From positions 1-43,975 of the forward strand of contig NZ_UCOB01000029.1 in assembly GCF_900474295.1 (NCBI RefSeq): a stretch of DNA of 43,975 nt, in the 5' to 3' direction. The notes under the pieces were generated by a model. It had not been told where the DNA came from, made no database searches, and was given only the letters and a program-made list of their open reading frames with translations. Position numbers and translations under genes: made by a program. Positions within the stretch are counted from its first letter, which is position 1, and each line of letters opens with the position of its first letter. Below are positions 1 to 43,975 of the stretch, in pieces. This DNA comes from Synechococcus sp. UW140. GTDB taxonomy: Bacteria; Cyanobacteriota; Cyanobacteriia; PCC-6307; Cyanobiaceae.

Positions 1-2590
1 GGCTGCCAGGGTCACAAATGGCATCCACATATCGGTCTGGGCTCGAGCAATCCAAATCAGCAATCACTTCAGAAGCCGACTTCTTATCAACAACGAGCTG
101 CAAACTGCCTTCCTGGAGATAAACATCATAAATCGTGCTTTCTTCAATTCCTTTATTAACTCCAATACCGCTGAAGTATCCAATATTGCCGTCAAAGACA
201 AGCACTGTTTTTGCTGCCAGCTCATTCATTTCTCCTTGACTGGCAGCAGGGGCATCAATCACTGTGTAGGTTCCCTCTGGATCGGCCTGATCAGCAGCCG
301 CAATCACTAAAGATCCACCTCTGTAATCAAAACGATCAGCAACCAGCGGCGCTGAATTCTTACTTTCAAGGCTGGCATAAATCTGACCACCTTCCATCAC
401 AAAGTTCTTGAATGTTGCGTGCTCGCTATCAAGGATGAGCAGTCGCCCCCCTTTGAGAGTCATTGTCTCAACGCCAGCCTCGTTATAGTTGCCGTCATAA
501 TCCCAGTCGCCTGTTACCTGTTCAGCAAATTCGAAATTATCTATTTTCGCTGCTTTAAACGAAGGCACGTCTTCGCATGGATTATCTAGATTCTCAAGAT
601 CACATGTTCTATCCGTACCAAATTTGATCGTATCAGTGCCCTCACCACCATCAATGATTCCCGAGCCAGAGACATTGGCGTTGGTCAAGAAAGTGTCATC
701 TCCCCCCTTTAAGTCAATATTGGCTGAAGTCGTAATTTCGATCGAGCCAGAGTTGATGAATTTATTATCATCATTGTTTCCGGACAAAGCCGCCGCTGTG
801 ATTTCACCAGCATTATCCAATTGACCGACGGAAAGGTCTCCCCCCAGCACTTCTCCAGCACCTTCAACAATCAGAGACTGAATCTCTTGTGCAGTGTTTC
901 CTAAATCAAGAGTTCCGTTCTTGATCCGTGTGTCACCCGACTGTCGAAAAGCGTTGGAGCCTCTCACCAGGAAGTCAGCTGATCCAGTCTTCGTAAAGCT
1001 GCCTTCTCCCGAAATCTCCCCAGCAAACGACTTACCATTGGAGCTTGTTGCAATCAAAGCAGCATCCGGATCTCGAAGCACGAGATCTCCTGAACCACTG
1101 AGAGACTGAACACGGTTGATTGTGCTGAGGATGCGTAAGGTCGCATCCTTGTCAATCTCCACATCCGTCGTGGATGGCAACGACGTGTTGCTGTCAATAA
1201 TCAGCACGCCCTCACGGACGAGGGTATTTCCTTGATACCTTTGCTCAGAATCGCCACTGGAGGGCGCGTTGAGCAGCAAGGTTCCAGCACCGACTTTAAT
1301 TAAATTACCTTCACCCTGAATTCCATCTTTAACGAAGATATAAACATCTTTGGAATCCTTTGTGACATTGATTCTCGAGTCCCCAATCAACTCCAAAGAA
1401 GCATCAGCACCAAGAATTAAATGCTGTCCATCAAAACTGAGGACTCCACCATCTACAACAATGGGCTCATGAATTGTCGCTCTATCGGTATTGCTAACAC
1501 CATTGAGCTTGAAGATCAGCTGTGCATCTTTTTGAACTGTTGTTCCACCATTAGCGGAGCCCAGTCCCATACGATTCGTAACCCTTAGGGTTCCTTGCTT
1601 GACAACGGTTTCACCATCGTAGTCATTACTTCCGGACAGAGTTGTGGTCGCACTACCAGAGAAGGTCAGAGTCCCGCGAGTGGGAGACGGAATATCATCT
1701 GTAAACTCACCCGAGAATGTGACATTCTTACCATTGTTATTAATTTCACCACCCTCTTCGGCGATATAGAAGTTCTGCGCAAAGGTTTGGGCATCGTCAC
1801 CTACGACCTCCAGAGTGCCACCCTCAAACACAGGTGCATACAACGATGAAGACACCTTCTTGCCATCGTAGGCACAAAAAGTTGCGCCATCGGTTCCACT
1901 ACCCTTGGCTCCAACCAATTTATTGGAAGCAACATCAGCCTTGATGGTATTCACCGCACAACCACCGAATGCTTGAATTCGATTAACTATTTTACCACCA
2001 TTAGTGTAATAGTCCTGGCCATTCCAATAGTAAACAAGGCCATTGTTGCTGCCAATATCAGTGTCAGGACGATTAAACTCGGAAGCCAAAGGAGGATTTC
2101 CGCTCCATCCGGAATAAATAAAGCCTCCACCATTACTCCCATCGTTCAAACACAATGCACCATCAGGTTCAATGCCCTCGTTATTCGTACAAGGAGTCGA
2201 AACGCCTAGGAGACCATTGTCAGAGGCAAAGATTTCATACCCTTCAGACAAACTCTTGGCAAGATTCTTGTTTTCTTCACCGTACCAAGCATTGAAAAAC
2301 TGCTCAACGCCACTGCTCTCATCAACCCATTGCTTCAGGGATATTCCAAGAGCATCAGCATCATCGTTTGTCGTAATATAATACTCAACAGCATAAATAT
2401 CCTCACCCTCAACACGAAGAATCGTCTGATAATCCTGCGGCAAGGTGTAGACATCAACCATGGAGCCTCCACTAGCGGTGGTGACATAATTCCCCTCTAG
2501 ATCGTTCGCCTTGACGACGGCCGGCCAAAAGACCGAATTCGCGAAGCCAAGACCAAGGGCAACAACCAGGCCCGTTGTCTTAATCGCCAT
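1..2590 (-). CDS. Autotransporter-like large surface protein (5' part, runs off left edge)
   Basis: The minus frame is open from an ATG at 2590 to the window edge, giving at least 863 residues with no stop; the C-terminus is missing. The N-terminus MAIKTTGLVVALGLGFANS... is a signal peptide ending near VKA. Further in are repeats of the autotransporter-associated beta-strand type: a segment reading TTLSGSNDYDGETVVKQGTL matches the PATR consensus, and weaker copies contain GEGNLIKVGAGTLLL and GSGDLVLRDPDAAL. The body is rich in G, N, T, S and D, as in passenger beta-helices. This implies export across the inner membrane and a surface-exposed passenger, with a C-terminal barrel expected to the left of position 1 (not seen). 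A remnant of another barrel lies just upstream at 2718-2999. Substrate or ligand cannot be told. Confidence 0.85.
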   Translation of the reverse strand, partial: MAIKTTGLVVALGLGFANSVFWPAVVKANDLEGNYVTTASGGSMVDVYTLPQDYQTILRVEGEDIYAVEYYITTNDDADALGISLKQWVDESSGVEQFFNAWYGEENKNLAKSLSEGYEIFASDNGLLGVSTPCTNNEGIEPDGALCLNDGSNGGGFIYSGWSGNPPLASEFNRPDTDIGSNNGLVYYWNGQDYYTNGGKIVNRIQAFGGCAVNTIKADVASNKLVGAKGSGTDGATFCAYDGKKVSSSLYAPVFEGGTLEVVGDDAQTFAQNFYIAEEGGEINNNGKNVTFSGEFTDDIPSPTRGTLTFSGSATTTLSGSNDYDGETVVKQGTLRVTNRMGLGSANGGTTVQKDAQLIFKLNGVSNTDRATIHEPIVVDGGVLSFDGQHLILGADASLELIGDSRINVTKDSKDVYIFVKDGIQGEGNLIKVGAGTLLLNAPSSGDSEQRYQGNTLVREGVLIIDSNTSLPSTTDVEIDKDATLRILSTINRVQSLSGSGDLVLRDPDAALIATSSNGKSFAGEISGEGSFTKTGSADFLVRGSNAFRQSGDTRIKNGTLDLGNTAQEIQSLIVEGAGEVLGGDLSVGQLDNAGEITAAALSGNNDDNKFINSGSIEITTSANIDLKGGDDTFLTNANVSGSGIIDGGEGTDTIKFGTDRTCDLENLDNPCEDVPSFKAAKIDNFEFAEQVTGDWDYDGNYNEAGVETMTLKGGRLLILDSEHATFKNFVMEGGQIYASLESKNSAPLVADRFDYRGGSLVIAAADQADPEGTYTVIDAPAASQGEMNELAAKTVLVFDGNIGYFSGIGVNKGIEESTIYDVYLQEGSLQLVVDKKSASEVIADLDCSSPDRYVDAICDPGS

Positions 2591-2717
2591 CGTCACATCG
2601 AGTAGATACAGAGATCATTCTTGCTGTCACGCGCAGAAATTCAACCGGTTCTTACAAAGCACAGACCATTCGAGGGAGAATGCTTTGATCTGAGGGGGGC
2701 GGGTATCAGTCCTGTGC

Positions 2718-2999
2718 TCATCGAGGTTGCAACTGAAAGCTCACACCATCGCTCGCGCGACAGTTCGTTCCACGATCGCGTCCTCACATCACAGCGCCGC
2801 CTCTCAAGCAATCCTCCTGGTTCGTTCCCACGCTGTGGGTCTTGTCAGTGAAGTCAAACCCAATCGTCTGTTCCTCATTCCCCTGGTTCCAGTCTCCAAG
2901 CCAGGCCAACTTCAAACTGGGGGTGAACAAACCAGTTTCACCGAAAGAACTTAGAGAGGGAGTTCTTGACCAACCTTCAACGGGGCAATCAACCATCAA
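2718..2999 (-). pseudogene. Remnant of an autotransporter beta-barrel C-terminus
   Basis: The minus frame reads GETGLFTPSLKLAWLGDW, then NQGNEEQTIGFDFTDKTHSV, then RGGAVM, a TGA stop at 2784-2786, and then GRDRGTNCRASDGVSFQL before a second TGA at 2718-2720. Alternating hydrophobic strands with T-P-x-L-x-L-A-W and a final G-V-S-F-Q-L are what the last strands of autotransporter barrels look like. The first stop falls where barrels usually have Trp, so TGG to TGA is the likely lesion. No upstream passenger or signal peptide is present; the homologous part seems to begin near 2945-2969. I infer the 3' stub of a deleted tandem paralogue of the neighbouring surface protein. Confidence 0.6.
2945..2967 (-). 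terminator. Weak stem-loop downstream of the GH116 gene
   Basis: AAGAACT and AGTTCTT form a 7-bp stem around a 9-nt loop, about 75 bp past the GH116 stop on its strand. The T-tract behind it is only two or three bases, so it would be a poor intrinsic terminator. It sits at the upstream edge of the barrel remnant and could instead mark a deletion junction. Confidence 0.25.
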
Positions 3000-3041
3000 A
3001 TAACATACCGCTGATCTTGAGCTCCAGAGTTTTGCGAATAA

Positions 3042-5540
3042 TCAAACCTTCTCAGCTCCAGGAATCACCTGCCACTCCGTATGTGTCGCCCACAGCCCCC
3101 AGATCGCCATCGCCCGTAGGTAATGGCAGGCACGGAAGGTGTTCACAGCGGTGATCGCTTCCGGCGTGCGGAACTGCAAGCCACCTGAATACACCTGGTT
3201 CACCACCGCTGAGCAGATTGCTTCAGCCGTCTGTTCTTCTCCCATCAGCTGGTAGTAGCTCGCAATCCCGAAGTTGATTCCGGTCCACACCTCCAAAGGA
3301 TGGGTGCCATTCGGATCCAAGGGTGTGCCGTCACGGCGGAGTCCATTGGCTACACCAAGTGCTCCACCTTCAAACCGTTCGAAACAGGCTTCCTTCACAG
3401 CCTTGAGGGCACTGCGGCTGTTGGCCTCACTCACCACAGGCTCCAGCCCGAGCAAGCGGGCATAAAAATCACCACAAAGTTGATCGGCCATCACCACCGG
3501 AGTAGCACTTTCGGCATCGATGTCGTAGTACTCACCATTCCAGAGCAAGCGATCAAAGTTGCTGCGCGATTGCTCCAACCAACCACTGAACTCTCGCTGC
3601 TCCTCTGCCGTATCCAGCCCTGTTTTGAGCTGCAAGGTCTGACCAATGGCCAAGGCTGCTTCAAGAGCAGCGATCCAAAGCGCTCCGCAATAGGCGCTGA
3701 CGCCCTGCAAAGGCCAATCATCAAAGGTCTGATCCGGTGCACCACCGTTATCAGGCAGGCCATCGTGATTGGCATCAAATGTTTTGAGATAGCGCAGGGC
3801 CTCCACAGCTGCTGGCCAGCATGCGGCCAAAAAGTTGATGTCTTCTCCGCTTGGGGCCAGCTTGAAGGTGCGCCAAACCTGCAGCACGAAGTCGCTACCG
3901 AGATCTTTCCAGAGGTTGCAGTCTTGATAGGCCGTGTAGTTGGTGGCATCCCAAGGCTGCTCATTGGGGGCACCCAAATCGTGGGGAGTGGCCCCCTTTA
4001 CCTTGCGATCGGCTTCGACCCTGCCCTTGCCCTGGGTGAAATACCAACCGATCGGCCGTTGCGTTGCATCAGCAGCTGGAATCGCCCGAGCGAAGCTGCA
4101 CAGCACAGCCTTATCGAGCTCCGGCCACAACTGAAGCAGGGCAAACGACCCGTAAAGGCGTACATCAAGACTTTCGTACCAGGCGTAGTCGAGGCACTCG
4201 AGCACGCCGAATCGGCCGAATGGATCAGCTGGCGTCGCCGCACTCCAGAGGCTGCCGCCGCTGCAAAGGTCGTAGAGCTCATTGAATAACGCCATCCGCA
4301 ACGGTTCGGGGAGCTCACGGCGCTCCACTACGGGTTGCTGCCAGGCCTCAATCTGAGCCTGCCAACGACGCCAATCGCGCAGAGCTTCGGAAGCGATCGC
4401 AGCGGCCTGGTTGCCGTCTGCAGCAAAGAAATCGGTGTACCGCCGCAGGGCCTGGCTGCCGGTAGCAAAGGCCGTCACCGGCAGATCCCAGCTGATCACC
4501 ACCGGAATCTCCAGGCTCTGGCCCGGCGCCAACTGGCACTGCACCGCCAGGGCAGCACTGAGCGGATCCGTCTTACCGCTTCGGCGATCGTTGTTGCTAT
4601 CAGGAATCGTTCCATCGGCGCTGAAGCTGTTCCACAGCTCACTGCCATCCCCGTGGGGGTTCCAGCGGCTGCAGCGGTGGATGCGCACCCCCGGCTGCTC
4701 GGTGGTGGCGATGCACCACTGCCCCTCGCCTTCAGCAACAGGGTTGGAGACGTTGCCCTCCAGCACCACGCCTTTGAGGGTGCCATCGTCGACCCAGCGG
4801 TTGCGTTGGCCGTTGGTCTTGCCAATTGCTGGGGCGTAGTTGTGCTCCGGGCTGCCGTCGTCGCGGAAGTGCACCTCCGCGGAGGCATCGGTGTTGGTGA
4901 ACCAGCCGGTGGTGTTGCGCCAGCTCAGCAGCAGCGATAGATCCAGGGGCTGGTCGGTGGGGTTGCGTAGGGTCCACACGAACACCGCCACTGGGTAGCT
5001 GGTGCGCTGATAGTCACCCGGCAGGATCGGGCTGAAGGCCTCGCAACGCACCTCGGCGTCATAGACGCCTTCGTAGTGCGTCCAACTCAGTGGATAGCGG
5101 GCGGCATAGGTGCCCGTGGTCTGCTCTGCGGTGCTGGCTGGATACCAATCCCAAGCGGATAACGGCTCTCCTGCTTCAGGCCGTGATGCATCCACATCCG
5201 GTTTCACCGCCAGGGCATGGGCGCGCGTTGCGGTGCCGTTGCTCTCGAACAATGCGAACTGGCAATCCGGCAGCACCCCAAACCAGTGCTCACCGCCATC
5301 CAGATGCCAGAGGTTGATGTTGCCGTCCGTTGCCCGACCGAAGCATCCCGCCCCAAAGCCACCAAGAGGCATGCCGTGATTGGCACCATCGTCGAGGTTG
5401 CTGGCGTAGCGCACCGTATAGGGGTTCTCCCAGCCCAGACCAAAGGGCCGGCTCCAGCTCGCCTCGGGCGGCTTCCAGCCTTTCGATTTGGAGCCACGGC
5501 CCAGCAGGGATTTGAGAGCAGACAATCCGAGCGGAGCCAT
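3042..5540 (-). CDS. GH116 family beta-glucosidase / non-lysosomal glucosylceramidase-like protein
   Basis: This is an 832-residue protein from the ATG at 5540; a GTG at 5630 would add 30 unremarkable residues. The N-terminal G-M-P-L-G-G-F-G-A-G-C-F-G-R stretch and L-D-G-G-E-H match the GBA2-type N-terminal domain. The C-terminal (alpha/alpha)6 barrel shows FGVLECLDYAWYESLDVRLY, whose Glu (about residue 448) is the expected nucleophile. It also shows DANHDGLPDN followed by PDQTFDDW, which carries the expected acid/base Asp (about 603). The family hydrolyses beta-glucosides, including glucosylceramide and, in bacteria, other beta-glucosidic substrates; the substrate here is unknown. No signal peptide is visible. 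It lies about 100 bp downstream of the chitinase gene on the same strand, so co-transcription is plausible. Confidence 0.85.
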   Translation of the reverse strand: MAPLGLSALKSLLGRGSKSKGWKPPEASWSRPFGLGWENPYTVRYASNLDDGANHGMPLGGFGAGCFGRATDGNINLWHLDGGEHWFGVLPDCQFALFESNGTATRAHALAVKPDVDASRPEAGEPLSAWDWYPASTAEQTTGTYAARYPLSWTHYEGVYDAEVRCEAFSPILPGDYQRTSYPVAVFVWTLRNPTDQPLDLSLLLSWRNTTGWFTNTDASAEVHFRDDGSPEHNYAPAIGKTNGQRNRWVDDGTLKGVVLEGNVSNPVAEGEGQWCIATTEQPGVRIHRCSRWNPHGDGSELWNSFSADGTIPDSNNDRRSGKTDPLSAALAVQCQLAPGQSLEIPVVISWDLPVTAFATGSQALRRYTDFFAADGNQAAAIASEALRDWRRWQAQIEAWQQPVVERRELPEPLRMALFNELYDLCSGGSLWSAATPADPFGRFGVLECLDYAWYESLDVRLYGSFALLQLWPELDKAVLCSFARAIPAADATQRPIGWYFTQGKGRVEADRKVKGATPHDLGAPNEQPWDATNYTAYQDCNLWKDLGSDFVLQVWRTFKLAPSGEDINFLAACWPAAVEALRYLKTFDANHDGLPDNGGAPDQTFDDWPLQGVSAYCGALWIAALEAALAIGQTLQLKTGLDTAEEQREFSGWLEQSRSNFDRLLWNGEYYDIDAESATPVVMADQLCGDFYARLLGLEPVVSEANSRSALKAVKEACFERFEGGALGVANGLRRDGTPLDPNGTHPLEVWTGINFGIASYYQLMGEEQTAEAICSAVVNQVYSGGLQFRTPEAITAVNTFRACHYLRAMAIWGLWATHTEWQVIPGAEKV

Positions 5541-5648
5541 GCATGGGCCGAGAGTCGCCCCAGATTGCCAGAGTTGGGCAGAAGGGCCAGGGGTCCAGCA
5601 CAAAGCCCTCACCGCAGTGAAGGCCAGCACTGGTGGCGCATGCTCCGA

Positions 5649-8600
5649 TCAGGACAGAGCGGTGAAATCCTGGAGGCTGAACTGGCCGTCGCCGCCAAGC
5701 ACCTGGTCGAACGGCTCAGCCCTGGAGGCGATCTCCTGTAGAGAACCACCACCACGCAAGGCATCAAAGGCAGCATCCACCAGGCTCTGCTCACCAGCGG
5801 CATCATTCGAGAGCGCCCAGAACATCAAGCCGCCAAGCCCCGCCTCCTGCACGTAGGCCGCTTTACCGGCCACGGTGGCTGCGGTTTCGATCGAGCTCCA
5901 CAGACCACTGACGGAGTCGTAGACGAATGCCGCTTTGGCGGTGTCATCCCAGAACAGCTGCAGGTTGCCGTTCTCTACCCCGGTGAGCAGATCCTTGACG
6001 TCGTAGCTGCCGGCTTCAAACGACCCGGCCGCCTGCGAGGAATCTCCCGCCTGTTGGTAGCCATTGGTGCCCCCGTCTTGCACGCCACCCCAGGCGCGGG
6101 TGTAAGCCGGAGCACCAAGCACCACCTTGCTGAGATCCACATCCGCCTGGCGGAACTGATCGATGGCGGTGAGCACGTCGTAGCCCCCCGCATCACCGGT
6201 CATGGCTGCCTGGTGGCCGGTCTGCGACTCCCAGCCTCCGTGGAAGTCGTAGGTCATCACGTTGTAGAAGTCGACATAGGGGTCGATCCCCTCAAGGTTG
6301 AGGTTGGCCAGCTTGTCGGCACCACCGGCGGTGGCGATGGAGATCTCCACCTCGCGGCCGGTCTGCTGCCGGAAGTTCTCCAGCTTCTGATCGAGCAGCT
6401 CCAAGGTGAGGGCGAAATTGGCGCCGTCCTGATCGCTCACCGCATTGCTGCCCAATCCACCACCACCCGGGTACTCCCAGTCGAAATCGACGGTGTTGAA
6501 AAAGTCGTAGCGGTTGAGGGTGTCGATCACGCTGTCGGTGAAGCTCTCCCGGCCCGCGACATCGTCGAAAGCCAGGCTGAAGTCTCCAGAGAGAGTCCAT
6601 CCCCCCAGGGCAAAGCCAAGGTTGATGTGAGGGTTGAGCTGCTTGAGCAGATCCAGCTGACGCAGGTTGCCGGCCTCAGCATTGGGGTCCTCCCAACCCA
6701 CCGGAAGGCCGGTGAGGGTGACGGACCCATCAGCTGCTGTTGAGAGAGAGAAATCACCGCCATTCACCAAGCCCTCGCGATAAGCGGCATCGAGGCCACT
6801 CCATTCGCGAGCGGAGAAGGTGCGGCTCACCTGCTGATCAGCGGTGAAGCGCTTGTCGGTGGCCGCCCAGGCGTCATGGATGAACAGATCGCCGCTGTCA
6901 TCCACCCCGAAGAAGCTGTAGTTGAGGTGGGTGAGCTTGCTGGCATCCACATCGGCAACGCGGAAGTCGCGGCCATAAATGCCCCACTCTTCGAAGTAAC
7001 CCACCACCCGCAGGCCATCGCTGGAGGGGGATGGATCGGGTGAGGGCGTTGGGTCGATTGGATCCACGGGATCGCTGGGAGCCGTTGGTTCGCTCGGAGA
7101 CGTTGGTTCGACCGGCTCAGAGGTCTCACCAGGTGCTGTGGGAGTTGCCGGCTCTGCGGGAGCCGTCGCATCGCCAGTGTCGAAGCTCAGTGATGTCTGA
7201 CCACTGAGGTCGCCACTGCCTTGGTAGTAGGAACTAAGGGTGCTGCCGGCCGCCAAGGCCTGACCCGCAGACCAGCTCGGCGCCGACAGGATGACGAGAT
7301 AGCGGCCGTCGCTTTGCTGCTCCTGGCTGAGGCTGAAGTTGCTGATGCTCTTCAGGGCGTAATCGCTCAGGAAGCTCACCGACCAACCAGCTTCAAGCTC
7401 CTGTGCGCCAGCGTTAGTGACGGTGAGATTGCCCGAGAAGGTGCCGCTCCAGTGGTCGGTGACCGTGGCTTCCACCAGCACAGCCGCTGGTGGCGGTTGG
7501 GGAGCCGGTTCAGGCGCAGGTTCGGGTTCGGGTTCGGGTTCGGGTTCGGGTTCGGGTTCGGGTTCGGGTTCGGGCATTGGAGCAGGCTCTGGTTGGGGTT
7601 CCGGAGCTGGCACCGGTTCCACTCCGCTGCCTCCCACAAAGAACAGTTCATCAGTGAGGTTGCCGCTATTCGGCAGCCCCACGCTGTCGGCGTTGAAGCT
7701 CAGATTGATGCTTTGACCGGCCGCAATCGTGCTGTTCCATGCGGCAGGCGTCAGCGTCACCCTTACACCACCCTCTGGCAGTGGCTCGAGAGACGCATCT
7801 CCAGCCCAACTCTGGAAGTTCTGATGCAGCGTCTCAAAGCTGACCGACCAATCACTCAAAGGTTGATCTGAGCTGTTGGTGATGGTGAGCTGACCGCTCA
7901 TCCCGCCCCAGTACAAGCTGCCACTGGCCTTCAGCGTTAGCGCCCCCATAGAAGGCGCCATTTCTTCCATGCCATGGCCTTCAGCATGAGCGCCAGGGTT
8001 GTGGTCATGCTGCATGTGCTCGGCATGGTGCGAAGCCACACCATTGGCGATTGAGGCACCCAGCGAATACACCGGTTGTCCGGGCTCCACCTGAAACCCA
8101 TCAGTGAAGGCTCCAACTGGCGCATCCGGCGTCAGCAGCACGCTGCGATCGACCAAGGCCACATCGTTCTGATCGAAGCCAAGAACCGTCTCGAGATTGT
8201 CTTCTCGCACCTGATCAAAGTGAAATTCGACGTGATCGGCACGAAGTTCACTGGCCTGAATGCCCTCCAAGAGCACACTCTGGCCACTGGGTTGGACGAC
8301 AATCAGAAGTCCCTGTGCTGTATCAACAGCAGAGACGCGTTCACGTGTTCCTAGATAGACAAAGCTGATCTTATCGACTTCAGGATTGAAATAACTGACA
8401 ATCTCCTGAACACCATATTCATGAGAACGGATGTACACCGTTTCAGAAACAGATTCATCGAAGGATGAAAGCATAATCCGGCCATCAGCATCGGCCTGCA
8501 CTCCATCCTGTTTGGGGCCACGATTCAGCTCCCAAGACAACACGCCTCCAATATCGGCCCGCAAATGCTCGTTACCAACAGGAGCAAAGTTATCGAGACA

Positions 8601-8831
8601 AAGCTGGTCCCAACGGATCGGGGAAGCACTCGCATCGACAATCCGCTGAAAATCATTGTCCTGCCATGGATTGACAATGACAGCAGAGCCATCTTCAAGC
8701 TTGCCGAGAATCAATCCATGAACAGAAATATCCCCGAAATCCAAAACATCACGCTCTGGATCAAATCCGGCGATATCAGCACCAGATGGATTGACGGAAT
8801 AGATCGTTCCGCCACCATGAAAACCAAGCAC
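5649..8831 (-). CDS. Secreted GH18 chitinase with two CBM2-like domains
   Basis: The protein has 1060 residues from a GTG start, the only usable in-frame start. Order: two related N-terminal modules ([10 protein letters not shown] near 23, [10 protein letters not shown] near 148); a His-rich linker at 268-286 (7 His in about 20 residues); a CBM2-like domain about 297-390; a Pro-Glu linker about 405-448; a second CBM2-like domain about 450-545; a Pro/Thr/Ser linker; and a GH18 barrel from about 615. The GH18 signature reads N-T-V-D-F-D-W-E (779-786), with Glu786 as the catalytic acid and the first Asp of DxxDxDxE replaced by Asn. MTYDFHGGW near 859 is the usual substrate-binding strand. There is no classical signal peptide, so type I secretion or a mis-assigned start is possible. 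GH18 enzymes cleave chitin; chitin use is documented in marine picocyanobacteria. Confidence 0.88.
7519..7572 (-). repeat. Nine perfect GGTTCG hexamers encoding a Pro-Glu linker
   Basis: Nine exact tandem copies of GGTTCG (plus strand) encode alternating Pro and Glu on the minus strand, in the linker between the two CBM2-like domains of the chitinase. Diverged P-E and P-A units flank it. Perfect hexamers suggest recent slippage, which would change linker length in steps of two residues without shifting frame. Confidence 0.9.
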
Positions 8832-8982
8832 AAGGCCCTTCCCAAACGTACAAAAACCCCAAGCATCTGAGCTGACCCTGGGAGTGACTTTTCAGCCCGA
8901 AAGCAAAGCCACGACCATTGGAATAACCCTGCCAATCCCCCCAGTCATGCCTCATCGATGATCAAACAGTGACAAAACATTT

Positions 8983-8998
8983 CCCGGCTCGAGCCGGG
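8983..8998. promoter_or_regulatory. Perfect 16-bp palindrome between divergent chitinase and MFS genes
   Basis: CCCGGCTCGAGCCGGG is its own reverse complement and lies in the 273-bp region between two divergently transcribed genes, 107 bp before the MFS ATG. This is the usual place for an operator of a dimeric regulator. It could also form a 6-bp hairpin with a TCGA loop. No T-tract follows, and a terminator would make little sense between divergent starts. The regulator is unknown. Confidence 0.4.
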
Positions 8999-9104
8999 CG
9001 AGCTCCAGTCGTATTCAGCAACAACCAATGGGTGAAAACCGACCTCCGAGGCCCCGTCTCCACGGCCTCCTCTCGCCTTGGATAGACAGTCGCCTGACTC
9101 TGCG

Positions 9105-10646
9105 ATGCGCCGCTCACTCCCCCCTCCTCACGGCACCTCGCCCCTGGCGGTGCCCTATTTAGGGATCCTGGCCAGCTTGCAGCTGATCGATCCCAGCGTC
9201 GCCAACATCGCTCTGGTCAAGGCCAGCGCCGCCATGCAAATGGAAGGTCCCACGCTGGCACTGGCCGCGAGCGTGTCGACCCTGGCACAGGCCGCCACGG
9301 TTCTCGTGATGGGCTTTCTGGGAGATCGCTACGGGCGCCGGCGGGTGCTGGCGGCGTCCCTGCTGCTGGCTCTGGTTGGCAATCTGCTGTCGATGCTGGC
9401 TGCCGAGGCCGATGTCTTTCTGCTGGGCCGGGCCCTTACCGGCATCGCCCTGGGATCCGTGCTCACCGGCACCTTTGCCAGCGTGCGTGCTGTGAGCAGG
9501 CCGGGGCACGTGAGCGCTGCGCTGGGCCTCTGGAATCTGCTGATCGTGGTGGGGTTCATCAGCGGCTCACTGCTTGGCGGCTGGATGGCGGTGATGCACT
9601 GGCGGCTGGCCATGGCACTGGTGCCCCTGATCTGCTTGGTGAGCCTGCCGCTCCTCCCGGTACTACTGCCGTCGATCCCCGCCAACCGCACACTGCGTGC
9701 TGACCGCGCCGGCCTGATCACGATTGCCTCGGCCGTGGTGCTGTTTTTGTACGGCATCAACCACGCCACTCCAGGCCTACGCAGCATCAGCTTCTGGCTG
9801 CCCACCGCCCTCGGGATGCTGCTCTTCGCCGTGCACATTGCGATCGAACGGCGCTGCCGCATGCCGATCTTTCCCCCACGGCTCTATCTGCGCGGTTTCT
9901 TTGCCGCAGCTGTGGTGAATGGGCTCGGCTGGAATGTGGCTCAGGCGGTGCTGCAACTGCAAACCAGCAACTTCTGGCAACTTGTGCAGGGCTACAGCAC
10001 CAGCGCTGTGGCCCTTGGCCAACTGCCGTTTCTGCTCTGCTTTGGAGTCGGCGGCATCCTGGCGGGCCGATGGATGGCCCCGGGTCGGCGCACCCTTGTG
10101 CTGATGGGCTGGGGCAGCCTCGCCCTCACCCTTGGGCTCGCCCTCCTCGCGATCGTGCAGGTGCAAACGCCCTACTGGCAGCTGCTCCCTGGGCTCACCC
10201 TGGCGGGCATCGGCCTTGCCTTTGTGGCAGTTCCCCAGTCCGCCCTGTTCGTGCAGGAAGCGCCCAACAACTGCTTCGGCTCTGTGCTGGCCTTTCGAAC
10301 CACCAGCGGCCAACTCGGCTTCGCCTTCGGGCTGGCCGTGAGCGGCACGATGGTGAGCGGATTCGGATTCAACGATCTGGTCACCCACCTGCAACTGGCA
10401 GGGCTGAGCGCTGATCGGATTCCCAATCTCGATCAACAGGTGCGCCTTTTTCTCAGAAACAGCCCGATCCACCTGGAAGGCATCGAGGTGGAGCCTGTGC
10501 TCCGAGTGATGCGGGAGGCATACAGCCAAGGGATGGCGGCCACGATGCTCGTGGTGGCCGCACTCACTGGACTACTACTCGCCCTCAGCTTGTTGCTCCT
10601 GATCATCGGCTCAGAGCAGCAGCTACTGCATCAAGAGGAACTCTGA
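9105..10646 (+). CDS. MFS transporter, DHA2 (EmrB/QacA-like) drug exporter type
   Basis: The protein has 513 residues from the ATG at 9105; a TTG at 9078 would add nine polar residues. It is strongly hydrophobic with about 14 predicted membrane helices. It carries the MFS motif A, GFLGDRYGRRRVL, after the second helix and an R-A-L-T-G-I-A-L-G segment typical of motif B in proton-coupled drug exporters. Length and helix number fit the DHA2 family, which exports drugs or metabolites by proton antiport in the inner membrane. The substrate cannot be inferred. It is transcribed away from the chitinase gene and converges on a small minus-strand gene 16 bp beyond its stop. Confidence 0.85.
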   Translation: MRRSLPPPHGTSPLAVPYLGILASLQLIDPSVANIALVKASAAMQMEGPTLALAASVSTLAQAATVLVMGFLGDRYGRRRVLAASLLLALVGNLLSMLAAEADVFLLGRALTGIALGSVLTGTFASVRAVSRPGHVSAALGLWNLLIVVGFISGSLLGGWMAVMHWRLAMALVPLICLVSLPLLPVLLPSIPANRTLRADRAGLITIASAVVLFLYGINHATPGLRSISFWLPTALGMLLFAVHIAIERRCRMPIFPPRLYLRGFFAAAVVNGLGWNVAQAVLQLQTSNFWQLVQGYSTSAVALGQLPFLLCFGVGGILAGRWMAPGRRTLVLMGWGSLALTLGLALLAIVQVQTPYWQLLPGLTLAGIGLAFVAVPQSALFVQEAPNNCFGSVLAFRTTSGQLGFAFGLAVSGTMVSGFGFNDLVTHLQLAGLSADRIPNLDQQVRLFLRNSPIHLEGIEVEPVLRVMREAYSQGMAATMLVVAALTGLLLALSLLLLIIGSEQQLLHQEEL

Positions 10647-10662
10647 ACCCTCACCCACAAGC

Positions 10663-10926
10663 TCAAACAAACACCTGACTTACGGTGCTCTCCAGCACGT
10701 GCCCGGAGGAGGCAATCATCTCCGCATTGTCGGCAATGAACGCCTCCATCACCCCTGCTTCGGCCTGCATCACGGCGCAGACTTTGGTGGGATCGTCTTT
10801 GCTCACACCGCGATACAACGACGTAATTCCAGCAACCTTCTGAAGGGGCTTGGAGGCGTCGTAGGTCGCAGCCCACTCACTAAAGCTTTTGGTGATTGTG
10901 AAGGTGAGAACGTGCGTTTCAACCAT
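10663..10926 (-). CDS. Small DUF3764-like protein
   Basis: The protein has 87 residues and starts MVETHVLTFTITKSFSEW. It then has a conserved-looking K-P-L-Q-K-V-A-G-I-T-S-L-Y-R-G stretch, D-P-T-K-V-C-A-V-M-Q-A, and an F-I-A-D-N-A-E-M-I segment. The layout is a single ferredoxin-like alpha/beta domain, and it resembles the small cyanobacterial proteins grouped as DUF3764. No function is known. It is cytoplasmic (no signal or membrane segment) and appears monocistronic, 3' to 3' with the MFS gene. The family call rests on recall of the pattern, not a search. Confidence 0.6.
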   Translation of the reverse strand: MVETHVLTFTITKSFSEWAATYDASKPLQKVAGITSLYRGVSKDDPTKVCAVMQAEAGVMEAFIADNAEMIASSGHVLESTVSQVFV

Positions 10927-10966
10927 GGGAAATTTTTGCGAAAACTACCACCAAGAACCGACCTTT

Positions 10967-11236
10967 TCAGCTCACATCTGCTCCGGGTGCGTTCTCGGCA
11001 TCCAACAGAGCATCGAGGGTGACCGCTGTGCGCACCAGCGCCTGGTAACGCTGCAACAGCCGACGGTTCCGATCCAACCAACGAGCAGCGTCCGCTGCTC
11101 CCTCACCACCGCCGCTGCCACTGAACCCGACGGGGCCATCGGCATCCATCAGCTCCAGGTCGCCCTGCTGAGCGATCAGTGCGAGCAACAACTCATGGAG
11201 ACGCTCACGCCGGTCTTTGCTCCCATCCGTGCTCAT
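10967..11236 (-). CDS. Hypothetical protein, 89 residues
   Basis: I chose the ATG at 11236 (MSTDGSKDRRERLHELLLAL). The longer GTG-type frame to 11362 would overlap the divergent secreted-protein gene and adds low-quality sequence. The protein has two helical parts (ERLHELLLALIAQQGDLEL and RWLDRNRRLLQRYQALVR) around a Gly/Ser-rich turn. There is no signal peptide or recognised domain. It is transcribed divergently from the secreted-protein gene at 11319, 82 bp away. Confidence 0.6.
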   Translation of the reverse strand: MSTDGSKDRRERLHELLLALIAQQGDLELMDADGPVGFSGSGGGEGAADAARWLDRNRRLLQRYQALVRTAVTLDALLDAENAPGADVS

Positions 11237-11318
11237 GTGCTGACGCCATTCAAGGCTGTGGCCATCTTGCAAGAACGGAGGCACAGAGCCCTCCCTCTTT
11301 GCACGAATGCTCAAGCCC

Positions 11319-11819
11319 ATGACCACACCACAACGGTGCCGGTTACTGCTGGGTCTGCTCACCTTGGGCAGCTTGTGGCAGACGCCACCCCTGCAGGCCG
11401 AAGAGCTCTACACCCTCAAAACCACCTGCAGTGCATCCACTGAGGCCCAACCCTTCGCCTGCACGGTGACGGCACTGAACGTGAATGACACCACTGAGTA
11501 TCACCACCGCTTTGGTGGTCGCTCGGTGGCCTACCGCGTCATCGAAAACCCCTATGTGCGCATCGAGGGCCGTCAAGCCGGAACACCTTGGAATTCGGTG
11601 AAGAGCGCCACGATCAATTTCAAGACCCAGGAGCTCTGCTTCAACAACCGAGCCTTCTGTGTCAACAACCCCACCTTTCTGGCCGATGTGCTGGTGAACA
11701 GCGGCGATGCCATGCAGGGACGCACCCAGGTGGGCATGGCTTTCGGTCGCAACGGCCGCGTAGACGTGGCCTGCTTCGACGAGGGCTGCACCCGACTGCT
11801 GGAGATCTTGAAGCGATGA
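11319..11819 (+). CDS. Secreted cysteine-containing protein, coupled to the RGG-repeat gene
   Basis: The protein has 166 residues from the second ATG (11319); an ATG at 11307 is also possible. MTTPQRCRLLLGLLTLGSLW...LQA is a clear signal peptide, cleaved before EELYT. The mature part has six Cys (TCSAS, FACTV, ELCFN, AFCVN, VACFD, EGCTR), suggesting disulfides in the periplasm or outside the cell. I do not recognise the family. Its TGA overlaps the ATG of the next gene by the ATGA arrangement, so the two are translationally coupled and probably act together. Confidence 0.7.
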   Translation: MTTPQRCRLLLGLLTLGSLWQTPPLQAEELYTLKTTCSASTEAQPFACTVTALNVNDTTEYHHRFGGRSVAYRVIENPYVRIEGRQAGTPWNSVKSATINFKTQELCFNNRAFCVNNPTFLADVLVNSGDAMQGRTQVGMAFGRNGRVDVACFDEGCTRLLEILKR

Positions 11820-12862
11820 ACAAACAGCACGCAACCCCGCTTGCCGGGATCCTCAGCCTGATCATCAGCCTGCAACCCACCGCGGCAGTGGCCGTGATGG
11901 CCACCAGCGTGGAAGCCCCCACAGGCTCAACCTCTGAGATTGAACTGGCCCAACGCCGAGGTGGCGGCGGATCACGCGGAGGCAGAAGCCGTGGAGGCGG
12001 AGGCTCCAGAGGCGGAGGCTCCAGAGCAGGAGGCTCCCGCAGTTCCGGCTCCCGTAGTTCTCGAGGAAGCGGTGGCCGCACAGGCTTCAGCTCCTACAGC
12101 GGCAGTGGGTCCCGTCGCAGTGGATCGCGCAGCAGTGGTTCGCGAAGCAGTGGGTCACGAAGCAGTGGTTCACGAACTGCGGGAGCAAACCGCAGTACCC
12201 GGCAGGGCACGCGCCAATCCAACCAAGGCACCCGACAGACCAACCGCCAAAGCACACGCAGCACGCGCCAATCGAACCAGGGAAGCCGCCAAACCAACCG
12301 CCAAAGCACGCGTAACAGCCGCCAAACGGATCGCAACAATGCGATAAACACCCGGCAGGACGGACGCAGCAACCGCACCAATACCCGGCAGAACAACAGG
12401 ACTGATCGCGTCAACACCCGCAATGACTCCTACAGAAAAGCTGCCAACAACTGGGATCGGTACGGCCGAGGCTGGTACAGCAACAATGGTTGGTCCAACA
12501 ACCGCCCTTGGAACCACGGCTGGTACGGCGGGTCGACCTGGAACAACTGGGGCTGGTACCCCGGAAGGGCTGCCGCCTGGGGACTGGCCAGCATGGCGAC
12601 CTTCGGTGTGATCAACAACCTGGTGAACTCAGCCCAGAGCAATGAGGTGAGCTACATCGTTGTTCCCGACTCCGATTATTCCCTCTATTACCCCAGCGTC
12701 ACCGCCAGTGGCGACGTGATCACGTTCGAAGCCGATAACGGCTACGACACTGTTCGCTACAGCGCCAACTGCCAACAGGGCAGCCTCAACGGAGGCAGTC
12801 CCCAGGATGCCAATGAAGCGCAACTGCTCAATGCCGCCTGTCAGGTGGCGTTTGGCCAGTAA
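11816..12862 (+). CDS. Secreted Arg/Gly/Ser- and Arg/Gln-repeat protein
   Basis: The protein has 348 residues. The start is fixed by the ATGA overlap with the preceding gene; an ORF extending upstream to 11588 is only read-through in another frame of that gene. A signal peptide (about 1-27, ending TAAVA) is followed by RGG/RS repeats (47-123), Arg/Gln/Asn/Ser/Thr repeats (126-206) that include an 18-residue tandem duplication, a Trp/Tyr/Gly/Asn stretch (213-249), a short hydrophobic helix (252-268) and a compact C-terminal domain with two Cys. The repeats are very basic and low in complexity, as in RNA-binding or phase-separating eukaryotic proteins, but this one should be exported. Binding to acidic polysaccharide or DNA outside the membrane is possible (inference). 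Confidence 0.78.
   Translation: MNKQHATPLAGILSLIISLQPTAAVAVMATSVEAPTGSTSEIELAQRRGGGGSRGGRSRGGGGSRGGGSRAGGSRSSGSRSSRGSGGRTGFSSYSGSGSRRSGSRSSGSRSSGSRSSGSRTAGANRSTRQGTRQSNQGTRQTNRQSTRSTRQSNQGSRQTNRQSTRNSRQTDRNNAINTRQDGRSNRTNTRQNNRTDRVNTRNDSYRKAANNWDRYGRGWYSNNGWSNNRPWNHGWYGGSTWNNWGWYPGRAAAWGLASMATFGVINNLVNSAQSNEVSYIVVPDSDYSLYYPSVTASGDVITFEADNGYDTVRYSANCQQGSLNGGSPQDANEAQLLNAACQVAFGQ
12116..12316 (+). repeat. Tandem coding repeats in the basic secreted protein
   Basis: At 12116-12175 the units R-S-S-G-S recur at a 15-bp period. At 12209-12262 and 12263-12316 lie two 54-bp copies encoding T-R-Q-S-N-Q-G-x-R-Q-T-N-R-Q-S-T-R-x. Copy-number change would keep the frame. Confidence 0.8.
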
Positions 12863-13925
12863 CGTCTCCCTCATCCAACGACAGCATCAGCACCTGCAAA
12901 CGCTCCTCAGCCAATGGGGCCAACGTGACAGGCCGAGCCCGGTAATCCGACGCCGCAGCAACCCTGCGAGCGATCGGGCCTCGGGCTTGGTCCCAACCCT
13001 GGAGGTTCAATTCGCTGTAAATCCGCTGCACGGTCGAGAAAGGATCTGTCACCAGCGCGTCGTAAGGCACTTCCAGCAATTGCCCTGGAGGGATCAAGGG
13101 GCGTGCCGCATCAAAAGCCTTCAGTAAGCAGCGATAGGCTTCCGCCGTTTGCTCAACTTGAGTGAGGTCATCAAGAGGCGCCTGCAAACCAACAAGATTT
13201 CCGAGTGACTGCTTCACCTGAACCAGTGAGCGGATCGTATCGATCGGCTCCCGCTTCAGAAAGACAAAACGAGCTCGCGGAAACAGCCGCAGCAACAGCG
13301 CAACTCTCGCAGTATGAGCTGGATTTTTGATCAGAAGCGTGTGCTTATCGGTACCGTCATGGAGCCAAGTCAAGCGGGTGAAGTGCACCAGCTTGCGCTC
13401 AAAATCTGGCGTAGAGGAAAGCACACAGCGTCGAAAATGATGCAGGTAGTGCCAGGGGAAGGCCACGCCAGCCATGTTCGTATCAGGCGTGAGACGAACC
13501 AAGCCAATCTCATCCTCCTGTGGATCCTGTGCTGACCACGGCACCGCATCGATCGGACGGGTGCGCGTCATCAACCGTTGCAAGAGTGGTATCAGCACAG
13601 GCTTCAGCAACACAGCCACCTGGGGGGCAACCGTGAGACTGTTGCGGGCGGTGGCAACGCCTGGATCCGCAGCCAGGAGTTGATGCAAAAAGGTGGTACC
13701 GCTGCGCCAATGGCCCACAATCACCACCGGATCATCTGGCAACCGCAGTGATCGACAACGATGGGCTAGCAGCAGCTGCTGCAACCAGGCCAGAGGCTCC
13801 AGAAGCACACCGGGCAGAACAAGATTGATCGCGACCGGGAGGCGGTTCCAACGAACACGACCATTGCGCAAGGATTTCAAGGCTGTAGCCGGCCGCAGGA
13901 AGCCTCCGGCGACAAGGCGATCCAT
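12828..13925 (-). CDS. Sulfotransferase family protein
   Basis: The protein has 365 residues from the ATG at 13925; a GTG at 13964 would add 13. VVIVGHWRSGTTFLHQLL is the 5'-phosphosulfate loop that binds PAPS. Downstream, RFVFLKREPIDTIRSLVQ is the 3'-phosphate-binding region typical of the Sulfotransfer_3 type. The reaction is transfer of sulfuryl from PAPS to a hydroxyl or amine of an acceptor; the acceptor is unknown, but cell-surface glycans or lipids are likely in this context. The last 35 bp overlap antisense with the end of the repeat-protein gene. No membrane anchor is obvious apart from a moderately hydrophobic N-terminal segment (LPVAINLVLPGVLLEPLAWL). Confidence 0.85.
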   Translation of the reverse strand: MDRLVAGGFLRPATALKSLRNGRVRWNRLPVAINLVLPGVLLEPLAWLQQLLLAHRCRSLRLPDDPVVIVGHWRSGTTFLHQLLAADPGVATARNSLTVAPQVAVLLKPVLIPLLQRLMTRTRPIDAVPWSAQDPQEDEIGLVRLTPDTNMAGVAFPWHYLHHFRRCVLSSTPDFERKLVHFTRLTWLHDGTDKHTLLIKNPAHTARVALLLRLFPRARFVFLKREPIDTIRSLVQVKQSLGNLVGLQAPLDDLTQVEQTAEAYRCLLKAFDAARPLIPPGQLLEVPYDALVTDPFSTVQRIYSELNLQGWDQARGPIARRVAAASDYRARPVTLAPLAEERLQVLMLSLDEGDVTGQTPPDRRH

Positions 13926-14028
13926 CACGACCGAAAATATGTATAAACGCCTTGGAATAACCACATTTGCTGCACTGAGAAGATTTTATGCATAAGTTGC
14001 ATGTCTGAGCGAACAGAACAAGCTGGGC

Positions 14029-15069
14029 ATGTCCTTGGACACCCGAATCGCCTCGACCGTCCCTTCCATCGCAAAACAAGGCGGTTCTCTCCCTTCTCAA
14101 CAGGTCCGACCCAGCCTGTGCTGCTGGGACGTTGCTTTTTTTAGCGCTTGTGATCTCTCCCGTTGCTTTCAACGGATCGGTAAAAACTTCAGCATTGTCC
14201 AGCTCACACCTGGGGCACTCGTGGGTCGTTTCACCGTGGTGCAGCTGCAGGGGATGAGCTTGCTCAGGCTGACGACCAACAAGGTGCTACTGCTCACGGG
14301 TGAGCGGGGAGAGGACACCACCAGCTTCTGCCTTGAGGTGACGGGGAACAGTGACGATCACCGGGTGCAATGTCAGCCCTTCCAACAATTTTCTCTCTAC
14401 GGCTTCAAGCAGAACCTGCAAGAAGCGCACTTCCAGCTCAGCGCCGGATCAACAAGCATCCTGGCCATCACCTCCTGCCACCGGTTCAACACCTTTCTGA
14501 CACGGGTCGGCCAAGAGCACTTGCTTGATCAATTAATGCTGAGCAACTGCATGCAACTTGATCAACAACTGCATCAAACCCTGAGCAATCATCTCTGCAA
14601 GATTTTCCAAAAGCCACCATCGACAGAACAGGAAAGCAGACTTGCCGCCCAAACAATCCTGGTCAGCATTCTGAGCTGCCTGCAAAGCAATACCAAACAT
14701 TTCGTTCCTTTTGAACTATCAGCTCGTGACCAACTGGTTCAAGAAATGGTGTCTTGGGGAATCACCAATAGCAACACACCCCTCACCCTTGATCAGGTAT
14801 GTCAGCAGCTGTTCACGTCTCGACGCACTCTCATCCTCGGTAGCAAGGAGAATTTCGGCTGCGGGCCGATGGAGTTGCTACGCATCATCAGACTCCAACA
14901 AGTGCATAGCTTGCTGCGATCAGAACAAGCACGCCAAAGGGCTGAGCTGCATCAGGTATGCGAAGTGGCCGAGTATTTCGGATTTCGCAGCCGTGGACAT
15001 TTCGCCAGGGCTTACCAACAGCAGTTTGAAGAGAGCCCTCGTACAACCCTGCTTAAGTCTGTGGCTTAA
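14029..15069 (+). CDS. AraC-family transcriptional regulator
   Basis: The protein has 346 residues. The C-terminal about 100 residues form two helix-turn-helix units: TLDQVCQQLFTSRRTLI and VCEVAEYFGFRSRGHFARAY. They are followed by FEESPRTTLL, the AraC hallmark (G-F-x-x-x-x-x-F-x-R-x-[FY]-...-G/S-x-x-P). The N-terminal about 230 residues resemble AraC_binding_2-like ligand domains. Its signal is unknown. It converges on the outer-membrane barrel gene, and both stops share one TTAA. It starts 103 bp from the sulfotransferase ATG on the opposite strand, so it may regulate that gene (inference only). Confidence 0.8.
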   Translation: MSLDTRIASTVPSIAKQGGSLPSQQVRPSLCCWDVAFFSACDLSRCFQRIGKNFSIVQLTPGALVGRFTVVQLQGMSLLRLTTNKVLLLTGERGEDTTSFCLEVTGNSDDHRVQCQPFQQFSLYGFKQNLQEAHFQLSAGSTSILAITSCHRFNTFLTRVGQEHLLDQLMLSNCMQLDQQLHQTLSNHLCKIFQKPPSTEQESRLAAQTILVSILSCLQSNTKHFVPFELSARDQLVQEMVSWGITNSNTPLTLDQVCQQLFTSRRTLILGSKENFGCGPMELLRIIRLQQVHSLLRSEQARQRAELHQVCEVAEYFGFRSRGHFARAYQQQFEESPRTTLLKSVA

Positions 15070-16136
15070 CCGCCTGCCGGGAACAGGAATTGCACTTGTG
15101 CGCGAATCGTCCAGTCACCCAAGAGCGTCTGGCCCTTAATCTCAGGTTTCACAGCGTTGTAGTAGGCGCTCAGCGAGGCATTCACAGGCTGGGTACCGAT
15201 CACAAACACACGGCCAAAACCTGCACCAACAGGCACAGTCCAGCCCTTGTTGTCTGGATTGTTCCAGTTCGCAGTAATAATTGGCGAGCTGGTGAGATAC
15301 CAACCTTTAGGCAAGTTGTAGTTCAAGAAAGGCTGGATCAACATTGTGCTCACATCCTGGCCATCACTGCCTGCAAAAGACCACACATTGTTGATCAGAC
15401 CACCTGCCACAACAGGCCCTTTTGAATAGACCAGCACACCACTTGGCCCACCACTCCATCGCTTCGAACTGAGCCGGTTATCCGTTGCAGAGGGAATCAC
15501 CAGCGTTGGCCCGAGGCCAACTGTGAGGTTGCCTTTCAGCGTGGGAACAAAAAACACAGACGGATTGATATCACCGAGAGCCTGGATTGAAGAACCGTTC
15601 GCCCAGGGCTTAGAGATAAAAGGAACAATCGTGCGTGTGACTAACGTCAACCCCTTGCTGACTGGAACAGGGATCACCGGCTGAATATTGACCACATTCA
15701 GGGTCTGATTGGGCTCCGCCTTCACGTAGCGCACGGGCTGCGTTGGATCCACTGAGGGGATGGGAAGCCGTGGAGCCCATTGCGTGGAAGGGGTTGCATT
15801 CCACTGAATCGGCAAACTGATCAGGCTGGCGATCGGGTTCTGTGCAGCCTTCGCCAGCGATCCTTCTTCCTCAGACTTGGATTCGTCGGGCGACACCGTC
15901 ACCGTGTCATTCCCACCGCCTGAGATCTGACCGGCATCAGCGGCCTGGGCCAGCTGTTGCTCCTCAATCAACAGTGGACTGAAATCAAAATCAACAACGT
16001 TTCTCTCCAGCACCTTGTCATGCACCTCTGCTGACACCGAACTTGGCAACAGAAGTGAGAAGCCTCCGATCACCCCTGCAGCAATCAAAAAGCGAAGGGG
16101 GAAGCTACGCACAACACGGTCCTGAAAGTTGTGCAT
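15066..16136 (-). CDS. Outer-membrane beta-barrel protein (family often auto-named neuromedin U)
   Basis: The protein has 356 residues. A signal peptide spans about 1-36 (ending SSVSA) and an acidic, disordered segment extends to about 95. Then comes the family-typical run NPIASLISLPIQ, LNVVNIQPVIPVPVS, LVTRTIVPFI, a G-L-G-P-T-L-V-I-P-S-A-T strand, GGPSGVLVYSKGP, NNVWSFAGS and GWYLTSSPIITANWN. It ends in amphipathic strands (TIRAQVQFLFPAGG). This is a predicted outer-membrane barrel or transporter-like protein common in cyanobacteria. The neuromedin label in databases is a misnomer, and the true cargo is unknown. It starts 279 bp from the divergent sulfatase ATG. Confidence 0.75.
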   Translation of the reverse strand: MHNFQDRVVRSFPLRFLIAAGVIGGFSLLLPSSVSAEVHDKVLERNVVDFDFSPLLIEEQQLAQAADAGQISGGGNDTVTVSPDESKSEEEGSLAKAAQNPIASLISLPIQWNATPSTQWAPRLPIPSVDPTQPVRYVKAEPNQTLNVVNIQPVIPVPVSKGLTLVTRTIVPFISKPWANGSSIQALGDINPSVFFVPTLKGNLTVGLGPTLVIPSATDNRLSSKRWSGGPSGVLVYSKGPVVAGGLINNVWSFAGSDGQDVSTMLIQPFLNYNLPKGWYLTSSPIITANWNNPDNKGWTVPVGAGFGRVFVIGTQPVNASLSAYYNAVKPEIKGQTLLGDWTIRAQVQFLFPAGG

Positions 16137-16414
16137 TTCATACCAGCCATAACCGGATAGCGGGGCAAAGTCTTAGCAGGTTGTGCACAAATGGAACCAG
16201 ACCCCCCGCAACCGGGTTCGAACTGGCCCATGCAGCTTGTCACGCCCGCCCAAGGGAGCGTTTCCCTCTCCACCACATTCAACCTTCAAGGGCTTGGATC
16301 CAGCATTGCCCTAATCAAGGTCCCAATCGTGCAACTTTGATCTAGCGGAGAGCTTGAGCCAAGCAGCTATGGCTACCAGAAGGATGTTGCCCTTTTTGCC
16401 CAGCGGTGTCGCGC

Positions 16415-18733
16415 ATGACCAGAACCCAACACGTTGACGGTTCCATCCTGCCGTTTCCTCCCAAGCCATCGGGGAGTAAGGCCGGAACGACGATGCAGGA
16501 GTCGACATACAGTCCGCTACCAGAACCCCAAAGGCTTCCTGACGATGCACCCAACATCCTTGTGGTGCTGATCGATGATGCAGGCCCGGCACTGCCGGAG
16601 TGTCTTGGAGGCGATATCCATGCCCCTGCTCTGCAATCAATCAAAGATGGTGGCGTGGGCTTCAATCGCTTCCACACCACAGCGATGTGTTCACCAACGC
16701 GCTCCTCGCTGCTCTGCGGTCGCAACCACACCTTCGTGGGCAATGGCCAGATCTGTGAATTCGCCAACGACTGGGACGGTTATTCAGGTCGGATTCCAGA
16801 AAGTTGTGCACTGCAGGCCGACGTCCTGCGCAACTACGGCTACGCAACCGGGGCATGGGGGAAGTGGCACAACACACCGTCCAACGAAACCACTGCGGCA
16901 GGTCCCTTTGAGAACTGGCCAACGGGTCTGGGATTCGAATACTTCTACGGCTTCCTCGCCGGTGAAGCCTCCCAATACGAGCCCCATCTGGTGCGCAACA
17001 CCACGGTGGTATTGCCGCCTAAAACGGCAGCGGAGGGGTATCACATCAGTGAGGACCTGGCCGACGATGCCATCAACTGGCTGCAAACCCACAAGGCGCT
17101 CCGCCCCGATAAGCCTTTCTACATGTACTGGGCATCAGGAGCCCTGCATGGCCCGCACCATGTCAACAAGGAATGGGCTGATAAGTACAAAGGCAAGTTC
17201 GACGATGGCTGGGACGCCTACCGCGAGCGTGCCTTCAAGAATGCCAAAGCCAAAGGCTGGATTCCCGAAAATGCCCAACTCACTCCACGCCATCCCCGGT
17301 TAGGAGCTTGGGATTCCATCCCCGAGCACCAGAAGCCCTTCCAATCGCGTTTGATGGAAGTGCTGGCAGGCTTTGCCGAACACACCGATCATCAGGTTGG
17401 TCGTATCGTCTCCGAAATTGAACGACTGGGATACGAAGACAACACCCTGGTGGTCTACATCTGGGGAGACAACGGCTCCTCCGGTGAAGGCCAGGACGGC
17501 ACGATCTCTGAGCTGCTTGCGCAAAACTCCATTGCCACAGAGATCGATGAGCACATCAAAGTGCTCGACGAATTAGGTGGACTGGATGCGCTTGGCTCCC
17601 CACTCGTGGACAACATGTATCACGCAGGCTGGGCCTGGGCTGGCAGTACGCCTTATCAAGGCATGAAGCTGATGGCCTCTTACCTCGGCGGCACTCGCAA
17701 TCCGATGGCGATCAAATGGCCGAAGGGCATCAAGCCGGATCCCAAACCTCGGTCGCAGTTCCACCACTGCAACGATCTGGTGCCAACGATCTACGAGCTG
17801 GTAGGAATCACTCCACCCAAGATGGTGAATGGTGTCACTCAGGATCCGATTCACGGCACCAGCTTTGCCTATGCCTTCAATGCACCGGATGCACCGGGTG
17901 AACTTCACACCCAGTTTTTCGACATCATGGGCTCTCGATCCATCTACCACAATGGATGGATGGCTGGAGCCGTGGGGCCACGCCTACCTTGGGTGAAGGG
18001 TGTGGACCCAGATATCCTCACCTGGTCACCCGACACCGACGACTGGGAGCTCTACAACCTCGACGACGATTTCAGTCAGAGCAAGAACGTCGCGAATGAG
18101 TATCCAGAGAAGCTGCAGATGCTCAAGAATCTGTTCCTGGTGGAATCGGCGAAGTACAAAAATATGCCGATTGGTGGTGGACTCTGGACCATCATCTTCC
18201 ACCCAGAACTGAAGGTGGCCCCGGAAGCAACATCCTGGGAGTTGCCTGGCACCATTACCCGCATTCCCGAGCCCTGTGCTCCACGACTTGGTTGCCTGAA
18301 CAACAAAGTTGTGATCGATATGGAAATACCAGAGAATGCAAGTGGTGTGCTCTACAAACTCGGTGCCAATTCAGGTGGTCTCACCCTCTACATGGATGAA
18401 GGAATTCTCACCTATGAATACAACCTGTTCATCGTTGAGCGCACCAAGCTGCGCTCTGATCAGCCACTGCCGGCTGGCAGACACAAGCTGGAGGTCGTGA
18501 CCCGGCACACCGACGACAATCCAAGGGGCCCGCTCTCGATCAAGGTGTCCCTCAATGGCACACAGCTGATCGAAGGCATTGTTCCAAGGGTGGCAGCTGT
18601 GCTGTTCACCGCTAATGACTGCCTGGATGTTGGTCAAGCACTGGGGTCGCCGGTTTCCTTGGATTACCACGAACGTGCTCCGTTCAAGTTCAACGGATCA
18701 ATTCACACCATGCACGTGGAGTATCTCGAATAG
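16415..18733 (+). CDS. Arylsulfatase (type I, formylglycine-dependent)
   Basis: The protein has 772 residues from the ATG at 16415. I kept this start because ILPFPPKPSGSKAGTTMQES upstream of the later ATG (16493) looks like the conserved N-terminus of large bacterial arylsulfatases. VVLIDDAG holds the paired Asp for calcium. CSPTRSSLLCGR is the C-x-P-x-R signature whose Cys (about 92) is converted to formylglycine. GKWH and WGDNGSS supply further active-site residues. It hydrolyses sulfate esters. The C-terminal about 150 residues form an extra beta-rich domain. No signal peptide is visible. No formylglycine-generating enzyme lies in the window. The nearby sulfotransferase has the opposite reaction type. 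Confidence 0.9.
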   Translation: MTRTQHVDGSILPFPPKPSGSKAGTTMQESTYSPLPEPQRLPDDAPNILVVLIDDAGPALPECLGGDIHAPALQSIKDGGVGFNRFHTTAMCSPTRSSLLCGRNHTFVGNGQICEFANDWDGYSGRIPESCALQADVLRNYGYATGAWGKWHNTPSNETTAAGPFENWPTGLGFEYFYGFLAGEASQYEPHLVRNTTVVLPPKTAAEGYHISEDLADDAINWLQTHKALRPDKPFYMYWASGALHGPHHVNKEWADKYKGKFDDGWDAYRERAFKNAKAKGWIPENAQLTPRHPRLGAWDSIPEHQKPFQSRLMEVLAGFAEHTDHQVGRIVSEIERLGYEDNTLVVYIWGDNGSSGEGQDGTISELLAQNSIATEIDEHIKVLDELGGLDALGSPLVDNMYHAGWAWAGSTPYQGMKLMASYLGGTRNPMAIKWPKGIKPDPKPRSQFHHCNDLVPTIYELVGITPPKMVNGVTQDPIHGTSFAYAFNAPDAPGELHTQFFDIMGSRSIYHNGWMAGAVGPRLPWVKGVDPDILTWSPDTDDWELYNLDDDFSQSKNVANEYPEKLQMLKNLFLVESAKYKNMPIGGGLWTIIFHPELKVAPEATSWELPGTITRIPEPCAPRLGCLNNKVVIDMEIPENASGVLYKLGANSGGLTLYMDEGILTYEYNLFIVERTKLRSDQPLPAGRHKLEVVTRHTDDNPRGPLSIKVSLNGTQLIEGIVPRVAAVLFTANDCLDVGQALGSPVSLDYHERAPFKFNGSIHTMHVEYLE

Positions 18734-18763
18734 GGCACGTCATCCCAGGTACCCATTCAGCAA

Positions 18764-18803
18764 GCCAAGCATCTCAACATCAAAGGATGTTGAGATGCTT
18801 GGC
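18764..18803. repeat. Perfect 18-bp inverted repeat (hairpin) after the sulfatase
   Basis: GCCAAGCATCTCAACATC (18764-18781), loop AAAG, then the exact reverse complement (18786-18803). It begins 30 bp past the sulfatase stop. It has no U-tract on either strand, so it is not a standard intrinsic terminator. It could still block transcription, protect the mRNA 3' end, or be a miniature element remnant. Confidence 0.85.
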
Positions 18804-19035
18804 CGAATACATCGCACTTGAAAACACACTGGATCTAGGCAGAAATCATGCTTCTGAGCCACAAGAAACCAAGTGCCTACTTGGATCTGGGGCCAATGCA
18901 GCAACAAGCCGGGCGACGTCTCAGAGCTTGACGGGGTCAAGGCTCAGCAGCCTCAGTGACCACCGCAAGCCGCGCAATCCGCTTTGCACAGAGAAGCCAA
19001 TCCGGCCTCCTCGTGCTTGGGGGTTGTGATCGACA
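18804..19035. other. Non-coding stretch without recognised features
   Basis: No ORF with protein-like composition, hairpin with a T-tract, tRNA or promoter could be supported here. It lies between the long hairpin and the broken Lys-rich small gene. Confidence 0.4.
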
Positions 19036-19249
19036 TTAGGCGAGGTGCGACAAGCGCCTCCATGACTTGAACAAACGATCGACCTGCTCAGCAGGGACGA
19101 GACGTGAGAGCTTGCCCTTAACCTTCAGAAAGCTTGCGGTGAGCTTTGTCTGCCTTCCTCAGGATCTTTTGAGCCTGCTCTCTGGTGAGGCACTCCTCAG
19201 CCTTGACCTTGAGCTTGATCAGTTTCTTGTGCTGCTTCTCAGGGTTCAT
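19036..19249 (-). pseudogene. Frameshifted small Lys/Arg-rich gene
   Basis: From the ATG at 19249 the frame reads MNPEKQHKKLIKLKVKAEEC, LTREQAQKILRKADKAHRKL, SEG and stops at TAA (19118-19120), 43 residues. One base further the other frame continues smoothly as KGKLSRLVPAEQVDRLFKSW and RRLSHLA to a TAA at 19036-19038. Joined, they make an about 70-residue, highly basic, helical protein; total length is 3n+1. So either a single-base insertion, a sequencing error, or a programmed +1 shift over GGT-TAA-G. The 43-residue form could also be functional. Family unknown. Confidence 0.5.
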
Positions 19250-19855
19250 AGACCAGGCCCTCCTTAAGCCAAGTTTAACCCATGATTAAGGGTCGTCGAC
19301 TTGGGCCGCCCGGACCGCTTCGTTTTGCGCAGCCAAGACTGATGCTCATGGCCCCTCAATTCGATTACCAAGGGTCATGAGCTTTTCAAGCCTCAATTTT
19401 CTTAAAAGCTTGATCCCCCAATCAGCCACTGGAGGACGCGCAATCGTTTGCTCAGTTTGGAGTTGAGCCTTAGGAGTAACATTTTTCTCTGCCATCTCGC
19501 AAGCTCTACAAACAAATAAAATGCTACACGCTTCTCCAGCACATCACTTCCAGCATCAAAAAAGTTAAACGATACACATTCCCTGTCATCAAGATCCATA
19601 TCTTTCTGTTGATTTTCAAGGCGCTACTGCCGCTCTGCTGCCGACCGAAAACAAAAAGGTCTGATCACTTTCCTTCTTCTGAAGGAATAGAGAGACGCAG
19701 AGCAAAATGTGGAGACAGAAGCCAGGCAGACCGCGGACTGAAGGGTGTTGGCCATCACACCCTCAGCCCGAACGAACACAGCCCACAAACATCAAATCCT
19801 TCAAAGATCCGACAACAACGTCACTTCCCACATCCTCATTCAGAGGCGCATTGGA
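19250..19855. other. Gene-poor 600-bp stretch
   Basis: Apart from the doubtful 65-residue ORF at 19402-19599, no gene, tRNA or strong hairpin was seen. Plus-strand ORFs from about 19609 onwards have His/Pro/Ser-rich, non-protein-like composition and were not called. Confidence 0.4.
19402..19599 (-). CDS. Possible small hypothetical protein, 65 residues
   Basis: MDLDDRECVSFNFFDAGSDV, then LEKRVAFYLFVELARWQRKM, then a Leu/Arg-rich tail. Composition is plausible for a small helical protein and no competing ORF is better, but there is no recognised domain, no good ribosome-binding site and no neighbour to support it. It could be chance. Confidence 0.3.
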   Translation of the reverse strand: MDLDDRECVSFNFFDAGSDVLEKRVAFYLFVELARWQRKMLLLRLNSKLSKRLRVLQWLIGGSSF

Positions 19856-20215
19856 TCAAGAGGCTTGCTCTTTTTCTTTGAGCTCCAAGCTGAGGAAATA
19901 ATTCAAGAACGTCCGCACCAACGCCACTGCACCGAGCTGAATCAGTGCTGATGCATCCCGGCTGATGGTGGTCTGCACCACATCAGCTCCGAGCTGAAAC
20001 TCCAAGGCCAAGGCCAGCCAACCACCAAAGGTGAGACGGGCTGCCGTGAGGGGACCGCGCTCCAAAAGCCGAGGCGGAATGGCCCGCAAGCGCAGGGGAC
20101 CTCGCGGGCTGAACACCGCCAAGAGACCAACCCCAACGGACAGAACCGACAAACTCTCAAGAATCAAACGCAAGCCCTCGGCGGCATGCATCAACAACTG
20201 ATCAGCCCACTCCAT
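19856..20215 (-). CDS. DUF1622 membrane protein
   Basis: I chose the ATG at 20215 (MEWADQLLMHAAEGLRLILE, 119 residues). A longer frame from 20365 adds sequence that does not look like the family. Two membrane segments (SLSVLSVGVGLLAVF and a second before FLNYFL) and the signature G-G-W-L-A-L-A-L-E-F-Q-L-G-A-D-V, then VRTFLNYFLSLELKEKEQ, match DUF1622. It is an inner-membrane protein of unknown function. It is divergent from the DUF202 gene, 164 bp apart. Confidence 0.75.
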   Translation of the reverse strand: MEWADQLLMHAAEGLRLILESLSVLSVGVGLLAVFSPRGPLRLRAIPPRLLERGPLTAARLTFGGWLALALEFQLGADVVQTTISRDASALIQLGAVALVRTFLNYFLSLELKEKEQAS

Positions 20216-20379
20216 CGACCTCAACTCCAGATCTGAAGCGATTGTGAGCAAGGGAAGGAAGATTGGCCAGCAACAATCCATCGCCAGGCTGAGATTCAGC
20301 ACAATCGGCACCTCCATGGGCTGACCAAAACAGCGACGATTTCTAGCCTTCAAGCAGCGGAACACCCCCTCGCTCGAGG

Positions 20380-20766
20380 ATGACCAACAGCAACACAGAG
20401 TTAGCCAAAACTCGTAACCGTGCTGCCGCTGAGCGCACCACGCTGGCCTGGATCCGCACGGCTCTGGCCTTGATCAGCTTCGGTTTCGGCCTCGACAAAA
20501 TCATCGGTGCCATCCGCCACAACGATCGAGGCGGGAGTGCATCAGGTGATCTGAGTGTTCAGCTGATGTCGATGGGGTTCATCGGCATCGGCATCTTCAC
20601 CCTGCTGATCGCCATGCGCCAACACAAGCGCGAACTGGAGAAGTTACGGCATGACCCCTATGTCTATCGCCACGAGCCATCCCTCTCGATCGCCACAGCA
20701 ACGGCCGTTCTTTTGATTGGCATTGCGGCATTCCTGCTGCTGTTGTTTGGACTCTTTCCAGCCTGA
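20380..20766 (+). CDS. DUF202 (YidH-like) membrane protein
   Basis: The protein has 128 residues. TRNRAAAERTTLAWIRTALA then LISFGFGLDK is the DUF202 signature (A-x-E-R-T-x-L-A-W-x-R-T). Three membrane helices follow the pattern of E. coli YidH. The position is the inner membrane; function is unknown. It lies 44 bp upstream of the BASS-type transporter on the same strand and may be co-transcribed with it. Confidence 0.85.
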   Translation: MTNSNTELAKTRNRAAAERTTLAWIRTALALISFGFGLDKIIGAIRHNDRGGSASGDLSVQLMSMGFIGIGIFTLLIAMRQHKRELEKLRHDPYVYRHEPSLSIATATAVLLIGIAAFLLLLFGLFPA

Positions 20767-20810
20767 ATCAAACCAAGTTTTGCTCCTGAAACCGCCGTAC
20801 CCACTCCGCT

Positions 20811-21683
20811 ATGTCACTCCTGATTGCACTGGCCCTCTTTCTGGTGATGGTGTCACTGGGCCTGAATCTGCCCAGCATGCGCTTCGATCTTTTGAGGCGC
20901 AGACCAGCACTGCTGCTTCGTGTCTTAGTGGTGACCTGCATCGGTCTGCCCCTAATTGCCATCTTGCTACTCCACTCTCCTCTGGGAGAGGGTGTGTCTC
21001 CCACCATGGCCACAGCCGTGATGATCATGGCGATCTGCCCCAGCGCACCGATGATCACCCTGAAAAGCAGGCAGGTCGCCAACGATCCTGAATTAGCGGC
21101 AAAACTGCAGTTCTGGTCAGCTTGCGCCGCAGTCATCAGTGTGCCCTTGTGGATCAGTCAGCTCCCCACTGAGGCCGGCGAAGCCATCTGGACGATCCCG
21201 GCAAAAGATGTCGCCGCTCAGGTTCTACAAGTGCAATTGGTTCCTCTGCTACTGGGCGTGATCTTGCGCCGTTGGCGTGGGGCATGGGTCGAACGCTGGA
21301 ATCCTCTCATCCAAAAAACAGCCTCAATCGTGCTGTTGCTGCTGTTGGTGTTGATTCTGCTCGTGGCGTTGCCGCAGGCGGCACCCTTGTTGATCCGGGA
21401 TCTTCAAGGGGCATTGCTAATGCTGATCCTGACCATCGCGGCCCTGGGTCTGGGCTTCCTGATCGCCAGTCAGAACAAGGACGAGCGCAGCACTCTTCCC
21501 CTGGTGGTGTCCATGCGCAATCCAGGACTGGCCCTTCTTCTGGTGCAACGCATGGCTCCCGATGCCATGGATCTCAAAGCCGCTGTGGTCGGCTACGTGT
21601 TGATGACGGCTCTGGGGTCAGCACCCTTTGTGAAGTGGCGCACCAGCATCACCGCACAACAACAGATCCCCGCACAAGACTGA
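20811..21683 (+). CDS. Bile acid:sodium symporter (BASS) family transporter
   Basis: The protein has 290 residues with about nine hydrophobic helices. MVSLGLNLPSMRFDLLRRRP at the N-terminus and MAICPSAPMITLKSRQ, a gene-family-like ICPS-A-P discontinuous helix, suit the BASS fold. SMRNPGLALLL near the C-terminus matches the second crossover motif. Family members move organic anions such as bile acids, pyruvate or sulfate with sodium. The substrate here is unknown; the first crossover motif is less canonical than in ASBT-type proteins. Its stop codon touches the next ATG, so the two are surely one operon. Confidence 0.7.
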   Translation: MSLLIALALFLVMVSLGLNLPSMRFDLLRRRPALLLRVLVVTCIGLPLIAILLLHSPLGEGVSPTMATAVMIMAICPSAPMITLKSRQVANDPELAAKLQFWSACAAVISVPLWISQLPTEAGEAIWTIPAKDVAAQVLQVQLVPLLLGVILRRWRGAWVERWNPLIQKTASIVLLLLLVLILLVALPQAAPLLIRDLQGALLMLILTIAALGLGFLIASQNKDERSTLPLVVSMRNPGLALLLVQRMAPDAMDLKAAVVGYVLMTALGSAPFVKWRTSITAQQQIPAQD

Positions 21684-22295
21684 ATGGCCAGCATCACACC
21701 TGATCCCAACGACGAAGCCACGCGCAAGACAGGTCTCCACCAAGGCAGCGACATCGCTGCACTGCTCATCGCGGCAACGATCGGCTACCTGGTCAATCTG
21801 GTGCTGCCCATCCTGCTCGCCGCATGCATCAGTTGCAGCCTGTTGATCATGCTCAGCCGTCTGCGCCGCCGTCTGCATCGTCCAAGCCAATGGTGGGGAA
21901 GCATCGGCCTGTGCTCAGGCTGTTTCATCGGCACCGCCTCATCCATGGTGGTCGACATGCAACAAGGGGGGAGCAGTCACAGCCTGTGGGAACGCTTGGC
22001 CCTGGTGCTGCTGCTGGGAATCACTGGGTTCCTCTCAGGTCGCCGAGTCGGGATCGATCCCAAGGCAATCGAGGGACGCTCGATCGGCGACCTGCTCCGC
22101 TCTTTGAGCGGAACCTTCACTGGGGTGTTTGGCGTCGTGGTGGCGATCACGTTTATCTTCAGCGGTCTTGATGAAGCGCGAGCTGCCTCCAGTCGACTCA
22201 GCACCTCGCTGACCATCATCGTGTTGTCACTGGTTGGGCCTGGCTGGATCAGCCATCGACTCAGGAAACATCTCCACCATCACCACCAAGCCTGA
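21684..22295 (+). CDS. Hypothetical membrane protein, operon partner of the BASS transporter
   Basis: The protein has 203 residues. The ATG directly follows the transporter's stop codon. Five or so hydrophobic segments (IAALLIAATIGYLVNLVL, ILLAACISCSLLIML, IGLCSGCFIGTASSMVV, LALVLLLGITGFLSG, FGVVVAITFIFSG) alternate with short charged loops; the C-terminus ends in a His cluster (HLHHHHQA). No family recognised. Tight coupling suggests a function tied to the transporter. It converges on the amine oxidase gene 28 bp away. Confidence 0.65.
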   Translation: MASITPDPNDEATRKTGLHQGSDIAALLIAATIGYLVNLVLPILLAACISCSLLIMLSRLRRRLHRPSQWWGSIGLCSGCFIGTASSMVVDMQQGGSSHSLWERLALVLLLGITGFLSGRRVGIDPKAIEGRSIGDLLRSLSGTFTGVFGVVVAITFIFSGLDEARAASSRLSTSLTIIVLSLVGPGWISHRLRKHLHHHHQA

Positions 22296-22323
22296 ACACA
22301 ACCATGCTTGAGGCGAAATCCGA

Positions 22324-23637
22324 TCATGCTGTTCTGGAGGGAAGAAGACTGCGCCACACGGCAACCGCCGTTCGCGAGCCGCTGGCAATGGCCCCTTCGA
22401 TAAAGCCTCTCCAGCCTTCACCATGATCCCCGGAGGCAAAGAAAAGGTGACCCTCCTGCCGAGGCAGAGCATCAGCAAAGCGCACAAAGGTTCCGGGTCG
22501 ATACGTACACCAGCTGCCCTGAGACAGAGCATCCCCTCCCCAATCGTGACCGAAGGTTGAAAGCAGCCGAAGACCCGGAACAAACTCCTCGAGGACTGGT
22601 TGCCAATCGGCAACAGACCTCTCAAGTGCATCCGGCTCCAGGCTGAAACCAGCCAGGACCGAATGCTGTTCACCGCGCTGATACGTAAAGCTGCCGATCA
22701 AAGGAGACTCAGTGGACCTGGCCAGGGTCATCACGGCACCTGGGTCACCCTCCACCTCAAAGAACACCTTGGCGCCACCACCCACATGCTTAAGCTTTGA
22801 AGCCTCCACTTTTACCGACTGCAGTGGAGGATCAAACGCCACATTGTGAAGCACATTGAGCGGCAGCGTCACAACAGCCCGCTTGGCCGTCACCTGCTCC
22901 CCGGCCGCGGTCGTCACCGTCACGCCGTTGGCAGTCTGGTGAACGGATCTCACGGGAGTGTCCAACAACACATCAAAGCCACCGTCGCTGGCGATTGCTT
23001 CAACGAGTGCACCGGTACCAAGCTTGAGTTTGTAACGGGCTGCTGCGTCATTGAACAGTGCATAATTCCAACCCGTGAGCGACCAACAACGCATCATCTC
23101 CAAGTAAGAGGCGTTCTCGGGCTGATTCATCGACAGGATCTCCAGGAAGCCACCGATGCTGGTGCGCTGCAATGGAGTCAGCTCCATGGACTGCAGACGG
23201 TCGGCCACGCTCAGGGAGTCGCGTTCCTTGATGGCAGCCCAGTTGTAATGAGAGTCGTAAGGACGCTCCCAAACCAGAGGAGCTTCAGCGAAGAACTGCT
23301 CAAAACCTGCGACGAACTCACCGAGTTGATCGTCCCGTAACTCACAAACCTGACCATCGACCTTAATCGCAACCCGCTCCGCAACACACCCAGGGGTTTC
23401 CTGAATTTCGAGGCCGTAGCGCTCCTTTTCCGCCCACACAAAGGGCTGCGTCCAGTGGATCCAGGTGCCACCCAGCTCCACATGGAATCCATTGCGATCA
23501 GTACTCCAGGTACGACCACCTAAACGATCGCGTGCTTCAAGCACCAGCACGTTGAGTCCGCGCTTCTGCAGATCCCGGGCAGCGGTGATGCCTGCAAAAC
23601 CACCACCGATCACTACTACATCAACGTCTTCACGCAT
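22324..23637 (-). CDS. Flavin-containing amine oxidase / FAD-dependent oxidoreductase
   Basis: The protein has 437 residues from the ATG at 23637; a GTG one codon upstream is the alternative. VDVVVIGGGFAGITAARDL is the FAD-binding dinucleotide fold, followed by EARDRLGGRTWS, the GG-R-x motif of the amine oxidase superfamily. Near the C-terminus, LFFASGDHGEGWRGFIEGAI is the second FAD-binding region, usually E-x-x-x-x-x-x-G-Y-x-x-G-A in this family. It oxidises an amine (or related C-N or C-C bond) to imine with hydrogen peroxide. It is cytoplasmic as written (no signal). It lies 98 bp downstream of three secreted DUF1254/DUF1214 genes in the same direction; any functional link is inference. 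Confidence 0.85.
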   Translation of the reverse strand: MREDVDVVVIGGGFAGITAARDLQKRGLNVLVLEARDRLGGRTWSTDRNGFHVELGGTWIHWTQPFVWAEKERYGLEIQETPGCVAERVAIKVDGQVCELRDDQLGEFVAGFEQFFAEAPLVWERPYDSHYNWAAIKERDSLSVADRLQSMELTPLQRTSIGGFLEILSMNQPENASYLEMMRCWSLTGWNYALFNDAAARYKLKLGTGALVEAIASDGGFDVLLDTPVRSVHQTANGVTVTTAAGEQVTAKRAVVTLPLNVLHNVAFDPPLQSVKVEASKLKHVGGGAKVFFEVEGDPGAVMTLARSTESPLIGSFTYQRGEQHSVLAGFSLEPDALERSVADWQPVLEEFVPGLRLLSTFGHDWGGDALSQGSWCTYRPGTFVRFADALPRQEGHLFFASGDHGEGWRGFIEGAIASGSRTAVAVWRSLLPSRTA

Positions 23638-23735
23638 CACGGTAAATAAAAATCAGAGCATTTCCCTGATCAATGCCTACGGGCGGTTGGAATCCGCCGT
23701 AGACAATCATCAAAGGGGGGCAAAAAGAGAACCGA

Positions 23736-25289
23736 TCAGATTTTCTCGATCGAGCCAAGTTTCCAAGTGCGGTCAAACCACTCCTGGCCAGGTCCGTAGA
23801 GACGGAAGATCCCAAACCAACCTTTGCCGGGGACCGTTTTGATCCAATTAGCATCCAAGCCTTCAGGTGCTTCAGGGCCGAAGTAGAGCGTGATGCTGCC
23901 ATCAGCATTTTTGACCATGTCGGTGTTGCGCGTGTTGTTCTTGCTGGGATAAGGCATCTCATCGCTCTGCAACATCGAGCGGGTTTGAGGGTCATAGACC
24001 ACAAACGACCAGAAACGGTTGGCCGGAGGATTGGCAGGAATGGTCATCGAGTAGCTGTTGGCGCCATCGAGATAAGAACCACGACTGTCACGGGAAGAGA
24101 AGGTGTACTGCGAACCCACTCCTGGCATCTCCAAAACCATCGCAGGCGTGTTGACAGTGGCCAGGTAGAAGAACAAGGTGCGTCCATCCATATCGCGGCC
24201 CCCGTTGCCACCATCCACGAGATATTCGTGGTTACCGCCAGGGAATCCGGTTTGCCAGTAGCCAGCTTTGCCTGGATAGATGTAAGCCTTGGGGTCTTGG
24301 GGAGCAAACAGAATCGAACGGGCTGTGGCATTACCGATGGCCACTGCCTCGGTGAGCATCGCCTTCTGTTCCGGAGAAGGATTGAAAGGCTTGCCTTTCT
24401 GGATGCCAATTGCCGAAGCCATGCCGAGCAGCTCCGGCGAGAACAGCTCGGACGGCTCGCGCTGAATCACCTCATCAAGCTCTTCGTAGAACTTGAAATT
24501 GTTGGCGTGAATGGTGTTCGTCTCCCAATCCGTGAGGTTCTTGAAATTGTTGGCAGGGGGATTGGCACGCTCCGCATAGGGATAGACCTTCAGGCCTCCC
24601 TTGAATGCATTTTTTGCAGTATCTGTTTTGCCCTCATCATCCAGAAAACCACGCAAGATCAACCAGTTGATCTTGCTAGGAGTGTTGGCAACAAAGTAGC
24701 CATCGGTGTTGGCAGGAGCTGACTGACCTGGACCGATAATCAAATATTTTCCGCCCTTGCCCCGATCGGGACCGGGGCCTCCCATATCCACCACAAAGCG
24801 GAAGAACGCATCGTTCACCGTGCCAGGGCCTGTACCAGCCGGCACTTCAACCACCATCGGGCCGGCACTGAGATCAAGAAAGGCCGAGGCGTAAACGGTA
24901 TCGGTGTTACCGGTGAGCCAGAGCGATTTGGAACTCATCAACTCTTCAAACACACCGATATCGCGATTCGGCTGCATGCCGTAGCCATCACGATGACCCA
25001 CATAGAGCATCTCGAGGGATGCCGCCGGCATGAAGTTCAGAAAGGTCTGAACGCCGCGGCCAAGGTCCACCTGGCGGCGGGCTTTGGCCATGGTGTCGTC
25101 GTTGGGGAACCCATCGAAATAATTGAAGCTGCCGATCCGCGTCTTCACCCTGTCAGGCGTCAGCACATCTTCAGGGATGGGCGTGTTGTAGCCCTGCGGA
25201 ACCACATCAGCCGCACGCAGCGCAGAAGCGCTACCGGCAAGAACGGCAGCAGAAAGAGCAGCAGTTGAGAAACGAGTGAAAGCAGTCAT
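23736..25289 (-). CDS. Secreted DUF1254/DUF1214 protein, copy 1
   Basis: The protein has 517 residues with a signal peptide MTAFTRFSTAALSAAVLAGS...LRA. The N-terminal DUF1254 half contains IGSFNYFDGFPND, FLNFMPAASLEMLYVG and LWLTGNTDTVYASAFLDL. The C-terminal DUF1214 half contains FWSFVVYDPQTRSML, NADGSITLYFGPEAPEG, ANWIKTVPGKGWFGIFRLYG and the end W-F-D-R-T-W-K-L. The family is widespread in marine bacteria, some algae and giant viruses; no biochemical role is known to me. It is likely periplasmic. It is a full-length paralogue of the next gene upstream, with a 37-bp gap between them. Confidence 0.88.
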   Translation of the reverse strand: MTAFTRFSTAALSAAVLAGSASALRAADVVPQGYNTPIPEDVLTPDRVKTRIGSFNYFDGFPNDDTMAKARRQVDLGRGVQTFLNFMPAASLEMLYVGHRDGYGMQPNRDIGVFEELMSSKSLWLTGNTDTVYASAFLDLSAGPMVVEVPAGTGPGTVNDAFFRFVVDMGGPGPDRGKGGKYLIIGPGQSAPANTDGYFVANTPSKINWLILRGFLDDEGKTDTAKNAFKGGLKVYPYAERANPPANNFKNLTDWETNTIHANNFKFYEELDEVIQREPSELFSPELLGMASAIGIQKGKPFNPSPEQKAMLTEAVAIGNATARSILFAPQDPKAYIYPGKAGYWQTGFPGGNHEYLVDGGNGGRDMDGRTLFFYLATVNTPAMVLEMPGVGSQYTFSSRDSRGSYLDGANSYSMTIPANPPANRFWSFVVYDPQTRSMLQSDEMPYPSKNNTRNTDMVKNADGSITLYFGPEAPEGLDANWIKTVPGKGWFGIFRLYGPGQEWFDRTWKLGSIEKI

Positions 25290-25326
25290 GGTTGAGAATG
25301 AATCGTGGTGTTGATCTGTTCAGGTC

Positions 25327-26892
25327 TCAACCGAGAGGCTGAATGTCGTTGAGCTGCCAGGTCTTGTCGAACCAAGGCTGTAGCGGTCCGTAGAAACGGA
25401 AACAGGCAAACCATCCCTTACCCGGCACGGTCTGAATCCAGTTGGCTTCCTTGCCCTGCGGTGCTGTCGGTCCGAAATAGAGATCAATACTTCCGTCGGC
25501 ATTCACCACCATGTCTTGGTTGCGCTTGCTGTTTTTACTGGGCAAGAGTTGATCGGTCTGCAACTCCGAGCGCGTCTGAGGGTCGTAAACCACCATCGAC
25601 CAGAAATCCTTGGCGGGCACGTTGGCATCCACCGTGAACTTGTAGGTTTTGCTGCCATCGAGATAGGCCCCATTGGCATCGGTCGCCACAACGCCGTACT
25701 GGGATCCGGCGCCAACCATCTTCAGCACCATCGCTGGGGTGTTGACGGTGTAACCCCAGAAGAAGTTGCTCCTGGCATCAAGATTTCGGCCGCCCTTTCC
25801 ACCATCGACAAGCCATTCATGGCTCCCACCCCCGAACGGGGTGAACCATTGCTTGTCCTCATAGAAGTAGACGTCTCGGTTGCGAGGCTTGCCCATATCA
25901 GCGCGCACGTAAGCGACTCCCACCTGAACGGCTTCCTCAAGGATCTGGCGGTCCTGAGCACTCGGGTTGAAGGGTTTGCCTTTCTCCAGACCGATCGCCG
26001 AAGCAAGCCCAAGCAGTTCAGGGTCAAACAGGTCGACCGGTTCACGCTGAATCACCGTGTTCAGCTCTTCAAAGAAGTGGAAATTATTGGCATGCACCGT
26101 GTTGAAGACAAGATCGCCGCCCTGGACGAATGTCATCGCCGGTGGATTGTCTTTCTGCGAGAGGGGATAAAGACGCAGACCGTTTTCGTAGTTCGCAATC
26201 GCCTGATCGGGCTTGCCTTGATCATCGAGGAAGGCGCGCAGAATCAACCAGTTGGAGTAGCTGGGTGAGCGGAAGACGAAATATCCCTCGGTGTTGGCAG
26301 GCTCGCTGTCATCGGGTCCAAGGATCAGATACTTGCCGCCTTTGCCCCGATCCGGACCGGGGGCGCCGGTGTCGGCCACGAAACGGAAATAGGCATCATT
26401 GATCGTGCCCGGACCAAGCCCCGCAGGAATTTCGATCACCATCGGCCCCGTGTCCTTCAGATTGAAGAAGGTGGAGCCATACACCGTGTCGGTGTTGCCG
26501 GTGAGGAAGAGGGGGTTGGAATTCAGCGGGGCCATCAACATGACCTTGGTGTGGTCGTCGACACCCTGCTGGGCATGACCGACCCGCATCATCTCGATGC
26601 TGGCGGCCGGCATCAGCGTCAGGAACGTCTCATAGGCGCGGATGAATTTGAGGTAGTCGAAGCTGGTTTGAACGGTGGCTGCATCGGGCATGCCATCGAA
26701 GAACCGGAACGTACCAACACTGGTGTCAACCACATCAGGAGTGAATACCTCCGCAGGAATCGACGTGGTGTAACCCTTAGGGACAGCCTGAGAGAAAGCG
26801 GCGAGAGGCCTAACAACAGAAGTGAGGCCCAGCCCCACCACCAAAGCAGAGCCGAGAAGCCTGCCTGAAGGTTGCCGAAATCTTTTGATCAA
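25327..26892 (-). CDS. Secreted DUF1254/DUF1214 protein, copy 2
   Basis: The protein has 521 residues. The start appears to be TTG at 26892, which gives a good signal peptide (IKRFRQPSGRLLGSALVV..., ending AFSQA); no ATG serves the same N-terminus. The same domain order and landmarks as copy 1 occur: VGTFRFFDGMPDAATV, FLTLMPAASIEMMRVGHAQQ, PLFLTGNTDTVYGSTF, GAPGPDRGKGGKYLILGP, FWSMVVYDPQTRSEL, NWIQTVPGKGWFACFRFYG. I infer local duplication followed by divergence. No catalytic residues can be assigned. Confidence 0.86.
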   Translation of the reverse strand: MIKRFRQPSGRLLGSALVVGLGLTSVVRPLAAFSQAVPKGYTTSIPAEVFTPDVVDTSVGTFRFFDGMPDAATVQTSFDYLKFIRAYETFLTLMPAASIEMMRVGHAQQGVDDHTKVMLMAPLNSNPLFLTGNTDTVYGSTFFNLKDTGPMVIEIPAGLGPGTINDAYFRFVADTGAPGPDRGKGGKYLILGPDDSEPANTEGYFVFRSPSYSNWLILRAFLDDQGKPDQAIANYENGLRLYPLSQKDNPPAMTFVQGGDLVFNTVHANNFHFFEELNTVIQREPVDLFDPELLGLASAIGLEKGKPFNPSAQDRQILEEAVQVGVAYVRADMGKPRNRDVYFYEDKQWFTPFGGGSHEWLVDGGKGGRNLDARSNFFWGYTVNTPAMVLKMVGAGSQYGVVATDANGAYLDGSKTYKFTVDANVPAKDFWSMVVYDPQTRSELQTDQLLPSKNSKRNQDMVVNADGSIDLYFGPTAPQGKEANWIQTVPGKGWFACFRFYGPLQPWFDKTWQLNDIQPLG

Positions 26893-27122
26893 AGCCAGGT
26901 ACGAGCACTTCTCTTGGTTTAGGCACTCTCAAGGAGCCCAACATCCTTCAGAGCAAAAATGTGCCAATCGGGATCATCCTGATCATTGCTGGTATCCCAG
27001 CTGTACAAGGCAGCCGAGAAGCCCTACCCGAGTCGGAGACAGGGCAGGGAGACGCGAAACGAATGCCTCGAGCCAACAGAACAAGCATGCAGAGGCCAGA
27101 GCAGAACTGGCCCATGCCTGCA

Positions 27123-28241
27123 TCACTGGGCAGGTTGAAACTGCGGGGGAATCCAGCTGCCGTTGAAATAGGCCTCTGTCGGCGAATAGATGCGCACTGC
27201 AGCATTCCAACCGGGATAGATATCTAAGTAGTTGTCTTGGCTGGCATCACCACCAACGTGAATCACATACTCACCGTTGGCGTTCTGCTTAGCGAAAGCA
27301 CTGTTGATGTTGTACTTCTCACCAACCGCAAATCCCTGCTTGTCATAGATGGTCACCGACCAGAAGGCCCGGGGATCATTGGGCACATCCTTGAGGACAA
27401 GCTTCTGGGGCTCAGTGGAGTTCACCACTTTGGGGAAGGGGTAAACAGCCCCCTGTTTTGGCAGACCACCCCAACCAATCGCCACACCAAAGTTACGCAT
27501 CTCCTCACTAATCTCACCTCGCTGACCGAAGGCCATCTCCGACGTGACGCCCTCAGGTGCCATCCGTTCGTTGTAGGCGGCGCGCAAGGCCAGGATCTCC
27601 TTCATGTCGTACTTGTGTGGGGAGATGAACTCACCCTTCTGTGCCTGCTCCAGCTGGATCTGATCCTGAACAGCACCTGCTTTCTTGAGATCCGCAGCAT
27701 CCTGCATATTCACCTGCGTGCGCACGAAGGCGAAAACGTAGCGACTACCCATGGATTCTTTGGTCAGTTCATAGCGACCAGGCTTGTCACTGATCAGGGG
27801 AATCCAGTGCTCTCCATCCACAACTTCAAGGATCTGATACCGATCGGTATCGGGAAGCACCACCGTGGCCGGACTGTCCAAATCCAGAACCGCGAACGAA
27901 TACAGCGTGTCGAAATTAGGGCGCAAAATCGTGCGGTCTTCTGGATCCATGCCCTTTTTCAGATGCAGGAACTCGCCTACACCAGAACTGCACGTGCCTT
28001 TGGCAATCTTGCGCACATATTCCGCCAAGATCACCTCGGTTTCCGCATGCGCGTAGTTGGTCTTGGTGACCGGAGTGATTGCCGTTGCGGTTTGCACCAC
28101 CGCGGCCTTAGGGCACGGAGCAGCAGACGTTGCAGGCTGAGAAAGAGCGGCCTGATACTGAGAGGCACCAAGCATCCCCAAGCTCAAGGCAGAGGCGAAC
28201 AACACCCCCGAACGCTGGAGTGGGCGAAAAAGCGAAGGCAT
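27123..28241 (-). CDS. Secreted DUF1254/DUF1214 protein, shorter copy 3
   Basis: I chose the ATG at 28241 (MPSLFRPLQRSGVLFASALS, 372 residues), which opens a signal peptide ending near ALS/QPA; an ORF start at 28277 adds polar residues. It is shorter than its two neighbours: the DUF1254 core is VILAEYVRKIAK, RPNFDTLYSFAVLDLDSPAT and YQILEVVDGEHWIPLI. The DUF1214 end is PRAFWSVTIYDKQGF, ANGEYVIHVGG and WNAAVRIYSPTEAYFNGSWI. So it belongs to a different subfamily of the same architecture. A 230-bp gap separates it from copy 2, so it may have its own promoter. Confidence 0.83.
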   Translation of the reverse strand: MPSLFRPLQRSGVLFASALSLGMLGASQYQAALSQPATSAAPCPKAAVVQTATAITPVTKTNYAHAETEVILAEYVRKIAKGTCSSGVGEFLHLKKGMDPEDRTILRPNFDTLYSFAVLDLDSPATVVLPDTDRYQILEVVDGEHWIPLISDKPGRYELTKESMGSRYVFAFVRTQVNMQDAADLKKAGAVQDQIQLEQAQKGEFISPHKYDMKEILALRAAYNERMAPEGVTSEMAFGQRGEISEEMRNFGVAIGWGGLPKQGAVYPFPKVVNSTEPQKLVLKDVPNDPRAFWSVTIYDKQGFAVGEKYNINSAFAKQNANGEYVIHVGGDASQDNYLDIYPGWNAAVRIYSPTEAYFNGSWIPPQFQPAQ

Positions 28242-28371
28242 ACCAACAAACAAACTTTCACTCTCAGTAGCTATCAATGCGCTGGATGGCAGATGAAGCG
28301 GCGATCAACAGGGAGCGAACAGCACAAGCGGAACCATCAAGGCCACTCTCAGCAACGAGCACAATGACGGC

Positions 28372-29718
28372 ATGATCGATGTGATCGGCACCGATGCCGG
28401 AGCTCCGCACTCCCTGCCGGCAGCCCAGCAACAGCAGCTCCGCAACGCTGCGCTGATCGCGGCACCCAAGCGTCTACTGGCGGCCCTAGACGCCTGGGAA
28501 CCCTGCGCAGAAGCACAGCAACGCATTGCCAGTGACAACCCTGCAGTGCTCGGTGACGCACTCGCCGCGCTCGATCGAAACACCCCTGCCGTCGTCCTCG
28601 CCAGCGGAGATCCCCTCTGGTTTGGCATTGGCCGCTACCTGAGCGAACGCCTCGGAGCTAAACGACTGCGCTTTCACCCCGGGCCAAGTTCTCTGCAACT
28701 GGCCTTCGCCCGGTTGGGGCGTTCTTGGCAGGACGCGGACTGGGTCAGCCTGCATGGCAGGGATCCGCTCAGCCTCAACCGCACACTTCAACAACGCCCC
28801 GAAGCACTGGCCGTCCTCACCGATCCCAGCCGCGGCGGCGTTGAGGAAGTGCGCACAATCCTGAGCGGAAGTGGCCTGGAAGCGGCCTATACGCTCTGGC
28901 TCTTTGAAGCTCTCGGCCATGCCGATGAACGTGTGCAGTGCTTGGAACCAGGACAGACCACTCCAGCCGATCTGCATCCCCTGCATTTAGTGGTGCTGCT
29001 TGCCAAACCAGCAGCAGCACCTACAGCCGTGCGATTGCCGCTGTTCGGGCTCGACGACGGCCTCTTCCTGCAACACAGCGACCGGCCTGGATTGATGACC
29101 AAACGGGAGGTGCGCATCCAACTACTGGCAGAGCTTGAACTGCCTGCGCAGGGCGTGTTGTGGGACCTGGGTGCAGGCACTGGCAGCGTGGGGCTGGAAG
29201 CCCTTCGACTGCGACCGGAGCTGAAGCTACTGGCGATTGAAAAGCGTGGAGGCGGGGCCAGGTTGATCCAGGCGAACGCGGAGCGATTGCAGGTCAAACC
29301 CTGGGCTGTTCTGGAAGGGGATGCCTTGCAACTGCTTGGGGCCATGGCCAAGTGCCAGCCCACCACCTCCGTTCCTGAGTCCGTCCCCGAAGCTGTCCCG
29401 GCCGCACTGCGCCAACCCGACCGGGTGCTCATCGGCGGTGGAGGCAAACAGCGGGCAGCCTTGTTAAAAGCCGTTCTGCAACGCCTCAACCCCGGGGGGC
29501 TCGTGCTCATTCCTCTCGCCACGCTGGAGGCTCTTGCAGAGCTGCGGCCGATCCTGAACAACGCCGGGCTGCAGGTCACGATTAGCCAACATCAGGCCTG
29601 GCGCGGACAGTCCCTAGGGGACGGCACCCGGCTGGCACCAATGAACCCTGTGCTGCTGCTCAAGGGGTTAGCAGCACAGGGGAGCAACACGGCAGACTCA
29701 GGCTCACATCAGTCCTGA
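28372..29718 (+). CDS. cobL: Precorrin-6Y C5,15-methyltransferase (decarboxylating), CobL/CbiET fusion
   Basis: The protein has 448 residues. The N-terminal CbiE half (about 1-225) is a tetrapyrrole methylase: MIDVIGTDAGAPHSL, then LASGDPLWFGIGRYLSERLG, the canonical A-S-G-D-P-x-x-F-G-I-G segment. The C-terminal CbiT half shows MTKREVRIQLLAELELPAQG, VLWDLGAGTGSVGLEA (SAM-binding motif I), and RVLIGGGG. It methylates C5 and C15 of precorrin-6Y with loss of the ring C acetate in cobalamin synthesis, cytoplasmic. A Gln/Ser-rich insert (VPESVPEAVPAAL) is unusual but lies in a loop. It is divergent from DUF1254 copy 3, 130 bp apart. Confidence 0.93.
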   Translation: MIDVIGTDAGAPHSLPAAQQQQLRNAALIAAPKRLLAALDAWEPCAEAQQRIASDNPAVLGDALAALDRNTPAVVLASGDPLWFGIGRYLSERLGAKRLRFHPGPSSLQLAFARLGRSWQDADWVSLHGRDPLSLNRTLQQRPEALAVLTDPSRGGVEEVRTILSGSGLEAAYTLWLFEALGHADERVQCLEPGQTTPADLHPLHLVVLLAKPAAAPTAVRLPLFGLDDGLFLQHSDRPGLMTKREVRIQLLAELELPAQGVLWDLGAGTGSVGLEALRLRPELKLLAIEKRGGGARLIQANAERLQVKPWAVLEGDALQLLGAMAKCQPTTSVPESVPEAVPAALRQPDRVLIGGGGKQRAALLKAVLQRLNPGGLVLIPLATLEALAELRPILNNAGLQVTISQHQAWRGQSLGDGTRLAPMNPVLLLKGLAAQGSNTADSGSHQS

Positions 29719-29724
29719 ACAGCG

Positions 29725-29859
29725 ATGGCCCTTCAAAAGCGCGAGAAACAGGTGTCTCCCCTTCGCCTCAAGATCACCCTGCTGATCGCAGGCTTCGGAC
29801 CGCTGGTGGCGGTCGGCCTGTTTCTGCAATCCAAGGGATTCTTCAATTCCGTCAACTGA
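29725..29859 (+). CDS. 44-residue single-pass membrane protein behind cobL
   Basis: The ORF starts at the ATG 6 bp after the cobL stop: MALQKREKQVSPLRLKITLL, IAGFGPLVAVGLFLQSKGFF, NSVN. It has a basic N-terminus, one membrane helix (about 17-35) and a short tail. The position and clean composition argue that it is real; the minus-strand ORF across it looks like a shadow. Single-helix micro-proteins of this kind occur often in picocyanobacteria as subunits of photosynthetic or respiratory complexes or as unknowns. Its role here is not known. Confidence 0.65.
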   Translation: MALQKREKQVSPLRLKITLLIAGFGPLVAVGLFLQSKGFFNSVN

Positions 29860-29995
29860 GAAGACCAGAAACGACCTGGTCCTCGACCTCAGCAAAGGCA
29901 AGTAGGGGGAATGCCCAGGCGAAAGCTCTTAATGGGGATCGCAAGAAAGCGACAGCCCCGAGTGGCATGACAGCTGCTCCTCGTGGTCTTGAGGG

Positions 29996-30538
29996 TCACT
30001 TCGTGGTGGTGGTGGTGGTGGATCCACGGATCAACGACTCAATCATCACCGCATCACCCAGCTCAATTCCCAGCCGTTCAGCCTCACCAGCGCCGAGTTC
30101 AATCACACTGTCAGCGGGATCGATCTTGCCGTCAGCATCCACATCCGCTCCATAGCTGGGGCATGGCAAAGAAGAACAGAACGGCACATCGCGATGAATG
30201 GCGATCACCCTGTTGTCGAGCACAAACACCATGTCGAGCGGAGCAATGGTGTTATGCATCCAGAATTTGAGGGGCAACCGTCGCTTAAACGGAAACCACA
30301 TCCCCCTCAGGGGGGGGAGTGGTGGCCGCTGCATCAAGCCGAGGCGCTGTTCGTCGGTCTGATCCGCCACCTCAAGGTCAATGCATATCCGGCTGTTCAA
30401 ACACCAGCGCGCTTCGATCGGCAACTGCTGTGGTGGCATGCCCTGCGCCTGCGCGAACAGGGCACCTGAGCCGGTCTGCACGACCGCAAGACCAGCCGCC
30501 ACCGCTAAGCCTCTCAGCCTTCGCTCACGTGACCTCAC
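29996..30538 (-). CDS. Secreted DUF192 protein with an EF-hand-like loop
   Basis: The protein has 180 residues from a GTG start. A signal peptide (RRLRGLAVAAGLAVVQTGSG...AQAQG) precedes the DUF192 domain: ICIDLEVADQTDEQRLGLMQ, LRGMWFPFKRRLPLKFWMHN (W-M-K/H-N core), LDMVFVLDNRVIAIHRDVPF, and ELGAGEAERLGIELGDAV. Between the conserved C-S-S-x-P-C-P-S-Y-G and V-I-E-L-G-A-G is DVDADGKIDPAD (132-143), a textbook EF-hand/dockerin calcium loop. A C-terminal run of six Thr comes from CCA/ACC repeats. The family is of unknown function, likely periplasmic. I do not know whether the loop binds calcium. Confidence 0.83.
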   Translation of the reverse strand: MRSRERRLRGLAVAAGLAVVQTGSGALFAQAQGMPPQQLPIEARWCLNSRICIDLEVADQTDEQRLGLMQRPPLPPLRGMWFPFKRRLPLKFWMHNTIAPLDMVFVLDNRVIAIHRDVPFCSSLPCPSYGADVDADGKIDPADSVIELGAGEAERLGIELGDAVMIESLIRGSTTTTTTK

Positions 30539-30733
30539 AACCTCGACTCCTCTCGATGAACACCACTGGCATCCATGCTCTAGGACCGCCTTAGCGACTC
30601 TGACCAGCTGAGAGCTGACAATTGGACAGACAGGCCAACGATTCAGTCAAACGGAGCATGACGATGCGGAGCCCACAGCGGACCCCACATGAAACATCGG
30701 CCGCCTGCAAACAAGCAACCACCGCCACAACGC

Positions 30734-30754
30734 GTTGCTGAGCAGCTCAGCAAC
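30734..30754 (-). terminator. Inverted repeat spanning the stop of the VOC gene
   Basis: GTTGCTGAGC-A-GCTCAGCAAC is a 10-bp perfect inverted repeat around one base. As RNA it would form an 8-bp stem with a 5-nt loop. It includes the TGA stop of the VOC gene (30747-30749). No T-tract follows, so it is only a weak terminator candidate. Confidence 0.3.
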
Positions 30755-31178
30755 TCTTGAGCTCAATCCCGTTGCCCTCAGGGTCGCGGAACTGAATCGA
30801 AGGCCCATTTCCCTCGGCACCAAAGCGGGTTTGCAACGTGGCCCGGGCCTCAATGCCATGGCTTTTCAAATAAGCCAAGAGCGCATCGGCATCAAATGGA
30901 TGCACTTTCAACGCCACATGGTCCACATTGCGGCCGCTGGCCGCTGGTGGTGCCGTATCTCCCGTAGCCCCACCAAGTTTCCCAAGAACCCCATCCACGG
31001 GAACCAAGTCGATCAGGCCATTGCCAACACGCAGATGCCAAAGATCCAAAGCTTCGTTGTGCTTTGCCAGCTCACATCCCAACACCGTTGTGTAGAAATC
31101 GAGCATGGAATCCAAGTCGCGCACACGAATCACGACATGATCGATGCCAAGCAGAGGTAGGGACGTTGTTGCTGCCAC
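30747..31178 (-). CDS. VOC (glyoxalase/bleomycin-resistance) superfamily protein
   Basis: The protein has 143 residues from a GTG start. Two beta-alpha-beta-beta-beta repeats are visible: LLGIDHVVIRVRDLDSMLDF with a first metal-type His, then GRNVDHVALKVHPFDADALL with the second, and the closing F-R-D-P-E-G-N-G-I-E-L-K-S strand with Glu. These match the single-domain VOC fold, whose dimers bind a divalent metal. Members include glyoxalase I, dioxygenases and fosfomycin-resistance-type enzymes; the substrate here is unknown. No neighbour hints at the role. Confidence 0.85.
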   Translation of the reverse strand: MAATTSLPLLGIDHVVIRVRDLDSMLDFYTTVLGCELAKHNEALDLWHLRVGNGLIDLVPVDGVLGKLGGATGDTAPPAASGRNVDHVALKVHPFDADALLAYLKSHGIEARATLQTRFGAEGNGPSIQFRDPEGNGIELKSC

Positions 31179-31523
31179 AAGAACGGTCTAGCAACAAAGA
31201 CAAGCCCGCTACCATGACAAACAATCAAGACCTATGAACTTCGGCCCTCTGGACCCAAAAAACCCCAAGACAACGCCAAGAAAAGATGCACATCAGTGCA
31301 GGAGCCACCTTAAACAGAGACACCATAAGTGTTCAGACAGCGCACCTTTCAAAGCGATCAAGACCTAGCCAAGACACCCCAAATCTCCTAATGACAGGAA
31401 TAACAAATCAAAACCCATCCAACAATAATAGAACGAAAATAAAGACAAATTGGCTGATTGGTTGAAGAGGCTAAAAGGCCGCAGCTTCAACTTAGATTGG
31501 ATTCAGTTTTCGCGAGCTCAACT
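31179..31523. other. A-rich intergenic region without a convincing gene
   Basis: The plus strand is unusually A-rich from about 31225 to 31450. A 43-codon ORF from an ATG near 31233 has non-protein-like composition and was not called. It lies between the start of the VOC gene and the 3' end of the regulator gene, both minus. No hairpin or promoter is clear. Confidence 0.35.
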
Positions 31524-32201
31524 TCAGGGTGCCGAGGACGACAGACCGTCGCTCAGGCTGTACCCCTTACCGCGAATGGTGTGAATTAACCGTTGTTCAC
31601 CATTCTGCTCAAGTTTTTGGCGCAGATAGCGCACATACACCTCAATCACGTTGCTGGATGTGCGCTGATCGCCATTCCAAACCTCAGACAGGATCTGCTC
31701 GCGGCTCACCACCTGCCCCGCCTGGCTGAACAACAGCATCAGCAGGGCATATTCCCGAGCAGTCAGCGCCACAGGCCTGCCGCCTCGACGCACCTGACGG
31801 CAACTGGAATCAACGCTCAGATCAGCCAGCTGAAGCACGGTTCTTCGCTTGCGATCGCGCTGCTGAATCGTGAGGTGCAGGCGTAGACGCTGCAACAGGT
31901 CACTAATGCCCAACGATGAAAGCCAGAAATCATTGGCCCCCGCGCTCAAGCAAGCTTCACGCCCCTGAATGCTGTCCTCCCCCACATCCAGAAGGATGGT
32001 CATGGCGCCAACACGAGCGCGCAGAGCGGGGATCAAGTTGGCCTGCGCTGCCGAAACGATCGCCAAAGCGGGCGTCGCCTCAGGGGAAGGGGCGAAGGAC
32101 GCGGCACCGGCACTCCAATCGAGGGGCTGATAGCCGGACGCTTCGAGGCGTGGAGCCAGCCCGACCGCCTGATCGCCCACAAGCAACACCGCTTCTGCCA
32201 C
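31524..32201 (-). CDS. OmpR-type DNA-binding regulator with a degenerate receiver domain
   Basis: The protein has 225 residues from a GTG start. The C-terminal winged helix is intact: VALTAREYALLMLLFSQAGQ, VVSREQILSEVWNGD, NVIEVYVRYLRQKLE and LIHTIRGKGYSL are diagnostic of the OmpR/PhoB family. The N-terminal about 110 residues keep the receiver outline (ending LSAGANDFW then SDLLQRLRLHL). They lack the acidic pair after VLLV, the phosphoacceptor Asp (the strand reads ALAIVSA) and the Lys before Pro (WLSSLG instead of LVKPF). So it should not be phosphorylated in the normal way and may respond to a ligand, a partner or its own level. It begins 5 bp after nadK, in the same operon. Confidence 0.85.
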   Translation of the reverse strand: MAEAVLLVGDQAVGLAPRLEASGYQPLDWSAGAASFAPSPEATPALAIVSAAQANLIPALRARVGAMTILLDVGEDSIQGREACLSAGANDFWLSSLGISDLLQRLRLHLTIQQRDRKRRTVLQLADLSVDSSCRQVRRGGRPVALTAREYALLMLLFSQAGQVVSREQILSEVWNGDQRTSSNVIEVYVRYLRQKLEQNGEQRLIHTIRGKGYSLSDGLSSSAP

Positions 32202-32206
32202 AGCCG

Positions 32207-33139
32207 CTAAAGCTCCGTTTTCGGTGGATCTGGCTTGGCCACGTGCGGGAGGCCCCAGCCCAATTTATTGCGCAGAACCTGAAAGAACTCATGGTCTGCC
32301 AGGCGAACGAATCGCACCGGATGCTCGCTTCGGCGAATCAAAACCCGGTCTTCTGGCCACACATAACAACCAGCACTTCCATCCACCACCATGATCAGCC
32401 GTTCTGGAGTGGCCGGGAACACCGTCACCGGCTCCTGATCGCTAAACACCAGCGCCCTTGAGGCCAAAGAGTGCGGAGCGATGGGAGTGAGCTGCAGCAC
32501 TGGACAATCCGGGGTAATCACTGGCCCCCCGGCGCTGAGCGCATAGGCGGTGGAACCTGTCGGGGTGGAAAGGATCACACCGTCAGCGGAGATGTCCACC
32601 GGAGCATGACGACCGATCGCGATCTCGAAATGGCACATGCTGGTTAGCGGCTCTCGGTGCAGAGCCATCTCGTTCAAGCACAGCGCTTCCCAACGGCGCT
32701 GATCACCGCGCATCACACTCACAACCAGGTTGGCGCGCTCCTCAATCGTCCATTGCTCGGTGAGCACCTGCTCGATCGCTTGATCGAGGTTGTCGAGATA
32801 AGCCTCCGCCAGAAAGCCCAAATGGCCGGTGTTGATCGTGAGGATTGGCACCCCCACAGGGGCGGTCTGACGCGCTGCTGACAAAACAGTGCCATCACCG
32901 CCTAGCACGATCGCCAAGGCCATTGAGGGATCAAACCCCTCTGGCACGCAGGCGTTGTAACCCAGCATGCGTAGGTGCTGATCCGGGTTCGCAAAGCCCA
33001 CCATGCCGCCAGCACTGCTGACCCGCACGACGTCATGGCCGGCCCGCTCCAGACTGGCTTGGATGGTCTGCGCGGTCTCGACCGCCAGCGTCTTGCCGTC
33101 ATTCACGATCAGTCCAACCTTGGGCACCGATCGAATCAC
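32207..33139 (-). CDS. nadK: NAD kinase
   Basis: The protein has 310 residues. The start is a GTG at 33139, or the GTG four codons on. [10 protein letters not shown] opens the fold. [14 protein letters not shown] is the GGDGT motif for the phosphate donor; NTGHLGFL and [20 protein letters not shown] are the remaining NAD-kinase signatures. It makes NADP from NAD and ATP (or polyphosphate) in the cytoplasm and so sets NADPH supply for carbon fixation. Cyanobacteria usually carry two NAD kinases; which one this is cannot be told. The degenerate OmpR-type regulator follows at 5 bp, so the two are co-transcribed. Confidence 0.95.
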
Positions 33140-33243
33140 GCAACAGGTGGATCACTTTATGAGAGAGAACCGTCTCCATGGCACAGGGTGGGGATTTGTG
33201 ATGCCTGCAGTCGGGTCTTGGCCCGCATCAAAGGGCACTGCCA

Positions 33244-33281
33244 ACGAGAGTTCTCGTCGCTAAGGAGAGAGAAGACTCTCT
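33244..33281 (+). promoter_or_regulatory. Two small hairpins in the leader of the beta-propeller lipoprotein gene
   Basis: ACGAGAGTTCTCGT (33244-33257) is a near-perfect palindrome. AGAGAG/CTCTCT (33266-33281, loop AAGA) is a 6-bp stem starting inside AAGGAGAG, the best Shine-Dalgarno-like sequence. That site is 20 bp from the ATG; folding of the second hairpin would hide it or bring it closer. Translational control is possible but only inferred. Confidence 0.3.
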
Positions 33282-33288
33282 GAAGCCG

Positions 33289-35292
33289 ATGCTGCTCGCT
33301 CGCTCCACACCCTTGGCTCTGCTGCTGTCTGCACTTGGGATAGGAGTTGCATCTTGCTCCTTCGGAGGGGGAAACGCATTGAGCGGGAAACTCTCCCTAA
33401 TGGGTGAACCGGTTCAGCAGGCCACCATCAACGTCTGGCGCAGCCGCGGTGGAGAAGAAGCCAAGCTTTTACAAACGCTGAAATCGAAGTCTGACGGATC
33501 TTTCAAGCTGGCTCTCAAGCCTGAAGCAGGAAGCATTGACTACCTCGTTGCCCAAGGGGGCAGCGTCAATGGCGAGACAGCGGACAAGCTCACCATGTTG
33601 ACCGTTCTGGATCAAAACACCACTGAAAGCGTCCATATCAATGAACTGACAACCGTCGGCTCGGTGTGGCCCAATGCCCAGTTATTCGAAGGAGATCAAC
33701 TCACAGGCAGCACCAGTGCACTGGCGATTGGCTCCAGCCAAGTGCACAACCTTGTTAACCAAACATCAGGGACATTCGGTGACACCCTATTAAACAGCGC
33801 CAATCTGCTCAACTCCGAAACAGCCGTTCGCATGAACGTGCTTTCAAACCTGCTAGCTCTCTGCGGACAAACCTCTCAATCCAGTGGCTGTACTTCACTC
33901 CTAAGCCTGACTGGAGCAGACAACACCCTTGCGGCGATGATCTCGATCGCCCGCCAGCCCTGGAACAATGTTGCGGCTCTCTACCAATTATTTGAGAGCA
34001 ACTACCCCGTTGATCAGGACACACAACTGCGCTCCACCGCAAGCCTTCCTTACCTGCTCTTCCAGCCCGATAGTTTCTCCCTATCCATCCGGCTCAACGG
34101 CGGTGGTGCACTCGCCCTGGGCAAGTTGATGTTTGATCACAAAGGCAACGCCTGGAGTGGTGCCAATTGGATGCCTGGATCGCAATCTGGCGTGATCAAC
34201 AGCATTGGCGGTGGTGTGACGCATTTTGGCCCGGGAGGCAAGGCCCTCTCTCCTCCCATCACGGGCTACAACGGCCAGGGCCTGAACGGAACCGGCTGGG
34301 GGACAGGCGTCTCAGAGAAGTATGCATGGGTTGGCACATTTAATAACCGAGTCGGCGTTTTTTCACTGGAAGACGGCAAGGCCCTTGGCCCTGCCACCAT
34401 CGATCAACCTGTGGGGCAACTGCAAGGGATCGGCACAGCGGGGAATGGAGATGTTTGGATCGCCGACAACACCGAAAACCACATGATTCATTTCCCCGGT
34501 GGCGACTATACCCAGGGAAAAAGAATCTCAATCAAGGGCCTACAGGCACCTTTTGGTGTAGCCATTGATGCTCAAAATCGGGTCTGGGTGAGTAGCAGCT
34601 TTAACAACAAAATCACCGTTTTCCCAGCGGATTCACCTGAACAATCAACTGCCATCGAGGTCAATCTTGGTACTCGCGGGCTTGCCGTGGATTCAACCGG
34701 CCATGTATGGATCGCCCAACAAACCCACTCACCAAAAGGCGCTCTAGCACCAGGCGCCAAGATCCCACCGGGAATCCCCGCCAATCCACCCCAACCGAAA
34801 ACAATCATGCAGGAGTTTGCGGCGGGGGCGGAGTTCTATGTTGACAATCCCACGCTGACGCAGTCTGGGGTTGCTGCTGTCATCTCACCAGACCTAAAAG
34901 TTGTCAAGAACGACATCGCAAAAGGGATCGCCTACATTCCCTGGGGAGTCACGATTGATGGCAACGATAATGTCTGGATCGGCAACCTCTATGGACAAAG
35001 CCTAATTCACATCTGCGGGATGAAACCCAGCACATGCCCTGAAGGGAAAAGCACAGGTGATGTCATTCACAATTACCAAAGCGGAGTCATCCAAATCACC
35101 ACCGATGTGATCGTTGATGATGCTGGCAATCTCTGGAGTGCCAACAACTGGTTTGACGGTGAGGTTGTCATCAACAAAACGCCAAACGCTCGAACCTCCA
35201 CCTTCCCTGGAGGGCAGGGCCTTGTTGTCACTTACGGCGTTGCAGCACCCGTCCAGAATCCTCTGATGGGCCCAGTGCGCAAACCCAACTAA
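33289..35292 (+). CDS. Lipoprotein with Vgb/NHL-like beta-propeller repeats
   Basis: The protein has 667 residues. TPLALLLSALGIGVASC is a lipoprotein signal, with the lipidated Cys near 23 in V-A-S-C. Residues about 30-130 resemble a carboxypeptidase-regulatory-like beta sandwich (SGKLSLMGEPVQQATINVW). From about 280 come propeller blades with a repeated D-x-x-x-x-x-W-x-x-x motif: DHKGNAWSGANW, GNGDVWIADN, DAQNRVWVSS, DSTGHVWIAQ, DGNDNVWIGN, DDAGNLWSAN. These resemble virginiamycin-B-lyase or NHL propellers. It is anchored in the inner or outer membrane and faces the periplasm or outside. The ligand is unknown. It ends 3 bp before the stop of the convergent ABC1 kinase gene. Confidence 0.82.
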   Translation: MLLARSTPLALLLSALGIGVASCSFGGGNALSGKLSLMGEPVQQATINVWRSRGGEEAKLLQTLKSKSDGSFKLALKPEAGSIDYLVAQGGSVNGETADKLTMLTVLDQNTTESVHINELTTVGSVWPNAQLFEGDQLTGSTSALAIGSSQVHNLVNQTSGTFGDTLLNSANLLNSETAVRMNVLSNLLALCGQTSQSSGCTSLLSLTGADNTLAAMISIARQPWNNVAALYQLFESNYPVDQDTQLRSTASLPYLLFQPDSFSLSIRLNGGGALALGKLMFDHKGNAWSGANWMPGSQSGVINSIGGGVTHFGPGGKALSPPITGYNGQGLNGTGWGTGVSEKYAWVGTFNNRVGVFSLEDGKALGPATIDQPVGQLQGIGTAGNGDVWIADNTENHMIHFPGGDYTQGKRISIKGLQAPFGVAIDAQNRVWVSSSFNNKITVFPADSPEQSTAIEVNLGTRGLAVDSTGHVWIAQQTHSPKGALAPGAKIPPGIPANPPQPKTIMQEFAAGAEFYVDNPTLTQSGVAAVISPDLKVVKNDIAKGIAYIPWGVTIDGNDNVWIGNLYGQSLIHICGMKPSTCPEGKSTGDVIHNYQSGVIQITTDVIVDDAGNLWSANNWFDGEVVINKTPNARTSTFPGGQGLVVTYGVAAPVQNPLMGPVRKPN

Positions 35293-35295
35293 GCC

Positions 35296-36939
35296 TCAGC
35301 GTCGGCTGGAACGCAGCAGCGACACGATCAACCAGAGACCAAAGAGAGTCGCACCGATAAACAGGCCCTCGCTGACGGTGCGCAGCAGCTCCTGCTGCGC
35401 CAACGACGCCATCAAGGTTGCGCTCAGCAACAACGCCGCCACCAGAATCGCAAGCGACACCCGCTGGGAGAAACGGTCAAGGGTGTCGCGCAGGGAATCG
35501 AGTCCCTCCAGCTGCAATGCGAACACCAATTCATCACTGCTGAAGCGACGGAGCAGCTGACTGAGTTGGCGTGGGGCATCGATCGAAAGGTTGCGAAGAT
35601 CGAGGCCGAATTGCATCAGCCGCTCCTGCGGCACCATCACCGATCGGGCCAGCAGCTGGGCGACCAGGGGCTGCATCTCACCGGTGAAACTGAAGTGGGG
35701 GTTGAGGGCGCAGCCCACTCCTTCGAGATTGGTAACCGATTTCACGAACAATCCCATCGTTCCCGGCACCTGCAGGCCGGTGCGATTGGCGAGCTGAAGC
35801 AAAGCAGACAAAAACAGAGCGAAATTGAGCTCCTGCAATGGCTTGGAGAAATTACGGGCGATCAGCTGATCCAGCTGACGCTGCAACTGCTGGCGATCCA
35901 CCTTCATGCCCTGCACAGGAGGCGCAATCTGCTCGAGCAAATCCGTCGCCCGGGCCGCATCCTGATTGATCAGCGCCAGGACCAGATCGAGCAGATTGCT
36001 GCGGGTGCGTGGGTCGAACATCCCCACCATGCCTGCATCCAGCAGGATCACAGTGCCGTCGGCCTGGACCTTGAGATTCCCCGGGTGAGGGTCTGCATGG
36101 AAGAAGCCTTCGACGAAATACTGCTCGACGAAGGCCCCTAGCAGCGCCTTGGTCGTGACCTCGATCCCTGGGCCTTGCTGGAGTGCTGCCCGTGCCGCAG
36201 GCGCCAGGATCGGCTCACCTTCAATCCACTCGAGCACCAACACCCTCTGACCTGACAGAGAGTCCACAACCTGCGGAAGACGTAAACGCCCTTCTGGCAG
36301 GAAGGAAGAATCCTCCAGGCAACGTTGCAGGCGCAACGTGCTTTCCGCCTCAATGCGGAAATCCAGCTCCCGTTGCAACGCCGCAAGAACCTGATCGGCC
36401 AGGCCGACAAAATCCACCTGACTGCCCAGAGCGGTCGCAGCCGCCAAGGCAGCGACCTTTCGCAGCAGTCGACCATCCTCCTCAACCTGGGCCTCGATTC
36501 CGGGCCGCAGCACCTTCACCGCAACCTGCAACCCCTGCTGCAGGGTGGCCCGATAGACCTGACCAACGCTGCCAGCGGCAATCGGTTGGGATTGGAAACT
36601 TTCAAAGCACTGATCGATCGGCTTGCCCAGCTCACGCTGTAAAGAGGGCTCGACCTCCTGCCAAGCCACAGCCGGCACATCCGCTTGTAGACGGCTGAGA
36701 GCTGTGATGTAGTCGTCGGAAAGCAGATCAGGTCGGGTGCTCAGAAGCTGGCCGAGCTTGACGTAAACGGGCCCCAGCTCGGTGAGCAGATTGCAGAGCA
36801 CCGAAGGCAAGGGCAGACGGGTTTCTGCGCTGTCGCCCCGCCCGAGCAATTGGCTCAGGAACGACCATTCATGACGCGAAACGATCTTGACAATCTCGAG
36901 GGCACGCGCAGAGCCATCGAACACAGAAAGCACCGACAT
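35296..36939 (-). CDS. ABC1/UbiB-family atypical protein kinase
   Basis: The protein has 547 residues from an ATG. LGPVYVKLGQLLSTRPDLL carries the K-x-G-Q motif unique to the family. GSVGQVYRATL replaces the normal Gly-rich loop, VAVKVLRPGIEA gives the ATP-binding Lys, FVEGFFHADPHPGNL the catalytic loop, and LLDAGMVG the metal-binding Asp. Two hydrophobic helices at the C-terminus (VSLAILVAALLLSATLMASL; EGLFIGATLFGLWLIVSLL) anchor it. Members support ubiquinone or plastoquinone/tocopherol metabolism and act as ATPases or kinases on membranes; cyanobacteria have several copies, so a precise role cannot be given. Confidence 0.92.
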   Translation of the reverse strand: MSVLSVFDGSARALEIVKIVSRHEWSFLSQLLGRGDSAETRLPLPSVLCNLLTELGPVYVKLGQLLSTRPDLLSDDYITALSRLQADVPAVAWQEVEPSLQRELGKPIDQCFESFQSQPIAAGSVGQVYRATLQQGLQVAVKVLRPGIEAQVEEDGRLLRKVAALAAATALGSQVDFVGLADQVLAALQRELDFRIEAESTLRLQRCLEDSSFLPEGRLRLPQVVDSLSGQRVLVLEWIEGEPILAPAARAALQQGPGIEVTTKALLGAFVEQYFVEGFFHADPHPGNLKVQADGTVILLDAGMVGMFDPRTRSNLLDLVLALINQDAARATDLLEQIAPPVQGMKVDRQQLQRQLDQLIARNFSKPLQELNFALFLSALLQLANRTGLQVPGTMGLFVKSVTNLEGVGCALNPHFSFTGEMQPLVAQLLARSVMVPQERLMQFGLDLRNLSIDAPRQLSQLLRRFSSDELVFALQLEGLDSLRDTLDRFSQRVSLAILVAALLLSATLMASLAQQELLRTVSEGLFIGATLFGLWLIVSLLRSSRR

Positions 36940-37028
36940 CGCGAGGGCCGAGGCATGGATCAGACCCGATCCTCACCAGATCAGAACCAATGGTCATCCA
37001 GCATCAGAACAAGTCGATACGAATGGGA

Positions 37029-38036
37029 TCAGAACTGCTCCAAGAAGCGCAGATCGCTGGTGTACAGCCTGCGAATGTCATCGATTCCATGGCGCACCAT
37101 GCAGAAGCGTTCCACTCCCAGGCCGGCAGCGAAGCCGCTGAAGCGCTCAGGGTCGAGTCCCAGGCCTTCCAACACAGCAGGGTCGACCATGCCGCAGCCC
37201 ATCACCTCCAGCCAGCGGCCGCGCCATTGCACATCCACCTCCGCCGAGGGCTCTGTGAAGGGGAAATAACTGGCCCGGAAGCGCACCGGCAAATCACCGA
37301 AGAACGCCTTCAGAAACGCCATCACCGTGCCGCGCAGATGGCTGAAATCGAGCCCCTCGTCAATCGCCAGCACCTCCACCTGATGAAACACAGGCGAGTG
37401 GGTGGCATCCACCGCATCGCGGCGGTAAACCCTTCCTGGAGCCACGATCCGAACCGGTGGCGGGGTCTGCTCCAACTGGCGGATCTGCACCGGGGAGGTG
37501 TGAGTACGCAGCAACAGGTTGTCTTTCAAATAGAACGTGTCTTGCATGTCCCGGGCCGGATGGTCAGGCGGGATATTGAGTGCGGTGAAGTTGTAGTGAT
37601 CGGTCTCCACCTCAGGGCCTTCCACCATCCGATAACCGAGGCCACAGAAGAGATCAACAATCTCTTCTGTGGTGGTGATCAGGGGGTGTCGATGGCCCAT
37701 CGGAACGCCGGATGCGGCCGCCGTCACATCAAGAGTTTCACTGGCAAGGCGGGCTTCCAAAGCCGCACGCTTCACGACCTGCAACCGCTCACTGAGCAGC
37801 GTCTGCACCTGGGTTTTGAGCACGTTGGCCCGCTGACCCACCAGCGGGCGTTCGTTGCCCGGAAGCTTGCCCATGGCACCAAGCACCCCGGAAAGGCGCC
37901 CTTTCTTGCCCAGCAAACTCACCCGTAATTGCTCAAGCGCATCGGCATCGACTGCAGCAGCAATCTCAGCAGCGGCCTCTGTTTCCAGGGCCTCCAGCTG
38001 GTCGGTGAGCTGCTGAAGAGACACTGTGGCGCTCAC
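37029..38036 (-). CDS. pheS: Phenylalanyl-tRNA synthetase alpha subunit
   Basis: The protein has 335 residues from a GTG start. An N-terminal coiled coil ([36 protein letters not shown]) is followed by the class II core. [20 protein letters not shown], motif 2 region [40 protein letters not shown], and motif 3 [20 protein letters not shown] are all intact. With PheT it charges tRNA-Phe in the cytoplasm; pheT is not adjacent, as is usual in cyanobacteria. It is divergent from surE with 73 bp between starts. Confidence 0.97.
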
Positions 38037-38109
38037 GGCATTGGGTTCGCAGCGACTGACTGTAAGCAGCAGCGACGCTTAGGTTCCCCTCAACCCCCTC
38101 CGGCATGCC

Positions 38110-38919
38110 ATGCCCCCGCTGCGGATCCTGATCAGCAATGACGACGGCGTCTTCGCTGATGGCATCAAAGCTCTGGCCCTGGCCGCCGCCGCCCGCGGCC
38201 ACCTGGTCACAGTGGTGTGCCCCGATCAGGAGCGCTCTGCCACCGGCCATGGCCTCACCCTCCAGCAACCCATCCGGGCCGAACGCGCTGATGAGTTGTT
38301 CGGCCAAGGGGTCACCGCCTGGGCGTGCAGCGGCACGCCTGCCGACTGCATGAAGCTGGCCCTGTTTGAACTGCTAGATGCCCCCCCTGATCTGGTGCTG
38401 TCTGGGATCAACCACGGCCCCAACCTGGGCACAGATGTGTTCTGCTCCGGCACCGTGGCTGCCGCCATGGAAGGCACCCTGGAACAACTGCCGGCCATGG
38501 CAGTGAGCAGCGCCTGCTTCCAGTGGCGTCAGTTCGAGGGCGCCGGTGCGTTGGCCCTGGATGTGGCCGAATCAGCCCTTCGAGACGGCTGGCCAGACAA
38601 CCTGCTGCTCAATCTCAACATCCCCCCCTGTCACCCCGATGCAATGGGGCCTCTGCGCTGGACACGGCTCTCAATCCGACGTTACGAAGAGCAGTTCAGC
38701 CCCCGAAAGGATCCCCGTGGTCGCACCTACTACTGGCTAGCAGGGGAGGCTGTGGAAGATCTCGAATCCGGCGGCGATGGTCCACGTGACTGGCCCACGG
38801 ATGTGGCCCAGATCCAGACCAATGCCCCATCACTCACGCCAATCCAGCCCGAGCTTTTCTGGCGAGGAGGCCTGTCGGCCCTGCCCAGCGTCAACCTCAG
38901 TGGCCAGGCCGTGCGTTAA
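38110..38919 (+). CDS. surE: 5'/3'-nucleotidase SurE
   Basis: The protein has 269 residues. [20 protein letters not shown] gives the metal-binding [19 protein letters not shown] and [10 protein letters not shown] are typical, and [20 protein letters not shown] then TVAAAMEG is the family's second metal and catalytic region. It dephosphorylates nucleoside monophosphates in a metal-dependent way, cytoplasmic. The tail from about 180 is slightly longer than in E. coli SurE, as in other cyanobacteria. It is the last core gene before the recombinase island. Confidence 0.96.
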
Positions 38920-39031
38920 GCATCGAAGCGGTGTTCGCTGCAACCAGCCTGGGCTCGGTTCAACGGGCGCGATAGATCCAAAACCGCCCAAAACCCCAGC
39001 AATAGCTTAAACACTGAACTGAGACGCTACT

Positions 39032-39071
39032 CTGTGGGGGTAGCTGTGGGGGTCGAGCAAGTCTGTGGGGT
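39032..39071 (+). repeat. Three direct repeats just before the recombinase start
   Basis: CTGTGGGGGT occurs at 39032-39041 and 39044-39053, and CTGTGGGGT at 39063-39071, the last over the GTG start. Spacings are 12 and 19 bp. Direct repeats beside an integrase gene often serve as arm-type binding sites or as autoregulatory sites; either is inference. Confidence 0.5.
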
Positions 39072-40342
39072 TCCGAGTCGGACAAGAAAAAGGAAGGCGT
39101 GGTTGGTACGTATTCGTAGATCGGCCATCAGCACTCCGGCTAAAGAAGGGCGGGAAGACCGCTAGACGGAAAGGAGGTGATACCCGTGAAGAAGCCCTGA
39201 AGAACGCTCTGAGGATCGAAGCGGAGCTATTGCAGCAGTGGACCAAGGAAGCCGATACAGGCCCCTTCATGGCCGCCAGAGAGCAAGCTCAGGCCACTGG
39301 GATGCCACTTGATGAGGCCTTGGACGACACGCTTAGAGCTGCGAACTACAAGCCACAGGAACGTCAACGCTTGCTGCTAGGCCTGCATGACAAAGCTGAT
39401 CTTGAGAAACAGGGACTAGATGCAAAGCTCAGCCGAAGCGAAGAAGCCAAACTCGAAGAAGTCAAATCAGATATTCGTCCTTGGAGCGAGTGGGTCACAG
39501 AACGATGCTTATTGGAAGAGGTAACTGCATCGACAGTCACTAACTGGAGAAGCAAGTTAAAACAACTTTCTGAGTGGTATGGATCTTCAATCGTAGGAAC
39601 CATGACTCGCAAGCAGGCCAGTGCATACAAGCTGCATATGGTCCATAAAAAAATGAAGACCAATACTATTCTCAATTACATCGGGGCCTTCAACGGGTTC
39701 TGGAACTATGCAATCAATAACGGCGAGATTACTGGGGAGAATATCTGGGAAGGACAAAAGAAGAATCTGCCCAAACCCAAAAAAAGACAACCACTCGATC
39801 CACAACTACTTGAAGCAGCAGAGACTAAGGCAGAACAACATGGAGATGTTCGATTCTGGTTTGGACGATATCAAGGCCTGCGAAAAGAAGATTACTGTGG
39901 GCTGCGCTGGTGTGACCTAGACACGAACGCTGGTGTCATGCGCCTAAAGCGTTACGAGTGGAACGGACAAAAGAGGAACCTGAAGCTGAAGGAAGGTGGT
40001 GAAAGAACTATCCCTATTCACAGCAAACTAATTCAAAAGATAAGACTGATGCTACCCGAAGCTTTAACCAGGAATGACAACGAACCAATATGGCCAAAGG
40101 ACTACAAATCTCACCTAGAAAACTGGGGAAGCAAGTGGGCAACATGTTTCACAAAGAACTATGGGTTTCAATCACATGATCTGCGTTCTTACGTGGTGAC
40201 ACAGATGATGCTCCAAAACATAAACCCCTATTACCTTCATGCAATCACTGGTCATACCGTTCCAGGTACTAGCAAAGTTGTCCTGGGATATGTAGCTCCG
40301 ACCTTGGATCAGGTACGAGAAGTGTTGGAGCTGTTGGAGTAA
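39065..40342 (+). CDS. Tyrosine recombinase / phage-type integrase
   Basis: The protein has 425 residues from a GTG; a CTG seven codons earlier is the only other option before an in-frame TAG. The N-terminal about 135 residues are charged and include an arm-type DNA-binding region (GRRGWYVFVDR). A SAM-like core-binding domain (about 138-230) has W-S-E-W-V-T-E-R. The catalytic domain holds R273 (GLRKEDYCGLRW), a probable Lys near 309, H371-x-x-R374 (SHDLRSYV), H397 (ITGHTVPG) and the nucleophile Y409 (LGYVAP). The full R-K-H-R-H-Y set suggests an active enzyme. It heads an AT-richer island; no tRNA attachment site was found beside it. Confidence 0.93.
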   Translation: MGFRVGQEKGRRGWYVFVDRPSALRLKKGGKTARRKGGDTREEALKNALRIEAELLQQWTKEADTGPFMAAREQAQATGMPLDEALDDTLRAANYKPQERQRLLLGLHDKADLEKQGLDAKLSRSEEAKLEEVKSDIRPWSEWVTERCLLEEVTASTVTNWRSKLKQLSEWYGSSIVGTMTRKQASAYKLHMVHKKMKTNTILNYIGAFNGFWNYAINNGEITGENIWEGQKKNLPKPKKRQPLDPQLLEAAETKAEQHGDVRFWFGRYQGLRKEDYCGLRWCDLDTNAGVMRLKRYEWNGQKRNLKLKEGGERTIPIHSKLIQKIRLMLPEALTRNDNEPIWPKDYKSHLENWGSKWATCFTKNYGFQSHDLRSYVVTQMMLQNINPYYLHAITGHTVPGTSKVVLGYVAPTLDQVREVLELLE

Positions 40343-40376
40343 CCCGCCTAGACTTGAGTAAGGGAAGAGGACAGCG

Positions 40377-40736
40377 ATGCCAACTCTTGAGCAGTTCCGT
40401 CAGTTGCGGGCTGGTGTGCCTCTTGAAACTCAAAGTGAGCTGATCACGCTCATGAGCCAAAACCCTCAGTTGATGTTTGAGCGGATTGTGGAGCTTGCGG
40501 CAGAGAAGGGCATGACCACCAGCGTTGAGGAAGTCAAAGGGTTCCTGGCGCAAATGGATGAAGAGGAAGAATTTGACGACATCGAGCTTGATGCCATCGC
40601 CCTGACTGCCATTGCTGGTGGTGGTATTGGTGCCGGTCGTAACGGTTGCTGCCAAGAGGAAGCACACGACGAACCTTGGGGCCGTTGCCCTGGCATGCGG
40701 CCGATGCGCAAGTGGTTGTTCGGGAGGAACGCCTGA
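40377..40736 (+). CDS. Nif11-like leader peptide, double-glycine RiPP precursor A
   Basis: The protein has 119 residues. A purine-rich site (GGAAGAGGA) sits 6 bp before the ATG. A helical leader (MPTLEQFRQLRAGVPLETQS, then LMSQNPQLMFERIVELAAEK, then SVEEVKGFLAQM) runs into an acidic stretch and EFDDIELDAIALTAIAGG, the double-glycine end (GG at 81-82). The Nif11/prochlorosin-type layout is clear. The core (83-119) has C91, C92 and C104 and the start G-I-G-A-G-R-N-G-C-C. Such cores are modified (for example to lanthionines) and exported with leader removal. No LanM, cyclodehydratase, peptidase or ABC transporter is in the window, so enzymes would act in trans. It starts 34 bp after the integrase stop. 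Confidence 0.72.
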   Translation: MPTLEQFRQLRAGVPLETQSELITLMSQNPQLMFERIVELAAEKGMTTSVEEVKGFLAQMDEEEEFDDIELDAIALTAIAGGGIGAGRNGCCQEEAHDEPWGRCPGMRPMRKWLFGRNA

Positions 40737-40927
40737 TGGACAAGCTGGAACGGTTTAAGCAGCTTTCAGACGCCATGCCGATGGAGACAAAGCTTGAGCT
40801 CTATCAAGCTGAAGTCTCGGAGCTGATTAAAACCATTGACGTCGATGAAGAGTTTGATGACGTTGAACTGGATGCCATCGCTCTGGTCGCCATTGCTGGT
40901 GGGAAAGGGAGGAATAGTCACTGCTGA
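40736..40927 (+). CDS. Short double-glycine precursor B with seven-residue core
   Basis: The protein has 63 residues. Its ATG overlaps the stop of precursor A by one base (TGATG), so the two are coupled. The N-terminus MDKLERFKQLSDAMPMETKL parallels precursor A; the middle helix region is missing; the end EEFDDVELDAIALVAIAGG is nearly identical, followed by only KGRNSHC. Aligning G-R-N-G-C-C of A with G-R-N-S-H-C of B suggests a shared core start. It could be a second product, a decoy leader, or a deletion derivative of A. Confidence 0.68.
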   Translation: MDKLERFKQLSDAMPMETKLELYQAEVSELIKTIDVDEEFDDVELDAIALVAIAGGKGRNSHC

Positions 40928-40930
40928 ATA

Positions 40931-41044
40931 ATGACAACCCTCAACGACTTCAAAACACTCCGTGCCTCGGCCTCTCCTGAGGAAGTCAAACCGTCAACAG
41001 ATAGCGGGGCAGAGTCAATCAGAATCCCTAGGAGCAGCAAATGA
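40931..41044 (+). CDS. Short 37-residue cistron, possible decayed third leader
   Basis: MTTLNDFKTLRASASPEEVK then PSTDSGAESIRIPRSSK. The first residues resemble the starts of precursors A and B (L-x-x-F-x-x-L), but there is no acidic end or GG. It begins 3 bp after precursor B and its TGA overlaps the next ATG (ATGA), so it is in the translated operon. The E-V-K-P-S-T-D-S motif recurs in the small protein at 42799. Confidence 0.45.
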   Translation: MTTLNDFKTLRASASPEEVKPSTDSGAESIRIPRSSK

Positions 41045-41238
41045 ATAGATTTATACCAATTGGAATTGCAATTACTTTAGTTACTGGCTGTGCCGTAAAC
41101 GAAGACGCCAAGCTACGTAAAGCCTGCGCACTTCAAGATTCCGGGGCCATTACCAACGAAGATTTTCTTAGTCGTATTGGAATCAATGAGATGACGCACG
41201 AGTACAGCACCGAAAAGTTTTGCGATTTTTATGATTAA
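41041..41238 (+). CDS. Small lipoprotein, 65 residues
   Basis: MNRFIPIGIAITLVTGC is a lipoprotein signal with lipobox L-V-T-G-C (C17). The mature 48 residues contain two more Cys and the segment ACALQDSGAITNEDFLSRIG. The same pattern, C-x(n)-I-T-x-E-x-x-L-x-x-I/L-G-I, is found in the next gene, so the two look like diverged copies. Function unknown; a membrane-anchored immunity or sensor role beside the precursor peptides is only inference. Coupled to the preceding cistron by ATGA. Confidence 0.65.
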   Translation: MNRFIPIGIAITLVTGCAVNEDAKLRKACALQDSGAITNEDFLSRIGINEMTHEYSTEKFCDFYD

Positions 41239-41247
41239 CGCCAACAC

Positions 41248-41553
41248 ATGAAGTCTCTGCTCATCCCAGTTGCTGCAATGCTTTTGACTGGTTGCTCATC
41301 ATCAGCTGTTGTCTGTCAACAGTGGAGAAATAAGCAAATAACTGACGAGAAGGCACTAGCAATTCTTGGCATAGATCCAACGACTCTCAAAACAGTAGTC
41401 AAGGATGCGGCCCCGATTATCCACTCTGATGGAACAGTGGTCACGGGAGATGTGACTATGATCATCTCTGGTGCATCAAAAGTCGGTGCCTATTGTTTGG
41501 GGATAGAACATGGCATGATTCAGCCAACGAGCGTTTGGACTTGGGGGAAGTGA
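41248..41553 (+). CDS. Small lipoprotein, 101 residues
   Basis: MKSLLIPVAAMLLTGC is a lipoprotein signal (lipobox L-L-T-G-C, C16). Early in the mature part, VCQQWRNKQITDEKALAILG matches the pattern of the previous lipoprotein. Then comes a beta-rich, Val/Ile/Gly-rich end. It starts 9 bp after the previous stop, so it belongs to the same operon, which ends in the terminator at 41613-41696. No family recognised. Confidence 0.68.
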   Translation: MKSLLIPVAAMLLTGCSSSAVVCQQWRNKQITDEKALAILGIDPTTLKTVVKDAAPIIHSDGTVVTGDVTMIISGASKVGAYCLGIEHGMIQPTSVWTWGK

Positions 41554-41559
41554 TAAGGC

Positions 41560-41601
41560 AACAAATAAGCCAACCAACAATAGACTCGAGTTCTCGATGA
41601 A
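41560..41601. repeat. Imperfect direct repeat, partner at 43388-43434
   Basis: AACAAA...CCAACAATAG then a T-C-G-A-G-T-T-C-T core occurs here and at 43388-43434. In both cases a GGTTGGTATTG follows about 90-105 bp further (41679-41689 and 43493-43503). It seems to be a duplicated non-coding block behind two lipoprotein gene groups. Confidence 0.45.
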
Positions 41602-41612
41602 CTGGCACATTG

Positions 41613-41696
41613 GCAATACCAACCTTCAAGACTATTGGTACCACTGAATTACTCAGTCGTGAATGTGGGCTGGCATTTGGTTGGTATTGCTTTTTT
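41613..41696 (+). terminator. Probable intrinsic terminator of the precursor/lipoprotein operon
   Basis: GCAATACCAACC (41613-41624) pairs perfectly with GGTTGGTATTGC (41679-41690), followed at once by six T. The loop is long (54 nt) and may hold further structure. Position, 60 bp after the second lipoprotein, suits termination of the plus-strand operon. Confidence 0.6.
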
Positions 41697-41723
41697 GTAA
41701 TGCATTTTCTCGCGCAGATACGT

Positions 41724-41771
41724 CTATGACCAAGACTTGTAGCCATCAGCGTCATTAGCTCTTAGTACCAT
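41724..41771 (-). pseudogene. Truncated copy of the MALRVNGADG-type small gene
   Basis: The minus strand reads MVLRANDADGYKSWS then TAG. A 38-bp block here (41742-41779) matches 42735-42772 at 31 of 38 positions, where the frame reads MALRVNGADGRSVGVLIHNE and continues. So this looks like a shortened, diverged duplicate. Its expression is doubtful. Confidence 0.4.
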
Positions 41772-41872
41772 CAGTAACCCTTGAAGCACACCAAGCAACG
41801 GACATTGGGTTGCGTGGTTCTCTTAGGGGCAGGGCTTCAGTAAGACATCTTGTTGAAGAGAAATTGTGAATA

Positions 41873-42318
41873 TCAGTTTGATTGGTTCATGGCTTTCTCA
41901 AACACTGAAGCATCACTTGCTTTGCACATCCCAGTTCCGTTTATCGAATATGAATAGAAATCACCGCGAGCAAGAGAATGGAGAAATAACGGACCTGGAG
42001 GAACTATCTGGATTGAGTACTTTAAAGAGACGGTAATTCCATCCTTGTTTCTCGGCTTTTCCCACTCTTCAATAGCCACACCATTAACGATCTTTGCTTT
42101 TCCCATACATCACCTTCAGCCGTAATTAATCGACTTTTAGCAATATCAACCTTCCAGTGCTGAATATGACTTCCAACTATGCTCCGTTCTATCTCATTTA
42201 TTTCAAGGTCTTTAGCTTCATTAAAACCTTTAGACTCGCACATCAAATACACAAAGTCTTCAGCCAAAGCAGGTGTCGCCGAGAGGAGCAGAGTTGCAAG
42301 GAGTAGTGAGAGTTTAAT
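41873..42318 (-). pseudogene. Secreted small protein gene, frameshifted and with an ATT start
   Basis: Read from an ATT at 42316-42318, the frame gives IKLSLLLATLLLSATPALA, an obvious signal peptide parallel to MKLSILLGALLLSASPVVA of the gene upstream. It continues EDFVYLMCESKGFNEAKDLE and on to GDVWEKQ, then runs on in an unlikely frame to a stop at 42022. From about 42106 the other frame continues convincingly: GKAKIVNGVAIEEWEKPRNK, GDFYSYSINGTGMC, ASVFEKAMNQSN, stop at 41873. One missing base near 42096-42106 (TGGGAAAAG) would restore about 148 residues. The whole resembles a family of small secreted picocyanobacterial proteins. A sequencing error is possible. Confidence 0.6.
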
Positions 42319-42659
42319 TATCCTTTACCTCGTTGAAGTTCTGCGCAGTCAGGCAGGGCTTCAAACAATTCAATCTTGTTTTTGATTTGGGCGATTGTAT
42401 CCGTCATCAACTTGTAAGCAATACCATTCTTATCCCTTTCACTCAGACCCTTAGGGAAATGACTGATCTCCTCCATTTGCCTCACTAAATCAATAACCAT
42501 CTCAGGCTGTTGTGATTTTTCAATAGCCATTAGCATAGATTCCTGAACCACTTTCAATTCACTTCGCTTATTCATTATACAGTTATTTTCAGCATTGTAT
42601 TGAGCGACAACAGGTGATGCTGAGAGGAGCAGAGCACCAAGGAGTATTGAAAGTTTCAT
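42318..42659 (-). CDS. Small secreted protein, 113 residues
   Basis: The signal peptide MKLSILLGALLLSASPVVA is cut before QYNAENNC. The mature part is helical and charged (NKRSELKVVQESMLMAIEKS, VIDLVRQMEEISHFPKGLSE, IAQIKNKIELFEALPDCAEL) with two Cys that could pair. No family recognised. Its TAA overlaps the ATT of the following frameshifted gene by one base, the same geometry as TGATG coupling. It lies 9 bp behind the 31-residue ORF. Confidence 0.65.
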   Translation of the reverse strand: MKLSILLGALLLSASPVVAQYNAENNCIMNKRSELKVVQESMLMAIEKSQQPEMVIDLVRQMEEISHFPKGLSERDKNGIAYKLMTDTIAQIKNKIELFEALPDCAELQRGKG

Positions 42660-42668
42660 TTGCTTGCC

Positions 42669-42764
42669 TCAACTGAAACGCAGTGGGATAAGAATCTTCT
42701 CTGCTTCATTATGGATCAGAACACCCACTGACCTGCCATCAGCGCCGTTAACCCTGAGTGCCAT
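42669..42764 (-). CDS. 31-residue hypothetical small protein
   Basis: MALRVNGADGRSVGVLIHNE then AEKILIPLRFS and TGA. The composition is protein-like, ending in a beta strand, and it is 9 bp upstream of the secreted-protein gene on the same strand. A shortened copy exists at 41724-41771, which argues that the segment was once a unit worth copying. The frame is open further upstream on the same strand, so this ATG could be internal to a longer, decayed ORF. Confidence 0.4.
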   Translation of the reverse strand: MALRVNGADGRSVGVLIHNEAEKILIPLRFS

Positions 42765-42798
42765 CAGTAGCCACCAAGGAAATAGCAGCGTCTCACAA

Positions 42799-42954
42799 AT
42801 GCACTTAGCAGTCGCAGCAGCGTTGGCGCTAGGCGTAGCGGTGAGACTGGCGTTTACGCACGAGAACACACTATCTATAGAAGTTGATTCCGAAGTCAAA
42901 CCTTCTACAGATAGCGCGACAGTGACAACAAAAACCACTAAAGGGACAAAATGA
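42799..42954 (+). CDS. 51-residue single-helix small protein
   Basis: MHLAVAAALALGVAVRLAFT is a membrane helix or uncleaved signal, followed by HENTLSIEVDSEVKPSTDSA and a Thr/Lys tail. E-V-K-P-S-T-D-S also occurs in the 37-residue cistron at 40931. Its stop overlaps a tiny ATGAAGAGG... ORF of six codons. A lipoprotein gene follows 34 bp on. It is divergent from the 31-residue ORF. Confidence 0.5.
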   Translation: MHLAVAAALALGVAVRLAFTHENTLSIEVDSEVKPSTDSATVTTKTTKGTK

Positions 42955-42988
42955 AGAGGTCTAGCCTTTGACTAGAGCCAGAGCACCA

Positions 42989-43309
42989 ATGAAACGAGTA
43001 GCAGCCCTCCTTCTTTTGCTAGGACTTGCAGGATGCGGAAAGTATCCATCCAGTCAAAGGGCATTGGAAGCGTGTAATGAATGGGAAGAACAGGGAGAGG
43101 TGATTCGCTATAAGCTTGCAGGCAAAGATGGCATCACACATAATCTCTTTAATCGCAATCGAACTTGCTACAATGCTTTTTGGGACAATCAATACGAGGG
43201 CATTTATGGAGAGTTTGATGATGCTGACAGGCGCAAAGAGGGCAAACTCCTGGAAGAATCCGACGAACCAACAGTGAAAGGCAGGAATAAAATATATTTC
43301 CGCTATTGA
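42989..43309 (+). CDS. Small lipoprotein, 106 residues
   Basis: I chose the ATG at 42989 (MKRVAALLLLLGLAGCGKYP); an in-frame ATG at 42968 is less likely. The lipobox is L-A-G-C (C16). The mature part has ALEACNEWEEQGEVIRYK, NRNRTCYNAFWDNQYEGIYG and a basic C-terminus (KGRNKIYFRY). C-x-x-W near the N-terminus recalls V-C-Q-Q-W of the lipoprotein at 41248. The C-x-x-W ... C-Y-x-A-F-W layout looks like a family of small picocyanobacterial lipoproteins; function unknown. Confidence 0.66.
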   Translation: MKRVAALLLLLGLAGCGKYPSSQRALEACNEWEEQGEVIRYKLAGKDGITHNLFNRNRTCYNAFWDNQYEGIYGEFDDADRRKEGKLLEESDEPTVKGRNKIYFRY

Positions 43310-43757
43310 CTTTTGCCTGCCTTGAACTTTGGGATATACCTAAGCTCACAGCGGAGCAGAACACTAAACGAATGTCTCGCAGAGCCTAACAAACAAAAGA
43401 AAGCACCAACAATAGGTTCGAGTTCTATACGAAGTAGGACGTCGTAGCCATAACAACGGTTCTCAGCGGTGGTTGGCATGAAATGAAAAATTGGTTGGTA
43501 TTGAAGCCCTAAAACCTGTGCTGTAGCACCTAGTAAAGCGAGTTTAGCCGATCTATCTGGACTAACAAGCCAGCTAGAGAGGCACCCTATGGGGTAATTC
43601 CTAGGTCCTCCTGTATACGTATAGGACTTCAGAGATTTACATTATTTTTTTGGGAATAATCCGACTCCCAACTGCAGGTGCCTGAACTACTGTTCTGAAC
43701 CGGTCAAAACACAGAGGCTTCGTGAGGGTGTTCATTACCACAATTGATGTGACTTGG
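43310..43757. other. AT-rich non-coding region at the right end of the island
   Basis: No gene is supported. It holds the second copy of the direct repeat (43388-43434 and GGTTGGTATTG at 43493-43503). It also holds a perfect 10-bp palindrome TATACGTATA (43614-43623) inside a GTCCT/AGGAC inverted repeat (43605-43627). It probably contains the right boundary of the island, but no attachment repeat matching 39.0 kb was found. Confidence 0.4.
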
Positions 43758-43785
43758 TTGCACGCTTGCACAAACACAAGATAAT
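43758..43785 (+). promoter_or_regulatory. Sigma-70-like promoter for the right-edge gene
   Basis: TTGCAC (43758-43763), a 16-bp spacer and GATAAT (43780-43785), placing a start about 43792 and a short leader to the GTG at 43810. TTGCAC occurs twice 8 bp apart (TTGCACGCTTGCAC). Confidence 0.4.
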
Positions 43786-43809
43786 AAGTGTAATTTTGTA
43801 TCTATCCCA

Positions 43810-43975
43810 GTGCGGCCTCTTGGAAGACTGTATCTATCGCTGAGCGGTGTTGCTGCACTGGCAGTCGCTAACGGGGGTTTGCTGCCTGCTGCTGCTCAAG
43901 AGGCAGGCAGCGCAGAAGAGCTCGGGGTGATGGAGATCAACCTCAAGGATGCCATCAAGTTCAACTGGGGGTTTC
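43810..43975 (+). CDS. Outer-membrane-type protein, N-terminal part (runs off right edge)
   Basis: Fifty-five residues are visible from a GTG: RPLGRLYLSLSGVAALAVAN then GGLLPAAAQ, a signal peptide with A-A-A cleavage. The mature start EAGSAEELGVMEINLKDAIK then FNWGF resembles the N-terminus of large cyanobacterial outer-membrane barrel or porin-like proteins. There is no ATG in frame. Identity beyond exported, probably outer-membrane, is not safe. Confidence 0.5.
   Translation, partial: MRPLGRLYLSLSGVAALAVANGGLLPAAAQEAGSAEELGVMEINLKDAIKFNWGF

Follow-up and report, generated by a model that had tools for sequence, protein, structure and literature searches.

How a DNA-binding regulator is switched once the phosphorylation site of its receiver has gone, and what its position directly behind an NAD kinase gene means for its function, are the questions raised by this locus. 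The window, i.e., the whole stretch of DNA analysed, comprises 43,975 nt of contig NZ_UCOB01000029.1 from Synechococcus sp. UW140 (GCF_900474295.1). The original prediction held that nadK is followed after 5 bp by an OmpR-type regulator with a phosphorylation-dead receiver and an intact DNA-binding domain, and that this regulator may link NADP status to transcription. The features needed here are as follows.

29996..30538, minus strand: gene of a DUF192 protein, third gene of the ancestral block
30747..31178, minus strand: glyoxalase/VOC-family gene, between the regulator and DUF192 genes
31524..32201, minus strand: NblR-like atypical response regulator, 225 aa, GTG start
31545..31841, minus strand: OmpR/PhoB winged-helix DNA-binding domain, aa 121-219 of the regulator
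31848..32201, minus strand: pseudo-receiver domain, aa 1-118 of the regulator, predicted receiver fold with the phosphorylation site gone
31848..31970, minus strand: alpha4-beta5-alpha5 face, aa 78-118 of the regulator, with R81, D91 and R105 invariant
32207..33139, minus strand: nadK, NAD(+) kinase, first gene of the block
33154..33161, minus strand: conserved -10-like element CATAAAGT, the block's probable promoter, about 20 bp upstream of the nadK start

The reading frames of nadK and the regulator are both open, and the predicted 5 bp (32202-32206) separate them. The nadK product scores 571 bits against NCBIfam model NF002732, well above its curated cut-off of 348, and can be assigned as an NAD kinase. 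Among the loci checked, the VOC gene inserted between the regulator and DUF192 was found elsewhere only in UW105 (L178, L039). Two further features of the window were observed. At 23736-26892, two long adjacent minus-strand open reading frames of 517 and 521 aa look similar by eye, an apparent tandem duplication. At 33289-35292, divergent from nadK, lies the gene of a 667-aa probable lipoprotein with NHL-type repeats, which is present near the locus in some relatives only.

The C-terminal half of the regulator matches PF00486 (Trans_reg_C) at 4.3e-27, so that the DNA-binding domain is intact, as predicted, and of the winged-helix type that defines the OmpR/PhoB class. Trans_reg_C was the only Pfam family listed for the protein at E<=1, and no receiver family appeared at this threshold. 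A structural model of the DNA-binding domain superposes on PrrA with a Z-score of 16.9 and an rmsd of 1.6 over 98 residues. The full-length model has a pLDDT of 85 and a pTM of only 0.54, and the arrangement of the two domains is therefore uncertain; the top query-normalised TM-score among its 50 matches listed, 0.55, belongs to two DNA-bound chains of CosR, which we take to be a phosphorylation-independent regulator, while two further CosR chains gave 0.42. Modelled alone, the N-terminal domain (pLDDT 88.9, pTM 0.84) has the VicR receiver as its best match (Z 13.3, rmsd 2.9 over 111 residues). All 50 matches listed for it are receivers or response-regulator-type proteins, a few of them, such as DgcR, NtrC4 and one fusion, presumably so. 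A short turn within a low-confidence stretch (residues 31-40, mean pLDDT 59) takes the place of helix 2, while the other elements are present; the beta1-alpha1 and beta3-alpha3 loops are shortened. The domain is thus predicted to adopt a receiver fold devoid of the phosphorylation residues, as expected for the pseudo-receiver of an atypical response regulator.

The loss of these residues was followed in an alignment of 94 relatives (89 distinct), consisting of 26 from a first search and 68 of 80 loci from named genomes; 10 partial matches and 2 sequences reading past a stop had been excluded at the outset. For comparison, 33 canonical NblR proteins and 7 of the genome's 9 other OmpR-type regulators were aligned. 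At the columns of the two acidic residues, the phospho-Asp and the Lys, the window regulator has G9, D10, S50 and S95, respectively, with numbers counted from the alignment, and it does not carry the set that makes a receiver phosphorylatable (acidic pair, Asp, Thr/Ser and Lys). The first acidic column is G in 94/94 relatives, which means that the pair is gone in all of them, even though the second is D in 4 (the window included) and E in 12, the rest not being acidic; here, the aligned beta1-alpha1 loop is 3 residues shorter. No relative has D in the phospho-Asp column, which holds S (38), A (33), G (13), V (7) or L (3), or K in the Lys column, where S (55), T (16), P (15), A (4) and C (4) are found; the seven aligned OmpR-type paralogues of the same genome all retain both. 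The orthologue alignment therefore confirms the predicted loss of the acidic pair, Asp and Lys throughout the close relatives, D10 of the window being the one acidic position still occupied.

The face through which OmpR-type receivers pair presents a different picture. The columns which we take to correspond to PhoB R91, D101 and R115 (R81, D91 and R105 in the window regulator) are R, D and R in 94/94 relatives each. The E111 column holds D in 91/94 and E in 3/94, and D100 is kept in 78/94, compared with 4/94 for R122. Judged from these columns, the dimer-face residues are kept while the phosphorylation residues are lost in this family. With the DNA-binding part retained as well, the regulator is probably switched in another way. 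Across 10 pairs of relatives, dN/dS ranges over 0.035-0.256 in the receiver and 0.011-0.321 in the DNA-binding domain, compared with 0.005-0.044 in nadK. Such low values point to a working regulator gene under purifying selection, which evolves faster than nadK.

Close relatives were detected in 26 of 60 genomes (the window's own included); all 26 belong to the window's family, for which the search covered 37 genomes. In each of the 26, the gene is open and nadK lies directly upstream. A scan of named genomes, from which the best 80 loci were retained, added Synechococcus UW105 (96% identical), WH7803, Cyanobium and Vulcanococcus, among others. Here, nadK is adjacent in all 76 loci with upstream sequence (4 are cut off), and DUF192 follows directly in 78 of the 79 with downstream sequence (1 is cut off), the sole exception being UW105 with the same VOC insert as the window. 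The expected conservation of nadK and the regulator as neighbours is thereby borne out across Cyanobiaceae. Phage records also match the regulator (121 at E<=1e-3, none above 60% identity); from the five viewed, we take these matches to reflect general OmpR-type kinship.

The constancy of both neighbours indicates where the regulator may have come from. Among 42 NCBIfam families, its best model is NblR (NF045914) at 151 bits, half the curated cut-off of 300, and for this reason we speak of a counterpart of NblR and not of a certified NblR. In a class-wide sample, NblR above the cut-off was found in 93 of 146 genomes. In 57 of these 93, spread over 16 families, nadK lies directly upstream on the same strand at 28-316 bp; the two are apart on the same contig in 11 and on different contigs in 25, where assembly breaks may account for some cases (NblR of G064 starts 95 bases into its contig). 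When 30 NblR loci were inspected with 1.5 kb flanks, 22 were preceded by nadK and followed by DUF192 (the latter at a distance of about 1.2 kb in L106 and L107), 5 had nadK only and 3 DUF192 only. The slot between nadK and DUF192, which we defined from these canonical loci as a mark of NblR, is occupied in the window by the regulator, with the VOC gene inserted before DUF192. Of the two cysteines of NblR named in the title of a 2012 paper by Espinosa, Cys69 is absent in 94/94 relatives, whereas Cys96 is found in 71/94 (the window included) and in 32/33 NblR.

The likeness to NblR of the S. elongatus PCC 7942 type (NF045914) comprises the gene block, shared with most cyanobacteria sampled, the OmpR-type DNA-binding domain and, in most relatives, Cys96, besides the independence from phosphorylation reported for NblR. 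There are also differences. Canonical NblR lacks part of the phosphorylation pocket, with no acidic second residue and M or I in the Thr column, but keeps the phospho-Asp and Lys in 33/33 rows, whereas in the window's family the whole site is gone, together with Cys69, two loops are shortened, helix 2 is reduced, and the score falls below the family cut-off. The expectation that orthologues would not retain the Asp therefore stands for the close relatives (0/94) but not for NblR of the same slot. Nor is the dimer face a trait common to both, as R115 is kept in the regulator family and replaced by L in 28 of 33 canonical NblR.

Could another class of OmpR-type regulator have taken over the slot between nadK and DUF192? 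The sequence comparisons leave some room for this. One tree groups the window's family with NblR (support 87/91), and a third separates both, along with other degenerate forms, from the rest (93/94), but in the second tree this grouping is absent from the best tree (p-AU 0.386, against 0.187 for the family with the nearest other class). Since the branch to the regulator family is long, the trees lean towards NblR without proving orthology. Identity between consensus sequences is also divided, with 34/98 to NblR and 31/98 to the other class in the receiver and a marginal 50/106 against 54/106 in the DNA-binding domain. However, the regulator sits in the same slot with the same two neighbours as NblR, Cys96 is found in 71/94 of its family but in 0/8 of the other class (and 0/7 paralogues), and neither nadK nor DUF192 lies near other-class regulators at the 8 loci inspected (8-12 kb each). 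We thus regard replacement of NblR by such a class as improbable.

Derivation from NblR is preferred here, and decay of the site is seen in further proteins of this type. At L297:1501-2172 and L298:1501-2160 (family f16), an NblR-type protein is followed directly by DUF192, and by eye its Asp has become E or A and its Lys S or P. In L299 (G106, another genus of f16), which also has DUF192 downstream, both residues are kept. L297 and L298 nest with NblR in the tree (89/92), away from the window's family, and their lineage apparently lost the site separately; since they lie within NblR, the phosphorylation site was probably lost at least twice in NblR-type proteins. In L289-L295 (families f13 and f33), the site is mostly gone as well: among five distinct types read by eye, four no longer have the Asp and none has the Lys. 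These genes have no nadK or DUF192 in their 1.5 kb flanks and stand apart in the tree, and the class may or may not be NblR.

The order of events bears directly on the proposed role of nadK. Because NblR in the same slot retains Asp and Lys, its linkage to nadK predates the loss of the site, and this linkage is dispensable. In the NADP proposal, NADP status would be coupled to transcription through binding of NAD(P)(H) by the pseudo-receiver or through its contact with NadK. The proposal draws on the age and breadth of the gene order, on the missing phosphorylation site and on the much altered alpha2 and beta3-alpha3 regions. These are regions that ligand-binding pseudo-receivers often use, according to PMC12632262. 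Conversely, nadK persists in genomes without the regulator, NblR occurs without adjacent nadK (11/93, same contig), DUF192 adjoins the regulator about as regularly as nadK does, and the structural matches of the receiver-only model are those of an ordinary receiver. Together with the association with phycobilisomes described below, these findings leave a specific link to NADP status unsupported and do not favour it over simple co-expression within an old block, and we consider it very unlikely. Much the same low probability attaches to a broader version, in which NblR would repeatedly have turned into a ligand- or redox-sensing pseudo-receiver whose Cyanobiaceae form reads the NADP(H) or a related photosynthetic redox state produced by NadK, its partner in the operon, and as a one-component regulator sets light-harvesting genes directly. 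An NADP-binding pocket was also sought through the structural matches of the receiver model and was dropped, since all 50 listed are receivers or response-regulator-type proteins, a result compatible with ligand binding as such. The end of beta1 (LLVG...A) was considered as a dinucleotide-binding loop and judged a superficial resemblance only. In literature searches that left most subscription journals uncovered, no relevant paper was found on nblR with NAD kinase, and only a general review on nblR in marine Synechococcus.

Transcription with nadK, in turn, implies no regulatory link to NADP. Of 95 distinct regions upstream of nadK, 92 carry an element resembling CATAAAGT at about 20 bp from the gene, a count inflated by kinship among these regions and obtained with a wider pattern picked after viewing the sequences; the stricter first pattern gave 76/108, outgroup regions included. 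Mononucleotide shuffles of the upstream regions yielded a mean of 0.7 and a maximum of 3. The element is also present where pheS lies directly upstream. Its conservation suggests a single conserved promoter for nadK and the regulator, and together with the 5 bp spacing makes co-transcription likely. If CATAAAGT is indeed a -10 box, the leader would be very short. As a check for autoregulation, the nadK upstream regions were searched by eye for a direct repeat common to the family, and none was seen.

This arrangement could accommodate a regulator that is a constitutive dimer governed by its amount alone, with neither ligand nor partner and with control exerted at the promoter before nadK. The invariant dimer-face residues, the -10-like element in 92/95 regions and the 5 bp spacing in the window are all in accordance with it. 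On the other hand, L7, G9, R18, L19, S22 and G23 of the beta1-alpha1 region are at least 97% conserved among the relatives, although a domain that serves as a mere pairing handle should hardly need them, unless they serve folding. Control by amount alone consequently appears unlikely, while amount retains its place among the possible switches of an NblR counterpart.

To relate the regulator to the physiology of its hosts, its presence was compared with phycobilisome content, scored by PF00502 matches, in 61 family genomes; a best profile match at E<=1e-60 counted as presence, the best of all remaining matches being 1e-41. Of the genomes with at least 5 PF00502 matches, 35 of 41 have the regulator, compared with 0 of 20 among those with 1-2 (Fisher p 3.7e-11, which overstates the association because the test ignores kinship). 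The presence of the regulator follows phycobilisomes, although most of the phycobilisome-poor genomes probably belong to a single lineage, so that the association rests on few independent events, and six phycobilisome-bearing genomes are without it. The ways in which it is missing vary: G100, G210 and G185 have nadK followed by DUF192 and no regulator match; G196 has nadK, a weak 26-residue match to the end of the regulator (E 0.003) and then DUF192; three genomes of g92 have neither regulator nor DUF192 within 1.5 kb after nadK; and five genomes, which we infer, partly from their phycobilisome count, to be Prochlorococcus-like, keep nadK followed by neither. In G023, of the same genus as the window, the start and end of the gene are recognisable by eye in a remnant that lacks the middle (L139:5742-5960). 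Such a remnant and the absence from 26 of 61 family genomes would be expected if the gene were decaying towards loss, but the gene is open in 26/26 first relatives, and dN/dS does not exceed 0.32 in 10/10 pairs for both domains. General decay, disfavoured by this selection test, therefore has next to no probability.

NblA-like genes were also sought in genomes of the family. With PF04485, no nblA was found in 37/37 family genomes; a second sample gave matches at E<=10 in 19/61 genomes, none above the cut-off and none in G000. The argument that NblR would have no target here, there being no nblA, was nevertheless dropped, as PMC7439483 reports a divergent nblA-like gene in WH8102. When a short open reading frame of G153 with a weak NblA match (L259) was used as the query, 49/61 family genomes matched at E<=0.1, with 6.4e-7 in G000, and matches at E<=1e-3 were found in 36 of 41 phycobilisome-rich compared with 1 of 20 phycobilisome-poor genomes. 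Phycobilisome-bearing Cyanobiaceae have short NblA-like reading frames such as G000:C29:37658-37813, sometimes several in one genome. Lying below the Pfam NblA cut-off, they represent a candidate divergent NblA family.

On the combined evidence we favour, with a probability of roughly two in three, the interpretation of the regulator as a phosphorylation-independent, dimeric counterpart of NblR in Cyanobiaceae, carried in an ancient nadK-nblR-DUF192 block. It would pair through its alpha4-beta5-alpha5 face without phosphorylation and bind DNA as a dimer. As a one-component regulator of the NblR type, it would be switched not by a sensor kinase but by a protein partner, by a small ligand or through its own amount. 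As with NblR, its targets may be genes of light-harvesting and nutrient-stress acclimation, perhaps including the divergent NblA-like genes.

A pseudo-receiver joined to a winged helix is likewise found in the phosphorylation-independent OmpR-type regulators HP1043, RitR and ChxR, and CosR and GlnR also act without phosphorylation. None of these five is a close sequence relative of the regulator, and they differ from it in lineage and gene context. RpaA, RpaB and the other cyanobacterial OmpR-type regulators share its domain order, DNA-binding fold and receiver fold; the assignment of the genome's paralogues as RpaA or RpaB is our presumption. For NblR itself, PMC12632262 and PMC4390884 report that the S. 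elongatus protein functions without need of phosphorylation, and in the latter, from 2015, its role is still termed enigmatic. Phosphorylation-independence of NblR is thus already known, and the proposed counterpart described here has lost the whole phosphorylation site.

This stripped counterpart is kept across Synechococcus- and Cyanobium-type genomes and in 0/20 phycobilisome-poor ones. It retains what phosphorylation-independent action seems to need and in this way points to the residues that matter, offering a well-defined system in which to study the switching of pseudo-receiver regulators. Should the gene carry no more than a two-component response regulator annotation, any search for its kinase would be futile. 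As organisms of these types include abundant primary producers, the targets of the regulator would bear on how such producers adjust their light harvesting.
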